Shown in pieces: positions 1-64,000 of a DNA stretch of 64,000 nucleotides. The notes under the pieces were generated by a model. The model did no database searches. It had not been told where the DNA came from and saw only the letters and a list, made by a program, of their open reading frames with translations. Source of the DNA: Bdellovibrionales bacterium (GTDB taxonomy: Bacteria > Bdellovibrionota > Bdellovibrionia > Bdellovibrionales > JAMPXM01); NCBI GenBank assembly GCA_005808505.1, contig SYLX01000040.1, forward strand, positions 1-64,000, written 5' to 3'. Position numbers and translations under genes: made by a program. Position 1 is the first letter of the stretch, and every line of letters begins with the position of its first letter.

Positions 1-26
1 GCGCTACGCCACTGTTCATTCGCGCG

Positions 27-2072
27 CTACGCCACGACTTCCGCAAAACGATGCAGGGTTTCGATGAGGCGGGTGCGATTCACGGGTTTGGTGAGGTATT
101 CATCAAAGCCATTGGAAAGCGAGCGTTCACGCTCTTCTTTCATCGCGTGGGCCGTGATCGCAATGATGGGTTTAGCGAACCCTGATCGTCGCAGCTCGGC
201 CGTGGCCGTGTGGCCATCTTTCTCCGGCATCTGGATGTCCATCAAAACGATATCGGGCTGAAGATCGATGGCCTTCTTAACACCTTCCTCGCCGTTGACG
301 GCAGTTTCGACGCTAGCACCGGCGCGAGTGAGAAAGCGTGTCACCATCGCACGATTGTCAGGCGAATCCTCAACCAGCAAAATGCGCAAGCCGTTTAAGT
401 CAGATGCGCTTTGCGGAAGCGCAACAGGCTTAGCTTCAACTTTGGGTGGTGAGCTGACGACCCGAGGACCGAAGTTGAGATCTTGAAGCGGAAGTTCCAT
501 AAATTCGGCTTCGCTTGCGGGACCATCGAGAATCGTGAGCAAAAACGTGCTGCCCGCGCCGAGTTGGCTTCGCAACAGAACCAAATCGCCGCCGAGGGCT
601 TGCGCAAATTTTCGAGAGATAGCGAGTCCCAGACCAGTTCCGCCGAACCGACGAGACATGGAGGAATCTGCTTGGGAGAAAGGTCGAAATAGACGTGTTT
701 GTTGTTCCGGATCGATGCCGATGCCGGTATCCGAAATTTCGAATTCAAGTTGGATGGGCGCAAGCACGTCCTTGTTCACGCGCGCGCGCGCAAGCACCCG
801 GATGCTTCCGGCTTCCGTGAATTTGATCGCGTTACCAACAACGTTTAGGAGAATCTGGCGCAATCGAATCGGATCGCTATGAATCAAGCGAGGAATCGCC
901 CCTTCGCTCTCGAAGGTCACGCGCAAACCTTTCTCTTTGGCTCTCAAAGCTAGAGCTGCGCGAAGGTCTTCGATCACGCTCATGAGTTCAAAGCGTGTCT
1001 TCTCCAGCTCAAGCCGACCGGCTTCGACTTTCGAGAGATCAAGAAGCTCATCGATCAAGACGGAAAGTTGCCGAGCATTGCGCGAGATCGCGCTCAAAGC
1101 TTGAACTCGCTCACTCTCAGATTGTTCCGGTGATGATGCCAAGTCCGTGAAGCCAACGATGACTCCAAGAGGAGTGCGAATCTCGTGACTCATGTTTGCC
1201 AGGAATTGCGACTTCGCTCGGCTGGCAGCTTCAGCCGCCTCTTTAGCTTGCCGAAGTTCATTTGCAATGCGGATGCGCTCGGTGATGTCACGAACGATCG
1301 CGGTGAAGTAACGGCTTCCATCGAGCGTAAATTCGCTCAAAGCAAAATCGAGGGGGAAGGTACTTCCATCGCGTCGACGCCCCACGACTTCACGACCGAC
1401 TCCGAGAATCTTCGGACGACAAGGTGACCGGTAATGATCGAAGTATTCGTTGTGATCTTCTGATTCCTGCTCTGGCAAAATCTTCGAAACGTGAGTGCCC
1501 AGGATTTCGATGCTGCGGTAACCGAAGATTTTTTCGGCAGCCTGGTTCCAGGAATCGATCTTGCCGTGTTCATCCATCGTGAAAATTCCGTCGACGACGT
1601 GATCGACGATAGAGCGTGCGCGGGCTTCACTCGTGGTGAGTGAAGAGAGAGCCGCAAGCTTCTCTTCTTGCGCGCGTGTTCGACTTTCGAGGGCCCCGTG
1701 GAAAAGACCGGCGAGAAGACTCAGCAACAGCCCTTCGGATAGGTAGACCCCGACGCGGATCAACTCCGGCGCCGTAATTTCTCGAGGGGCATCTGAAGAA
1801 ACTGCGTACATCACGGTTGAAACCGTCACGCCGCAAACCGTAGCGAAAAGGCCTGGAGCAAACCCGCCGTACCAAGCAGCGACGATTACGGGAAAAAGAA
1901 AGAGGAGAAGCGAGATCGCTTCTCCCGTCATCGGTCGAAGATATGAACTTAAAAAGAGAGCAACGGCTACTAATCCGATAATCGCTACGTAACCAAGCCA
2001 GGTTTCGCGCTCGGTTTTTTCGTTCGGCGGTTTCGGTGTTAGAAAACTCTGGATGTTTTCAAGCGTGAGCAC
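27..2072 (-). CDS. Hybrid sensor histidine kinase/response regulator (membrane N-terminus, PAS, HisKA, HATPase, C-terminal receiver)
   Basis: 681-aa ORF; MSHEIRTPLG H-box, GTGLGLAISRK G-box, C-terminal receiver with IVLMDIQMP and ITAHAMKEE. Confidence 0.93.
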   Translation of the reverse strand: MLTLENIQSFLTPKPPNEKTERETWLGYVAIIGLVAVALFLSSYLRPMTGEAISLLLFLFPVIVAAWYGGFAPGLFATVCGVTVSTVMYAVSSDAPREITAPELIRVGVYLSEGLLLSLLAGLFHGALESRTRAQEEKLAALSSLTTSEARARSIVDHVVDGIFTMDEHGKIDSWNQAAEKIFGYRSIEILGTHVSKILPEQESEDHNEYFDHYRSPCRPKILGVGREVVGRRRDGSTFPLDFALSEFTLDGSRYFTAIVRDITERIRIANELRQAKEAAEAASRAKSQFLANMSHEIRTPLGVIVGFTDLASSPEQSESERVQALSAISRNARQLSVLIDELLDLSKVEAGRLELEKTRFELMSVIEDLRAALALRAKEKGLRVTFESEGAIPRLIHSDPIRLRQILLNVVGNAIKFTEAGSIRVLARARVNKDVLAPIQLEFEISDTGIGIDPEQQTRLFRPFSQADSSMSRRFGGTGLGLAISRKFAQALGGDLVLLRSQLGAGSTFLLTILDGPASEAEFMELPLQDLNFGPRVVSSPPKVEAKPVALPQSASDLNGLRILLVEDSPDNRAMVTRFLTRAGASVETAVNGEEGVKKAIDLQPDIVLMDIQMPEKDGHTATAELRRSGFAKPIIAITAHAMKEERERSLSNGFDEYLTKPVNRTRLIETLHRFAEVVA

Positions 2073-2174
2073 GATAAGCCCTCCAAGCGCGATTCTAACT
2101 CACGTCAGGGAGAGCATGATCATTAAGAGAACGACATTTACGAGTTTAAACAGTTTCTGAAAGTCGATTGCGGA

Positions 2175-3566
2175 TTAGTTACTCTTTTGCTTCTTCATCA
2201 ACACAACCGACGGCAAAGTTTTGTCAGCGTGACCGCCGACTTCCAAATTTTTTGGATGACGATAGTCCTCTAGCCGACCTTGATCGACGAGGAAGCGCCC
2301 TTGAAACGAGCTTAACGGAATTTCGTAGCTGTTACCATTTCGGTGCGGATCACCACCTACGGTGAGTGCAACAACTGTCGGTTGGGAATTGACGTTGTAC
2401 ACCCCAGATTCGAGAACTTCGCTTTCATCTTCTGTGAATGAAGGATGTGCGCTGCTTCCGTTTTCCTTATCGACGTCTGATTTCGTCAATGTCCAAGGCC
2501 ACTGCGTTTGTTTCCCAACGACATCTTTCAACTTTGCTTCACGGGCGTAAATTTTGATGAGCTTCGTACCAGGAGGCAAGATTTCGCGCATGTAAGCGAT
2601 GGCTTGGTTCTCCACACGCGAGCAACCATGACTCGCGAGAAGAGAATTTTGATCAAGGGGCGACGAACGCAAAGCTTGGATAAACTTATCGCCATCAGCA
2701 CCCCAGCCCCAAGTGCCGTGCGTCCATTGCTCATCGGCATTCGGACCGATAAAAGCTGTATACCAACCAAAAGCACCGCGAACGCTTGCGCTTGATCGAG
2801 GTAAGAGATCCTTCTTTGTCCAATCTTTCAGGTCTGCTCCAGCGCGAGGAATCGCGGGGTACGTCGGGTTGAACCAAGAGGGATATTCGTTGTCGTAATC
2901 TTCGTAGAACTTGAACCACTTCGTAATGCGATAGCTACCGAGAAGTGAACGACGGTGCTTTTCGTTTTGTCCTACGACCATATCCGTTTCCAATACCAAG
3001 CGGTGTGCGCAAGATCTGCCGCCGCAGTTTTCGTAGACGCGGAGTTTTTCGGTCGCGATGTTTTGCACGACGAAGTAGCGATCGGCGTCGGCTTCTTCAC
3101 GCGGCGGAGACACCGGTTCTTTAGAAATGTATTGAGGAGGAATATAGATCGGCCCAAGCGGAGCGTCGGGCTTATCTTTATCGGTCACTTCGACTTCGAT
3201 TAGACCTTGATCGCCTTTCGGCGTGGGATCCACGACGGTAATCTCGTCGTTCTGTTCGATGATCGTATCGGTTTGCTCGCACGTTTCGTCGGGAGTTTTG
3301 CGCGCGCAGATACGGCCGGGTCGAACGTAGCCTTTATCTCCGTTGTTGAAATCACCGGCTTGGTGCGGAGTTGTTTGTCTTTCGGTGTGGGGATCCGCGG
3401 TGAATGGTGCCGGAGTCATGTTCTCCGTCTCGCGCCATTTCGCGGGCGAGCAGGCGACCAGCGCTCCGAGCGCCAGCGTGAACGCGAGTGCGAATTGTGA
3501 GGAACGAGCGTTGAACGCCACCGTAAAACCCCTTGAAACGGAAGATTCCGGTGGCACACGTTTCAA
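2175..3566 (-). CDS. L,D-transpeptidase (YkuD-type) lipoprotein
   Basis: Catalytic motif HGTWGWG...SHGCSRVEN; N-terminal signal with lipobox-like LVAC. Confidence 0.8.
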   Translation of the reverse strand: MKRVPPESSVSRGFTVAFNARSSQFALAFTLALGALVACSPAKWRETENMTPAPFTADPHTERQTTPHQAGDFNNGDKGYVRPGRICARKTPDETCEQTDTIIEQNDEITVVDPTPKGDQGLIEVEVTDKDKPDAPLGPIYIPPQYISKEPVSPPREEADADRYFVVQNIATEKLRVYENCGGRSCAHRLVLETDMVVGQNEKHRRSLLGSYRITKWFKFYEDYDNEYPSWFNPTYPAIPRAGADLKDWTKKDLLPRSSASVRGAFGWYTAFIGPNADEQWTHGTWGWGADGDKFIQALRSSPLDQNSLLASHGCSRVENQAIAYMREILPPGTKLIKIYAREAKLKDVVGKQTQWPWTLTKSDVDKENGSSAHPSFTEDESEVLESGVYNVNSQPTVVALTVGGDPHRNGNSYEIPLSSFQGRFLVDQGRLEDYRHPKNLEVGGHADKTLPSVVLMKKQKSN

Positions 3567-3744
3567 ATCGCGTTCCAGTGCTTTGTGGGCACCGGAACTC
3601 GGTTAAATGGTTATGAGGAGTTTGCGGTGACGAAGAACGTCAATTCAGAAGGCGCGACCGCCGTTTACCGGAGTGTGCAGTCTGCCGGTTTTCACAAGTC
3701 TTTCGGATATGCGACAAACCAGCGTTCATGCTATAGGTCAGTTC

Positions 3745-4590
3745 ATGCCTACCTTTTTAGATTCCTTCTCTGAAAAATTGTGGAACGAAATTGACCTCGT
3801 TGGTTTCGACACCGAAACGACTGGCAAGTACCCGCTCACGGCAGAAGTCTGCGAGCTCGCCGCTGTTAAATGGCGTGGCGGAAAAGTCGTCGAGACATAC
3901 TCAACCTTACTGAAACCATCGAAGGCGATGGATGCCGAAGTCATCGCGATTCACGGCATCACAAACGACATGGTCGAAAACGCACCTAGGATGGCGGAGA
4001 AGATCGCCGAGTTCCATCGTTTTGTTCAAGGCTCCGTACTTGTCGCTCACCATGCTCCTTTCGACCTCGGGTTCCTCGCGATCGAATTTGAAAAAGCGGG
4101 GTTGCCGTTACCGGAGACGCCGATTCTTTGTTCGTCTCTCCTTTCGCGGAGACTCTTTCCTGAAAGTGAAAACCATCGCCTCCAAACTTTGATCAAGTTC
4201 TTCTCGCTTCCTCAGGGCGCCGCTCACCGCGCGCTAGATGATGCAAAGGCTTGTTTAGAAGTCGGCGTTCGTTGCCTCGAGAAGCTGGGTGCTAGTTCCC
4301 AACTTGGCAAAGCGTTCGATACGCAAGGCGGGGGACTAACCTGGTCGAGATTCTCGATGAAGAGTCTTGAGGAGTCGCCGGTCTATCGCGCCCTGATCGA
4401 AGCTTCGCGCGAGCAACGGGTCGTTGAAATGGCTTACGGCTCGGGTTCGTCACCGGGTGAAAAACGGCGAGTCCATCCACTCGGAGTCGTTCGCTCGCTC
4501 GACGGTGACTTCCTCGTTGCCTATGCCGAGAAAGACCAGCGATCAAAACGCTACTTCCTCGACAAGATCACGTCTGCGGAAGTCGTCTAA
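3745..4590 (+). CDS. DnaQ-like 3'-5' exonuclease with C-terminal WYL-like domain
   Basis: ExoI motif VGFDTETTG, HHAPFDLGFL, HRALDDAKA; C-terminus EKRRVHPLGVVRSLDGDFLVAYAEKDQRSKRYFLDKI resembles WYL. ATG at 3745 preferred over track start 3673. Confidence 0.85.
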   Translation: MPTFLDSFSEKLWNEIDLVGFDTETTGKYPLTAEVCELAAVKWRGGKVVETYSTLLKPSKAMDAEVIAIHGITNDMVENAPRMAEKIAEFHRFVQGSVLVAHHAPFDLGFLAIEFEKAGLPLPETPILCSSLLSRRLFPESENHRLQTLIKFFSLPQGAAHRALDDAKACLEVGVRCLEKLGASSQLGKAFDTQGGGLTWSRFSMKSLEESPVYRALIEASREQRVVEMAYGSGSSPGEKRRVHPLGVVRSLDGDFLVAYAEKDQRSKRYFLDKITSAEVV

Positions 4591-4596
4591 AACAAA

Positions 4597-4621
4597 AAAG
4601 CCAGCTGGGTGCTGGCTTTTT
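4597..4621. terminator. Rho-independent terminator, usable on both strands
   Basis: AAAGCCAGC-TGGGT-GCTGGCTTT followed by T-run, between convergent genes. Confidence 0.85.
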
Positions 4622-4633
4622 CTTTGGTGAATC

Positions 4634-5518
4634 TCAAATGTTCTTTTTCGTTTTCGGGATCCAGATCTCGTAAGTCGATTTGCCGCTCGGCGTGTGCCCT
4701 CGAATCAGGTGTTGATTCAGGGCGATCAGGGTTCGGGTCGGGACATTGTATTTACGCGCGACGTCCGCAAGGTGCGTCTTTGCCGGCACCTTCACTCGGC
4801 GAACAAGTGGGAATTCGTAAAGAGTCTTACGCTCAAAACCGAACTTTTCGGGATTCCGTGCGATTAACATGGCAGCTTGAAACTTCGGAACGTAGTTCGC
4901 AGTTTCGGAAGGGATCGCGCGACGCCGAACCAGTCGCCAAAAATCTTTGGAGTCGTGTTTGCGAACTGCGCGACGAACGCAGCCCGAACCGCAGTTGTAA
5001 GCGGCCATTGCCAAGTACCATGAACCGAATTCGTTCTTCAGATCCTTGAGGTGACGGGCCGCTGCGCGAGTGGCGCGAATCACGTCCATACGCTCATCGA
5101 CTTCCTTGTCCACGCGAAGACCGTAAAGCTTTGCGGTAGGTGCCATGAACTGCCAAACACCAACGGCGCGAGCGTGCGAGCGCGCGCGACGAGCGAAACC
5201 ACTTTCGATCATCGCTAAATAATACATTTCGGGAGGAACGCCGTGTTCAACAAGGATGTCTTGGATCAGCGTCTTATAAAGAGCGCCTCGCTGCATGAAC
5301 CGATCAAAGCGTTCGCGATCGTCGACGGAAAAGAACTTCACCCATTTTTGGACCGAAGGATTATTTTCGGCGGGGATGTGCGAGCGCAACGTTCGCGGCT
5401 CAGCCTCGGTGAACAGCTCAAAAGGAATCGGAAGAGCCTGAGCGCGCGAGGGCATCAGCGAAGACAAAGTGGACACGAGTAACGCCGCCGTCATGGCAGC
5501 CAGAGTAGCTCTCTTCAT
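4634..5518 (-). CDS. Lytic transglycosylase (SLT domain) with C-terminal LysM-like repeat, MltD-like
   Basis: MIESGF...AVGVWQFMAPTAKLYGL...AMAAYNCGSGCV; HLADVARKYNVPTRTLIALN LysM-like; signal peptide. Confidence 0.85.
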   Translation of the reverse strand: MKRATLAAMTAALLVSTLSSLMPSRAQALPIPFELFTEAEPRTLRSHIPAENNPSVQKWVKFFSVDDRERFDRFMQRGALYKTLIQDILVEHGVPPEMYYLAMIESGFARRARSHARAVGVWQFMAPTAKLYGLRVDKEVDERMDVIRATRAAARHLKDLKNEFGSWYLAMAAYNCGSGCVRRAVRKHDSKDFWRLVRRRAIPSETANYVPKFQAAMLIARNPEKFGFERKTLYEFPLVRRVKVPAKTHLADVARKYNVPTRTLIALNQHLIRGHTPSGKSTYEIWIPKTKKNI

Positions 5519-6501
5519 GTTCCGGTTTTCTCCGTTACGGTTGGAGTTTCTACTGTGCTAGTTGCGGAATCGTCGTCTTGGGCCTCGGCGGCCGCAACCG
5601 CGGCCGGGTTCGAGTACGCTTGCGGAGCTAACATCTGCGCGATGCGTTTAGAAATGGCTTCAAGTTGTTTGAACTCGTCGCCGGCGCGCAGGCGAAGGGG
5701 ACGTTGTTTTCCTTCAGAGAGATCATCGAGCCATTTCTCAAACGCGTAGAGCGGGCCTGCCATGCGCGCTGAGAGAATACGGCCGATCAAGAAGAGAACC
5801 GTCGCGAAGACCGCCGCAACCGCCGAGAAGCTGATCAAAAAAGGTGTCAGATAGCTGTCGAGAACGCGGGGATTGTTTCCGCCGAAATCGATGATCGTCA
5901 CGCGGAGGAAAGTATAGGCGTAAACTCCCGCGATCACCGAGAAGCCAAAGCCTACGGCCATCATGATGAAGCAGTAGCGAAGCTGAAACTTCGGATTGAC
6001 CCAGTAGCGTTTACGCGAATCGTTTGCGGGCCAGAGAACTTCGCTCTCTCGAATGAGTGCGGTCGCGATCATCGCGTAACCAACCCACTGAAGAGCGTCG
6101 GCGAGGTTGAACGCCGGCGATGCTTTTTCAGGCGAGCCGAGCAGGATGAAGTCGATGACGTGACCGTAAATGATCCGGTCAGTAACGTTACCGAGAATGC
6201 CGCCGAGAAGGATCGAGAGACCCGAGCGAAGCATCAGCGATTTGATCGGCAAGAGATACTGAATGATGACGAAGAAGAAGAGGAGAAACGCTCCTCCCGT
6301 CGAGAGACTCACCACGCGGATGACGGGAGTGACGTCGGAAAACAGTCCCAACATCGCACCGTGATTGTGATGAAGAACAAAACCAAGTGGACCGTAAAAC
6401 TTCAAGCCTTGGATCGTCAGCGCCCAATTCTTGCTGATTTGATCGACGCCCCAAGTGAGAAAGAGCGGAACGATGACGAGAATCCAATCGATTTTGCGCA
6501 T
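5515..6501 (-). CDS. Signal peptidase II (LspA)-like domain fused to extra TM segments and a HAMP-like region
   Basis: VDQISKNWAL, HHNHGAMLGLF, GNVTDRIIYGHVIDF, FNLADALQWVG match LspA motifs with both catalytic Asp; C-terminus AGPLYAFEKWLDDLSEGKQRPLRLRAGDEFKQLEAISKRIAQML is HAMP-like. Confidence 0.75.
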   Translation of the reverse strand: MRKIDWILVIVPLFLTWGVDQISKNWALTIQGLKFYGPLGFVLHHNHGAMLGLFSDVTPVIRVVSLSTGGAFLLFFFVIIQYLLPIKSLMLRSGLSILLGGILGNVTDRIIYGHVIDFILLGSPEKASPAFNLADALQWVGYAMIATALIRESEVLWPANDSRKRYWVNPKFQLRYCFIMMAVGFGFSVIAGVYAYTFLRVTIIDFGGNNPRVLDSYLTPFLISFSAVAAVFATVLFLIGRILSARMAGPLYAFEKWLDDLSEGKQRPLRLRAGDEFKQLEAISKRIAQMLAPQAYSNPAAVAAAEAQDDDSATSTVETPTVTEKTGT

Positions 6502-6562
6502 GCGAGCAGTGGCTCCATTGGTCGTGCAAAGAAAGCTGTGACTTAGATCTTCAGCTTACCGG

Positions 6563-7498
6563 TCATGCGCGAGCGGCGCCAACGGTTTGGTTTCGGCCTT
6601 GTCCTTTGGCCCGGTAGAGTGATTCATCCGCCTTGGAGATCAAGTCCTGCGCGGTTGTGGCGTGATCCGGTAACGTAGCAACACCAATGCTGACAGTTGC
6701 GCGAATGCTACCAACGCGAGGGAAAACAAACTCGTTTGATTCAAGCGAAGAACGTATTCGTTCGGCAACTTTCATCGCTCCATCAAAGTCGGCATCGGGC
6801 ATGATGACGGCGAACTCTTCGCCACCGTAACGTGCGACTACATCGAGCGTACGCACTTGGTCTAGGATGCGGAGAGCGACAGCTTTCAAAACGAGATCGC
6901 CAGTCGGGTGACCGTAGCGATCATTGATGAGTTTGAAGCGATCGATATCGATCATCGCCATCGAAAGTGGACGCGTGTGTCGAAGCGCTCGCTCCGTTTC
7001 GATGCGCAAGCTGTCTTGAAAGTAGCGGTGATTCTTTAAGCTCGTGACTGGATCGGTAACGGAGAGCTGCTCAAGCTCGTTCTTTTCTTTGAGAGTTGAG
7101 TGGATCGCGAGTGCCTCAAACATTTGGATACGGAAGTAATCGTTTTCCCAAGGCTTGAGAATCAAACGGTGAACGCGAGTCGTGTTGATCGCCTCGACCA
7201 TATCATTAAGAGCGACGTGGCCGGTGATGAGCGCTCGGACCGCGAGCGGATTTTTCATCTGGACCTTCGCGAGTAAATCGAGTCCTTGTTCGCCCGGTAA
7301 ACTCTGATCGGTCAGAACAATCGCCGTTTCAGGATTTTGGTCTAGGAGCGACATGGCCTCAGGCGAACTTCGAGCAATCAAAACGTCGAAGTCCGAAGCA
7401 AGCAGACGCCTTATGGCGCTGACGACACTCTCGTCATCATCCACCAGAAGCAATTTGGCTCTTGTTCCGTTTGCATCGGAGCTCGAAGTCAGTTTCAT
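6563..7498 (-). CDS. Response regulator with GGDEF (diguanylate cyclase) output
   Basis: Receiver LLLVDDDESVV...IVLTDQSLPG; ARYGGEEFAVIMPD with RTLD I-site five residues upstream. Confidence 0.93.
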   Translation of the reverse strand: MKLTSSSDANGTRAKLLLVDDDESVVSAIRRLLASDFDVLIARSSPEAMSLLDQNPETAIVLTDQSLPGEQGLDLLAKVQMKNPLAVRALITGHVALNDMVEAINTTRVHRLILKPWENDYFRIQMFEALAIHSTLKEKNELEQLSVTDPVTSLKNHRYFQDSLRIETERALRHTRPLSMAMIDIDRFKLINDRYGHPTGDLVLKAVALRILDQVRTLDVVARYGGEEFAVIMPDADFDGAMKVAERIRSSLESNEFVFPRVGSIRATVSIGVATLPDHATTAQDLISKADESLYRAKGQGRNQTVGAARA

Positions 7499-7635
7499 TT
7501 CCTAAATGTTAACAAAGCGGACGAAGGCAAAAAATAGACTCGAGGTCGGGGAGAAACCGAACCCAGACCACGATCCTTCCTCTTCATCGCGCGAAACAGT
7601 GGTGAACCAGAAAGTTCATGGGTAGACTTTAGGCC

Positions 7636-9135
7636 ATGACTCAATCGATTCGATTCCTCCCGTTTGTATTTGCATTACGTTCCGCTTTCTTTGCTGCAGC
7701 GTTGGTTGTCGCAACGTGGACATCGGCCGCGGCTTCACCCGCCACGCCCGCTCCAAATCCCGAAGCGGGAGAGCGGATCGCCGCGCGACTAAAAAAAGCG
7801 ATTGGGAACTCAGGATTTAAAAATGGTGAGATCGGGGTTTGGGTCGGAGCAAATTCTTCCAAGGGGATAGAGACCTACTTCAGCCACAATGGTGAGAAAG
7901 CTTTCATCCCGGCTTCTCTTTCGAAACTTGTGACGGCTGGCGCTGTCCTTCACGAATTTCATCCTGGGCACAAGTTTAAGACGCAGCTTCTTTCAGATGC
8001 GAAAGTCGATAACGGAGCTTTGAGCGGCAACCTCTATCTAAAGGGTGGCGGGGATCCTTCTTTTGTTTCCGAGAACATGTGGATTCTCGTCAATGAACTC
8101 ACGCGCGCGGGAGTCACGAGCGTTGAAGGTGATATCGTCGTCGACGACACGCTTTTCGATAACGTGCGATTCGGATCTGACCGTCAGGATGAGAGAGTGG
8201 ATCGCGCCTACGATGCGCCTGTTGGCGCCATGTCGATGAACTGGAATTCGGTAAACGTCTACGTTCGTCCTGGAGATAAAGTCGGCGACAAGCTCAAAGT
8301 CTTCGCTGACGTAATGACGCCCTACTTGAAAGTGCGAAACGAAACGAAGACCGTACCTTCTGGCCGCGGAAAGACCGTTGCCGTTGAGCGCACGAGTGAA
8401 AAGGGATTTAACGGCGACGTGATTGTCGTCACGGGAGCGATGGCTCAGGGGCATCCGGAGTTCGTCGTTTATAAGAGCATCGCGAATCCGGACCTGTTCG
8501 CCGCGAACAACTTGGTTGAATTTCTTCGCCAGCGCGGAATCTTCGTCAAAGGCAAAACTCGGGCGGGCGCAGCGCCCAAGGCCGCGACCGTTCTCGCAAC
8601 TTCTGAAAGCAAGCCGCTCGCGATGATCGTGGCTGACATGTCGAAGTGGTCGAATAACTACGTGGCAGAAATGCTCGTAAAAAATCTCGCGGCGGATGCG
8701 GGCGAACAACCCGCAACGATGGACGGCGGAATGAACCGCGTTCGCAAATATCTTGAGAGCGCGGGCCTCAAGCCAGCCGACTATGAATTCATCAATGCGG
8801 CGGGCTTCACGCGTCGCAATCGTTTGAGTCCGCAACAAATTGGTAAGTTCCTCGAATTCGTCCACGCGGATTTCACGATCTTTCCTGAATATCTCGCCTC
8901 ACTTCCGATCGCGGGAGTCGACGGCACTTTACGAAGTCGAATGAAGAACCCTCCCGCGGAGCGCTGGGTCCGTGCTAAGACCGGACTTCTCAACGGTGTG
9001 GTGGGATTGTCGGGTTTCGCGGGAAGATCAGGCGGCGAGATCGTGACGTTCGCATTCATCTACAATGGTGGCGGCCGTGAAGACAAAGCTCGTGCTTTGT
9101 TTGATCAGATGGCTGGCTTCATCGTCGAAGACTAG
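7636..9135 (+). CDS. dacB: D-alanyl-D-alanine carboxypeptidase/endopeptidase (S13, PBP4 type)
   Basis: SxxK (PASLSKLVTAG), SxN (SNNYVAEML), KTG (RAKTGLLNGVVGLSG). Confidence 0.9.
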   Translation: MTQSIRFLPFVFALRSAFFAAALVVATWTSAAASPATPAPNPEAGERIAARLKKAIGNSGFKNGEIGVWVGANSSKGIETYFSHNGEKAFIPASLSKLVTAGAVLHEFHPGHKFKTQLLSDAKVDNGALSGNLYLKGGGDPSFVSENMWILVNELTRAGVTSVEGDIVVDDTLFDNVRFGSDRQDERVDRAYDAPVGAMSMNWNSVNVYVRPGDKVGDKLKVFADVMTPYLKVRNETKTVPSGRGKTVAVERTSEKGFNGDVIVVTGAMAQGHPEFVVYKSIANPDLFAANNLVEFLRQRGIFVKGKTRAGAAPKAATVLATSESKPLAMIVADMSKWSNNYVAEMLVKNLAADAGEQPATMDGGMNRVRKYLESAGLKPADYEFINAAGFTRRNRLSPQQIGKFLEFVHADFTIFPEYLASLPIAGVDGTLRSRMKNPPAERWVRAKTGLLNGVVGLSGFAGRSGGEIVTFAFIYNGGGREDKARALFDQMAGFIVED

Positions 9136-9152
9136 AACTGGAAAAGCTAACC

Positions 9153-10844
9153 ATGAAACTGTCGTCGAAATCGTCGTCTCAGCTTCTCTCGACTGCCGCC
9201 TCCATCGTTGCGCTCTCGCTTCTCGCTTTGTCGTCGCGTTCGACGGCGGAGATTTCGACTCTGGATCCCGCAGAGCCTGCAAAAGCCGAGTCACCGAAAT
9301 CAGGCGTGACGCTCCGGGATCTTCTGAACACTTGGTTTCCAGGTCGTACTGGCGAGAACGGAACAGAAGCCGAGAGCGAAGATCGCGAAGCGGCACCGGC
9401 CGGTTTGGAGAGCGACGCTTCTGACTTGCTGACTCCCCAAGAACTCCTGACGGAAGAAGAGATTCGACGAGCCCTACCCTGGCAACCTCCGAATTACTCG
9501 GGGCAAGCGGGTGTCATCGGTTACAGCGAGGGTCTCTTCGAAACACCAGCTGCATTCAGAGAGCGAGTCGCGTTCTGGCGCGACATTTATACGAAGTACA
9601 CGTCCGAGCAAGGCGTGATTCACGACAAAGATTACGTGAACATCGTGTTTGAGACGGTCGACTTCGCTTCCATCATGTCGGATAAGTCGAAGACTGTTTT
9701 TCAGAAAGCGCGAGCGCGGCAAAAGCTCGTTGATCAACGAAAAAAAGAAATCGTTGAACGCTTAAAGCGGCTGAGCGCTCTCGCAAATTCAGACGGCCTG
9801 ACCGGCGAGGATCTGCGGATCTGGAAGCTTTACGACAGCATCAACGATCCTGATCGGTTCAAGAAAGCGACCGAGAAGAACCGCCTCCGGTTTCAACTCG
9901 GTCAGCGCGATCGCTTCATCGTCGGCATCTACCATTCAGGTCGTTATCTTCGCGAGATGGAAAAAATCTTTCGCGAAGAAAACGTTCCCGTCGAGCTTAC
10001 GAGACTTCCCTTTGTTGAAAGCTCGTTCAATTTAAAGGCGAGATCGAAGGTAGGGGCGAGCGGCATCTGGCAATTTATGCGTCGAACCGCACGACCTTTC
10101 ATGAAAGTTGGGAAAGAAGTCGACGAACGAAACGATCCGCTGAAATCGACTCGCGCGTCGGCGCGCCTACTCAAGCAGAACTACCAAATGCTGCAAAGCT
10201 GGCCGCTCGCGATCACGGGCTACAATCACGGGCCCTACGGCGTTCGCGCCATCACGAATAAACTTGGAACGCGCGATCTCGGCGAAATCATCAATCGCTA
10301 CTCGTCGAAACGATTTGGGTTCGCTTCGGAGAATTTTTACGCCTGCTTCCTTGCGGCGCTCGATGCCGAAAGAAACGCCAAGCTCTACTTTGGTGACGTG
10401 AAGTGGGGGCCCGAAGTCGACGGCGTTGAACTCAAGTTGAAAAAGCCGCTGTCTTACCAAACGGTCCTTCAGTTTTTCGATGGGGATGAAAATGCGGCTG
10501 AACTCGTGAATTCCCACGTTCTCTCGCGAGCTAAGAAGGGGAAGACGATGTTGCCTGCAGGCACTTTCATTCGCGTTCCTACGGCGCGGGCGGAAGTCGC
10601 GCGAGATTTTCTCAACGGAAAAACTCCGCTTCCGAAAGCGCTACTAGCTTTGAAAGAAATTCCGCTGACTCAGCCTTCAGCGCAGGTCGTTGCCCCGCAA
10701 CCGCCACCTGCGCATCCAGCCGCTGAAAGAGCTCCGGGACCGATGCCGCTAACTCCCGCCGCGACACCGGTTTACAAGGAATCTACAATCGACAATTCGA
10801 AAGACCCGTCGATTCAGTTGATGAGCGGAGATGACAAACCGTAA
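9153..10844 (+). CDS. Lytic transglycosylase, MltD-like
   Basis: LPFVESSFNLKARSKVGASGIWQFMRRTARPFMKV...ITGYNHGPYGV; signal peptide; Pro-rich C-terminus. Confidence 0.85.
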   Translation: MKLSSKSSSQLLSTAASIVALSLLALSSRSTAEISTLDPAEPAKAESPKSGVTLRDLLNTWFPGRTGENGTEAESEDREAAPAGLESDASDLLTPQELLTEEEIRRALPWQPPNYSGQAGVIGYSEGLFETPAAFRERVAFWRDIYTKYTSEQGVIHDKDYVNIVFETVDFASIMSDKSKTVFQKARARQKLVDQRKKEIVERLKRLSALANSDGLTGEDLRIWKLYDSINDPDRFKKATEKNRLRFQLGQRDRFIVGIYHSGRYLREMEKIFREENVPVELTRLPFVESSFNLKARSKVGASGIWQFMRRTARPFMKVGKEVDERNDPLKSTRASARLLKQNYQMLQSWPLAITGYNHGPYGVRAITNKLGTRDLGEIINRYSSKRFGFASENFYACFLAALDAERNAKLYFGDVKWGPEVDGVELKLKKPLSYQTVLQFFDGDENAAELVNSHVLSRAKKGKTMLPAGTFIRVPTARAEVARDFLNGKTPLPKALLALKEIPLTQPSAQVVAPQPPPAHPAAERAPGPMPLTPAATPVYKESTIDNSKDPSIQLMSGDDKP

Positions 10845-12130
10845 GCCGCTGCCGTGGGCTCAAGCACACGGTAGGGATTATCGGAGTATTCGATCAAATA
10901 AAGGCAAGGGCGAAGATTCTTTTGGAAGACCACAGGAATCACCGCTTGGCCAGGATAGAACCCGCCGCCGCCCCACATATCCGCAGGATCAAGTTCGAAC
11001 GTGAAGGCGAAGATGTTGTGCGTCCCGTACGCCCAATCTGTCGTATCGCCGCTTGCGATGTACAAGTCAGAAGACTTTTGCGGAGTGTACTTGTTCCAAC
11101 CAGCCATCGTCTGCGCCATCTTCTCAAAAACCGAACGGTCTTTTACGTTCGCGATCTGATCGTAAGAACCACCCCAAGGGTACAAGATCAACTCGGAGAA
11201 CGTGTGGAAGCTGAGAAGTGTCGTGAGGTTCTTTTGATTGTCGACGAAGTTTTTAATGGCTTGCGTTTCAGGTTCGCTGAAAGCCGACGGTCCCATATAA
11301 GTGTCGCTGTCAGGGTTCTTGCTCGAGCCGCCGGTTCCCCATTTGTAACCGTAATTGCGGTTGAGATCGACGCCGTATGAGCCGCGTCCGTTGTCGCGCC
11401 GGTTTTTACGCCAGAACTTGTAATTGCCATCGGCAATGTCGTGTTCGGCTCCGTCAGGATTCACCATCGGGATGATGTGAATGTCGCGGCCATCGACCAA
11501 ACGCTGAATCTCGGCGTCGGTTGCGTAGTTCTCCAGGAGATGTTTCGCGAGCAGGATCGGCATCTCGATCGAGAGATGCTCACGCGCGTGGTGGCCACCC
11601 ATGAAGACAACGGCAGGTTTTGCGTCCGCGTTTGCGAGATCTCCTGAGATGCGGAGGCGGAAGAGTTCGCGACCTTCGTGGCTCTTACCGATGGAATCGA
11701 GAGCTGTTAGTTGAGGGAAACGAGTCGCGAGGTCTTGGACAACCGTGCGCATCTCCTCGTAGTTATGGAAGTTCGCATCTTTTGCGGGGAAATCGAGTGG
11801 ACTGCGCTCGAGGTCGATTTTGTAGCTCGACTCAACGATCTTGAGGCCCTGGAGTTTTTTGAGATGCTCTTTAGAGCCGATCACGACGACGTAATCATCC
11901 TTGATCGTTTCGATCGTAACTCCAAGATCTGCGATACGAGTGCGTTCGAACTTATCTTTCGCGCGCACTTTGATCCAAAATAGATCTTGCGGTTGGCTGA
12001 CGTCAGATGCGGCGTGCGTAGCGCTCGCTTCGGCGGCAGAAGATGTGGTCACCGCGATCGTCGGTGCGGCAATCCAAGCCGCCGCGATGAGCGCGAAAGA
12101 AAACGGAAAATTCCGGAACGATAAAGACAT
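10814..12130 (-). CDS. Secreted zinc carboxypeptidase, M14 family
   Basis: GGHHAREHLSIE, LLSFHTFSELILYPWG, FAFTFELDP; signal peptide from MSLSFRN (track start 12199). Confidence 0.88.
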   Translation of the reverse strand: MSLSFRNFPFSFALIAAAWIAAPTIAVTTSSAAEASATHAASDVSQPQDLFWIKVRAKDKFERTRIADLGVTIETIKDDYVVVIGSKEHLKKLQGLKIVESSYKIDLERSPLDFPAKDANFHNYEEMRTVVQDLATRFPQLTALDSIGKSHEGRELFRLRISGDLANADAKPAVVFMGGHHAREHLSIEMPILLAKHLLENYATDAEIQRLVDGRDIHIIPMVNPDGAEHDIADGNYKFWRKNRRDNGRGSYGVDLNRNYGYKWGTGGSSKNPDSDTYMGPSAFSEPETQAIKNFVDNQKNLTTLLSFHTFSELILYPWGGSYDQIANVKDRSVFEKMAQTMAGWNKYTPQKSSDLYIASGDTTDWAYGTHNIFAFTFELDPADMWGGGGFYPGQAVIPVVFQKNLRPCLYLIEYSDNPYRVLEPTAAAYGLSSPLIN

Positions 12131-12367
12131 AAAAGGCCCCTCCTTGGTGTCTTTGCTTACTTGCAAGGCAAGCGTAACCTCGACTGTCGTCTCGTCCAAC
12201 TAATTCTTTGGCTCAATTTGAGACGTTCCATTCAACCTCAAAACTCGAAAATGAAAGGAAATTCATTTTCAGATCACGCTGGCGTTAGCGGAGGGGCGTA
12301 CGCTGAGTTCAAGTCGAACAACACAAGCATCTTCATTTCAGAGAGATGCTTAATTAAGGAGAAAGCC

Positions 12368-12559
12368 ATGCGCGCTATTCTTTTCGCTGCAGTTCTCGGC
12401 CTCAGCCTCAACGTATTCGCTAACGAACCTGCTCAACAAACTGCACCTGCTGCTCCGGCTGCAGAAGCTGCAGCACCCGCTGCTCCTGCAAAAGAGATGG
12501 GCAAAGAAACTGCGAAAGCAGAAGGCAAAAAAGAGAAGAAACACAGCAAGAAGAAGTAA
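12368..12559 (+). CDS. Small exported Ala/Lys-rich protein
   Basis: MRAILFAAVLGLSLNVFANEPAQQTAPAAPAAEAAAPAAPAKEMGKETAKAEGKKEKKHSKKK; RBS AAGGAG upstream. Confidence 0.7.
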   Translation: MRAILFAAVLGLSLNVFANEPAQQTAPAAPAAEAAAPAAPAKEMGKETAKAEGKKEKKHSKKK

Positions 12560-12629
12560 TTCTTCTGGTTTCGGAGCGTGTCATTCGGCGCGTTATGAAA
12601 CCTTGCACTGTTCGGGCCACTGACGTGGC

Positions 12630-12656
12630 AAAGGCCTGGCACTTGCCGGGCCTTTT
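12630..12656 (+). terminator. Rho-independent terminator
   Basis: AAGGCCTGGC-actt-GCCGGGCCTTTTCT (one mismatch). Confidence 0.65.
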
Positions 12657-12767
12657 CTATTTCGGCCTTTGTTTGGCTCTTCTGATTCGTCTTTGGGGGG
12701 CGATCGATCGACGACGCACCAAGGTCTGTTGACGATCCCGGCGGCGCAAATGCAAAATCTCGGAACT

Positions 12768-13448
12768 ATGACAATCATTGTCGTCGAGGACGAGACGCGC
12801 GTTCTCAACTTCTTGACCGAGGCTCTCCGAAAAGAAGGCCATACGGTACATCCTTGCTCCACTTTCCAGGAAGCCACCGAAACAATTTCGGCTGTCGGAT
12901 CGAACGCGGATCTCTTGATCATGGATCGACTCTTGGATCGCATCGACGCAATCGGTTTGATTCCACTTGCCCGTGATAAATGTAAGGGCGCAAAGATCCT
13001 TGTCCTCTCAACAATCAACGAGCCTGCCCAAAAAGCGGCGGCGCTCGATCTTGGTGCCGACGATTACCTTGGCAAACCTTTTCAGTTGATCGAACTATCG
13101 GCGCGCATTCGGAGTTTGGGACGTCGCGCGACACAAGAGCCTCAGACGAAAACTCTTTTTTCCGTTGGCGATCTCCAGCTCAATGCACTCGAGCACAAAG
13201 CGATGGTCGGAACGAAATCACTCGATCTTTCTAATAAAGAGTACTTTCTTCTCTTTACGCTCATTCAGCATCCGGGAAGAGTTTTTAACAAGTTTCAACT
13301 GCTCGACAGAGTTTGGGATGCGCAGTTTGACGTCGAAAGTAACGTTGTCGAAGTTACGGTTAAGAATCTTCGGCGCAAACTCGAAGCGGCCGGCTCTAAA
13401 ACGGAAATTCTAAGTCGCCGCAACATCGGATATTGGATTGAAGCGTAG
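12768..13448 (+). CDS. OmpR-family response regulator
   Basis: MTIIVVEDETRVL..., LLIMDRLLDRID, KPFQLIELSARIR, winged-helix C-terminus (LDRVWDAQFDVESNVVEVTVKNLRRKL). Confidence 0.88.
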   Translation: MTIIVVEDETRVLNFLTEALRKEGHTVHPCSTFQEATETISAVGSNADLLIMDRLLDRIDAIGLIPLARDKCKGAKILVLSTINEPAQKAAALDLGADDYLGKPFQLIELSARIRSLGRRATQEPQTKTLFSVGDLQLNALEHKAMVGTKSLDLSNKEYFLLFTLIQHPGRVFNKFQLLDRVWDAQFDVESNVVEVTVKNLRRKLEAAGSKTEILSRRNIGYWIEA

Positions 13449-14832
13449 GTTTCTTCTTACCATCGGCGTGGTGCTCGCGGTTGCGATCGGTTCGGTCGGG
13501 GTACTTCAATACGTTCTCTTTCGAAGCGAACAGTACCGCTTGATCGACAGCCGAATCGAATCGACGGCAACGTTACTGATCTCATCCGAACTCTCCAATT
13601 CCGACATCAAAGATTTTGAAGAGGCCGAACAGATCATCAGCGAAGTGGTTGGCGGGGAGGCCTTCAACCAATTTTTCGTTGTTTACAAGAAAACCGGCGA
13701 AGAACTTTACCGCTCGCCGAATGCAGAGGCTCTCCCGGAAAAAATTCCTAAAACCGAGAAGTGGCAAACCATCGAAACCGAGACTGGACATATTATTCGC
13801 GTTCTCACGGTCCCGATGGGGCGTCTCGGAAAATCGGGGAAAATCCTCGGGGACTCGCGCACGCTCCAAACTGGTTTGATTCTTGACGAAGATCTCTTGC
13901 GGATGAAGACCCTGAGTCGTCATGTCATCGTCTACAGCGTGATGATCTTGGCGCTGATCTTGATGACGACCTTTTGGCTAGCCGAAGCGCTCTTGCGACC
14001 TCTGAAAGGATTAGCCATCTATCTTCGGCACATGAGCACGCGGCTCGATGTCTCCGCCGAAATTTCGGCTTCGACGTCGGAACCTCCTGTTCCTTCGCTC
14101 AATTCTGATGACGAGTTTGGTGAGTTGATGACCGAAACGCGCCGACTCCGTGATCTCCTTGGAAAAGGACTAAAGAATACGCAAGCGTGGACCGCGCAAA
14201 TGGCGCACGAGATGAAGACGCCACTCACGATTCTGCAGAATACGCTGGAGCGCGCACGCTCCGAGAATGATCCTTCCAGACGCGAAGCACTCTTCAGCGA
14301 AGCTTCATCGGAAGTCGGTCACCTCAACGCTTTGATTAGCTCGTTTTTAGAATGGTCGGCAGCGGAAAACTTCCCGGAAATCTCGGAAGATCTTCATGCC
14401 GTACGTCTTGGTGCTGTCGCCAAGGACCTCGCGGAAAAATTTGAAAGGCAAAACCCCGGGAGAATACGCTTTGAGGGTGACTCGAACTTAAGAGTTTTTG
14501 CAAAAAGAGGATTTGCGCAGCAAGCGATCACGAATCTGGTGACGAATGCGCTTCGGTACTCTCCGCCGGAATCGGTGGTCTCAATCAAAATCTTATCTGA
14601 ACGGATCGAAATCTCGGATGGAGGTGCTGGTTTACCCGCAAGCGTTGCGGATCATCTAGGTGAGCCTTTCAATTACGGAACGAGCGGTGCTCACGGCTTC
14701 GGTCTGGGGCTCGCGTGGGTACGTACGATATGTCGAAAATACGGCTGGAGTCTGGAGTTTGAAAGAAGAGACTCCACGGACGGAACACCGTTAACGGTTG
14801 CACTCATACGGTTCCCGCCCGAGGAATTCTAG
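13438..14832 (+). CDS. Sensor histidine kinase, partner of the upstream regulator
   Basis: TM, HAMP, MAHEMKTPLTILQ H-box, HGFGLGLAWVRTI; TTG start overlapping upstream gene. Confidence 0.85.
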   Translation: MKRRFLLTIGVVLAVAIGSVGVLQYVLFRSEQYRLIDSRIESTATLLISSELSNSDIKDFEEAEQIISEVVGGEAFNQFFVVYKKTGEELYRSPNAEALPEKIPKTEKWQTIETETGHIIRVLTVPMGRLGKSGKILGDSRTLQTGLILDEDLLRMKTLSRHVIVYSVMILALILMTTFWLAEALLRPLKGLAIYLRHMSTRLDVSAEISASTSEPPVPSLNSDDEFGELMTETRRLRDLLGKGLKNTQAWTAQMAHEMKTPLTILQNTLERARSENDPSRREALFSEASSEVGHLNALISSFLEWSAAENFPEISEDLHAVRLGAVAKDLAEKFERQNPGRIRFEGDSNLRVFAKRGFAQQAITNLVTNALRYSPPESVVSIKILSERIEISDGGAGLPASVADHLGEPFNYGTSGAHGFGLGLAWVRTICRKYGWSLEFERRDSTDGTPLTVALIRFPPEEF

Positions 14833-14844
14833 AATCTCGGGCTG

Positions 14845-15069
14845 TCAGATTCTGCGATCGAGTTTATCGTCCATATCGCGACGATCGTGCATCAGCGCCC
14901 ACGCTCCACCGATCGCAAGCGCGATCACCACGATCGCAAACAAGTAGAACATAAAGTGCGTTGCTCCGGCTGCCACACGGGTTGCATTCGAAACTCCCGT
15001 GAGCCAACCCACTAACAACGCAGCCAAGACGGAAGAAAACCAAACAACGACGCGAGTACTTGTGGACAT
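14845..15069 (-). CDS. Small membrane protein, unknown
   Basis: 74 aa with two hydrophobic segments. Confidence 0.5.
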   Translation of the reverse strand: MSTSTRVVVWFSSVLAALLVGWLTGVSNATRVAAGATHFMFYLFAIVVIALAIGGAWALMHDRRDMDDKLDRRI

Positions 15070-15122
15070 GACATGACTCCTTTCACGCCAGATTTCAAAC
15101 CAGCCGTGCGAGCTCAGACTTC

Positions 15123-16751
15123 TCAGCTCGGACGCGGCTTGAAGGGACAGCTGAAGACTGAGAGCACCGGTGAACCGAGTGGCTCGGCGCCCGGGCTCGG
15201 TTGTTCGTAACGCTCGGGGATCATGGGAGCGTTCTCGTCGACTTCTTCGCTTGCGAGATCAGAAACGGCAGGACCGTTCATGAGTTTTCCGACCGCGTCG
15301 AAGCGAGAGCCGTGGCAAGGGCAATCCCAACTCTTCTCCGCTTCGTTCCAATGAACATAACACCCTAAATGAGGGCAGACGGGCGACATCATGTGAAGCT
15401 CGCCTTGCGGATCCCGGTAGGCTGCGATCTTTTTTCCGCCGACACGAACAATGGCACCTTCGTTCTCGCGCAGTCGCTCGGTACCAGAGGCCTGAGCTGG
15501 CGAAAGACGATCGCCGATCAGATGCGAAGGGAAATCGATGTTTTCGGCCAAGAAGCTTCGTATCGAAGCGAGCGGTTTCACGCGAGCGGCATCGTAGAGA
15601 TCCGCCCATGGATTGTGATTCCCGATGATCAAATCGGAAACGAGCATTCCGCCAACCGTTCCGAACGTGAGACCCGTTCCTGAATAACCCGTCGAAACGA
15701 ACACGTGATTCGAGAGAGGATTGCGACCGATGAACGGAAGGCCATCGACAGGCTCGATGATCTGACCTGACCAGCGATGCGTGACCGATTCGATTCCGAA
15801 GCGTTCGTGCGCCCAGTCTTCAAGCTTTTGGAAGTGAAGTCCCGTGTGATCGTCTTGGCCTGTTTTGTGATCTTCGCCGCCGATGATCACATAAGAGACG
15901 CCGTTTTCTTCGTGCGTACGGATGTAGTGATAGGGATCTTCCGTGTCCCAGTACAGCTGATCGCGGCCGAAATTATCCTTCACACGTGCGGCGATGGCGT
16001 AGGTTCGGTACGCGGCGATTTTCGTATGCAAGAAAAACCGGTTTGTCGAAGGAACGTTAGCCGCAACGAAAACGTCGTCGGCAATGATCGTTCCACGGTC
16101 CGTGATCACGCGACAGGGCTCGCCTTCCTCAACGTCCAGCATGCGCGTCTCTTCGAAAATGTAAGAGCCGTTGCCCGCAACTTGCTGGGCGAGTCCTGCC
16201 AAATACCGGGTCGGGTGGAACTGAGCTTGGTGATCAAAGCGTATTGCACGATGAGTTTTGAACGGAAGTGGCGCCTCAAAGATCAATTCGTTCGGAACAC
16301 CAACACGTGAGGCGGCTTCCGCTTCGTCTTCGAGCTGATCGACATCTTTTTTATTTTCGGTGTAACGGTAGCCGGAAACACGTTTGAAATTACAGTCGAT
16401 GTTATAACGGGCGACATTCTCTTCAATACGTTCAATCGCCCGTCGCATAGAAAGAGCCGCAAGCTGCGCGCCTTCGCGGCCAAAGCGCGAAATCAGATCG
16501 GAATAATCCAAATCGAAGACTTCTGTGAGATGCGCGGTCGTGTGTCCGGTCTCACCCCAGCCGATTCGTGCTAGATCGATGACGGCAACGGTTTTGCCTG
16601 CACGTTTCAAAAGTTCGGCTGCCGTTAATCCGGTGATGCCCGCGCCGATCACGCAAACGTCGACGGAGACCTGACCCGTCTGCGGCGGTTGCTTCGCGAT
16701 GACGGCAGTATCCATCCAAAATGGTCGAGTGTTGGAGGGAACGCTTTCCAT
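15123..16751 (-). CDS. FAD-dependent oxidoreductase with C-terminal Rieske [2Fe-2S] domain
   Basis: VDVCVIGAGITGLTAAELLKRAG; CPHLGCYVHWNEAEKSWDCPCHGSRFD Rieske motif. Confidence 0.92.
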   Translation of the reverse strand: MESVPSNTRPFWMDTAVIAKQPPQTGQVSVDVCVIGAGITGLTAAELLKRAGKTVAVIDLARIGWGETGHTTAHLTEVFDLDYSDLISRFGREGAQLAALSMRRAIERIEENVARYNIDCNFKRVSGYRYTENKKDVDQLEDEAEAASRVGVPNELIFEAPLPFKTHRAIRFDHQAQFHPTRYLAGLAQQVAGNGSYIFEETRMLDVEEGEPCRVITDRGTIIADDVFVAANVPSTNRFFLHTKIAAYRTYAIAARVKDNFGRDQLYWDTEDPYHYIRTHEENGVSYVIIGGEDHKTGQDDHTGLHFQKLEDWAHERFGIESVTHRWSGQIIEPVDGLPFIGRNPLSNHVFVSTGYSGTGLTFGTVGGMLVSDLIIGNHNPWADLYDAARVKPLASIRSFLAENIDFPSHLIGDRLSPAQASGTERLRENEGAIVRVGGKKIAAYRDPQGELHMMSPVCPHLGCYVHWNEAEKSWDCPCHGSRFDAVGKLMNGPAVSDLASEEVDENAPMIPERYEQPSPGAEPLGSPVLSVFSCPFKPRPS

Positions 16752-17004
16752 AATTTGATTCGTCTCCTGTAAAACACCGGGATTCTGCTCCCGATCTGAG
16801 TTTGACCGAATCTCTAATTCGGTCGAGGCGAGTCAGAATAGCACTGTTAGATCGCCCTGGACCTGCGGGCCCATTGAAAGAAATGTGGAGATTCGTCGAT
16901 TCCCGGAGAGGGTGCGCGAATGGGTCAAATGATCCCGTGACCTTGGGCCAATCTCAACGCCGGCCATTGGCAGCGAGCTCTCTTTCGGGTCTCATAAATG
17001 AGAG

Positions 17005-18219
17005 GTGATCTGCGTGAATTTGTCCCATTCCTTCTACGACGATATCCCGGAGTTCAATCGATTCAACGAGGTCGCAGAGACTCAGCATTATCGTCGTGCG
17101 CCAAGCGATTGGATTCTCGTTCTTACCGACATCAAAAATTCGACTCAAGCGATCGCGGAGAATCGCTATAAAGATGTGAACCTTCTGGGCGCATCGACGA
17201 TCGTGGCCGTCCTCAACTCTTTACAGGGTCGACGAATTCCTTACGTCTTCGGTGGTGACGGAGCCACGTTACTCGTTCACCAGGATGATTTGGAGCGAGT
17301 GCGTTCTGCGCTTCTGGCCACGCAGCGACTCGCAAAATCCGCGTTTGGTTTAGAGCTGAGGTGTGGTGCGGTTCCCGTGTCGCGATTGGAAGCTCAGGGC
17401 AAAACTGTTGAAGTCGCAAAATTCCGAGTGGCCTCGCAGTCGGTTCTCGCGATGATTCGAGGCGGGGGAGTGCAGTTGGCCGAGCATTGGATCAAAGATC
17501 CTTCGCGAAAAGAGGATTTTCACTTCGCCGAGAACTCGACTTCAGTCGAGGAGACCGCGAGCTTTGAAGGTTTGAGCTGTCGCTGGAATCCGGTCCCGGC
17601 GCGTAAAGGCGAAGTCATCAGTTTACTCGTTCACGCGATCGGCAGCGAAACCGAATCCATTTACAAAGAAGTGCTCGTTGGCATCGACTCGATCCTCGAT
17701 TCGCAATCGAGTCGTCCTTTGATGGCTGATCAGCTTCTCGATCTTAAAAAGAAGTGGAGCTTAAAAAATCTTCGATCCGAAATTTTTCTTCGAGGTCGAG
17801 CCAAGAGCCTTCTTGAAGTTCCACGAGTGACGCTGAAGGTTCTCGGTTCGGCATTTTTTGTTTTCGGATCTCTCTTCTTGGGTTTGAAGTACGAGAAGTT
17901 CGATCCGCAGAAGTACGTTGCAGACTTGGCTTCAAACACAGACTTTCAGAAATTCGATGACATGCTCAGAATGATTCGGGACTGCGAGCCAGCAGAGCGC
18001 GAAAAGCTCGGCCGGTTCTTAGAATCGCTTCGTCTTCAGGGCAAGATTGCTTACGGAATGCACGTCTCGAACCAAGCACTCATGACCTGCCTGGTTTTCA
18101 GCCTCCAGGATCACATCCACTTCATCGATGGCGACAACGGTGGATACGCAATGGCGGCAAAACAGCTCAAAGAACAGCTAGCGGAGAGTCCTTCGCGGAC
18201 AATGAATGCAACCGCATAA
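17005..18219 (+). CDS. DUF3095-like protein, nucleotidyl-cyclase-like motifs
   Basis: FYDDIPEFNRF...WILVLTDIKNSTQAIAENRYKDVNLLGAST...YVFGGDGATLLV; GTG start. Confidence 0.7.
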   Translation: MICVNLSHSFYDDIPEFNRFNEVAETQHYRRAPSDWILVLTDIKNSTQAIAENRYKDVNLLGASTIVAVLNSLQGRRIPYVFGGDGATLLVHQDDLERVRSALLATQRLAKSAFGLELRCGAVPVSRLEAQGKTVEVAKFRVASQSVLAMIRGGGVQLAEHWIKDPSRKEDFHFAENSTSVEETASFEGLSCRWNPVPARKGEVISLLVHAIGSETESIYKEVLVGIDSILDSQSSRPLMADQLLDLKKKWSLKNLRSEIFLRGRAKSLLEVPRVTLKVLGSAFFVFGSLFLGLKYEKFDPQKYVADLASNTDFQKFDDMLRMIRDCEPAEREKLGRFLESLRLQGKIAYGMHVSNQALMTCLVFSLQDHIHFIDGDNGGYAMAAKQLKEQLAESPSRTMNATA

Positions 18220-18424
18220 TCAGTTCTGAGATTTCCTGTCGCGCAATTTTCAATCACTGCTGCCTGCAAAGGCACGCCAGGCAAGGCCTTCACAGGTTGT
18301 GTAGGATGATTGCGAATATTGTGTTCGAAACTCTATGTTGCTGCATTCCGTAATGTCTTTGTATTGGGGGCGACCTGCCGCAAGATGTGGCGGTTTTCCG
18401 AACCACCGTAGGAGACACCACCGC

Positions 18425-20254
18425 ATGGAAATCGTCAGAACTTCTGTTCCGTTGGAACGTGATAACGTTCCTCCGCTCCTCAAGGATTCCTCGTCGAACA
18501 ACCCCATTGGTAACCTTGCAGGCAGTCTGCCTGGTCAGATTCTGAACACGCCGATTAACAGTCCGGTCCTAGATTCTAAAATGCCAGTCCTTGATTCCAG
18601 AATGAATGAAACTCACCAGTTCGAGCAGATCGGAGAACGTCCTGCTTCGACAGATGCCGCCGCGTCGTTGACGAAAAGCTTAGGCACCGCTTTTTCCGAT
18701 GTGAAAAAGGCGCTCGTCAAGCGTCGGCGAATTCTCGTTTTCGATCGTGAGGACGATTCTTGCGTGATCGTGTCTTCGTGTCTTTCGGAAGAAGAATACG
18801 ACCTTGTTTATTGCCGCAGTTTCTCGGAACTCAACGAACGTCTCCGCATTGAGCGTGAAGGTGGCAAAGAAACGTTTGAACTTCTTCTCTGGGGTCTAAC
18901 CGCGCCTTACGATGACGGTTTGGCGAGCTTGCGGACTCTTCGCGGAGCTCACCAAGGCCTGCGAGTTGTTCTATTAGCACCGCAAGAAGCCTTAGCGTTT
19001 GCGCCCGCCATCAAAATGGCGAATGTCGAGGCTTTTATTCTCAAGCCTCTACATAGCCACGACGTCAAAAGTGGCGTCGAACGCGCGCTTCGTCGGCCAC
19101 GCCTTACGGAGCCGACACGTACGACATCTTCCGTTGGAACAAATCCTTTCACGAGTTCATCTTTCGCCCCGTCGGCAACGGCACCGCAGGCGGCATTCTC
19201 CTATAGCGAACCGGCGAGGATGGATGATCATTTAAGTGATGATCGTCACGCCGATAAACAGCAGGTTCCGACACAAGCTATGCGCGCGGATGAAGATGGA
19301 CGAGATCTCGGTTTGATCGGGAACAGTCCCGAGATGCGCAGAGTGGTCAGTCTTGTGCGAAAAATTGGGCCTTCGAACGTTAACGTCCTCGTCACGGGCG
19401 AGAGCGGAACCGGTAAGGAAATGGTGGCGAGCGCCATTCACCGTGTAAGCGATCGCGCGAAGAAGCCATTCATCGCGATCAACTGCGCTGCTATTCCGAA
19501 AGAGCTTTTGGAGAGCGAATTGTTCGGTCACGCAAAAGGAGCTTTCACCGGAGCGAATACCGCGCGGCGCGGTCTCTTTGAAGAAGCACATGAAGGAACG
19601 ATTCTCCTCGACGAAATCGGCGATCTGCCGCTTCCGCTACAGGCGAAAATTTTGCGCCTCCTCCAGACGCGCCAAGTGAAACCTCTTGGGCAGAACTCTT
19701 ACCGTGAAGTTGATGTGCGCATCATCTCGGCTACCCACAAGAATTTGAAATCGCTAATCCAGAAGGGCGAGTTCCGCGAGGACTTGTATTACCGGCTAAA
19801 CGTCATGCCCATACACTTAGCTCCGCTTCGCGAACGCAAAGATGATGTTCTGCTCCTGGCGGAATTTTTCTTAAAACGTTACGCGGATCGATACCGGACA
19901 GCTTCTCCAGAACTCACGAAGCGGGCTTGTGCGAAATTGCAGAACCTTCCTTGGAAAGGAAATGTGCGCGAACTCGAAAACGTCATCGAGCGCGCTATCG
20001 TTTTATCGGATGGTCGCACTATCACCGAGCACGAGATTTTAGCGGAAGAGATGGAACCCGTACGCGTCACAACGGAAGATCTCTTCAATTCTGGTATGAC
20101 TCTGAAAGACATTGAACGCGAATATATCAAATACGTTCTGAGTAAAACCGGTAACCGTAAAGAGGCGGCAACCCGCATATTGGGGATTGACCGGAAGACG
20201 CTTTACCGTAAAGAAAAACTGTTTGGGATTCGCTCAGCTACCGACCTGAATTGA
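18425..20254 (+). CDS. Sigma-54-dependent transcriptional regulator (receiver-like, AAA+, Fis HTH)
   Basis: GESGTGKE, GAFTGA, LLDEIGDLPLPLQAKILRLLQ, NRKEAATRILGIDRKTLYRK; receiver lacks phosphoacceptor Asp. Confidence 0.92.
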   Translation: MEIVRTSVPLERDNVPPLLKDSSSNNPIGNLAGSLPGQILNTPINSPVLDSKMPVLDSRMNETHQFEQIGERPASTDAAASLTKSLGTAFSDVKKALVKRRRILVFDREDDSCVIVSSCLSEEEYDLVYCRSFSELNERLRIEREGGKETFELLLWGLTAPYDDGLASLRTLRGAHQGLRVVLLAPQEALAFAPAIKMANVEAFILKPLHSHDVKSGVERALRRPRLTEPTRTTSSVGTNPFTSSSFAPSATAPQAAFSYSEPARMDDHLSDDRHADKQQVPTQAMRADEDGRDLGLIGNSPEMRRVVSLVRKIGPSNVNVLVTGESGTGKEMVASAIHRVSDRAKKPFIAINCAAIPKELLESELFGHAKGAFTGANTARRGLFEEAHEGTILLDEIGDLPLPLQAKILRLLQTRQVKPLGQNSYREVDVRIISATHKNLKSLIQKGEFREDLYYRLNVMPIHLAPLRERKDDVLLLAEFFLKRYADRYRTASPELTKRACAKLQNLPWKGNVRELENVIERAIVLSDGRTITEHEILAEEMEPVRVTTEDLFNSGMTLKDIEREYIKYVLSKTGNRKEAATRILGIDRKTLYRKEKLFGIRSATDLN

Positions 20255-20277
20255 ACTTTCCATCATAGAAAGTAAAG

Positions 20278-20305
20278 GGCCCTTGTTTCCAAGGGCCGTT
20301 TTTTT
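20278..20305 (+). terminator. Rho-independent terminator
   Basis: GGCCCTTG-TTTC-CAAGGGCC-GTTTTTTT. Confidence 0.85.
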
Positions 20306-20312
20306 ATCTCGA

Positions 20313-21326
20313 TCAGATTCCAGGAATCGGGAACGGAGCTGGACCTGGTTCCGGAGTTGGCGTGGCTTCAGGTGTCGGCGTCGGAGAAGGTCCAATCTCA
20401 GGTGTTTCATCGGATTCCGGCGGCGGCGGCTCGTCGACCGAAGGCGGAGTCGCGTTGCCTGGGCAATCGCTAATCTTCGGATCAAGCGATGCAGCTCGCA
20501 GCGCGCGAAGATCATTGATGCTAGGCTCAATGTAGTCGCTGTCTGCTCCGTAAAGCGCTTCCTTCAGAGTCGCTGGCATCTCGAGAATGGCGATCTGGAT
20601 CTTCTTTAAATAGCTGACTGAAATAGACATCGGGGTTTGATCCATTTCTGCCTGAGTTCCCCATGTCCGCATGCGGCGGGAGGTTGCCTTTGCCTTACGG
20701 AAATCAGGGCAACGATCGATACGGTTTGCTACCGTTGTGATTTCAAGCTCCCGCGGCCCGACTAATTTAAAGACAATCTCTTTCTGACCGTCTTCTCGGG
20801 TGAGGCGCAGAACATTAGTTTCCGTGCTTGCCGCTTCCGACGTCACGACTTTGAAGCGCTCGGAGCCACTGAGCTGATCCGTGATCACGACTGAAGAGCA
20901 AGACTCTTGAGTGATGTTCGGAAGGTCTGCGGCGAATAGCACTTCCGCCTTTTCATCAAAAGCGAAGTTCGAGAAAGCCGTTTCTGCTTCCATCTCACGG
21001 CGGACGGGCGTGTCTTTATCGGTCTTATCTTCCATTTGGAAATCGCGAGTGTATTCCCGAATGACGGATCCAGACGGAAGAGTCCGCAAACGCTGCGTGA
21101 GTGAGGCGACATTCATACAACCTTCGGCGCTGACTTCATTTAAGTCGACGTCGAGGGTTTGCGCTCGATCAGCGTCCGACAAATTTCCGTTTCCAGCTCC
21201 GTCAAAGCCGGAGCATCCACTGACAGCGGCTACTGCTAGGGCCATAAAGCCGACCGTCGTGCCACTGCGAATGACTACTCTGATGGCGTCTCTGAAAGAG
21301 TTCCTTGTGATGTCTCTGGTGCTCAT
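20313..21326 (-). CDS. Predicted lipoprotein, unknown function
   Basis: MSTRDITRNSF...ALAVAAVSGCSGF lipobox; Pro-rich C-terminus (track start 21611). Confidence 0.7.
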   Translation of the reverse strand: MSTRDITRNSFRDAIRVVIRSGTTVGFMALAVAAVSGCSGFDGAGNGNLSDADRAQTLDVDLNEVSAEGCMNVASLTQRLRTLPSGSVIREYTRDFQMEDKTDKDTPVRREMEAETAFSNFAFDEKAEVLFAADLPNITQESCSSVVITDQLSGSERFKVVTSEAASTETNVLRLTREDGQKEIVFKLVGPRELEITTVANRIDRCPDFRKAKATSRRMRTWGTQAEMDQTPMSISVSYLKKIQIAILEMPATLKEALYGADSDYIEPSINDLRALRAASLDPKISDCPGNATPPSVDEPPPPESDETPEIGPSPTPTPEATPTPEPGPAPFPIPGI

Positions 21327-21842
21327 ACTCGACAACCTCCTGTTCCGCTCAACACTTCTGAAAACCTTCGCGCTGAGGATGATGCAAATCGAGGACTCTT
21401 CGTTTTGCTCGCTCTCAGAGCCTGGCTTAGGCCGACTCGGAATTAGAAGAACAGCTGTTAGAACCGTCAACTCATGTTGTGAACACAGGCCCCGTGTGTG
21501 GGCGAATTGTGTGGAGGCTAACAAAAAGAATGGCCGGCAACAAAACTGCTCGAGATGGCCTTGCGCGCCTCGATTTTTTGCAAAGCAAAGTACAAATTTT
21601 CGAACAAACAAAAAAGATTTATATGGCGTATTCCCAGAGCTAGCCTAGGATTAGGTGCCGAATTCGTGGGCCGTGGGGCAAGATGCTCGGGCAGCGGGGG
21701 CTAAACGCTCTTAGAGGTTCTATGTGAAATCTGGCCGGTATATTTTTAGAACTCGTGACAAGTGAGTCTTGGCGCACGTGTCTCTAATAGTTTAGCTAAC
21801 TTTGATGTGCCTCCGAATTAGGAAACTCCTAGCGCAAAAGGG

Positions 21843-21859
21843 TTGGCATCATGCTTGCT
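21843..21859 (+). promoter_or_regulatory. Putative sigma-54 (-24/-12) promoter
   Basis: TTGGCATCATGCTTGCT: GG-N10-GC spacing with TTGGCA and TTGC elements; 70 bp upstream of the 21929 gene. Confidence 0.65.
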
Positions 21860-21928
21860 CATAGGGTTCTTCAATTGGAGTAACCGAATTCTTCGGAACG
21901 ACTCTTAGATCAACCTAAGGAGGATGAG

Positions 21929-22852
21929 ATGTTCAACAATAAAGCCGTACGTTCTGTGTTGGCACTTCTCGCTATGACGGGAATGGCCGCTTGCTCGGGT
22001 GCAGCAGGCAATAACACCCCCAACGCTGAAGTTGCACGCAGCGAAGGTGGAAACTACAACTTGTCGCAACCTGTTCAACGCGCATCGGTCACGACTACTT
22101 TCGTAGACACTGCAACTGCTGAAGACAGCGCTCTCTATGGCCGTCTCATGTCGATCACTGCTGCTGAAGTGACTCGCATGACTGAAACAGAAACTATGCA
22201 CGTCATCGATCTCCGCGATGCTGCTGGTGCTTCTGTTGTTAAGTTCAACGCTGCTGAAGACTTCTCTGGCGCAACAAGCGTTACTGAAGGCATTGCTGGA
22301 ACAGCTGAAGTTGTTCTCGCTGAAGGCGTTGTAACTGAAATGCGCGCTAAGATCGACAACCTCGACGTGATCTTCGCGTTCGGTCCTGAGCAGATCGACA
22401 ACGGTGGCGACCAAAACCAAGGTCAAGACCAAGATCAAAAACAAGACACTCCGAAACAAGACACTCCGAAACAAGACACTCCTAAGCAGGACACTCCTAA
22501 GCAGGACACTCCTAAACAGGACACTCCTAAACAGGACACTCCTAAACAGGACACTCCTAAACAGGACACTCCTAAGCAAGATTCGCCTAAGCAAGATTCG
22601 CCTAAGCAAGATTCGCCTAAGCAAGATTCGCCTAAGCAAGACTCGCCTAAGCAAGACTCGCCCAAGCAAGATTCGCCTAAGCAAGACTCGCCCAAGCAAG
22701 ATTCGCCTAAGCAAGACTCGCCTAAGCAAGATTCGCCTAAGCAAGACTCGCCCAAGCAAGATTCGCCTAAGCAAGATTCGCCTAAGCAAGACTCGCCTAA
22801 GCAAGACTCGCCTAAGCAAGACTCGCCTAAGCAAGATTCTAAAAAGAACTAA
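21929..22852 (+). CDS. Lipoprotein with long PKQDT/PKQDS pentapeptide repeat tail
   Basis: RBS AAGGAGG; signal with MAACSG; ~165-residue N-terminal part, then repeats to the stop. Confidence 0.85.
   Translation: MFNNKAVRSVLALLAMTGMAACSGAAGNNTPNAEVARSEGGNYNLSQPVQRASVTTTFVDTATAEDSALYGRLMSITAAEVTRMTETETMHVIDLRDAAGASVVKFNAAEDFSGATSVTEGIAGTAEVVLAEGVVTEMRAKIDNLDVIFAFGPEQIDNGGDQNQGQDQDQKQDTPKQDTPKQDTPKQDTPKQDTPKQDTPKQDTPKQDTPKQDTPKQDSPKQDSPKQDSPKQDSPKQDSPKQDSPKQDSPKQDSPKQDSPKQDSPKQDSPKQDSPKQDSPKQDSPKQDSPKQDSPKQDSPKQDSKKN
22439..22843 (+). repeat. 27 tandem 15-bp units (9 KQDTP-type then 18 KQDSP-type)
   Basis: Counted from the sequence: 9 'gacact' units followed by 18 'ga[t/c]tc[g/t]' units. Confidence 0.9.
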
Positions 22853-22940
22853 TTTAGAAGCCCGCGATTTAAACCCGCTGATCGCGGTCTAAGATTCAGA
22901 TTACGTCAGTCGACCGAAAGGTAGAAGGACGTGCGGTGGA

Positions 22941-22969
22941 GGAGGTGACGAAAGTCACCTCCTTTTTTT
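22941..22969 (+). terminator. Strong Rho-independent terminator with GAAA tetraloop
   Basis: GGAGGTGAC-GAAA-GTCACCTCC-TTTTTTT. Confidence 0.9.
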
Positions 22970-23024
22970 GGCTTAAAATTTATTTGCGGTTAAGTTGCAC
23001 AACACGGATGGAGAGGACGCGAAT

Positions 23025-24578
23025 ATGAGAAAGATCGCAACAGCGCTCGGCGCGATTTCGATTTATGCAGGTTCGGCGTTTTTGGCGGGAGCAACGGCTT
23101 CGCAGCCTTCGGCCCACGGAACCAACCCGATCGAGACTCGTGATTACCTTCTAAGATTTCACAATGATCCAAAGTCCGTGATGAACACGCCATTGGCGAA
23201 AATGGATCCGAACGGCAACATTATCGACGAACCCACTTCTCCGCTTGAACTCAGCGGTGCGAACACCGACGAGCTCTTACAAGCGCGCGATGCCGTTCGT
23301 GCGCGCATGTGCGCAGCCGGTGGCCGTACTTGCGATTTAGATGCGTGGAAGAAATCGCGTTACTCCGGCATCAACGAAGAAAACCAAATTACGAAGTTCC
23401 TCTATGAACCAGGTTTCCTCACCAAACTCTCGGAGATGGAAGGTCAAAACCTGCTCGAAGCCTCGGTTCCGAAAGCTCCTTGGTCGGATTCTTTCTGGCC
23501 GATGAACAAAGGTTTAGCTGGCCGCAGATGGATGGACAGCAAATTTCCCGAGTCGAGCACTTGGATCGATAATTACAACTACTATCTCGCGGTTCCGCCG
23601 ACTTCCGTTGGTGTAAACTCCATGGCACCGACCGAAAAATACGATTACTTAGTTGGCGACGGAAGCTTCCGACTCACCAACGCAAACTGGGCTGCCGGAA
23701 AAGATTCGTGGGATAAACGAGGCATGGTTCCAGGTTGGGCCGGTCTTTGCCACGGCTGGGCTCCGGCTGCTTTCATGACGCCGACTCCGAAAAAATCCGT
23801 CACGGTTACGGCCGCAAACGGTGGTTCCATCACTTTCTATCCTTCCGATATCAAAGCTCTCTCTTCTCTTGCTTGGGGTGAAGCGCCGCCGCGTGTTCTG
23901 TTCGTCGGAACTCGCTGTAAGACAAATAAACCCAAAGAAGATGCCATGGGACGCGTGATCGACGAGGGATGCTTCGACGTGAATCCTGGAACTTGGCACA
24001 TGGGGATCGTCAACCAGATCGGCAAAGTGAAGCGAAGCTTTGTCTTCGATGCGACTTACGATTTCCAAGTGTGGAATTACCCGATCTACGCTTACCATTA
24101 TGAATACTTCAATCCGCAGACGCTTGAGACATCGACCAATTTGGGTGGTGCCTCCATTCGGGTGAATGACTACACGATTGATAAATTCAAAACGTACCGC
24201 AACCCGAACGCTCGCTACATTGTAGGCATCGCGATGACGGTTCATTATGTTGTTCCGACCGCGCCGAGCATGAAACCCGTTTTAACTCCACGCTTTGAAT
24301 CCAAGAAGTACGTCTACGATCTCGAGCTAGATGCAAATGGAGTCATCATCGGTGGGGAGTGGTATTCAAACTTCCATCCGGACTTCATTTGGAACCCGCC
24401 GCCTGACGGTAAAACCATTTCCGAAGGCGAAACCGAACTCAGTGGCCCGGTCTCTTGGGACGGTCGTTCGCAAATCTCCGAGGAGCTGCGCAAAGCCGCG
24501 CGTATCTCGAGCAAACGTCAGCAACCTCTCAGTGTCATCGTCGATACTCTCAACCGTCTTGCGCAAGAGGGTGAGTGA
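23025..24578 (+). CDS. Exported transglutaminase-elicitor-like protein
   Basis: GLCHGWAPAAFMTPTPKKSV...DIKALSSLAWG, GTWHMGIVNQIG, FVFDATYDFQVWNYPIYAYHYEYF resemble the oomycete/Vibrio TGase-elicitor family; signal peptide. Confidence 0.65.
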   Translation: MRKIATALGAISIYAGSAFLAGATASQPSAHGTNPIETRDYLLRFHNDPKSVMNTPLAKMDPNGNIIDEPTSPLELSGANTDELLQARDAVRARMCAAGGRTCDLDAWKKSRYSGINEENQITKFLYEPGFLTKLSEMEGQNLLEASVPKAPWSDSFWPMNKGLAGRRWMDSKFPESSTWIDNYNYYLAVPPTSVGVNSMAPTEKYDYLVGDGSFRLTNANWAAGKDSWDKRGMVPGWAGLCHGWAPAAFMTPTPKKSVTVTAANGGSITFYPSDIKALSSLAWGEAPPRVLFVGTRCKTNKPKEDAMGRVIDEGCFDVNPGTWHMGIVNQIGKVKRSFVFDATYDFQVWNYPIYAYHYEYFNPQTLETSTNLGGASIRVNDYTIDKFKTYRNPNARYIVGIAMTVHYVVPTAPSMKPVLTPRFESKKYVYDLELDANGVIIGGEWYSNFHPDFIWNPPPDGKTISEGETELSGPVSWDGRSQISEELRKAARISSKRQQPLSVIVDTLNRLAQEGE

Positions 24579-24583
24579 ATTCC

Positions 24584-26353
24584 ATGAAACCGAAATCGTC
24601 TTTGATCGCGACGCTCCTTGTAGCTGCAGGAGCCGTCGCGGCTTTAGCCGGCTGCTCCGCTAGCGAAGGTCAGCCGACTCCCATGACCGTGTCGTTAGAA
24701 AGAAACACGGCAAATCGTTCCTTCCGCGTGAAGTGGCGCACGCCTGAACCGGTGAAAGCGTTGGTCTTCGGCCGTTCGCGCGGATTCCGCCAAGCTTTTT
24801 GGAAATCCGCGATGTCTGATCTTAAGCTGGTACAAAAAGGTGGTTACGACGTCCTTGAGGGTGCGCAGCCTCGGAGCGAATTTGAAGTCACGATCAAAGA
24901 AGGATTCGCCGATGTTCCGGGTCACCATCCGTTGATGACCCCTTTTTCTGATGGCGGTATTCTCTTTTTCACGGGACATCTCGATGTCTCTCCGTTGAAT
25001 TGCTTGGGCGACTGCCCGGCGGAGACTGTTTCCAAAGCCGCTCAATTTCCTGCGCCTTCGAAATTCATATTTGTTCCTTCGCCTGGCGAAACAGTGATCG
25101 CATCAGGCTTAAGAGACAATCGGGCCTTCGAAGTTCCTTCGTCACCGAATGGAACTTTGGCCTACTTTGGAAAACAAAATGCGCGCAAAGGCATCGGTTA
25201 CCAAATTGTCGCGGATCCAAGTCTTCCCGAATGGATTATCGCCGAAACGGAAGACGTGCTGCCGCAAATCCTCGAGCTCAATGCACGACGCTTGAGAATC
25301 AAACTTCAAGAAACGCCGATCGTCTTCATTCCCTTCATGGGTGACGAGCGGCGCTTCAACGCCACTTATTCAGGCTCGGTGATCGACAATCAAATTTTGC
25401 TCGCGCTCTTTGGTTCCGAATGGAATGCGCGCACGCAAGAAACGCGCGCCGAATACTTGAAACTCATGGCGCACGAGTCTTTCCATCTTTGGAATTCGTC
25501 GCTTTTTCATAGCGTCGAAGTTCCGGGTGGCAAGTGGCTCCATGAGGGGAGTGCCGATGCTTTTGCATACCTTGCGCTTCTCGAACTCGGAATGATCACG
25601 CCGAATGCGTATACAGATTTTCACGCCCAGGCAGTCAACCGTTGCATGGTGGGATTGAGCTCAGGTCCGTTGAATGCGCCAAAGCCTGAATCCGCGCAAC
25701 GTGAATTTTACGACTGCGGCGCCGTCATGCAGGCTCTCCTGCAACGAGACCTACGAGAAGCTGGTCAAGATCTCTGGGCGTTTTGGTCAGAACTTTTCGA
25801 CCGCGCAAAAGGAAACGATCGGTTTTACACGCACGAAAGTTTTTTTGATCTGATCCGAGAGAAACTTCCTTCGGCCATCAGCCTCTCTTCAATAGAGAAA
25901 ATGGCTGGTGGTGAAGTAAAAGGCAGCACGGAATCCTCTGAGTCGCTCGAGAATTTTTTTATTAGCGCTTTCAATGAAGTGGGATTGAACCTGCGCGCTA
26001 ACGAGGAGTCTTGGCCTCGGTGGTACAACCGAGCCGTAATAGGAAAAGCCTTCTCTATCGTGGTTCAAAACGATTGCGGCAAAGACGGCTTCTTTAGCGA
26101 GATTGAAAACGCGGTTCGCATCAACGGAGGTAACTCCTGCCAGACGTTGAAAGGAGAGCGCGACATCTCCACCTTGGGTCGATACGACATTCCGAATGAA
26201 GGTGTTGGCGCCTACGATGCTTACTACGAAAGTTGTCGGGATGGCTCGGCGGTTTCGGCTTGGAATTCTACTGGCAACGCCGTCGAGTTGCCTTGTGCTC
26301 CATTGCCCCATCGTCCGCGGTTACTCGAGTTCAGCACTCTTTTCGGTCTTTAA
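24584..26353 (+). CDS. Lipoprotein with gluzincin-like metallopeptidase motif
   Basis: LAGCS lipobox; LMAHESFHLWN...KWLHEGSADAFAYLALLELG. Confidence 0.6.
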   Translation: MKPKSSLIATLLVAAGAVAALAGCSASEGQPTPMTVSLERNTANRSFRVKWRTPEPVKALVFGRSRGFRQAFWKSAMSDLKLVQKGGYDVLEGAQPRSEFEVTIKEGFADVPGHHPLMTPFSDGGILFFTGHLDVSPLNCLGDCPAETVSKAAQFPAPSKFIFVPSPGETVIASGLRDNRAFEVPSSPNGTLAYFGKQNARKGIGYQIVADPSLPEWIIAETEDVLPQILELNARRLRIKLQETPIVFIPFMGDERRFNATYSGSVIDNQILLALFGSEWNARTQETRAEYLKLMAHESFHLWNSSLFHSVEVPGGKWLHEGSADAFAYLALLELGMITPNAYTDFHAQAVNRCMVGLSSGPLNAPKPESAQREFYDCGAVMQALLQRDLREAGQDLWAFWSELFDRAKGNDRFYTHESFFDLIREKLPSAISLSSIEKMAGGEVKGSTESSESLENFFISAFNEVGLNLRANEESWPRWYNRAVIGKAFSIVVQNDCGKDGFFSEIENAVRINGGNSCQTLKGERDISTLGRYDIPNEGVGAYDAYYESCRDGSAVSAWNSTGNAVELPCAPLPHRPRLLEFSTLFGL

Positions 26354-26628
26354 TCATTTCGATCGATCGCTCATTTTCGCGAATGAGCGGTCGTCCAAAC
26401 TCAATCCATGCTGGGCGTAAGTCCTAACTATAATTTCCCAGATCGCCTTTAGTCAGTTCTCGCCAGAATTCACAATTTTCCCTCTTTACGCTCCAAGACA
26501 AAAAGTGTTTTGTGGTTTTCTGCCCGCATTGTTGCGAGACGTACACAATCGTCCAAGGTATCGCTTTGCCTTTTTACTCTCGCAACTTTTCGGAACCGAA
26601 TACGGCAACAAAGATCGACGGAGGGTTC

Positions 26629-28236
26629 ATGAGGGGAGAGATGAAGAGATGGCTTCTATGCACACTGGTGGCGCCGCTTTCAGCGTGCGGACCGGCGGGT
26701 GGCTCTTCGAATCAAGCATCAAACAACTCGTGCTCCCTCGGCGGAAACGTCGTGCCGCTGGTTGATGACTCTCAACAGATGCTGTCTCCCATGAGCGCGT
26801 CGCACTTCGATACTTCCGCAGATCCTTTCGAAACTTACGGTAAAGTTCTAATTCAGAACCAGTCAGGTCCTTCAGATGACGAAAGTGGAGCCATTTTCCC
26901 GCAGGCTACCGGAGAGAAAGAAATCGCGGCCGGCACCGAGCTCAGCATCACTTTGAGAGATTCATGCCGCAGTGGTGCTCTCTCCTCACGGTTTGCGGAA
27001 GAACAAGAGACGACGCCATCTGGACTTCGCTCCTATACGTGGACGCTTGAATCCGCTCTTTCGCAAGAGAATTTGAACGAGATGAGCGCAAGTGACGATT
27101 GCGTCGTTGGCGTGAGCGACTCCGTTCGCTCGAGTGTCAGCGGAACATTCTCGGATCCCCTCTATAATTCGCAAGCTCATCTCAAGGCAGTTCAAGCCGA
27201 GCAGAGCTACGGATTGATCTACCAACATGCTTCACCTTTTCCGACCGTCATTGCGATCATCGATACGGGCGTGGATTTGACTCATCCCGATCTGCGCAAC
27301 GTCCTCTGGCGGAACGCGCGCGAAATTCCTGGCAACAATCGTGATGACGACGGCAACGGTTATCGTGATGACGTGAACGGCTACAACTTCGCAACGAATC
27401 AACCGAGCCCTCACTATTCGCGCTCGACTTCGATGTATCAGCACGGAACTCACGTTGCCGGCTTGGCCGCCGCGCAAGCTGGAAACGGCGTCGGTGGAAT
27501 GGGCGTCGCGGGTCTCAACACTCGCATCATGGCGCTTAACGTTTTTGGTCCAGGCAGCGGAGCTTCGAGCTCCGACATCGCAAACGCGATTCGCTACGCA
27601 GCCGACAATCATGCCGATGTGATCAACTTGAGCTTGGGTGGCAGCGGTCGTTCGGCGGTTTACGAATCCGCTCTTGTTTACGCGCTTCGCAAAGGGGTCA
27701 CGATCATCGCGGCCGCGGGGAACGAACGCCGTGAGCTCGGCCCTAACTACTTCATGTCGCCTGCAGGTTATGCTCAGTCTTACGCAGGAATGATCGCGAT
27801 CGGTTCCATCGATACGCGAAACTCAACGCTCTCGAGTTTCTCAAACTTCAGCTCCAAGTACGTTGAACTTGCAGCGCCCGGCGCCGAAAACTCGCGTCAG
27901 GGTGTAGGTGTCCTTTCCACTTGGCCCGGTGGCGGCTACCAGCGCATTCAAGGGACGTCGATGGCGTCGCCTGTTGCCGCCGGAGGTGCGGCGCTCGCGA
28001 TCACGATGATGCGCTCGCGCGGGTATGCGCCCAGCCCCGCAACGGTTGAAGGTGTCGTGACGTCTTCTGCGACATCGATAGCGAACCTTCGCGCAAAAAT
28101 CAAAAACGGCCGCTCGATGAACTTGAAAGCACTTGCGGAGTTCATCAATAAAACGTACCCGCAACGCGATGGTCGTAGCGCGATCGATCCCGGTGTACCA
28201 GGCGCTGAAGCCTGCGCTCCTGGTTCAAGCTTGTAA
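26629..28236 (+). CDS. Subtilisin-like serine protease (S8), predicted lipoprotein
   Basis: Asp IAIIDTGVDLTHPDL, His HGTHVAGLAA, Ser GTSMASPVAAG; LSACG lipobox (track start 26512). Confidence 0.93.
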   Translation: MRGEMKRWLLCTLVAPLSACGPAGGSSNQASNNSCSLGGNVVPLVDDSQQMLSPMSASHFDTSADPFETYGKVLIQNQSGPSDDESGAIFPQATGEKEIAAGTELSITLRDSCRSGALSSRFAEEQETTPSGLRSYTWTLESALSQENLNEMSASDDCVVGVSDSVRSSVSGTFSDPLYNSQAHLKAVQAEQSYGLIYQHASPFPTVIAIIDTGVDLTHPDLRNVLWRNAREIPGNNRDDDGNGYRDDVNGYNFATNQPSPHYSRSTSMYQHGTHVAGLAAAQAGNGVGGMGVAGLNTRIMALNVFGPGSGASSSDIANAIRYAADNHADVINLSLGGSGRSAVYESALVYALRKGVTIIAAAGNERRELGPNYFMSPAGYAQSYAGMIAIGSIDTRNSTLSSFSNFSSKYVELAAPGAENSRQGVGVLSTWPGGGYQRIQGTSMASPVAAGGAALAITMMRSRGYAPSPATVEGVVTSSATSIANLRAKIKNGRSMNLKALAEFINKTYPQRDGRSAIDPGVPGAEACAPGSSL

Positions 28237-28289
28237 TCTATAAATTTGAAATTGTGATCAGCTGCTCACGGATGAGCGGCGCAGACGGC

Positions 28290-28317
28290 GGGCTTGAGTT
28301 TTCTCAAGCCCGTCTTT
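28290..28317 (+). terminator. Rho-independent terminator
   Basis: GGGCTTGAG-TTTT-CTCAAGCCC-GTCTTTT. Confidence 0.65.
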
Positions 28318-29089
28318 TGTTGACGAGCCAAATCCAAGAGCCTGCGCCAACGAAGAGAGACACCGAAATCCAGCTCGCCAAGCTAAGCCCAAGCGGCGCG
28401 GGCCCGCGCGGATCAGCACGGAAAAACTCCATGATCAATCGGCCAACGGCGTGGATCACGAGCCAGCAAGCGAACAAACTTCCGGCGCTCCGGAGAACGC
28501 TGGGACTTTTACCTTCGCTTCGCTTCTTTTCGATCCGCAATACGAGAGCGAGCGCCGCTAACTCCCAAACAACAGCAAAAGCTTGCGTCGGGTAACGGAA
28601 GCTAAAGCCCGAAGGAAGAACGCAAACTGCGCCGTAACAGCAGCCGGTGAACAGGCAGGCGACGCGTCCGAGGGCGTAGCCAAGCGCGAGAATTGGCGCG
28701 AAGACATCAAGCCACTTTGCGATCGGAAGCTTCTGCCAACGAGCGAGCGCGATGGAAGTGAGTGCGCCACCGATCGCGCCGCCGTACCAAACAAATCCTC
28801 CGCGCCAAATTTCGAGGACGCGTGAAAGATCTTCGAAATAGTAACCAGGCTCTTCAAAGAAGACGTGAAAAAGTCGGGCGCCGACGAATCCGCCGATCAT
28901 GCACGTAAGCGCGAGATCCAAAGCGGTGTTACGTCGAAGGGCGCGCTTCTCAGCACGACGAACGAGCCAGTAGACGCAGGCGCAAAGACTTAAACTAACG
29001 ACAACGTAATAGGTGGGAAGCGCGAAGTCCGACCCCACGCGGATCATCGGAAAAAAACCGGCGAAATCGTGGGGTGGGTGCATGTTCAT
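28304..29089 (-). CDS. lgt: Prolipoprotein diacylglyceryl transferase
   Basis: GGFVWYGGAIGG, GYALGRVACLFTGCCYG; downstream of lspA. Confidence 0.87.
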   Translation of the reverse strand: MNMHPPHDFAGFFPMIRVGSDFALPTYYVVVSLSLCACVYWLVRRAEKRALRRNTALDLALTCMIGGFVGARLFHVFFEEPGYYFEDLSRVLEIWRGGFVWYGGAIGGALTSIALARWQKLPIAKWLDVFAPILALGYALGRVACLFTGCCYGAVCVLPSGFSFRYPTQAFAVVWELAALALVLRIEKKRSEGKSPSVLRSAGSLFACWLVIHAVGRLIMEFFRADPRGPAPLGLSLASWISVSLFVGAGSWIWLVNKRRA

Positions 29090-29098
29090 CGATGACCG

Positions 29099-29617
29099 TT
29101 AAGTCGCCGGTGGGTTATCGGCAGGCGCCTGTTTGGTGGCCCGATTTTTCGTGAACTCTAAGTACAGCAAGATCGAGACACCGCAAACGATCGCCATATC
29201 AGCGATGTTGAACGCGGGCCAGACGTACTTCTTTTGGATATGAAAATCCAAAAAGTCGATCACGTAACGGAAACGGATGCGGTCAATGTAGTTGCCAATG
29301 GCGCCACCGAAAACCATCGAGAGCGAAACGATGGTCCAGCGATCCGACTCGAGCACCCCACGCAGAATCGCGAGGATGATGAGTAACGCGACAGGAGGCA
29401 TCGACAAGAAAAAGATCTCGCGAAACCAAGGATGCGACTCGGCCAAGAAGCCGAAGGCCGCACCCGGATTACGAACGTAAGTGAGATTGAAGAAGCCGGG
29501 AATCACGTCGACCGATTCGTGAAGTGCAAAGTGCGTGTGCACGTAGATCTTCACGGCCTGATCGGCCGCGATGATGGCTCCGCTAATGGCGGCGAGGAGA
29601 AGGTATTTGATTTTCAT
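29099..29617 (-). CDS. lspA: Signal peptidase II
   Basis: AADQAVKIYV, VRNPGAAFGFL, GAIGNYIDRIRFRYVIDF, FNIADMAI. Confidence 0.95.
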   Translation of the reverse strand: MKIKYLLLAAISGAIIAADQAVKIYVHTHFALHESVDVIPGFFNLTYVRNPGAAFGFLAESHPWFREIFFLSMPPVALLIILAILRGVLESDRWTIVSLSMVFGGAIGNYIDRIRFRYVIDFLDFHIQKKYVWPAFNIADMAIVCGVSILLYLEFTKNRATKQAPADNPPAT

Positions 29618-29651
29618 CGAGTGTCCTCTTAATCCGTCTTGCTGAGCTACC

Positions 29652-32432
29652 TTACAGACCCATTTGCTTCAACGCCGTCGCGCACTTCGGGCAAACGGTC
29701 GGGTGCTTCGGATCCGAGCCGATTTCGAGACTGTAGTACCAGCATCGCTCGCACTTAGTCCCGTCTGCTTTCTTGGTTTCCACTTGATAGCTTCCCATTT
29801 TCAAATGGACTTGGGAAACAATAAAAAATTCAGGCAGAAGCGACTCGTACTTCTTTAGTAGATCCGATTTCGGTGCTTCGGCCGTGAGTACGACTTGCGC
29901 ATCCAAACCCGAACCAATCACTTTGTTTTGGCGAAGACCTTCGAGCGACTTCGAGACATCCGCACGCACTTCGAAAAGTCCCGCGATGTCTTGGCCAAGA
30001 CCTTGGTCGTCCCACTCGGCTTGTGGCTTCGGGAAGTCGAGCAAGAAAACGCTCTCGGGCTTTTGACCAGGAAGATGCGACAAAGTTTCTTCCGCGAGGA
30101 ACGAAGTGATCGGCGCCATGATCCGCACAAGATGATGGATCAAAGTGTAAAGGACCGTCTGCGCGGAACGACGGTCGGGAGCAGTTTTATGACGCGTGTA
30201 AAGTCGATCCTTCGACATGTCGAGGTAACCAGCGGAAAGGTCCACGGTGAAGAACGTATTGAGCGCATGGTAAACTTTGTAGAACTCGTAGTTCTCGTAA
30301 GCCGCCGACGTTTTGCGGATCAACTCGTTCAATCGACCGAGCGCCCAGCGATCCATAGTCGTGAGTTTTGAGTAAGCGACAGAATCTTTAACGGGATCAA
30401 AATCTGCACCGAGGTTCCCGAGTAAGAAGCGCATCGTATTGCGGAAGCGACGATACGTTTCCGTTACGCGCGCTAACTCTTCAGGTCCATACGTCACATC
30501 TTGACCGAAGTCTTCGTGAGCAGCCCAGAGGCGCAAGATTTCGGCGCCGGATTTTTTCGTTACTTCCGAAGGAGCAACCGCGTTGCCCGCCGACTTCGAC
30601 ATCTTGTTGCCGGAAGTGTCGTTGACGAAGCCGTGAGTAACGAGAGCTTTGAACGGAGCACGATTGCGAGTTGCGATCGACGTGAGCAGGCTCGTTTGGA
30701 ACCAGCCGCGATGTTGATCGGAACCTTCGAGATAAACATCTGCGGGGGCTTCGAGATCTTTTCTGCGCTCTTGAACGGCCGCGTGGCAAACGCCTGAGTC
30801 GAACCAAACATCGAGGATGTCGACGCTGCGACGGAATTCAGTTTTGCCGCATTTGCCGCACGAATGACCTTTCGTGAATTCGCTCTCGGGAGTGGAATGG
30901 TAAGCTTCCATCCCGTTTCCTTTTTCCATCGCGTCGGCCACTTTGTTGAAGATCTCGGGCTTCGCCAAAGCATCTCCACACGAAGTGCAGTAGAAAACCG
31001 GAATCGGAACGCCCCAGATGCGCTGACGGCTCAAGCACCAGTCAGGGCGATTCTCGAGCATCGCGCGCAAACGGGCTTCGCCCCAGCCAGGAACAAAACG
31101 GATTTTGTCGCAAGCCGCGAGCGCGGTTTTGCGCACGTTTTGTTTTTCATCGTCCATCGCGAGGAACCACTGAGGAGTCGCGCGGAACATGAGCGGAGTT
31201 TTTGAGCGCCAGTTGTGCGGGAACTGATGCTCAAAAACCTTGTGCGAGATCAATCGCTTCAATTCTTTTAAGCGCTCGATGACCATGGGATTCGCATCCC
31301 AAATCTTGATGCCTTTGTATTCTGGAACATCATCCGTGTAACGACCAGCTTCATCGACGGGGCTGTAGACTTTCAAACCATACTTGAGGCCGACCATGTA
31401 GTCTTCTTGGCCGTGGCCAGGAGCCGTGTGAACGAGACCTGTTCCGGCTTCGAGTGTTACGTGATCACCGAGCACAAACTTTGATTCACGCTCGTAGAAG
31501 GGATGCTTTGCGGAGAACTGCTCAAAGTCAGAACCTTTTGCGGTGACGCCCGTATCGATCAGCGTGAGGCCCGTTTCTTTCTCGACGAACTCTTTCATCT
31601 TCTTGGCGATGACGATGATGTCCGCGCCAGAATCAAAGAAGCCGTATTCAAAATCAGGATGGAAAGCGACGCCCAAGTTTGCCGGTAATGTCCAAGGCGT
31701 TGTTGTCCAGATCATGACGGAAACGGGCTTGGCGAACTTTGCGAACTTCTCCGGGCCTTGATGCCACGGGAAAAGCACGTAGATCGAAGGGCTCTTGAAG
31801 GGATGATATTCAACTTCGGTATCCGCAAGAGCGGTTTGCAGAGTCGGGCACCAGTAAACGGGTTTTTCCCCGCGGTACATGATTCCTTTTTCTAAGCAGC
31901 GCGCGAGCTCACGCACTTCTTCGGCCTCGTACTCGGGCTGAAGAGTGAGATAAGGATTCTGCCAATCGGCGAGGACGCCGAGACGTTGAAACCCTTCGCG
32001 CTGGCGATCAACCCACTTCTTTGCTTCCGAACGGCAAAGCTCGCGGATTTCAGAGTCGCTCTTATCCTTGCGTTTAGGACCGAGCTCTTTCGTTACTTTG
32101 TGTTCGATCGGAAGGCCGTGACAGTCCCAACCAGGGATAAATGCGGAACGAAAGCCCGCCATATTCCGGTACTTGATCGTAAAATCCTTTAAGCACTTAT
32201 TGAGAACGTGACCAATGTGGATCTCGCCGTTTGCATAAGGAGGTCCATCGGGAAGAGTAAACTTCGGGCGTCCTTCATTCTTCTTAAGAATTTTTGCGTG
32301 TAGATCCGTCTCAATCCACTTAGCAATCATCTGAGGTTCGCGCTCGGGGAGATTCCCTTTCATCGGGAATTCCGTGACTGGAAGGTTCAAGGTGTCTTTG
32401 AGATTAACGGTCGAACCAGACGTGGTGGACAT
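29652..32432 (-). CDS. ileS: Isoleucyl-tRNA synthetase
   Basis: PYANGEIHIGHVLNK (HIGH), NKMSKSAGN (KMSKS), C-terminal CERCWYY...CPKC zinc site. Confidence 0.97.
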   Translation of the reverse strand: MSTTSGSTVNLKDTLNLPVTEFPMKGNLPEREPQMIAKWIETDLHAKILKKNEGRPKFTLPDGPPYANGEIHIGHVLNKCLKDFTIKYRNMAGFRSAFIPGWDCHGLPIEHKVTKELGPKRKDKSDSEIRELCRSEAKKWVDRQREGFQRLGVLADWQNPYLTLQPEYEAEEVRELARCLEKGIMYRGEKPVYWCPTLQTALADTEVEYHPFKSPSIYVLFPWHQGPEKFAKFAKPVSVMIWTTTPWTLPANLGVAFHPDFEYGFFDSGADIIVIAKKMKEFVEKETGLTLIDTGVTAKGSDFEQFSAKHPFYERESKFVLGDHVTLEAGTGLVHTAPGHGQEDYMVGLKYGLKVYSPVDEAGRYTDDVPEYKGIKIWDANPMVIERLKELKRLISHKVFEHQFPHNWRSKTPLMFRATPQWFLAMDDEKQNVRKTALAACDKIRFVPGWGEARLRAMLENRPDWCLSRQRIWGVPIPVFYCTSCGDALAKPEIFNKVADAMEKGNGMEAYHSTPESEFTKGHSCGKCGKTEFRRSVDILDVWFDSGVCHAAVQERRKDLEAPADVYLEGSDQHRGWFQTSLLTSIATRNRAPFKALVTHGFVNDTSGNKMSKSAGNAVAPSEVTKKSGAEILRLWAAHEDFGQDVTYGPEELARVTETYRRFRNTMRFLLGNLGADFDPVKDSVAYSKLTTMDRWALGRLNELIRKTSAAYENYEFYKVYHALNTFFTVDLSAGYLDMSKDRLYTRHKTAPDRRSAQTVLYTLIHHLVRIMAPITSFLAEETLSHLPGQKPESVFLLDFPKPQAEWDDQGLGQDIAGLFEVRADVSKSLEGLRQNKVIGSGLDAQVVLTAEAPKSDLLKKYESLLPEFFIVSQVHLKMGSYQVETKKADGTKCERCWYYSLEIGSDPKHPTVCPKCATALKQMGL

Positions 32433-32496
32433 TCATACCCCTTGCGAGAGCGCAAAAACGAAAATCGAGAGCGGTGTCAAAACGGATGGAAAGGGC

Positions 32497-33177
32497 CTAA
32501 GCTAGCAGATTTTTAAGACTTTTGTAAGCGAGAGCCACCATCATATTCGCGGCCTCGGAGTCGCTCGAAAGGTTCAGGCGGACTTTGACTTCCTGAATCA
32601 ACTGCCAACTCCGCTCGTTGAGTGGATTGCCGTAAGAACCTGACGTGAGCTGCGGTGAATGTGTGTACGAAGACGCAATCGGCGGCGACTGGAAGAAAGC
32701 TTGAGGCTGATTCGGCGTCGCTTGCGGGAGTGTGGGCGACGAATGCTGGGCTGACTGCTGGGCCGATTGCTGAGGCGGATGATGCGGAATCGTGTGATGA
32801 AGCGACATGCTCGTCGCGGACGACGGAGCGCCGTTAGCGGAATTCGATCCATTCCCGTTTGTTGAAGGAGCCATCGGTGCCTGCGTTGCACTTTGCGAGG
32901 CTTGAGCTGCGCGAATGCGTTCTTTCGGGTCCTCGAACTGTTTGAGTCCTTCGGCCAAGTTCTTCAAATCTGACATGAAGTTCTGGGAACTGACAGGAGC
33001 ATCGGCCTCGAGGCTCGACGCACCAAAGCGCTGCGCGCGCACGTAAAGTCCCACGAGCGCATCAGGCGTTGTCGCGAGTTTACGCACGGAGTCCGGCTGC
33101 GTTTGCAGCCAATTGAAGGCAGCCGTGAGCGTCTCACGCGTGTATGCCTGAGGAGGCAGTGTTGGTCCCGAAGCCAT
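32497..33177 (-). CDS. Hypothetical protein with Gln/Ser/Pro-rich linker
   Basis: 226-aa ORF on same strand upstream of ileS. Confidence 0.6.
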   Translation of the reverse strand: MASGPTLPPQAYTRETLTAAFNWLQTQPDSVRKLATTPDALVGLYVRAQRFGASSLEADAPVSSQNFMSDLKNLAEGLKQFEDPKERIRAAQASQSATQAPMAPSTNGNGSNSANGAPSSATSMSLHHTIPHHPPQQSAQQSAQHSSPTLPQATPNQPQAFFQSPPIASSYTHSPQLTSGSYGNPLNERSWQLIQEVKVRLNLSSDSEAANMMVALAYKSLKNLLA

Positions 33178-33420
33178 AGGGACAAGAAGCTAACGATTCG
33201 CCATTTTGCGAGCAACTGAAAAGCGGGAATTGGTTAAGAAATAGGCAGCTTTGCCCGCAACCTCTGTCACCTCCGAATCACTTGCTGCTGGAGGCTTTCA
33301 AGACTTTTTAAGGTTGCTAGTCAGATGCATTTGTGGCTTTGCGCGTTGAAAAGGGAGGCTAGTTAAGAACCTCCCAGCAGCATCATTTCTGCGTATAAAC
33401 AAAATTTGTGATGTTCTCGT

Positions 33421-34317
33421 TTAGAAGCCGAAACCAGGAGGCAAGGCGATGAGTCCAGAACGATAAGTTCCGCGGGGGCCGCCACCGTCTGCGAGCGGGT
33501 TGAACTCTGAGCTCTCTAGAGTTTGCGGATCGTCGATTGAACGGGTGCTGTGCCCTTCGATGACGTTTCCGTAGCTTCCCGGGAAGACATGGTAACCCGT
33601 ATGCGCCGTTCCGACATAGAAAGGAACGTTCGCGAACTTTGCGGGAATCGACGTTTTGAAACCAACGAGAGTCTCGATGTCGTTAACCGCATTGAAGTAG
33701 TAGTTCTGCTTGGCGCTTGTGACCGTTTGGTAACGGTAAACGTGGTAGCCCCAGAAACGCTCTTTGTTCTGCGGATCTTTGGCTTTTTCGCGGGCGTCCC
33801 AAACGGCGTTCTTCGTCGGATCAGGATTCCAGTAGAGAACAACCCAACCGAGCTTGCGAAGCGCATCTTGCATCGCGGTTCCATCTTGATCGTTGGCTTT
33901 CGTGAAGTCTGCGATCTTCTTCCACGTGCCGGCTTGGCCCGCGTTGACGAAACCTTTGCCCAGGCAAGTGAGGGTGAGCCCCACGCAGCTCGTCGGTTTC
34001 ATCTGCGAAAGAAGGGCAGGATCTTTTCCAAGAGAAGCTATGTGCGCTTTTTTTTGCGCCGTCGACATTTTCGCAAATGCTGAGCGATCGCCGTAGAAAG
34101 CCGAAATGCCGTAACGCTGAAAGAAACGTCGGTGTTCTTCGAGATGATCTTCCAAGCAGTTCGAAGCGGTTTGAATGATGGTGTTGAGGTTCTTGTTTTG
34201 GCCCTGGATCTCGGCGGCCGTAAATTCCACGCTGCCTTTGAAAGCGGCGAAGGCGGGCGACGACGCAATTGAGGAGACAACAAGCGCCATTAAGAGGGAA
34301 GCAGCAGATTTCATCAT
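33421..34317 (-). CDS. Predicted secreted protein, unknown function
   Basis: Signal peptide MMKSAASLLMALVVSSIASSPAFAA; TSCVGLTLTCLG and GTAHTGYHVFPGSYG segments. Confidence 0.7.
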   Translation of the reverse strand: MMKSAASLLMALVVSSIASSPAFAAFKGSVEFTAAEIQGQNKNLNTIIQTASNCLEDHLEEHRRFFQRYGISAFYGDRSAFAKMSTAQKKAHIASLGKDPALLSQMKPTSCVGLTLTCLGKGFVNAGQAGTWKKIADFTKANDQDGTAMQDALRKLGWVVLYWNPDPTKNAVWDAREKAKDPQNKERFWGYHVYRYQTVTSAKQNYYFNAVNDIETLVGFKTSIPAKFANVPFYVGTAHTGYHVFPGSYGNVIEGHSTRSIDDPQTLESSEFNPLADGGGPRGTYRSGLIALPPGFGF

Positions 34318-34442
34318 TTGAGTTTTACCTCTCCAAAAGCCTTGGGGGACAACTTGGTTCGCGTTGGCTGAAAGCTAACGTCTTCTCAACCAAAGTCCAA
34401 GGTAGATGAGGGTAGAAACTGTAGTCGGTCCAAAGAAGGGCC

Positions 34443-34480
34443 AAACAAAAACGCCCCCGAACCGGAGTTCGGAGGCGTCT
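34443..34480 (-). terminator. Rho-independent terminator for the minus-strand regulator gene
   Basis: Minus strand: GACGCCTCCGAAC-TCCG-GTTCGGGGGCGTTTTTGTTT. Confidence 0.8.
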
Positions 34481-34504
34481 TAAGAACCGAGGTGCAAGCG
34501 AGAC

Positions 34505-36088
34505 TTACTTATCCGCGTAGTCCTTCGCGATGATCCCGTATTTCTCGATTTTGCGGAGCAAAGTCTTTTTCGGAATGTTTGCGTGCAGCGCTGTTTGGTT
34601 GATGCGCCCTTTGAACATCTTCAAAGCTTTGATGATGAACTCGCGCTCGAAAGCCTCTTTGTGCTTGTTGAAATCGAGAGTGTCACCATTGATCGAAACC
34701 ATCTCCATCGGAGCGGCTTGAGGAGCGGATGACAAGCCACCCGTGGGGAGTTGACCCGCAAGTGAGGCTTCCAGAGCCTCATCGCCGTCTTCATCACCCT
34801 CGATATCCCCACGATCCACCGAGCTATCCACAGTCTGGGCGTTGGTCGAGGATGCAACGAGGGGAGCCGCCTGCGCGACCAAAGGCTGGCTCACGCTTGT
34901 GCCCGTCGACGTCAGCACGTTCTCGGGGAGTGAAGCCAGAGTCAGTGTGTTCGTGTTCTCGAGGATGAAGGCGTGTTCGATCACGTTTTCAAGCTCGCGA
35001 ATATTGCCCGGCCAAGCGTACTTCTTCATCACCGAAATCGCATCGGGGCTCATGCCGATGATGCGCTTGCCGTGAGCGGAGTTGAACTTTTTGATGAAGC
35101 TGTTGATCAACGTATCGATATCGTTTTTGCGATCCGCGAGAGCGGGGAGGAAGATCGGAACAACGTTCAAGCGATAGAAGAGATCTTCGCGGAACTTTCC
35201 TTCTTGAATCATCTGCTCAAGCGGACGATTTGTTGCCGCGATCACGCGTACATTCGCCTCGATCTCGCGGTTCGAACCAACGGGCGTAAAGACTTTCTCT
35301 TGAAGAACGCGCAGGAGTTTCACCTGCATCATCACCGGCATGTCGCCCAATTCGTCGAGGAAGAGAGTTCCACCCTCAGCAAACTGGAAGCGGCCGATTT
35401 TGCGCTCGTGAGCGCCCGTGAATGAGCCTTTTTCGTGTCCGAAAAGTTCGCTCTCGAACAGGTTTTCCGGGATCGCCGAGCAGTTGATCGCAACGAATTT
35501 CTCGTCTTTGCGAGCGGAGTTCGCGTGAATCGCGCGAGCTACGAGTTCCTTACCGGTTCCGGAAGCTCCGCGGATCAAGACAGGCGTATCGACTTTCGAG
35601 AGGCGGTTGATGATGTTGAAGACTTTCTGCATCTCGGCCGTGTTGCCGATGATCTTGCGCCCAGCTTCCATCAATACGGGAGCTGAAGCCGCGATGCTAG
35701 AAATCATCGCCTGAGCGCTCAAAGCGCGGTCGACGAGTTTCAAGAGTTCTTCGCCCTTAACGGGTTTGGAGACGTAGTTGTAAGCGCCTTCTTTTACGGC
35801 GCGAACCGCGTCGTCGATCGTAGCGTACGCGGTCATGATAATGACAACGATGGAGGGATCGTGTTCTTTGATGAGCTTCAAGGCCTCAAGGCCGTTGAGC
35901 CGGGGCATATCGACATCGAGGAGCACGAGATCAAAACGCTGAGCGCGGACTTTTTCGATCGCTTCCATCCCGTCGACGGCTTCCGCGATTTCAAACGGAC
36001 CGCAAGCCGAGTTGGAATTCGAGGCAAGCGCCTCACGAACCGAAAAACGAAGCCCCTGATCATCATCGACGACTAAGACGCGCAACAT
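34505..36088 (-). CDS. NtrC-family sigma-54-dependent response regulator
   Basis: VLVVDDDQGLR, LVLLDVDMPRLNG, GASGTGKE, GSFTGA, C-terminal HTH. Confidence 0.95.
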   Translation of the reverse strand: MLRVLVVDDDQGLRFSVREALASNSNSACGPFEIAEAVDGMEAIEKVRAQRFDLVLLDVDMPRLNGLEALKLIKEHDPSIVVIIMTAYATIDDAVRAVKEGAYNYVSKPVKGEELLKLVDRALSAQAMISSIAASAPVLMEAGRKIIGNTAEMQKVFNIINRLSKVDTPVLIRGASGTGKELVARAIHANSARKDEKFVAINCSAIPENLFESELFGHEKGSFTGAHERKIGRFQFAEGGTLFLDELGDMPVMMQVKLLRVLQEKVFTPVGSNREIEANVRVIAATNRPLEQMIQEGKFREDLFYRLNVVPIFLPALADRKNDIDTLINSFIKKFNSAHGKRIIGMSPDAISVMKKYAWPGNIRELENVIEHAFILENTNTLTLASLPENVLTSTGTSVSQPLVAQAAPLVASSTNAQTVDSSVDRGDIEGDEDGDEALEASLAGQLPTGGLSSAPQAAPMEMVSINGDTLDFNKHKEAFEREFIIKALKMFKGRINQTALHANIPKKTLLRKIEKYGIIAKDYADK

Positions 36089-36139
36089 TTGAGTTCCTCC
36101 CCGAACGAACCCCGAAGGCCTGATTGAACCAACCCTTTT

Positions 36140-38050
36140 TCAAGATCCAGTCGCGCTGGATTGAGATTGGGTCGGAAGTTCCACCGTAAATGTCGATCCG
36201 GCACCGAGGCGGCTATCAACCGAAATGGTGCCAGAATGCAACTCCACGAAGTACTTAGCAAGATAAAGGCCAAGGCCGGAACCTTTGGTCGACGAGCTTT
36301 TTGCGGACTTTGAGCGGTAGAACTTCATGAAAATATTGGGTAATTCGTCTTCGGGGATGCCTTGGCCCTGGTCGGCGACTTGAATGACGACGCGGCCCTC
36401 ACTCTCCTCCGTTGTAACCAATATGCGAGAATTTTCAGGGCTGTACTTAATCGCGTTCTCGATGAGGTTTGAGAAAACCTGCCTCATTAGATCGGGATCG
36501 AGCTTCACGCTAAAGAGCGGTTCGAACTCCGCAACGATCTCGATGTTCTTAGGTTTTGCGAGATACTCGAGCTTCTCGATGACTTCCGTGAGGAGCTGAT
36601 TGGGGTCCTTACTCTTAAGATGAAGCTCCATCTCTTTCGATTCGATCCGACCGAGATTGAGGATGGAGCTTACGAAGTCGAGAAGCTCTTGCGAAGACTT
36701 CGAGAGCGTATCGATCGCTTCTTTTTGTCGCGACGAAAGGGGATTCGGATCGTTCTTCACGACATCTGTCATGCCTTGGATTCGCGCGATCGGCGTTTTC
36801 AAATCGTGCGACATCATGCTCAAGAAGTTGGTTTTAAGTTCCTCGACTTGCGTGAGCAGGCGGTTTTTTTGGTAATACTCCCAGCTGCGACGGTTTTCGA
36901 TGATCAAGCGGTAAGGGATAAAGAAGTAGTAGCTGATAAAGATCGCGAGGAATGGCTGCGCCATCCCGATCCACACTCCGCCAAGCCAAAAGAGTAAAAA
37001 TCCAAAAAGAAAGAAGCCAACGATCGTTCCGCCGAGAATCAACAAACCACGCGTGGGTTTCAGTGTCAGCACGACGTAAACGGTCAGGATTGAAATCAAG
37101 CAGGTGAAGAAGACGTTGAGCCAGTGCGGTGAGCGCAGCGGTGCTGAGTTCAAAATCAGCGTGTCGAGCATGTTGGCGTGCAGCTCAAGCGTGGTCATCG
37201 CAACGACGTCGCGTGAGAACGGAGTACGCACGTAGTCTTTAGCGGTCGTTTGAATATCGCGCCCGATGAGCACGACTTTTCCGCGGAAGTGTTCGAAGTT
37301 CACTTCTTGGCGCGCGACTTTGTAGAAGCTGTTTTCTTCGTACGTGCCGGCCGGGCGGAAATCGATATAAACCTGATTTGATTGAAGATACTCAAAAAGC
37401 CCACGGATGTTTTTCTCTTCCGTGATGCCAGGGTTGAACTCGCGCGCCACAACGGGATGCAGGTTCTGGTTGCCTTGATACGAGATCAACATCCGGCGAG
37501 TGACGTCATCGCCAGCAAAGATGTATCGATCCGATGTTCGCGGCGCGCTCATGGCGGTGAGCTTCTCGAAGGGAGGAAGAAGTTTGTAAGCGTCTTCTTC
37601 ACCTTTGAGCGCTACTTCCTGGACAGCTACGAAAAATTGCGGAAGGTTTGCGAGCGACTTCGCAAGCTCTTGAAGATCATCGAACGAACCCACGATTTCG
37701 CTAGGATTGATCAGGTAAATGACGGAGCGAGCGCCGCTCGCTTTCAAACCTTCGATAAGCTTAATGTGATCGCGAGCGTTGGGAACGCGGCCCAGCTTTT
37801 CGACCGTGGCGGGATCCACCGCGATGAGCTCAACGTGTCCGGAGATAGGTGAAACTGGTTTCAGGCGAACGCGAGCGTCGAAGAACAAGGCTTCGATGTA
37901 ATCGAAGCTGAACTGGCTCACTAAAAGCGCAATCGCGAGCGCGAAGCCGATGCGCAATAGCGCAAAGTAGGTTTGCTTCGTGCCCGCGATGGGTTTTTTG
38001 AAGAGATATGTTGGTTCGGATCCGGAGACGGATTTCTCGTTCTTCGCCAT
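36140..38050 (-). CDS. CHASE2-domain sensor histidine kinase
   Basis: FFDARVRLKPVSPISGHVELIAVDPATVEKLGR (CHASE2), MMSHDLKTPIARIQG, GSGLGLYLAKY; upstream of the NtrC-type regulator. Confidence 0.93.
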   Translation of the reverse strand: MAKNEKSVSGSEPTYLFKKPIAGTKQTYFALLRIGFALAIALLVSQFSFDYIEALFFDARVRLKPVSPISGHVELIAVDPATVEKLGRVPNARDHIKLIEGLKASGARSVIYLINPSEIVGSFDDLQELAKSLANLPQFFVAVQEVALKGEEDAYKLLPPFEKLTAMSAPRTSDRYIFAGDDVTRRMLISYQGNQNLHPVVAREFNPGITEEKNIRGLFEYLQSNQVYIDFRPAGTYEENSFYKVARQEVNFEHFRGKVVLIGRDIQTTAKDYVRTPFSRDVVAMTTLELHANMLDTLILNSAPLRSPHWLNVFFTCLISILTVYVVLTLKPTRGLLILGGTIVGFFLFGFLLFWLGGVWIGMAQPFLAIFISYYFFIPYRLIIENRRSWEYYQKNRLLTQVEELKTNFLSMMSHDLKTPIARIQGMTDVVKNDPNPLSSRQKEAIDTLSKSSQELLDFVSSILNLGRIESKEMELHLKSKDPNQLLTEVIEKLEYLAKPKNIEIVAEFEPLFSVKLDPDLMRQVFSNLIENAIKYSPENSRILVTTEESEGRVVIQVADQGQGIPEDELPNIFMKFYRSKSAKSSSTKGSGLGLYLAKYFVELHSGTISVDSRLGAGSTFTVELPTQSQSSATGS

Positions 38051-38159
38051 GCAGTCCTGTTTTCGGGCCTCGCTATTTTGCTTCTTAAGCGAGCGAGGCC
38101 GTTAACGATGATTTAGGATGGCGTCCGTCTCCGTGGACTTGGTTCTAAGAAGCCAAGCC

Positions 38160-38282
38160 TTACCAGCGATCAGTACCTGTAGGAACGCACGAGGGAGGAT
38201 TCTGCGGCCCTTGGCTACGTGTTGCCGGTTTCGAAGAGTCAGCTTTCTCGGAAGCGGACTTCACTTTTTTAATGTGTTTCAC
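38160..38282 (-). CDS. Unannotated 40-aa peptide, candidate substrate of the adjacent radical SAM enzyme
   Basis: GTG start 6 nt after AAGGAG, 10 bp downstream of the radical SAM stop; MKHIKKVKSASEKADSSKPATRSQGPQNPPSCVPTGTDRW. Confidence 0.6.
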   Translation of the reverse strand: MKHIKKVKSASEKADSSKPATRSQGPQNPPSCVPTGTDRW

Positions 38283-38292
38283 GTCGTTCTCC

Positions 38293-39585
38293 TTAGCTTT
38301 CATATCGCGCTTCAGCATAGTGTTCAATCGCCTTTGCAATGATGTTTCGTGTCCTGTTGCAGAACTCAGCGTCTTTCTTGTGTTTGGATCCAGTCTTTAC
38401 TTCGTTGACGAACATGCAGCCGCCCCCGCAGAGGTGCCGTGCCCAGCAGCTTTGACAGCCGTGCATTTCGTTAAGGCGTCCAGCATAACGGCCGAGTTTC
38501 TCGTGATCGACTTGGGTGCCGCGACCGACTTCGTCTTCGGCTTTGCCGACAAACCATTGGCAAGCCGACATGCGACCTTTGCCGTCGATCGTGAGATGCG
38601 TTTTTCCGGCGCCGCAGTGGTTGTTCAGCCGAACTTTTTCATCGAGCGCGCCGAACCAACCATCGAAGAGATTGATGCGACGAAGCTCAGCTTCGCCGCC
38701 ATTGCGGAAGGCTTCATCCGCCGTTTCGCTGAGCTCTTCGACGTATCGCTGGCTTGCTTCTTCGTCGTTCGCTTCGGCCGCGAAGTCGAACTTCACGAAG
38801 TCGAAACCGACGGAACGAAGATAGCGATAAGTCGCTAGCACCGCCGTGTTGTGGCTGCCGAAGATCGAAGCCGCTTGCAGTGAGCCCAGACGATCTTTCA
38901 CATTGAGCAGATTTTGGAGCCCGCGCATGGTGAGAAGAGTTGAACCGCGGCCACCACGGGTCGGGCGCGTGCGGTCGTTGATCTCCGGTGGACCATCGAT
39001 GCTCACGGTGACGTGGCAACGTAAGTTTGCGAGCATCTCGGCAATCTCTGGAGTTACGAGCGTTCCGTTGGTGATGACTTTGAAGCGAAGATCAATTTCA
39101 CGACCCGCGACTTGTAATTTCGCGTAGCGCGCGAGCAAGCGGATAGCCTCGGGATTTACCAAGGGTTCGCCACCAAAGAACGTGATCGAGAAGTGACCAC
39201 CGCGAGGCACGTCGTGCAGGAACATCCGGATCTGTTCGTAGAGCGTCTCGAGCTCAACGTGCTTCATCGGATCGCCAAACGATCCGTCGCCACCGGCTGC
39301 GCAGTATGTGCATTTGAGATTGCAGACTTGCGCCACATTCACGAGGAGGTGACGAACGTGGGCGGCGACGTCGCGATCTTGTACCGCGGGATCTTGCGTG
39401 CGGTTCCATTCTTCGATTTCCGCACGTGCTTCAAGCGCATCGGGTGATGAAGGTGCGGAGTCAACCAGCGCATTCCAAGCCGCTTCATCGAGATGAGCGA
39501 CGTCGAGGTTACGCGCGTGAAAGCCTAAGACCTTCCCGCCCTCGGTACGAATCGCCAAAATGTCGTTAAAGCGTGCTGATTTCAT
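38293..39585 (-). CDS. Radical SAM/SPASM protein, likely peptide-modifying
   Basis: VCNLKCTYCAAGGDGSFG; FFGGEPLVNPE; SPASM-type cysteines CGAGKTH...SACQWF...CQSCWARHLCGGGC...FC. ATG at 39585 (track start 39615). Confidence 0.9.
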   Translation of the reverse strand: MKSARFNDILAIRTEGGKVLGFHARNLDVAHLDEAAWNALVDSAPSSPDALEARAEIEEWNRTQDPAVQDRDVAAHVRHLLVNVAQVCNLKCTYCAAGGDGSFGDPMKHVELETLYEQIRMFLHDVPRGGHFSITFFGGEPLVNPEAIRLLARYAKLQVAGREIDLRFKVITNGTLVTPEIAEMLANLRCHVTVSIDGPPEINDRTRPTRGGRGSTLLTMRGLQNLLNVKDRLGSLQAASIFGSHNTAVLATYRYLRSVGFDFVKFDFAAEANDEEASQRYVEELSETADEAFRNGGEAELRRINLFDGWFGALDEKVRLNNHCGAGKTHLTIDGKGRMSACQWFVGKAEDEVGRGTQVDHEKLGRYAGRLNEMHGCQSCWARHLCGGGCMFVNEVKTGSKHKKDAEFCNRTRNIIAKAIEHYAEARYES

Positions 39586-39826
39586 TTCCTGATTTCTATC
39601 GCAGGGACTCGCCACAACAACCGACCAAAACCATATGTCGGAAGCTCCGCGCGGTGCAAAAGCGCACTCGTCCCAATCCTACAGAATCTGTCAGAGCAAA
39701 AATCCAGCCATCGCTCAGAGGAGTCCTGATCGCGATTTCAGGGCCAGTCTGGCCCTTAAACCGCGGAATTTCTGGGAAAATTTAGAACTCGCAGTGTAGC
39801 TTTTGCCCTGCTCAAAGATGCTGGGG

Positions 39827-39949
39827 TCACTTACTCCGTTTTTTACGGCAGGAGCCTTTGGAGCCTGGCTTTTTACCCGGAACCCGCTCGTAGCCGGACC
39901 AGCATTTCGTACTCTTGCGGGCTGATTTTTTCTTCGTGGTTTGTGGCAT
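39827..39949 (-). CDS. Unannotated 40-aa basic peptide with CWSGY...KGSC motif
   Basis: ATG after AAAGGAGG; MPQTTKKKSARKSTKCWSGYERVPGKKPGSKGSCRKKRSK. Confidence 0.6.
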   Translation of the reverse strand: MPQTTKKKSARKSTKCWSGYERVPGKKPGSKGSCRKKRSK

Positions 39950-40113
39950 GAAAGCCTCCTTTGCTACCCGGAGATTAGCAGCTGCAACGTGTCTGTGCCG
40001 ACTCGGCAGGAGGTTGACTTGAAAAAGTCAAAAGGGAGCGCTGTGGTTTTTCTCTCTGCCCACAGCACTCTCACAGAAATGTGATTCGGAATTTAGTGAA
40101 CGACGAAGTCTGG

Positions 40114-42582
40114 TTAGTCGAATGGGTTTGAAGATTCAGCAGGTGTTGCCGCAGGGATCGGCGATTCGCCTTTTCGGAAAATCAATTCAATGGGCTCGAG
40201 TGTTTCTTCGCCTTTTTTAAGTGGAACACCGAAGGCCATTTGGTTTTCTGCCGAGAGAACGACTCGCTCTGTGTTTTCAGGCCACGGAAAATCGTGAGCC
40301 GGAAAACCGCTGCCGTAGCTTTTCATGTAGCTGGTCCAGATCGGAACAGCACCGGAGCCTCCGGTCAATTCGTGTGGCGTATTGTCGTCGTACCCCACCC
40401 AAACGATGGCTGTGTGATAAGGCGTAAACCCGGCGAACCAAGCATCTTTTTTGTCGTTGGTGGTTCCGGTTTTTCCTGCGGATGGATGGGTGAAGCCCGA
40501 GAGGCGAGCGGAGCGCGCCGTGCCTGTTACCATGGTTTGTTTCATGACGCCGACGAGCTCAGCCGTCGCATCTGCAGGCGCGACCACTTCGGGCTTGGCA
40601 TCAAAACGAAAGCGTTCTGTTCCATCGAGCGCATCGATGCGGCGAATGAGCGTGAGCGGGAACTTCGTCCCGAGAGTTGCCAGCGAACCGTAAGACTGCA
40701 GAACTTCCATCGGCGACAACTCGAAAGCACCAAGTGTGATTGAAGGAAGTGAAGACATCTTCGACGTCACCCCGAGGCGGTGGGCGGTGTCGACGATGTT
40801 GCTGATGCCAACGGACATGCCTAAGTTCACGGTCGAAGCGTTCAGAGATTCTTTCAACGACCAAAAAAGCGGAACCTCGCCTTTGTACGTACCGTCGTAA
40901 TTTCGGGGCGTCCACGTTTGTCCCTCGAACTTGTGCGTGGTGGCTTCGTCTTTCAACATCGTCAGTGGCGTGTACGGAGTGCCTTCGGTCGTGAGGTTTT
41001 CGAACGCCGTCAAGTAGACGAAGGGTTTCATCACGGAACCCACTTGCCGTCGGCTATCGACCGCCCGGTTATATTGCGAAACGAGGTATCCGCGACCGCC
41101 GACTAGCGCTTCAACATAACCTGTTCGAGGATCCGATGAGATGAAAACCGCTTCGAGATTCTTACCTTTTTCTTTGAGCTTCTTTAGGTGCGGGACGGTT
41201 GTCTCAAGACGTGTGAGACCAGCTCGAACGGATTGGTGGGCCGTTTCTTGGGCTCGCAAGTTGAGCGTCGTATAAACGCGCAATCCTTCGGTCTCATCGA
41301 TACCTTTAGCTTCGATTTCGCGTCGCACGGCTTGAACAAAGTAAGGAGCTGGCTCGGTCAACAGACGCTGCGGTTTGCTCGGGAGCGACGTTGCCTTCGC
41401 GACGCGCGCTTGGTCTTCGTCGATGAAGTTGAGTTCGCGCATGCGATCGATCACGCGCGCGCGACGTTTAATGGCGCGGTCAGGATGTTGAAAAGGGTTG
41501 TAAAGTCCGGGACTGTTGAGGACGGCCGCGAGAGTCGCGCATTGATCGAGACTCAAATCCTCGAGAGGTTTTGCGAAATAATGTTCGGAAGCCGCCGCGA
41601 AACCGCGGACTTCAAACGGACCGTTTTGTCCCATATAAATGAGATTGATATACGTTTCGAGAATATCGTCTTTGGTAGCGTGACGTTCGACTAAAGTCGC
41701 CATGGCGATTTCGGTAGCCTTTCGAGAGAACGTCTTTTCATCGGTCAGGAAGTAGTTTTTCACGAGCTGCTGAGTGATCGTGCTTCCGCCTTGGGCGCGT
41801 CGACCTGCGCGCAAGTTCGTGAGGACGGCGCGCGCCAACCCGGTGATGCTGATTCCCGGATGCTCGAGAAAATCGGAATCTTCAATGGCCAGAAGAGCGT
41901 TCAAGCAAGCGCTCGGAACGGTTCCAAGCGAAACTACTTTGCGCAAGACGGGTTTGTTTCCGTAGTACTGCGCAAAGAGATCAGCTTCGATTTGCAAACT
42001 AGGGACTTCGGTAGGTTGAGCTCCGGAATAGGCTTTGAGCACGGCTCCGTTGGTCGCGATCGCAACGATCTGCACGGACTCATCGTCAACCGTTGGAGCA
42101 ACGGTGGGAGTTGCGTTGCGAAACGCGAAACACCGAGCGAGTGTTTGCTCTGGTGGTGGAGGCGGAGCCGCTACCGCGATCGCGACACCTTCTTCTTGGT
42201 TCGTGGGTGGTGGAGTAGGGGCTGCGGTCACTTGCAAGAGAGATTGGCACTCAGCGGCTGACCAAACTGAGTAATCGCCCGGTTGAATCGGCTGGCCAAA
42301 GTCGCGGTGACGGAAGTTCTTTCGCGCAAATAAGGATTCGAAATAGTTGGGTGGATAACTCGAACCAGGGCGGACAATTTCGGGCGCGGAATAAAACTCA
42401 ACGGGTGGCGCGAAGCGTTTTTCAGCAAAACGCGTTTTGATGTTGCGATCGAGACGGAAGAGCCAAACTGCAAGGGCAATCGTACTGATGCCGATGATCA
42501 CAGCGAGGATCAAAAAAGTTTTGCGAATCCAACCTTTTCGCGAAAGCTCCCAACTCGACATCCACTGACGCAGACGATTCAC
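40114..42582 (-). CDS. mrcB: Bifunctional penicillin-binding protein, PBP1B-like
   Basis: GGSTITQQLVKNYFLTDEKTFSRK, RQVGSVMKPFVYL (SxxK), GKTGTTNDKKDAWFAGFT. Confidence 0.92.
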   Translation of the reverse strand: MNRLRQWMSSWELSRKGWIRKTFLILAVIIGISTIALAVWLFRLDRNIKTRFAEKRFAPPVEFYSAPEIVRPGSSYPPNYFESLFARKNFRHRDFGQPIQPGDYSVWSAAECQSLLQVTAAPTPPPTNQEEGVAIAVAAPPPPPEQTLARCFAFRNATPTVAPTVDDESVQIVAIATNGAVLKAYSGAQPTEVPSLQIEADLFAQYYGNKPVLRKVVSLGTVPSACLNALLAIEDSDFLEHPGISITGLARAVLTNLRAGRRAQGGSTITQQLVKNYFLTDEKTFSRKATEIAMATLVERHATKDDILETYINLIYMGQNGPFEVRGFAAASEHYFAKPLEDLSLDQCATLAAVLNSPGLYNPFQHPDRAIKRRARVIDRMRELNFIDEDQARVAKATSLPSKPQRLLTEPAPYFVQAVRREIEAKGIDETEGLRVYTTLNLRAQETAHQSVRAGLTRLETTVPHLKKLKEKGKNLEAVFISSDPRTGYVEALVGGRGYLVSQYNRAVDSRRQVGSVMKPFVYLTAFENLTTEGTPYTPLTMLKDEATTHKFEGQTWTPRNYDGTYKGEVPLFWSLKESLNASTVNLGMSVGISNIVDTAHRLGVTSKMSSLPSITLGAFELSPMEVLQSYGSLATLGTKFPLTLIRRIDALDGTERFRFDAKPEVVAPADATAELVGVMKQTMVTGTARSARLSGFTHPSAGKTGTTNDKKDAWFAGFTPYHTAIVWVGYDDNTPHELTGGSGAVPIWTSYMKSYGSGFPAHDFPWPENTERVVLSAENQMAFGVPLKKGEETLEPIELIFRKGESPIPAATPAESSNPFD

Positions 42583-42669
42583 GAAAATCCCTTTTCATTG
42601 TTGTTTTGCCTGTTCTTGACATTAGAGCGAGGCCTCCGTTTAGTCAAAGGCCGTTGGAGGAACGAGATC

Positions 42670-43323
42670 ATGGCTAAGGCAGCAAAGAAGATGGCAAAGG
42701 CGACGGCAAAGAAAGCCGCAACCGCGAAAACTAACAAAGCAAAGCAGACAAGCACGACCGCAAAGTCGAAGAACACAAAAGTCGCCGCACCCAAGGCGAA
42801 AGCGAAAGCAAAGGGACTGGTCGTAAAAGCATCGAAGAGTGCTAAAGGCGCCGCGCCCAAGGCGACGTCGAAAACAGCGACGCCAAAGTCGTCCGGAAAA
42901 ACTCTCGTCGCGAAAGCAAAGAGCGTTGCGAAAGCGGTCGTCGAAAAAGCGAAGTCCGCAACAGCTCAAGTGGCTGCTCAAACGACTTCCACAAAGTCGA
43001 CAAAGAAAACTTCGGCGAAGTTCACGAGTCACTTCGCTCCGCTCGATAATCGGGTTCTCGTTCAACGCGCGGGAGTTGCGGATCGTACGCCAGGTGGACT
43101 CTACATTCCGGATTCTGTTTCGGCAGGTGAACGCCCGAACCAAGGCAAGGTCGTAGCGGTAGGACCTGGGCATCGCGACAAAAAGGGACGTTTGCGTCCT
43201 CTCGATGTGCAGATGGGCGATACGGTTATGTACTCGACTTACGCTGGAAACGAAGTTTCTATTGAAGGCGAAGATTACTTGCTCCTTCGCGAAGAAGAGA
43301 TTCTCGCGATCGTCAAAACTTGA
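42670..43323 (+). CDS. GroES/Cpn10-like domain with ~118-residue Lys/Ala-rich histone-H1-like N-terminal extension
   Basis: RBS GGAGG; MAKAAKKMAKATAKKAATAK... then FAPLDNRVLVQRAGVADRTPGGLYIPDSVSAGERPNQGKVVAVGPGHRDKKGRLRPLDVQMGDTVMYSTYAGNEVSIEGEDYLLLREEEILAIVKT. Confidence 0.88.
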   Translation: MAKAAKKMAKATAKKAATAKTNKAKQTSTTAKSKNTKVAAPKAKAKAKGLVVKASKSAKGAAPKATSKTATPKSSGKTLVAKAKSVAKAVVEKAKSATAQVAAQTTSTKSTKKTSAKFTSHFAPLDNRVLVQRAGVADRTPGGLYIPDSVSAGERPNQGKVVAVGPGHRDKKGRLRPLDVQMGDTVMYSTYAGNEVSIEGEDYLLLREEEILAIVKT

Positions 43324-43333
43324 TCTGCAGAAA

Positions 43334-43346
43334 GGTGCCAGGCACC
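43334..43346. repeat. REP-like short palindrome GGTGCCAGGCACC
   Basis: 6-bp arms around a central A, intergenic. Confidence 0.35.
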
Positions 43347-43468
43347 CAATGGCAGTCCCAGAGCGCTGATCCCCCGATCGGCGAAATGTATTGTAATGTA
43401 TGGCAATGTAATGTTTTCATTGACTCGGGAGTCGCCCATGCTACTCCTGGCCCTGAAGGGGGAAAACG

Positions 43469-44998
43469 ATGTCTCTTAGCGTACTTACACGTGTTTTGAC
43501 GCAGGTTTCGACATGCAATTTGATGGGTCTGGTTCTCGCTGCAACGGCCGTTTCCTCACTCCTTAGCAGTCCTGCGCAGGCCGCGGATGTTACCTGGGGC
43601 GGCAACTATCGCGTTGAAGGCGTAAAGATCGTCAATCCGGAACTGAGCAGCGTTCAAGCTGACAAATCTTACCTTCTCCATCATCTGACGCTGACTCCAA
43701 AAGTTGTTGCGGCCGACGGTCTGACGATTTACTCGCGCCTCGATATTTTGAACAACTTCGGTTTCGGCATCGCGCAAGATGGAACCGTCCAATCCGTTGC
43801 GGGCGACTTGCTCGGCAACGGGCCCGGCGGTCCGGTTTCGCCAACATCTCCCGTTTACGCGGATCAATCGAACGCTTGGTCACGCACACAGCGCGCTGGT
43901 CTCATCAATATCACGGCTCTCTACGCGAGCTGGGCGCAAGAGTTTGGTCAGCTCGTGGTTGGTCGCACACCGATTCACTTCGGTCTCGGGACCGCGTACA
44001 ACGCTGGCAAAGGTCAGTTCGATCACTACATCGATACGAAAGATTTGATCGGTTACAAATTCGTTCTCGGAAATCTCTTCGTTCTTCCGATGCTCGGTAA
44101 GATCAGCGAAGGCACTATCGGTGCGGAAGATGACGTCGACGACTACATGGTTCACGTGCAGTACGACAATCCGGAGACGGAGCTTTCGCTCGGTGGTTTC
44201 TACCAGCTTCGCGTCGTCACTGGTAACGATGCGCCCATCAATCCGAACTTGGGCGGAGCCGGCAGCACACGCCTTGGCAGCTACAAGAACACATTGATGA
44301 GTTTGTTCTTCTCGCAAAAACTTGGCCGTGACTTCCGCATGGGCGTTGAAGCCGACTTGCTCTCAGGTGACACCGGAGTCGTGAATCCTGCGGGTCAAGG
44401 TGTGAGCTTGAATTCATTTGGTATCGCGGGTGAGTTCTCGTGGGCGCCGGTTGACGGCGCATGGGGTGCGGGTTTGAAAGCCGGTATCGCGAGCGGTGAT
44501 GATCCGGGTTCTACAGACGTGTACGAAGGTTTTGCGTTTAGCCGTAATTACGACGTTGGCTTCTTGATGTTCAACCATCCGCTTGGGCAACGCGACTTCT
44601 TGCGCACAGGGCTTCATCGTCCTGCTCAATCGAACGCAACACCTGCCGCGGGTGAACGCGCGTCTGAGCAAATCGATACGGAAGCAATCAGCAACGCTTT
44701 ATACTTAGCTCCGAATGTTACTTACCGTCAGCGCGAGAATTTGTCCTATGGCGCTACGGTGGTTTATGGGATGCTCAACAAAGATCCGCTACGCGATGTC
44801 TCCAACAATGCTGCAGGGACTTCTTCGAACCTCGGCTTCGAGTTGGATTTGAACGTCACGTACAAGCCGTTTGAGCGCATGACATGGATCACGGAGGCGG
44901 GTGTCCTTCTTCCAGGCGATGCTTGGAAGGGCGGCTCCACGAACCTCGACAACAGTTTGACTTACGGAATAGTTACCAAGGCCGCCATTAACTTTTGA
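43469..44998 (+). CDS. Putative outer-membrane beta-barrel protein
   Basis: Signal peptide ending SPAQAA, amphipathic alternating pattern, C-terminal aromatic (AINF). Confidence 0.7.
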   Translation: MSLSVLTRVLTQVSTCNLMGLVLAATAVSSLLSSPAQAADVTWGGNYRVEGVKIVNPELSSVQADKSYLLHHLTLTPKVVAADGLTIYSRLDILNNFGFGIAQDGTVQSVAGDLLGNGPGGPVSPTSPVYADQSNAWSRTQRAGLINITALYASWAQEFGQLVVGRTPIHFGLGTAYNAGKGQFDHYIDTKDLIGYKFVLGNLFVLPMLGKISEGTIGAEDDVDDYMVHVQYDNPETELSLGGFYQLRVVTGNDAPINPNLGGAGSTRLGSYKNTLMSLFFSQKLGRDFRMGVEADLLSGDTGVVNPAGQGVSLNSFGIAGEFSWAPVDGAWGAGLKAGIASGDDPGSTDVYEGFAFSRNYDVGFLMFNHPLGQRDFLRTGLHRPAQSNATPAAGERASEQIDTEAISNALYLAPNVTYRQRENLSYGATVVYGMLNKDPLRDVSNNAAGTSSNLGFELDLNVTYKPFERMTWITEAGVLLPGDAWKGGSTNLDNSLTYGIVTKAAINF

Positions 44999-45077
44999 TC
45001 GCATCTCGTTAGACAGCCTGATTTGCACCTTGAAAGACAACAAGACTCGCACCACGACATGATGGCGGAGCAGGGCC

Positions 45078-45107
45078 CCAGGGGGAGAAATCCCCCTGGT
45101 TTTTTTT
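45078..45107 (+). terminator. Strong Rho-independent terminator with GAAA tetraloop
   Basis: CCAGGGGGA-GAAA-TCCCCCTGG-TTTTTTTT. Confidence 0.9.
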
Positions 45108-45114
45108 ATTGAGG

Positions 45115-45142
45115 AACTTGTCGCCTTAAAAGGCGACAAGTT
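45115..45142. promoter_or_regulatory. Perfect inverted repeat, 13-bp arms, 2-nt centre
   Basis: AACTTGTCGCCTT-AA-AAGGCGACAAGTT, between terminator and the 45172 gene. Confidence 0.55.
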
Positions 45143-45171
45143 TGAGAGAGATCTCGAAAGGGGAAGATGAA

Positions 45172-45870
45172 GTGAACTTGTTTGTTCCGCTCCTTCTCTT
45201 AGTTGCCACCGCCCTGCCGGCACGAGGTGCCGAGCCTCCCGAAACTCTGCTCGGCAAAGCTCCACCTTACGTTCCGCGCAAAACAGATTATTCTCTCGAG
45301 CTCGGTCTCATGAACTCGCGCGAGGACTTGATTTGGGGCGGAGGCTTGATCGGCGTGCACACCGGACGATGCCTCTTCGTCGAGACCGATACGTGTCAGC
45401 AATACCTCGATGGCATCGTCGGAATCGCCACGAGAGAATCCGAAACGCAAACTCATCTCTGGGCCAGCCTCCGTTGGCAGTACGTGAACGTTCCTGACCG
45501 CCATTCCACTTTCTGGAGGTTGTTCGGTGGTGCCGCGAGTCTTCAGAAAGCCGAAACACGGGGATGGAAACCCGTCGGTGGAGCCGGCTTCGGCGTGATC
45601 ACTTACCTTCACGACAAAGTGGATCTGAGGCTCGAAGCGCGAGGTCTTGCTTCGGACCGCCTCTACGGACAAGCTCTCATCGGTGTGCACATCAAAGCGG
45701 ATCGCTTGCTCACGGTCTTTGCGCGCAAACTCCGCGATCTTGGATACGGAACTTTTGAAACGGCGGTCGAAGCAACTGGCACCGCGATCAAAGCAACCGG
45801 TGAAGTTGTCGAAGGTGTTGCGAGCCCCTTCAAAGACGAGAAGCCTCAAACGCCCCAGAAGCCCAAATGA
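45172..45870 (+). CDS. Exported protein, unknown, possibly envelope-associated
   Basis: GTG start after AGGGGAAG; signal peptide NLFVPLLLLVATALPARGAE. Confidence 0.65.
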   Translation: MNLFVPLLLLVATALPARGAEPPETLLGKAPPYVPRKTDYSLELGLMNSREDLIWGGGLIGVHTGRCLFVETDTCQQYLDGIVGIATRESETQTHLWASLRWQYVNVPDRHSTFWRLFGGAASLQKAETRGWKPVGGAGFGVITYLHDKVDLRLEARGLASDRLYGQALIGVHIKADRLLTVFARKLRDLGYGTFETAVEATGTAIKATGEVVEGVASPFKDEKPQTPQKPK

Positions 45871-45879
45871 AAATCCCCA

Positions 45880-45908
45880 AAAAAAATGGCGGACCATCAT
45901 GGTCCGCC
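45880..45908 (-). terminator. Rho-independent terminator for minus-strand gene
   Basis: Minus strand GGCGGACCA-TGA-TGGTCCGCC-A-TTTTTTT. Confidence 0.8.
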
Positions 45909-45941
45909 GGGGAACTGGGGGGTGGGGGGCCTAAGGTTATT

Positions 45942-47549
45942 TTAGAACATGCGGAAGCCCGGCTGCGCGTTCATCGGAGTGCTCAAAGGAGCAACGCGAT
46001 TAGGCGGGCTGTACATGTTCGTGAACAAGGGCGGGTTGTTTTGCTGGAAGCTCGTCGCCAAACCATTGTTCGTGAGTCCAAAATTACCTAAGTTCGTCGG
46101 GCGCTGCATGGGCTGAACACCTGCATTGCGGTTGAACCCTTGCGCCAAGTTCGTGCGGTACTGATTAAAGTCGTTAGGCATCTGCGGCAAATTCGGATTG
46201 TTGATACCGTTGTTAACTCCGTTATTCAGACCTGCCGTCGAATTCCAGTTGCTGATGTTGAAGCCGCTTCCGCCCATCAAGTTCGTGATGTCACCTTGGG
46301 CTTGGAGATAAGGCTGTTTGAACTGATTGAATTCAGCCGAGTTCAAAAAGCCCATGCGCTGTGCCGCTTGTAATTCGCCGTAAGCGCCGTTGTTGATCTC
46401 GAGAAGCATTTTGTTGTTGAGGAGCGACTGCTGACGCACAACTTCGCGTTGGATCTGCAGCAAGCGCTCGCGAGCGTACATGTCGTTCGGGTTCGTACGC
46501 GCTTCAGCTTGAGCGGCTTTCATTTCTTCTTGTAGCTCGCTCTTGATTTCTTTCACTTCTTTCGCGAACTCTTTCGTCTCGCGGAAAGCCTGACCACCTG
46601 TCTTAAGAGCTTTGAGCTCCATGATCATGCGAGTGGTTTTGCGCGAATCGAGATCGTGTTCAAGTCCCAAGCTTTCGATGCGGTCGATCGCTTCGTCGAG
46701 CATCGATTCGCCTTCTTCAACTTTGGATTCGTCTTCACTCATCAAACGGTTTTTGATGCTCGTGCGGAGACCACCTTTAACGAGTTTCTCCACCGCGCGC
46801 ATCGCCTTTGCGGAACCACGCTTGCCCTCGTCATCGGGATCAATGCTATCGAGCGCACGCAGTTGGCAACGAGCGCGTTCAACTTCTGAAAGCGGCTCAC
46901 CTTTGGAATCAAGGCGGCACTCTTTCATTCCTTCTTTGATGCGTTTCTTTTCTTCAGCGAGATCTTTTGCGGGAAGTTCCGGACGCACGATCGGCTCAAC
47001 GGCTTCGCGGCAACGTCCGCCGAGTTTGCTGCGCACGACTTGCGCGAGCTTCTTGTCGTTGTCGGCTTTGACTTCTTCATTGTCGAGGTTGATTTCGAAA
47101 CCACCTTCAAGTCGGAACTTCGAAGATTTGAATCCCTGAATAGGACCCGCATGCGGCTTGATCGTGAGTTCCGTCGTCATGCCGTTCGGAGTTGATTTTT
47201 CCATGTAAGTCACAAAGAAGCGCTGACCGCAAATCGATGGAGCTTCCGAGCGCGAAGGCTTTTCAACTGCGAGAGTCGCGATGGGTTCTTCCGATTCCGT
47301 GTAAGTGACTTTCGCCGGAGCATCCGGTTGAGGACCTTGATCACTCGTCGTCACGGCGTTGGCCGGCGGATTCGGAACGCTGACAGGTTGTGAGGATTGT
47401 TTCTGAGCACCACCAGCGCCTCCGCTGGACACCGTTTCTTTCGAAGCGAGATCAAGAGAGCTCAGTTTGGAGTGGCCGGAAATGTTGCCCGCCAATGCCA
47501 TGAGCAAAAGGGCTTTTAGCGCCGTCTGCTTTTTCTTTGCGGTTTGCAT
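45942..47549 (-). CDS. Exported hypothetical protein with Asn/Gln-rich C-terminus
   Basis: MQTAKKKQTALKALLLMALAGNISG signal; charged helical centre; NNGVNNGINNPNLPQMPNDFNQY tail. Confidence 0.7.
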   Translation of the reverse strand: MQTAKKKQTALKALLLMALAGNISGHSKLSSLDLASKETVSSGGAGGAQKQSSQPVSVPNPPANAVTTSDQGPQPDAPAKVTYTESEEPIATLAVEKPSRSEAPSICGQRFFVTYMEKSTPNGMTTELTIKPHAGPIQGFKSSKFRLEGGFEINLDNEEVKADNDKKLAQVVRSKLGGRCREAVEPIVRPELPAKDLAEEKKRIKEGMKECRLDSKGEPLSEVERARCQLRALDSIDPDDEGKRGSAKAMRAVEKLVKGGLRTSIKNRLMSEDESKVEEGESMLDEAIDRIESLGLEHDLDSRKTTRMIMELKALKTGGQAFRETKEFAKEVKEIKSELQEEMKAAQAEARTNPNDMYARERLLQIQREVVRQQSLLNNKMLLEINNGAYGELQAAQRMGFLNSAEFNQFKQPYLQAQGDITNLMGGSGFNISNWNSTAGLNNGVNNGINNPNLPQMPNDFNQYRTNLAQGFNRNAGVQPMQRPTNLGNFGLTNNGLATSFQQNNPPLFTNMYSPPNRVAPLSTPMNAQPGFRMF

Positions 47550-47866
47550 TTCATCCTCCATCGGGCCCGAACTATTCGAGGCTCCTCGAGATCTCATAGT
47601 CCAAACTTCGAGCCCAGGAAGCCAAGCGCGCCCAAGCGGGTTAAGTTACTGAAATTCTTCCAGTCTTCCAGCGGCGGGAGCTTTGTCGAAAACTTCGACG
47701 GCTGCCTAACCCTAACTCCCAAGGAAAGTCGGGAGTCGAAAAACTCTTTCCCTTCAGCGGGTTTAGCGGGTGTCAGCCCACGAGACGGGGTGGATGACTT
47801 TTTTCGTCTAGCGAACGCAGGTATCGTAACCTTGACCTTTTCAGAGCGCGCTGGTCTTTAAGGGGC

Positions 47867-49057
47867 ATGAAGTTCACGTTCCCACCATCCGCTAAACCCG
47901 ACACGATCGCGATCAACGATTGGATGAGTTGGACCTGGCAGCTTCGCCACTCGCTGAAGTCTTTAGAGGACTTCAGCCAAAGCTTTGAACTGACCGAAGA
48001 CGAAGTTCGCGGATTCGCGGGTGCAGATCAGGTTTTTCAGATTCGTTCGACGCCTTACTATTCTTCGCTCGCTTCGCGGACAAACGCGGTCGATCCATTA
48101 CGCCGAATCCTCATGCCCTCGGGTCGCGAGCTGACCCCCGGGGCGCAAGCAATGCTTGATCCTTTAGGGGAGAAGCGAAACAACCCCGCGCCGCGAATCA
48201 TCCATCGATATCCCGATCGTCTTCTTTTCCTGGTAACGGATACTTGCTCCGTTTATTGCCGCTACTGCACGCGCAAGCATTTTACGGGCGGCGACCAAGC
48301 CTTCGTTCGCAGCGCGGAGTACGATCAGGCTCTCTCGTACATCAAATCAAAGACCGGACTCCGCGAAGTCATTCTTTCGGGTGGAGATCCGCTCACATTG
48401 TCCGACGCGATCCTTGATCGTGTGCTCTCGGATTTAAGATCGATCGAGCACGTGGAGATCATCCGCATCGGCACTCGCATGCCGGTAGTTTGCCCCATGC
48501 GAATCACCGAGGATTTAGCTCGGATGATTCGCAAGCATAAGCCCGTATACCTGATGACTCACTTCAATCATCCGCGTGAACTCACGCGCGAGGCGGCCGC
48601 AGGTCTAGAGTGTTTGGTTGATCACGGGATTCCCGTTTTTAATCAGCTGGTGCTCCTAAACGGAGTCAATAATCATCCCGCGATTATTCAAGCGCTCTCA
48701 AGGCGCTTACTCTTTTTACGAGTCAAACCCTACTACATGTTCCAATGCGATCCGAGCGAAGGGACCGATCATCTTCGCACTTCCATCGATGAGTCTCTCG
48801 AGATTCAGCGCGAGCTTTGGGGCCGCCTTTCGGGTCTTGCGATGCCGTCACTCTCCGTCGATATTCCTGATGGCGGAGGCAAAGCCGGACTTGTTCCTAA
48901 CTTCGAAGTCGAGAAGAGCCCGGGGCGTCGAGCGTTCGTCGGTTGGGACGGCGTGCGTGCCGAGTACATTGATCCAGCGAAGAGCGAAAGACTTCTTCCC
49001 TTCGATGCCGAGACGTATTCCCGTGAGTGGGATGAACTTAAGAATGCGAAGCTTTAA
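47867..49057 (+). CDS. KamA-family radical SAM protein (lysine 2,3-aminomutase-like)
   Basis: RLLFLVTDTCSVYCRYCTRKHFTG; LSGGDPLTLSD; PYYMFQCDPSEGTDHLRTSI. Confidence 0.9.
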   Translation: MKFTFPPSAKPDTIAINDWMSWTWQLRHSLKSLEDFSQSFELTEDEVRGFAGADQVFQIRSTPYYSSLASRTNAVDPLRRILMPSGRELTPGAQAMLDPLGEKRNNPAPRIIHRYPDRLLFLVTDTCSVYCRYCTRKHFTGGDQAFVRSAEYDQALSYIKSKTGLREVILSGGDPLTLSDAILDRVLSDLRSIEHVEIIRIGTRMPVVCPMRITEDLARMIRKHKPVYLMTHFNHPRELTREAAAGLECLVDHGIPVFNQLVLLNGVNNHPAIIQALSRRLLFLRVKPYYMFQCDPSEGTDHLRTSIDESLEIQRELWGRLSGLAMPSLSVDIPDGGGKAGLVPNFEVEKSPGRRAFVGWDGVRAEYIDPAKSERLLPFDAETYSREWDELKNAKL

Positions 49058-49971
49058 GCTCTTCGCGAAGATCGCGATCGATTAACAGTCTCCCAAGAGA
49101 ACACCGCAAGCGCCGCCCAAATAAACGCGAACGCAAAGAGCTTTGCCGCACTGAAAGGTTCTTTGTAGACCAAGACGCCCAAAGCGAATTGCAGAGTCGG
49201 CGCGATGTACTGAAAGAATCCAAGAGTCGAGAGTGGAAGCCTCTGCGCGGCATGCGCAAACCAAATAAGCGGAAGCCCCGTCACGATCCCGCTTAAGATC
49301 AGCAACAAATAATCAACGGCTGAAAGAGCAATCGCCGAAGAAGACGATCGCATCGTCAAGATCACCACGAGAGCCGGGATCACCATTAAAGACGTCTCGG
49401 CCGTTGATGTTTGAAAGACGTTTACGTTGATGCGTTTACGAATCAATCCGTAAACGCTGAAAGTCACCGCTAGAGCAATCGAGATCCAAGGGAGTTGACC
49501 CGACTGGATGCCCATCGTGATCACGCCGATTGCGGCTAACCCGACGGATATCCATTTCAGGCGCGAGAGTTTTTCTTTCAGGATGAAGCTTCCCATCAAC
49601 ACGTTAAGAAGGGGCGTGATGAAGTAGCCTAAGCTCGACTCAAGAATATGCCCGTTATTGACCGCCCAAATATAGAGAAGCCAGTTCGCCGTTAACAAGA
49701 CAGAGGCGAGAGCTACGCGGTAGCGAAGCGATCGATCTTTTAGAACGTCGAACCAAATGAAAGCTTTCTTGCGATTCGTCCACGCAACGAAAAACCAATA
49801 GAAGGTAAAAGACCAGAACACTCGATGCGCTAGAATCTCGAGCGCAGGTACGTGACGAAGCCACTTCCAGTAGACGGGGAAGAGGCCCCAAAGAAAGTAA
49901 GCACCGAAAGCGTAGAGAACACCTTCGCGATTTCTCTGTTCATGGTCGTGTGCGGAAATTTCTGACGACAT
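49054..49971 (-). CDS. rarD: RarD-type EamA transporter
   Basis: GVLYAFGAYFLWGLFPVYWKWL, TANWLLYIWAVNNGHILESSLGYFITPLLNVLMG. Confidence 0.92.
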   Translation of the reverse strand: MSSEISAHDHEQRNREGVLYAFGAYFLWGLFPVYWKWLRHVPALEILAHRVFWSFTFYWFFVAWTNRKKAFIWFDVLKDRSLRYRVALASVLLTANWLLYIWAVNNGHILESSLGYFITPLLNVLMGSFILKEKLSRLKWISVGLAAIGVITMGIQSGQLPWISIALAVTFSVYGLIRKRINVNVFQTSTAETSLMVIPALVVILTMRSSSSAIALSAVDYLLLILSGIVTGLPLIWFAHAAQRLPLSTLGFFQYIAPTLQFALGVLVYKEPFSAAKLFAFAFIWAALAVFSWETVNRSRSSRRA

Positions 49972-50085
49972 CTTATTTCATATTGAGCGTCTTAAATTCG
50001 AGTGCAATCAAATTCAGTCGCGCTTGCACCAAGGCAGGTGCATTCGTCGACTGTGCTGGAGCTTCGAACTATCAACTGTGCTCCT

Positions 50086-50238
50086 ATGATTGCGAAGTGC
50101 TGGGTGTCTCAGCCTGAGGAAGAAATATTAATTCGCACGAGAAAGCGTCTCGAATGCGACCTCTCGCTCAAGCGGCTAACCGTGAGTTCCGAAAAAATTG
50201 GTGAAATCTTCGTCACCATTCCTGAGGAGAGGCTTTAA
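50086..50238 (+). CDS. Possible 50-aa protein directly upstream of a response regulator
   Basis: MIAKCWVSQPEEEILIRTRKRLECDLSLKRLTVSSEKIGEIFVTIPEERL; stop abuts next ATG. Confidence 0.3.
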   Translation: MIAKCWVSQPEEEILIRTRKRLECDLSLKRLTVSSEKIGEIFVTIPEERL

Positions 50239-50673
50239 ATGAATCAACTTGAGAAAGCCGCCGCAGCCCCTAAGGGTCCTTGGATTCTGCTCGTTGAAGA
50301 TGATCAAGAGATGACGGGGCTTCTTGCAGATCGTTTGAAAGCAGATGGTTATCGAGTGATGGCTTGCACGAAAGCGCAAGAAGCGATTCGTCTGATGAAG
50401 AACCAAATCTTTGGCTGCATCGTGCTTGATCTTCATCTCGATGCGAGTACTGGGGATCAAGTCGTTGAGAATGCGAGAAAATCACCATCTGCTATGAACT
50501 ACGCGACCCCGATTCTTTTGATCAGCGGAAACATGGATGCAGATCTGCTCGTGAAGGTGAAAAAGTTCATCGCCGGAGCCATGGTGAAGCCATTTGGTCT
50601 GAAAGAGTTCGCGGAGAAAATACAGCGCCTTTGTCCCTTTGTTCCGGATGCGGCCATGAAGAAGGTCGGTTGA
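50239..50673 (+). CDS. Single-domain response regulator
   Basis: WILLVEDDQEMTGLL, CIVLDLHLDASTGDQ, MVKPFGLKEFAEKI. Confidence 0.9.
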   Translation: MNQLEKAAAAPKGPWILLVEDDQEMTGLLADRLKADGYRVMACTKAQEAIRLMKNQIFGCIVLDLHLDASTGDQVVENARKSPSAMNYATPILLISGNMDADLLVKVKKFIAGAMVKPFGLKEFAEKIQRLCPFVPDAAMKKVG

Positions 50674-50766
50674 GCCACAAGGTACCGGTCGACTGAGACT
50701 CAGCGACACAGTCGTGCTTAGAACGACACCTGACCAGCGCATGGAGTTTCGCTATTTTCGAATGCC

Positions 50767-52290
50767 ATGGCGAAGCCTTACTTCTCCACACGCGACCGGA
50801 TTCGAAAACTCCTCTTACCGGGTTTGCTATTTCCAATTCTCATCTCGGCCATTTTTGTTGGCTTTCTCTTTGCGCAGATCGAGAGGATGCGCCAAGCCTC
50901 TGCGTGGCTGAATCACACGGATCAAGTTCTCCAAGGTGCTAACGAGTTACAGCGCCTTCTAGTCGACTGCGAAAGCGGTTACCGCGGCTTTTTGCTCACG
51001 GGGAGAGAAGAGTTCTTAAGGCCCTACGTTGAGGCTAAGAGGCAACTTCCCCAATCGTTCGCGAAACTAACGACCTTAGTCGGAGACAACCCGCCTCAAC
51101 TGGCGAAGATTTCGCATGTTCAGAAGCTTTTCGAAAAATGGGAGCCTCTAGCTCGAGTTCCCTTAGAGATGAAAGAAGCCGGCGAAGACTACATCGGATT
51201 CATTTCGACAGGGCAAGCACGCGCGGTTGCGGACCAAATGCGGGAGGTCATTCGCGAGTTTATCGACGTGGAACAGACGCTGCGCGATCAACGAAGCCGC
51301 GCCACTGAGCGTGCGGATTTTGCAACTCGGCTCATCGCGGTTTTCTTTTCGGTCGTGATTGTTTTGATCCTTGGAGCGTCAATTCAACGTCAGATCACAA
51401 AGGTCTCTGGCATCTACGAAGAGGAGCTCGAGAAGCGCATGCTAGCTGAGCAGCAGCTTCGAGCTTTGAATGAAGAGCTCGAATTGCGAGTTCAAGAACG
51501 CACCGTGGAGCTTGAGGCAACGAATTCGGAGTTAGAAGCCTTCACGTACTCGGTTTCCCACGACCTTCGTGCACCACTACGCTCAATCAATGGATTCTCC
51601 CGCATTCTTTCCGACAAATACCAAACAAATATTGATGAGCGTGGCCGAGACTTTCTTTCGCGAATCATGCGCGCTAGTGAGAAGATGGGACGTCTGATCG
51701 ACGAACTCCTGACTCTGTCGCGTATCACACGCTCGCATCTGCGAAAAGAGTCACTCGATTTGAGTCGACTCGTGCGGTCAATTACCCAAGATCTTCAAGC
51801 CACGAGTCCCACTCGTGATGTTGAGCTTGATGTTCAAGAGGGACTTAGAGCTCAAGCCGACTCGGGCTTGATCAGGGTCGCGTTGGAAAATCTTCTAGGA
51901 AATGCTTGGAAATTCACTTCAAAACGTAGCAAAGCACGGATCATTTTTGGTCGTGACGAACAGAAACCTGGGCGACCTTTTTTCATTCGCGATAACGGTG
52001 CGGGCTTCGATATGAAGTATGTAGGGGCGGTCTTTAAGCCCTTCGAGCGCCTGCATTTGGATCAAGAGTTCGAGGGTAGCGGGATTGGGCTTGCGACGGT
52101 CAGCCGGATTGTTGATCGCCACGGCGGGCGTGTGTGGGCCGAAGGCAAGGTAGATGAAGGGGCGACTTTTTATTTTACCCTTCCGGAAGTGAAAGAAGCG
52201 ACAGAAGGGGATGACCTCAATGCGAAGACGACGGATCTTGTTAGTGGAAGACAATCCGGACGACGAAGTCCTCACCTTGATGGCCCTTGA
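50767..52290 (+). CDS. CHASE3-domain sensor histidine kinase
   Basis: LLVDCESGYRGFLLTGREEFLRPY, SVSHDLRAPLRSINGFS, GSGIGLATVSRIV. Confidence 0.92.
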   Translation: MAKPYFSTRDRIRKLLLPGLLFPILISAIFVGFLFAQIERMRQASAWLNHTDQVLQGANELQRLLVDCESGYRGFLLTGREEFLRPYVEAKRQLPQSFAKLTTLVGDNPPQLAKISHVQKLFEKWEPLARVPLEMKEAGEDYIGFISTGQARAVADQMREVIREFIDVEQTLRDQRSRATERADFATRLIAVFFSVVIVLILGASIQRQITKVSGIYEEELEKRMLAEQQLRALNEELELRVQERTVELEATNSELEAFTYSVSHDLRAPLRSINGFSRILSDKYQTNIDERGRDFLSRIMRASEKMGRLIDELLTLSRITRSHLRKESLDLSRLVRSITQDLQATSPTRDVELDVQEGLRAQADSGLIRVALENLLGNAWKFTSKRSKARIIFGRDEQKPGRPFFIRDNGAGFDMKYVGAVFKPFERLHLDQEFEGSGIGLATVSRIVDRHGGRVWAEGKVDEGATFYFTLPEVKEATEGDDLNAKTTDLVSGRQSGRRSPHLDGP

Positions 52291-52660
52291 GGGTTGTATC
52301 ACGGGATCCGACATTGACGTGGTTCGCGACGGTAGCGAGGCTCTCGATTACTTGTGGTCCGAGGGACGATACGCGTCGAGTGACTTGAAAGCTGAGCCCA
52401 GCTTGGTCTTGCTGGATCTTAAACTCCCGAAGCTCAGCGGTTTAGAAGTGCTCAAGCGCATGCGCGCCGATACTCGCACCAAACATCTTCCGGTTGTGGT
52501 GTTCACCTCCTCTATAGAGGAGCGCGACATGGTCGACAGCTATCACCTAGGAGCGAACAGCTACGTTCAGAAACCAATTAATATGCATGAGTTTGACCGC
52601 GCCGTTAAGCAAGTCGGCGCTTACTGGTTGGAGTTAAACGATGTACCAAGCCGGTTCTGA
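52211..52660 (+). CDS. Single-domain response regulator (Rcp1-like)
   Basis: [56 protein letters not shown]. Confidence 0.9.
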
Positions 52661-53807
52661 AACAACTCTTGATCGAACGCTGCGCGCGCTCATCGTCGAA
52701 GATTCTCGAGACGACGCTCTTCTTATCCGCGAGACGTTGGAGCGAGATGGCTACCATGTTGAAGAACGCGTAATCGGAAGCGCCGTAGAGTTTCGCGAAG
52801 CGCTCCTCGGTGGGACTTGGGACATCGTCATCTGCGATCATCGTCTGCCGTCGTTTGATTCGTTCGCTGCACTGAAAATCCGCGATGAAGTGAAACTCGA
52901 TATACCTTTGATCATCGTCTCAGGTGTGATCGGTGAGGAGATCGCTGTGCGTGCGATGCGCGAAGGTGCGCAAGACTATGTCTTGAAGAGTAACCTGGCC
53001 CGCTTGCCGGCCGCGATCGAGCGGGAACGGCGAGAGGCGAAGTCACGGGCGCGACGCCATTCCGCCGAGGCCGAGCGCGAGCGACTCCTGCGGGTCGCCC
53101 AAACGGCGAACCGCATGAAGGATGAGTTTCTAGCAACTCTCTCGCACGAGCTTCGCACGCCGCTTTCGGTGATTCTGGGCCACTTAGAGTTTTTGATGGA
53201 AGAAGAAGGTTTAAGCGAATCGGCGCGCGAGTCGATTGAGACTATCTTTCGAAATGCGCAGCTGCAGCTTCAACTCGTCAATGACTTAATGGATGTCTCT
53301 CGCATCATCACGGGTCAACTGCGCCTCGATACGACGCTGATTGATGCGGAAGCGGCAATGGATGAAAGCTTGAAGTCCTTGCAGCTGATGAGCGATGCGA
53401 AACGGATTTCGGTTACTAAAGCTTATGCCGCGCACGGCATTTTGGTACGAGGAGATAGTGCGCGCCTTCAACAAGTCTTTTGGAATCTGCTCTCAAACGC
53501 GATCAAATTCACGCCAGCCCGTGGGAAGATTTTTGTACGGATCGAGAACGAAAATTCGTTCGTGAAGATCGAAGTTCAGGATACCGGAGTCGGAATCGAA
53601 CCGAAGTTTTTGCCCCACGTTTTCGACCGATTCCGCCAGGAAGATTCGAGCACGACTCGAGCGTACGGAGGTCTTGGGTTAGGTCTGGCGATCGTACGCC
53701 ACATCGTGGAGCTTCACGGTGGAACGATTACGGCCGAAAGCGCCGGAAAAAACCAGGGAGCGCTCTTTCGGGTTTGCTTCCCCGTGACTGCTCCCGGCCA
53801 AGGTTAA
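52641..53807 (+). CDS. Receiver-histidine kinase fusion protein
   Basis: [61 protein letters not shown]. Confidence 0.92.
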
Positions 53808-53809
53808 AT

Positions 53810-56146
53810 CTAAACGCGTTCGAGGCGCGCGTATTTCGCTACGAACTTCTTCAGCGTGTTGTCGCCGAAGACCACGCTGACTTTTTGATCGGCACCGATC
53901 CCTTCGACTTGTGAGATCAAGCCAACCCCGTAAGTAGGATGCCTCACGCGCATGCCTCTTTTCAAGGACCCGCCTGCGTCGCCGTCATCGAAGGACTCGT
54001 CACCAAAATCTTCGTAGCTGGGAACATCGTCCATCAGAGGATGGCGTTGGTAGTTGCTATCGTCGTCCCAGTGTGAATCAAAGTCTCCGCTGCGCCCGCC
54101 ACCAAGGCGCTCGCGCATGCGGTCCATGAACCGCGGTCGTTGCACGCTTGTTTGGTGAATAACGCCCTCTTTCGGAAGCTCACGCAAAAACCGGCTCGGC
54201 GGATTTTGCTGTTCGTTGCCCCAGAACTTCCGGTTGCGAGCGTAGGTGAGGAAGAGTTTTTTCTCCGCGCGGGTCATGCCGACGTAACAGAGGCGACGTT
54301 CTTCTTCGATGGCCGTCGGATCACCGTTTTCTTCCGAAGCGCGACCGCTGGGAAAGAGATTTTCTTCCATCCCCACAATGAAGACGACTGGATACTCAAG
54401 ACCCTTCGAGATGTGAAGAGTCATCATCGTAACCGACTTATCGGCATCGGCCTCTAACGTATCTTGGTCGGAGACGAGTGACATTTCCTCGAGAAACGCC
54501 TGAAGAGTCGCATCTTCGCCGCGCTCTTCGTGGAACTTGGCAATCGCGTTGTCGAATTCTTCCAAGTTCTCGATGCGGCTTTCCGCTTCGGGCGAATCCT
54601 CTTCTTTTAAGCGGTGAACGTAGCCCGTCGAATCGAGAATCGCGTGGTAAAGCTCAGGGAGAGTTGAGTTTCTAGCTTTGAGTCGCAACTCTTCGAGCAA
54701 GTTTAAGAAGCCACGAAGTTTGCTTGTAGCGCCCGCGTTGAACTCGCGGCCGTCGACTGCCGCGGCTGCTCCTTCGAGCATCGAAGTGTCGCGGGAGGCG
54801 GCGTATTCTTCCAACCGGTCAACGGTCGTCTTTCCGATTCCGCGCGCGGGAACGTTGATGACTCGCTTAAACGAAATATCGTCGGTCGGATTCAGCACGA
54901 GCTTCATGTAGCCGAGGATGTCTTTAATCTCCATGCGCTCGTAGAACTTGATGCCGCCAACGATCTTGTAGGGAATGTTGCGCGAGCGGAATTGTTCTTC
55001 GAGCACCCGCGATTGGGCGTTCGTGCGATAGAAGATCGCGATGTCCTGCGGGGAGATATCGGAGCTATTTAACATCGTCTGGATCTCGTTCAAGACGAAA
55101 CGCGCTTCTTCGTATTCGTTCGTCTCTTCACGCACGATGATTGGATCGCCCGACGGATTTTCCGTGAAAAGAGTTTTGTCTTTTCTCTGCGTGTTGTTGC
55201 GGATGACGAGCGTTGCCGCATTGATGATCGTTTGGGAAGAGCGGTAATTCTGCTCAAGCTTTACGACCTTAGCTTCTTTGAAGTCTTTTTCGAAATCTAA
55301 GATGTTGTGGATGTCCGCTCCCCGCCAGGAGTACATCGACTGATCCTCATCGCCTACAACGCAAAGGTTGCGGTGAGCGGCCGCGAGCTTCTGCACGAGC
55401 AGATACTGGATGCGGTTGGTGTCTTGATACTCGTCGACCATGATGTATTTGAACTTCTTCTGGTACGCCTCGAGAATGGCCGGGTAGTCGCAGAAGAGAA
55501 CGTACGTCTTCATGAGAAGATCGCCGAAGTCGAGGGAGTTGGAGCGTTTCATCTCCTGCTCGTACTTTTCGTAAACTTTGAGCGATCGTTCATCCATCAT
55601 CGCGCGCGAGGATCTTTTCACATCTTCGGGCGTAAGCGCTTCGGTCTTAGCTGAGTTGATCCTTGCGGCAAAGCCCTTGGCCGGGTGAGTTTTCTCATCG
55701 ATGTTGAGCGCCACGAGGACCTTCTTGATCATCGAAACTTGGTCGGCGGTATCGTAGATTCCGAAGAAGGGTTTGTAGTCGAGAAGGTGGATGTGCTCAC
55801 GCAGGATGCGCGCGCAGATCGAGTGGAACGTCGAAATCCAGAGGCGGCCATGAACGGGAACGCCGACGCTCTTCAATAGGCTTTGAATGCGGCTCTCCAT
55901 TTCCTTAGCGGCTTTGTTCGTGAAAGTGACGGCGAGAATCTCGTCCGGAGACGCCAAGCCCTTCGCGATCAAATTTGCCGTGCGGAACGTGAGGACACGG
56001 GTTTTGCCCGAGCCTGCGCCCGCCAGAATCAGAAGAGGCCCTGTCAGCGTTTCGGCTGCATCGTTCTGAGGTGGATTCAGTGATTTTAGGAGCGCATCCA
56101 AAGATTTGGGCTGGGGGCGAGTGCCGGTAGTTAAAGGGTTTGACAT
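53810..56146 (-). CDS. pcrA: UvrD/PcrA-type DNA helicase
   Basis: LILAGAGSGKTRVLTFRTANLI (Walker A), VDEYQDTNRIQY, VGDEDQSMYSWRGAD, TLHISKGLEYPVVF. Confidence 0.95.
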   Translation of the reverse strand: MSNPLTTGTRPQPKSLDALLKSLNPPQNDAAETLTGPLLILAGAGSGKTRVLTFRTANLIAKGLASPDEILAVTFTNKAAKEMESRIQSLLKSVGVPVHGRLWISTFHSICARILREHIHLLDYKPFFGIYDTADQVSMIKKVLVALNIDEKTHPAKGFAARINSAKTEALTPEDVKRSSRAMMDERSLKVYEKYEQEMKRSNSLDFGDLLMKTYVLFCDYPAILEAYQKKFKYIMVDEYQDTNRIQYLLVQKLAAAHRNLCVVGDEDQSMYSWRGADIHNILDFEKDFKEAKVVKLEQNYRSSQTIINAATLVIRNNTQRKDKTLFTENPSGDPIIVREETNEYEEARFVLNEIQTMLNSSDISPQDIAIFYRTNAQSRVLEEQFRSRNIPYKIVGGIKFYERMEIKDILGYMKLVLNPTDDISFKRVINVPARGIGKTTVDRLEEYAASRDTSMLEGAAAAVDGREFNAGATSKLRGFLNLLEELRLKARNSTLPELYHAILDSTGYVHRLKEEDSPEAESRIENLEEFDNAIAKFHEERGEDATLQAFLEEMSLVSDQDTLEADADKSVTMMTLHISKGLEYPVVFIVGMEENLFPSGRASEENGDPTAIEEERRLCYVGMTRAEKKLFLTYARNRKFWGNEQQNPPSRFLRELPKEGVIHQTSVQRPRFMDRMRERLGGGRSGDFDSHWDDDSNYQRHPLMDDVPSYEDFGDESFDDGDAGGSLKRGMRVRHPTYGVGLISQVEGIGADQKVSVVFGDNTLKKFVAKYARLERV

Positions 56147-56421
56147 GCGATTCGTAGCCTCCAGCGGAAAAATGGGGTCAGGTCCGATTACTGCAGACCT
56201 TTTAGCACAGTGGAGCGCGGACCCAGTAAGGCTCCGGTTCCGGATGGACCTCGGTAAAAGCCGTCTCTCATTTGAGCGGCTTGGTTCGGAAAAGGCCTGA
56301 AAAAACGCTCTGAAATCTATGTTGGCAGCTGACCAAGAATGTCACTGCTGACGAACGAGTTTTGCCGTTCTATAACCGAGTGCCCAAGAGTTTGGGAACA
56401 TTAATTCAACGGGTCGTGTTT

Positions 56422-57867
56422 GTGAAGCAGTCATCAGTAAAGAAGACCAAAACCAAAGGAATCCACAGCGCGGCAATTGCGTTTTCCCTCGTGATTTCGG
56501 TGGTTCTGATGTCCGCGGCCTGTGGCCGATCTTCGGCCGCGCTCACGAACACGTTCCAAATTCCGTGGCCCGATCAGCAGGGCAATTACCAGCTGCAACC
56601 TGTGGTTCTCAAATCGTTCGATCGTCCCTCGCAGCTCCAGGGTCGTGACGTTAAACTTTTCGTGGACCCTTACGTGAAAAACGGCCGTCTTGAAAGTACG
56701 CAGCCCGTTGGGCGTTTTGCCCGAACGGATGATGGGGTTAACGTACCGGCTGACTACCTTACGCTTCAGGCTACCGTTGTGCACGCGCACTACGAGCGCC
56801 TACGCCAGATGGATGAAGCCGTAGGAGCCAAGGTTTCATGGCCCGCTACGATCGGAATTCAAGCGAACGTCTCCGACGGTGCGGGACCGATTCACAATAA
56901 CGCAATTTTCGATGCGCGCCTGGATGCTTTGCTCGTTGTCCCCTACGTCGACAAGGAGCTCCCGGTATCTATGAATGCCGGTGTTCTTGCGCACGAGCAT
57001 TTTCACAAGATCTTTCAAACCGCCATTCTCAACCGCATGGGCGAAGACGGAACGGTCATCGGAAAGCCAAACGGGGAGAAGGTGAGTGATCCGCTCGGGC
57101 TGACCGCTCGTTGTGATTGGAATCATGTAGCCGGCATCCGCGAAGTGATTCGCATGCCGAAAATCTTGGGTGAAACGCTTGAGCCACTCGAAGCACCGAG
57201 TGAAAAAGATCTCGCGCAGGCTTACAACATCGTCTTCTTGCGCGCGTTGAATGAAGGTCTCGCGGATTATTGGGGCTGGGTCTACACGGGAGATGCGAAT
57301 TTCGTAGCGAAGTCGCTCCCGCAAATCGAGACGGTTCGGAAGCTCGACGAACCCAGCACGGGCCTCGTCTCGGTCAACGCTAAACGCGCAACGCTCGAGA
57401 AGTGGTTGAAGTTGAAGCTCGCCGGTGATCCGAGCGGTGACGATGTTCTCACGGCGCTTTCTTACGAATGGGGTACCATCTACGCGCGCGCTCTTTACGA
57501 GGCGACGGTCGCGGCTTTTCCCGAGGCTCCTAAAAAACGTGAGGACCGACTGGTGATGGCGAAAGCGATTGCTTCAGCTCTCCCGGATTTCGCGACTCAA
57601 GCGGTGTCTTCGCAGAAGTCAGGTCGCTTCCTTTCGCCGAACTCTCTCTTTAAAGTCTTGCAGCCGAGACTTTCGGGGAAAGCTAAAGACTCCTGTCAGG
57701 TGCTCTTACGTCTCTCGGCCGTTGAAGCGTTCGGTGAGCCGCCGCCGTTTGAGTGTTCGAACGTGAAGGTGAATCCACTGACCGCACCCGCGCTGAAGAT
57801 CTTAAAGCCGAAGCCTGAAGGGCCGGAGGAAGAGCCTTTGAAGCAAGGGGAGGCCCTCACGTGGTGA
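56422..57867 (+). CDS. Lipoprotein with HExxH gluzincin-like motif
   Basis: MSAACG lipobox; GVLAHEHFHKIFQT...RALNEGLADYWGWVY; GTG at 56422 chosen (track start 56362). Confidence 0.6.
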   Translation: MKQSSVKKTKTKGIHSAAIAFSLVISVVLMSAACGRSSAALTNTFQIPWPDQQGNYQLQPVVLKSFDRPSQLQGRDVKLFVDPYVKNGRLESTQPVGRFARTDDGVNVPADYLTLQATVVHAHYERLRQMDEAVGAKVSWPATIGIQANVSDGAGPIHNNAIFDARLDALLVVPYVDKELPVSMNAGVLAHEHFHKIFQTAILNRMGEDGTVIGKPNGEKVSDPLGLTARCDWNHVAGIREVIRMPKILGETLEPLEAPSEKDLAQAYNIVFLRALNEGLADYWGWVYTGDANFVAKSLPQIETVRKLDEPSTGLVSVNAKRATLEKWLKLKLAGDPSGDDVLTALSYEWGTIYARALYEATVAAFPEAPKKREDRLVMAKAIASALPDFATQAVSSQKSGRFLSPNSLFKVLQPRLSGKAKDSCQVLLRLSAVEAFGEPPPFECSNVKVNPLTAPALKILKPKPEGPEEEPLKQGEALTW

Positions 57868-58394
57868 AGTCGCTAATGGCCCTCCTGTACGTTTTGGTGC
57901 TTGCTCCAGCCGCCTACGCGGAAGTGACTTTCGCTGTTGGCTCAAGCTTGACGTTTGAGTACGCGACCGATGGTCGATCCATTGAGGCGCGCCGGCCCCT
58001 TGATCTCCGCGCGGGTTACCGATTCGAAACCGCTGATCTTTATTTGCAGTATTCAACCTACCGAGTGGCGGGTGGAACAAACCTCGTCTTCGTCGCGCGC
58101 GATCACGAAGAACTTCTCTTCTGGGGACGCCGCGTGTTTGTGCCTGAATGGAAGTTCTCGCCGTACCTTGCGCTCGGCATAGGGGCGCAAGCGGATCGCG
58201 TGGAAACAGCATTAGGCGCACAATACGAAAGGAAAACGGGCGTGCCGCAAGGTCTTGTGGCGAGTGCCTTGGGTGCTAGAGCGATCCTCACCAAAGCCAT
58301 CGATCTGCAGCTCGAATCGCGAATGGCGTTCTCTTCCGGCTACGCGCCGAATCCGATGTTTACCCTCTCGGGGCTTGTGGGTTTTTACTTCTGA
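57861..58394 (+). CDS. Small outer-membrane beta-barrel-like protein
   Basis: Signal peptide LYVLVLAPAAYAE; alternating beta pattern ending GLVGFYF; GTG start overlaps upstream stop. Confidence 0.65.
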   Translation: MVKSLMALLYVLVLAPAAYAEVTFAVGSSLTFEYATDGRSIEARRPLDLRAGYRFETADLYLQYSTYRVAGGTNLVFVARDHEELLFWGRRVFVPEWKFSPYLALGIGAQADRVETALGAQYERKTGVPQGLVASALGARAILTKAIDLQLESRMAFSSGYAPNPMFTLSGLVGFYF

Positions 58395-58429
58395 TTTCTC
58401 GTTTGGAAATTTTAGGACCCGAAAAAGAA

Positions 58430-58456
58430 AAAGCCCGCTCTCGAGCGGGCTTTTTT
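58430..58456. terminator. Rho-independent terminator between convergent genes
   Basis: AAAGCCCGCTC-TC-GAGCGGGCTTT-TTT. Confidence 0.85.
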
Positions 58457-58491
58457 ATTTCAGCTTGTGCTGATCTACGCGAGTCAGCCGA

Positions 58492-59379
58492 TCAACGCTG
58501 AATCTTTTGAACGATCGCGCTAGGCAATGCCGTTTGCTTCAAGAGTTGGGCGCGGTATGTCGTCGCGTCCTTTTGCGTGCGGAAGCTGCCGACACTCACG
58601 CGGTACCAAACTTTTCCGTTCACCGACGCTTCTACGGGGAAAGCAGGGAAGCCTTTTTTCACGAGCTCGTTTGCGTGATCTTTCGCCGCCTCAGGTGTCG
58701 GGTAGCTTGCAACTTGAACCGTGAACTCTACGTCTTGCGAAGCTCCGACTGTTTTCGGAAGGCTTGAAGGAACGCGGCTTTCCGGCTGCGGCTTTGCGGC
58801 TTCGATCGGTGCCGCGTTGTTCGCTACACGTTGAGCGGCCTTTGCTGCCGCGCTGAGATCGGGGCGAGTCGCAACCGCACCCGCTTTAGCAGCAGGAGCT
58901 GCGTGGGCTTGTGCCGCAGGGGCATGATCATCGTGGCCCTTAGTGGCTGGTGCTGCCTTCGCCGCGTGGGATGCTGCTTGTTGAGGATGAGCTTTGGGTG
59001 CAGCAGGGGGAGCCGCATGAGCCTCGTGGCCGCCGTGATCACCGTGGTCATTCGACGCAACCTTGCGGCTTTCGCCGTGATCAGCTTCCGCCATCTCTAG
59101 TTTCTCGTTGTTCACGAGTTTTTCCGAGAGAGCTGCCACGTCTTCTTCAGCGAGATGTTCTTCGGCTGCAGGCTCTTCTTCATTCTCAGCCGTTTGTTTC
59201 ACCGTACTGTGATTGTAGTCGCTCTCAAGCGCCTTCAACTGGTAATCGCTATCGCTGAGTTGCTTGCCAAAGTACACGCCCGACGAGAACGCTAACAATG
59301 AAATGAAAGCGATCAAGAGCATTTTCAGCACAGTGTCCATTCTGGAGCTACCTAACTGGTTCTTCATTCTGTTCCTCAT
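58492..59379 (-). CDS. Membrane protein with C-terminal SPOR domain and Ala/His-rich linker
   Basis: EFTVQVASYPTPEAAKDHANELVKKGFPAFPVEASVNGKVWYRVSVGSFRTQKDA. Confidence 0.85.
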   Translation of the reverse strand: MRNRMKNQLGSSRMDTVLKMLLIAFISLLAFSSGVYFGKQLSDSDYQLKALESDYNHSTVKQTAENEEEPAAEEHLAEEDVAALSEKLVNNEKLEMAEADHGESRKVASNDHGDHGGHEAHAAPPAAPKAHPQQAASHAAKAAPATKGHDDHAPAAQAHAAPAAKAGAVATRPDLSAAAKAAQRVANNAAPIEAAKPQPESRVPSSLPKTVGASQDVEFTVQVASYPTPEAAKDHANELVKKGFPAFPVEASVNGKVWYRVSVGSFRTQKDATTYRAQLLKQTALPSAIVQKIQR

Positions 59380-59559
59380 GATTCGAATCCTACGAATCTG
59401 TTTGCGCTAACCAATCTCAACGTCAGAAGCCGTGATCAGGCCTGACTCTGAGGGAATTGTCTTCTAGCGTGTGGCTTTCTTGATCTTATCGGTCGCCCGT
59501 CAATTTGGTCAACGTGTCAAAACCTTGACAAGAGCGGGTCCAGGGGTCTTCATGCAAGA

Positions 59560-60405
59560 ATGTCGATTGCGCCGTCAACCACAGCTCTGACAGAAACTGA
59601 ATCTTCTAGCTTGCTGAAAGTCGCGCTCACCGCGTGCGACGGCGCTAAACGTATTCTCGACGATCACTTTGGCAACCTTCGCAACGTCGAAGAAAAATTT
59701 CAAGCCGGCCTGGTCAGCGATGCCGACCGGGAGAGCGAAAAATACATTGTGAACCAAATTCGCGCGGTCTATCCCGATCACGCGATCCTTGGCGAAGAGG
59801 GTGGTCTCTCAGGTGTAACTGGCGATCAGGGCTCGGGCTTTTTGTGGATGATCGATCCACTCGACGGCACAACGAATTTCATTCACCAGTTTCCTTTCTT
59901 TTGCATCAGCATCGGTCTGGAAGTGCGTGGTGAGCTGGTGCTCGGCGTGGTCGATGCGCCGAAGCTCGGGATGAGATTCCATGCGATCAAGGGCCAGGGC
60001 GCTTACTTGAATGGCGAGCGCCTCACCGTGCGTCCTCGCCAAAAGTTCCGTGATGGTCTTTTCGCGACAGGCTTCTCAAGTTCGGATGATCAGCTCGACT
60101 TGCAGCTAGAAATTGCATCGACGATGATTCGCGAAGCTCGCGGCATTCGCCGCGCGGGTGCGGCAGCACTCGATCTTTGCTTTGTCGCGCAAGGCGTATA
60201 CGACGCATTTTGGGAACGCAACTTGTCCGCTTGGGATATGGCGGCTGGAGCCGTGATCGCTCGTGAAACGGGTGCGCTCGTAACCGATATGCAAGGGGAG
60301 AAGTTCGATCCTCGCAACGGCAACATTCTCTGCGCCAATCCTTATATGCACGCGGATGTGTTAGCGCTCATGAACAAGGTGCGCGCTCGTCATCAACGGC
60401 ACTGA
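59560..60405 (+). CDS. suhB: Inositol monophosphatase family protein
   Basis: AILGEEGG, WMIDPLDGTTNFIHQFPFFCISIGL, WDMAAGAVIARETGA. Confidence 0.92.
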   Translation: MSIAPSTTALTETESSSLLKVALTACDGAKRILDDHFGNLRNVEEKFQAGLVSDADRESEKYIVNQIRAVYPDHAILGEEGGLSGVTGDQGSGFLWMIDPLDGTTNFIHQFPFFCISIGLEVRGELVLGVVDAPKLGMRFHAIKGQGAYLNGERLTVRPRQKFRDGLFATGFSSSDDQLDLQLEIASTMIREARGIRRAGAAALDLCFVAQGVYDAFWERNLSAWDMAAGAVIARETGALVTDMQGEKFDPRNGNILCANPYMHADVLALMNKVRARHQRH

Positions 60406-60574
60406 TTTGTTTTTCACTGATCATTTTTGAGCGCGGACCTCGACTGGCTCAGCACTTCGTCCAAGTCAAATCTCTGACCTGCTTTTCCAACGTTGACAGC
60501 CTTTTGTGCGGCAAGTGCTTCGTGTGCGCACGTCGTTGCGCATAGTTATCTCGATTCATTCGACGATGGTCGCG

Positions 60575-60591
60575 TTGGCACTCGCGTTGCT
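60575..60591 (+). promoter_or_regulatory. Putative sigma-54 promoter upstream of fliL
   Basis: TTGGCACTCGCGTTGCT, GG-N10-GC, near-consensus; ~90 bp upstream of fliL. Confidence 0.7.
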
Positions 60592-60679
60592 TTTCCTTTT
60601 CCGAGAGGGAAAGAGTCAAATTTCGAACTCGCCCTTATGACTGCAGTTTCGGAATCAGCGTAAGCAGGAGGCTAAGCGC

Positions 60680-61249
60680 GTGGCTGAAGATAATGCGGCG
60701 GCAAAACAGGCAGCCGATGGCGGGCAAGGTTCTTCCGGTGGAAAGCCCATCATCCTCTACGCGCTTGTCGTGTTGAACATGCTCGTCGTTGCGGGCGTGG
60801 GCTTCATGCTCTACGCGGGTAAGAAAAAAGAAGACGCGCACCAAAAGACGATCGAAGCCGTCGTAAACGGAAAAGCCGAAGGCGAGCACGGCGCAGCTGG
60901 CGGCCATGGTGAAGCGCACGGCGAAGACGCCGACGAAGGCGTGGGTCTCGGCAAGATGATTCCGATGGAGACTTTCCTCGTGAATCTCTCCGGCAATCGC
61001 GGCAACAAAGTTTTGAAAGTGAACATGGAGCTTGAGGTCGAAGGCGAAAAGATCGCCGACGAGATCGATAAGCGCAAGCCCCAGATTCGCGACATCATCA
61101 TCATCTTGCTCTCGAGCAAAACGTACGCGCAGCTTTCGACGACGGAAGGCAAAGAGTTTCTCCGCGACGAAATCAAGGACACGGTGAATTCCTTTCTGAC
61201 GAAGGGAAAAATCAAGCGCGTTCTCTTCACTGAGTTCATCTTCAACTGA
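60680..61249 (+). CDS. fliL: Flagellar basal body-associated protein FliL
   Basis: Single TM, ETFLVNLSGNRGNKVLKVNMELEVE, IIILLSSKTYAQLSTTEGKEFLRDEI; GTG start. Confidence 0.9.
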   Translation: MAEDNAAAKQAADGGQGSSGGKPIILYALVVLNMLVVAGVGFMLYAGKKKEDAHQKTIEAVVNGKAEGEHGAAGGHGEAHGEDADEGVGLGKMIPMETFLVNLSGNRGNKVLKVNMELEVEGEKIADEIDKRKPQIRDIIIILLSSKTYAQLSTTEGKEFLRDEIKDTVNSFLTKGKIKRVLFTEFIFN

Positions 61250-61259
61250 GGCATCTCAT

Positions 61260-62255
61260 ATGAGTCAGGTTCTATCGCAGAGCGAAGTTGATGCCCTCTT
61301 AGCCGCGGTCTCCGAAGGAGAAGTCGCGGCCGACTCCGGTGGTGTCGCGCAAAACGCGGGCGCCGACGATAAAGTTGTCGTCGTCTACGATCTTACGAGC
61401 CAGGACCGGATCATTCGCGGTCGTCTCCCGCAGCTCGACGTTATCTACGAAAAATTCATGCGATCGTTCCGCGTCTCGCTCTCGAGCGCTCTTCGTAAGA
61501 TCGCGGCGCTCAACCATGCGAGCACGGACTTTTTAAAGTTCGGTGAGTTCATCAACACGCTCCCGATGCCAACATGCATGAGCGTCCTGCGTTTCAACGC
61601 GCTTCGTGGCTCTGCTCTTCTCGTGATTGAATCGAAGCTTGCTTACGCTTTGGTGGATAGCTTCTTCGGCGGTGATGATCGTCCCTACACGAAGATCGAA
61701 GGTAAAGACTTTACGCCGATCGAACTCTCGATCGTTCGCAAAGTTGTGGAACTTGCGATCGACGACCTCGAACAAGCTTGGGCATCGGTTGAAAAGATCG
61801 ACTGTAGCTTTGTGCGGACAGAAGTAAACCCGCAGTTCGTCGGGATCGTGCCTCCGACGGATGTCGTGATCGCTTCGACTTTTGACGTCGAGCTTGAAAA
61901 CGCAAACGGAACGATCACGCTCGTGATCCCGTACTCCACGATCGAGCCGATTAAGCAGAAACTTGCGTCGGGCTTCCAGGTGGAATCCGACCAGACAGAT
62001 AAGAAACTTTGGGCCGGCATCATCCAAGAACAACTCATGGACACGGCCGTCGATATTCGCGTCGACCTTGGTTACACCGAAATCACGCTCTCGGAGCTGA
62101 TGGGTTTGAAACCAGGTGATGTGATCTCGCTCGATCAAGACGCGAACGGTGAGTTCGACGTTCAGATCGAAGGCGTAAAGAAGTTCAAAGGTTTTTACGG
62201 AATCAACCATGGATCGGTTGCGGTCCAGGTCACAAAAAAAGTCACCAAAGAGTGA
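61260..62255 (+). CDS. fliM: Flagellar motor switch protein FliM
   Basis: VLSQSEVDALLAAV; EKFMRSFRVSLSSALRK; VIPYSTIEPIKQKL. Confidence 0.95.
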   Translation: MSQVLSQSEVDALLAAVSEGEVAADSGGVAQNAGADDKVVVVYDLTSQDRIIRGRLPQLDVIYEKFMRSFRVSLSSALRKIAALNHASTDFLKFGEFINTLPMPTCMSVLRFNALRGSALLVIESKLAYALVDSFFGGDDRPYTKIEGKDFTPIELSIVRKVVELAIDDLEQAWASVEKIDCSFVRTEVNPQFVGIVPPTDVVIASTFDVELENANGTITLVIPYSTIEPIKQKLASGFQVESDQTDKKLWAGIIQEQLMDTAVDIRVDLGYTEITLSELMGLKPGDVISLDQDANGEFDVQIEGVKKFKGFYGINHGSVAVQVTKKVTKE

Positions 62256-62264
62256 GGGAAGCCC

Positions 62265-62585
62265 ATGGCTGATGAAAAGAATATCGCGATGGATGGAGAA
62301 GGCGCCGGCAAAGATCCACGCCGCGAACGCAACCTCGATTTGATTCTCGACATCCCGTTGCGCGTTACCGTGGAGCTCGGCCGCACCAAGATGGTCGTGA
62401 GCGAGCTGCTCAACCTGGGTCAAGGCTCAGTTATCGAGTTGAGCAAACTTGCCGGTGAACCCATGGAAGTCTTGGTGAACGACAAGCTCGTCGCGCGCGG
62501 TGAAGCGGTCGTCGTCAACGAGAAGTTCGGTGTTCGTTTGACAGATATCATCTCACCCGCTGAACGCGTTGAACAACTGAAGTAA
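62265..62585 (+). CDS. fliN: Flagellar motor switch protein FliN
   Basis: DLILDIPLRVTVELGRTKMVVSELLNLGQGSVIELSKLAGEPMEVLVNDKLVARGEAVVVNEKFGVRLTDI. Confidence 0.95.
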   Translation: MADEKNIAMDGEGAGKDPRRERNLDLILDIPLRVTVELGRTKMVVSELLNLGQGSVIELSKLAGEPMEVLVNDKLVARGEAVVVNEKFGVRLTDIISPAERVEQLK

Positions 62586-62596
62586 GGAGCCAGAAA

Positions 62597-63394
62597 ATGA
62601 TGATGAAACACCTCGTACTTGCATTGGCTCTGACCGTTGCCGGAACGCAAGCTGAAGCCGTCATCGGTAAGCGAATGAAGACGGCCCCGGTTGCCGAAGA
62701 ACAAGCGCCTGCGGAAGAAGCTCCGATCGGTGCAAAGCTCGTGGTCGATGGCAACGCGAAAGCGCAAGAAGCGGCGATGAATATAGCACCGGAAGTTCAA
62801 GCAGCTGCGGCTCCTGCTGGCGTAGAGGCGGTGGCTCCGGTTGCTGCGGAGGCGGCGGTTGAAACACCGAAAGCCGATGTCAGCAAACTTCCCGAATCGC
62901 AGATCCCGGTTTTGACGAACACGAAAGACGTCAAGAAGGCGGGGAGCGGTGGGATGGCTCGTCTCATGATCACGCTTGGCGTTCTCGCGGTCGCACTAGG
63001 CGCAGCCGCATTTGGTTTGAAGCGCTGGCAAAAGCGCGAAGGCACAAAACAGAAGAACACGCGTATTAAAGTTCTCACGCAGCATGCGCTCGGCCCGAAA
63101 AAGAGTCTTGCGATCGTTCAGGTTGCGGGCGAGTCGATCTTGATCGGAATCACGGATCAAAATATTTCGATGCTACGTACGCTCTCATTGATCGATGACG
63201 AGATTCCGGAAGAAACTCCGCGCAACTTCGATCGCGCACTCGAAGATTACGAAGAAGCTGACGAAATGGCGCGCGGTGGGCGCGGCCGTCAATCCGCGGC
63301 GATCGCTAACGAAGAAGAAGACTTCACGATCAGCGGACTCAACGAGATTCGCGATTCGGTTTCGGGTCGCATCCGCAAGATGAAGAATCTCTAA
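62597..63394 (+). CDS. fliO: FliO-like flagellar biosynthesis protein
   Basis: Position between fliN and fliP; TM then RIKVLTQHALGPKKSLAIVQVAGESILIGITDQNISML. Confidence 0.8.
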   Translation: MMMKHLVLALALTVAGTQAEAVIGKRMKTAPVAEEQAPAEEAPIGAKLVVDGNAKAQEAAMNIAPEVQAAAAPAGVEAVAPVAAEAAVETPKADVSKLPESQIPVLTNTKDVKKAGSGGMARLMITLGVLAVALGAAAFGLKRWQKREGTKQKNTRIKVLTQHALGPKKSLAIVQVAGESILIGITDQNISMLRTLSLIDDEIPEETPRNFDRALEDYEEADEMARGGRGRQSAAIANEEEDFTISGLNEIRDSVSGRIRKMKNL

Positions 63395-63447
63395 GCAATC
63401 GGATCGCAACTAGCCGATTGAAACGTCTGCCGCGAAAGGGACCAAGG

Positions 63448-64000
63448 ATGGTCGAAAGTTTTCGTCAAATCTGGAAGTCGATCTCTAGCCGCCCGCTGTT
63501 TTTTGCGTTTGCGGCTTTGAGCTTGGTTTTTCTTTGCGGTGCAAACGCGCACGCTCAAGGCGTGACGCTTCCGAGCGTGAACTTCGGCTTCAAAACGACT
63601 GAGAAGCCTGACGAAGTCGTCAACGCTCTGAAAATTATCCTGATGCTCACGGTGCTGACTCTTGCGCCGGCGATTCTCATCATGATGACGGGCTTCACGC
63701 GCATTATCGTCGTTTTGTCTTTCTTGCGCCAAGCGCTCGGTACGGCACAAATGCCGCCGAACCAGTTGCTCGTTGGCCTCTCGCTCTTTTTGACTTTCTT
63801 TATCATGCGTCCGGCCTTCGACGAGATTAACAACAAATCTCTGCGCCCGTATCTTGCGGGTCAAATTTCGCAAGATAAAGCAATCGATGAAGCGCTCTCG
63901 CCTCTTCGCAAATTCATGTTCAATCAAACGCGCGATGCGGATCTCGCTCTTTTCGTGAAACTCTCGAAGATGGAAAGACCGAAAACGCTTGCGGACGTTC
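63448..64000 (+). CDS. fliP: Flagellar biosynthesis protein FliP (truncated by window end)
   Basis: Translated by eye: LTLAPAILIMMTGFTRIIVVLSFLRQALGTAQMPPNQLLVGLSLFLTFFIMRPAFDEIN. Confidence 0.95.
   Translation, partial: MVESFRQIWKSISSRPLFFAFAALSLVFLCGANAHAQGVTLPSVNFGFKTTEKPDEVVNALKIILMLTVLTLAPAILIMMTGFTRIIVVLSFLRQALGTAQMPPNQLLVGLSLFLTFFIMRPAFDEINNKSLRPYLAGQISQDKAIDEALSPLRKFMFNQTRDADLALFVKLSKMERPKTLADV

Follow-up and report, generated by a model that had tools for sequence, protein, structure and literature searches.

The lysine-rich tail of the second GroES of Bdellovibrionales and its putative role as a polyanion tether

The closest described counterpart of the gene analysed here is groES2 (Bd3349) of B. 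bacteriovorus HD100, whose product was shortened from 224 to 117 aa by Lambert et al. (2012), the N-terminus being 'repetitive' (PMC3464611). In that study the tail was treated as a mis-annotation and transcription alone was investigated; the groES2 transcript was found to appear at 2-4 h of predation in a wild-type predatory culture, and most GroEL-contact residues of the protein were reported to be conserved (PMC3464611). In attack-phase cells the transcript is low. Both the existence of this gene and its late transcription have been described before; no report was found in the open-licence literature of the conserved tail, the start-site evidence, the order-wide distribution, the roof-loop reversal or the split-DUF507 operon described below. 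The open-licence literature likewise yielded nothing relevant on lysine-rich GroES tails and no description of a chaperonin-chromatin link of the kind proposed below.

The present gene lies in a window of 64 kb, the whole stretch of DNA under analysis, from a Bdellovibrionales genome. By its sequence, it is the second GroES (groES2) of this order, an order-wide, stand-alone gene and the counterpart of HD100 Bd3349. The window protein shares the locus, the tail and the Cpn10 domain with HD100 GroES2, but it belongs to another family of the order and comprises 217 aa, compared with the 224 aa annotated for HD100. The second copy of one relative (L038) reproduces the numbers given for Bd3349 exactly: counted from the annotated start it has 224 aa, and from a Met at base 322 it has 117 aa.

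The groES2 locus and its distribution

The gene is contained in one uninterrupted ORF of 217 aa (42670-43323, + strand; stop codon 43321-43323), whose features are collected in Table 1. The ribosome-binding site that the preliminary description had ascribed to the fused ORF is present as a GGAGG preceding the ATG at 42670. Its judgement that the fusion is not a frameshift artefact also stands, as the ORF is unbroken and the same fusion recurs in independent genomes, which rules out a frameshift or misassembly.

Table 1. Coordinates of groES2 features and neighbouring genes in the window.
Feature	Coordinates	Strand	Basis or remark
Penicillin-binding protein (transglycosylase + transpeptidase), divergent upstream neighbour	40114..42582	-	Pfam; locus marker, outside the mechanism
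Predicted sigma-70-like promoter	42616..42644	+	-35 TTGACA 42616-42621, 17-nt spacer, -10 TTTAGT 42639-42644; sequence reading
Shine-Dalgarno GGAGG	42656..42660	+	9 nt 5' of the tail ATG
Lys/Ala-rich N-terminal tail, 118 aa, net +31, predicted disordered	42670..43023	+	Translation, AlphaFold2, 45 paralogues
Cpn10/GroES domain, 99 aa, plus stop codon	43024..43323	+	PF00166 E 1.9e-28; pLDDT mostly >90
Mobile-loop tripeptide Leu-Tyr-Ile (GGLYIP), GroEL-contact motif of GroES	43099..43107	+	Alignment of 28 sequences
Roof-loop Lys-Lys; two acidic residues at the equivalent place in canonical GroES	43180..43185	+	45 tailed vs 30 canonical copies
Secreted or outer-membrane-like protein, downstream neighbour	43469..44998	+	Locus marker; no Pfam family matched

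An arrangement similar to the predicted promoter, TTGAC...TTAGTC, is found at the same spot in L069, L035, L051, L075 and further loci without an upstream DUF507 pair. Across relatives the locus is kept, the window and L038 included, with the penicillin-binding protein gene present at 45 of 46 loci and the gene for the outer-membrane protein (OMP)-like neighbour at 43 of 46. Another recurrent neighbour of groES2 (21 of 46 loci) encodes a lysine-2,3-aminomutase-like radical SAM protein, located in the window at 47867-49057 (+ strand). An antisense open frame of 177 aa (42640-43173, - strand) overlies groES2 and is probably a mere shadow of AAR/GCN codons on the opposite strand.

At L042, L063 and 15 other loci, DUF507 (PF04368, function unknown) is split into genes for an N-terminal and a C-terminal half directly before groES2, and at these 17 groES2 loci the C-terminal half lies directly upstream of the tail. 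The family was matched in 32 of 60 relatives; a search of the window's own genome gave no match, and DUF507 has probably been lost or is missing there. The paper on the crystal structure of Aquifex DUF507 mentions neither GroES nor Bdellovibrio. The loci of relatives that lack groES2 (L170-L180) retain DUF507 and, downstream, the OMP-like gene, with a clean absence of groES2.

Cpn10 was detected in 59 of the 60 relatives, and in about 45 of them a second copy occupies a long open frame. A single branch with support of 100/98 parts 45 tailed from 30 canonical Cpn10 domains, and the tailed domains, on long branches in this tree, evolve faster than the canonical ones. The preliminary description had proposed a search for the architecture in relatives, where the fusion of a Lys-rich tail with Cpn10 proved to be present in 45 of 45 paralogues with a readable N-terminus; none of the 30 canonical GroES proteins carries such a tail. 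Outside the order, Cpn10 is encoded in a short frame in every match among the matches listed for 143 sampled genomes of the phylum. Two peptide patterns were also run against 85,462 species genomes and the best 80 loci retained, a design which a tailed GroES with a different core could escape. Among these best 80 loci, Lys-rich tails occur in records of Bdellovibrionales or Bdellovibrio-type bacteria, together with one 'Proteobacteria bacterium' and one 'Bdellovibrionota bacterium', and no tailed locus is followed by groEL. Several lineages of the order have no groES2. Its presence and absence are mixed within several families, a patchy pattern that suggests repeated loss. A horizontal or viral origin was rejected, since none of 10 viral GroES-like matches has a Lys-rich tail.

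Besides groES2, the window's genome contains a canonical groES, which is truncated by the end of contig C28 after 32 positions of the profile. The absence of groEL from the window, stated in the preliminary description, was confirmed and extends to the whole assembly; of the canonical groESL pair that was to be located elsewhere, groES was therefore recovered in incomplete form and groEL was not found. Because the contig breaks inside the canonical groES, a gap in the assembly most likely accounts for the missing groEL. The relatives mostly have a single groEL, directly after the canonical groES, and groEL was never seen beside groES2 at any locus examined. A second groEL as a dedicated partner of groES2 was rejected, given that none adjoins groES2 and that the genomes mostly contain one groEL. 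One genome of the same order (G015; 2.1 Mb, 99% complete) has neither a Cpn10 nor a Cpn60 match; either the genes fall into a gap between contigs or this bacterium lacks a GroE system.

The lysine-rich tail and its translation

The preliminary description had placed about 118 Lys/Ala-rich residues before the Cpn10 domain, and residues 1-118 indeed contain 32 Lys and 32 Ala, with a calculated pI of 11.2. Lys accounts for 4.8% of residues in neighbouring genes, and the binomial probability of at least 32 Lys in 118 residues is about 1e-15. No other open frame in the window approaches the Lys richness of the tail. The second most Lys-rich frame, around 22550 (+ strand), has 21 Lys in 100 residues. 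In the AlphaFold2 model, residues 1-120 show a pLDDT of about 48-59 and secondary structure is absent. The tail thereby resembles H1-like proteins in being Lys/Ala-rich, strongly basic and of low pLDDT; searched alone against Pfam and NCBIfam, the curated Hc1/Hc2 models included, it matched no family up to E = 1. Tail length varies from 54 to 221 aa (median 120) among the paralogues, and sequence and length drift with Lys richness kept in all 45.

At 17 of 17 loci with DUF507 upstream, the start codon of the tail (MAK..., VAT..., VAS...) overlaps the DUF507 stop by 5-14 nt, an arrangement as in translational coupling. The substitution pattern shows purifying selection on the reading frame of the tail: among the five closest comparisons (Nei-Gojobori), dN/dS is 0.06-0.16 for the tail, a rough estimate given the uncertain alignment of repeats, and 0-0.04 for the domain. 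An internal start near the domain is ruled out by these overlaps, by several relatives that have no ATG, GTG or TTG between tail and domain, and by the window itself, in which the single internal start is a GTG without Shine-Dalgarno sequence. Tail and Cpn10 were not seen encoded apart in any relative examined, and genomes without groES2 miss both jointly, with the flanking DUF507 and OMP-like genes intact. The two observations that the preliminary description had named as contradicting a fusion, an internal start and separate genes in relatives, were thus looked for and neither was made. As far as sequences can tell, the tail is a genuinely translated, conserved part of the protein. That it is not made at all, the true start lying just before the Cpn10 domain of an ordinary second GroES, as when Bd3349 was re-annotated in 2012 as a protein of 117 aa, was argued by Lambert et al. 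(2012; PMC3464611), who pointed to repetitive sequence and to 107 initial codons without homology, but this is very improbable in view of the relatives without any start codon, the locking of the tail start to the upstream stop codon, the purifying selection, the Lys richness retained despite drift and the proposed Met itself, which is missing from most Bdellovibrio-type copies.

The Cpn10 domain and the putative role of GroES2

The domain called near-complete in the preliminary description is a Cpn10 domain and is in fact complete (residues 119-217; PF00166 positions 2-93 of 93; 98.7 bits against a cut-off of 21.1), and its top PDB matches are all Cpn10/GroES structures (E about 1e-9 to 1e-8). 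Within the mobile loop, G142, G143, I146 and P147 are invariant and L144 and Y145 nearly so. The GroEL-contact tripeptide reads LYI, LFI or III in 36 of 45 paralogues, and the mobile loop is altered in a few divergent ones (e.g. L052, L068 and L077). Because this tripeptide is kept, GroEL docking has probably been retained by GroES2. The two possibilities raised in the preliminary description were a repurposed Cpn10 fold, which the largely retained mobile loop makes less likely, and a nucleoid- or RNA-tethered co-chaperonin, which is our best inference. The roof loop, which we take to face the dome opening, is reversed in charge: tailed copies carry the pair KK (38 of 45), KH (3), AK (2), RK (1) or SK (1), whereas canonical copies carry ED (26 of 30), DD (2), DE (1) or EE (1), and the median loop charge is +3 versus -1. 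Basic tail and basic roof loop co-occur in every sampled tailed copy.

It is reasonably likely that GroES2 still serves as a co-chaperonin subunit capping the cell's only GroEL and that its polycationic tails bind a polyanion. Its Cpn10 domain would fold like GroES and form a seven-fold lid, alone or mixed with GroES1, that would dock on GroEL by the mobile loop, and the N-terminal tail would be a disordered polycation. The GroEL folding cage holds about 60 kDa. Since one tail has 11.8 kDa and seven tails amount to about 83 kDa (+217 charges), they exceed the cage and would lie mostly outside it in a full GroES2 ring. Tails and charge-reversed roof loop may then bind a polyanion of the cell, with nucleoid DNA as the most likely one and RNA or polyphosphate as the alternatives. 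Folding chambers would in this way be held at the polyanion surface. Alternatively, the ring might bridge DNA and compact it at a late stage of predation, at which HD100 groES2 switches on and the chromosomes are compacted again ahead of septation.

DNA is the first-choice ligand because the tail is of H1 type, because the window's genome encodes a small protein (L159, SWIB-like by eye) whose tail is of the same kind, and because the HD100 transcript coincides with the re-compaction of the chromosome before septation, for which other, unidentified proteins are suspected (PMC11318664). The tail may also bind polyphosphate, ribosomes or acidic proteins, as polycations can. The papers on the nucleoid proteome and the predation proteome do not mention GroES2 in their main texts, which says little because trypsin would destroy the tail. 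The more specific proposal, that GroES2 rings bind nucleoid DNA and GroEL together, dock chambers on the chromosome and help its compaction at the septation stage of bacterial predators, is possible and put forward tentatively.

A tether to polyphosphate granules or rRNA instead of DNA is a sub-case of the polyanion-binding reading and fits the ability of polycations to bind any polyanion; AlgP, an H1-like K/A-rich protein, is implicated in the spacing of polyphosphate granules in Pseudomonas, according to an excerpt of the source (PMC9239181). Nothing in the analysis favours polyphosphate or rRNA over DNA, however, and we consider such a tether unlikely. A role in chromatin alone, with GroES2 as a ring-shaped nucleoid protein that compacts DNA by its tails and has lost its GroEL work, would suit an orphan gene with a basic roof loop, a faster-evolving domain (long branches) and late expression coinciding with chromosome compaction. 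It is rather improbable, as a pure scaffold would not need the GroEL-binding-type tripeptide kept in most copies and a gene missing from several lineages of the order is no universal chromosome component. The roof, reversed in charge and presumably facing the dome opening, would also suit a specialised folding chamber, in which a changed chemistry of the cage or a lid mixed from GroES1 and GroES2 serves late-stage clients and the tail acts on clients or the acidic GroEL cavity instead of nucleic acid. An alternative lid for late-stage proteins was proposed by Lambert et al. (PMC3464611), but the H1-type composition of the tail and the combined size of seven tails, too large for a cage that could take one or two of them from a mixed ring, leave this reading with a low probability.

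If the tail works as proposed for a tethered co-chaperonin, an alternative chaperonin lid would set where in the cell folding occurs; in the other option, a chaperonin fold would double as a chromatin protein. The gene bears on the question of which proteins re-compact the Bdellovibrio chromosome ahead of septation. The findings also speak for returning to the published Bd3349 annotation the half or so of the protein that was removed from it, which functional work on the 117-aa form would miss.

Comparison with known systems

Canonical GroES/Cpn10 proteins (E. coli GroES, M. tuberculosis Cpn10, Thermus Cpn10) share with GroES2 the domain, the fold and a mobile loop with a GG-hydrophobic-tripeptide motif, whereas the 118-aa basic tail, the basic instead of acidic roof loop and the lack of an adjoining groEL set GroES2 apart. 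The tail is Lys/Ala-rich and repetitive like Chlamydia Hc1/Hc2 and Pseudomonas AlgP, and its length varies as that of Hc2 does between relatives, according to an excerpt of the source (PMC2848022). In contrast to Hc1/Hc2, it has no significant Hc1/Hc2 or Pfam match and is fused to a chaperonin lid. Within the window's genome, the small protein at L159:1504-1890 (MAKKKAAKKAAKK... tail; weak HC2 match) likewise combines an AKKAAKK-type N-terminal tail with a small C-terminal domain, which differs from Cpn10 and, judged by eye, is apparently SWIB-like. Alternative GroES-type lids of altered size or architecture are also represented by phage T4 gp31, to which the fold match of GroES2 is weak (1g31, E 0.03), and by chloroplast Cpn20/Cpn23, with Cpn20-type chains matching GroES2 through the Cpn10 domain alone. 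These lids have tandem or enlarged Cpn10 domains and no polycation tail, whereas GroES2 has such a tail.
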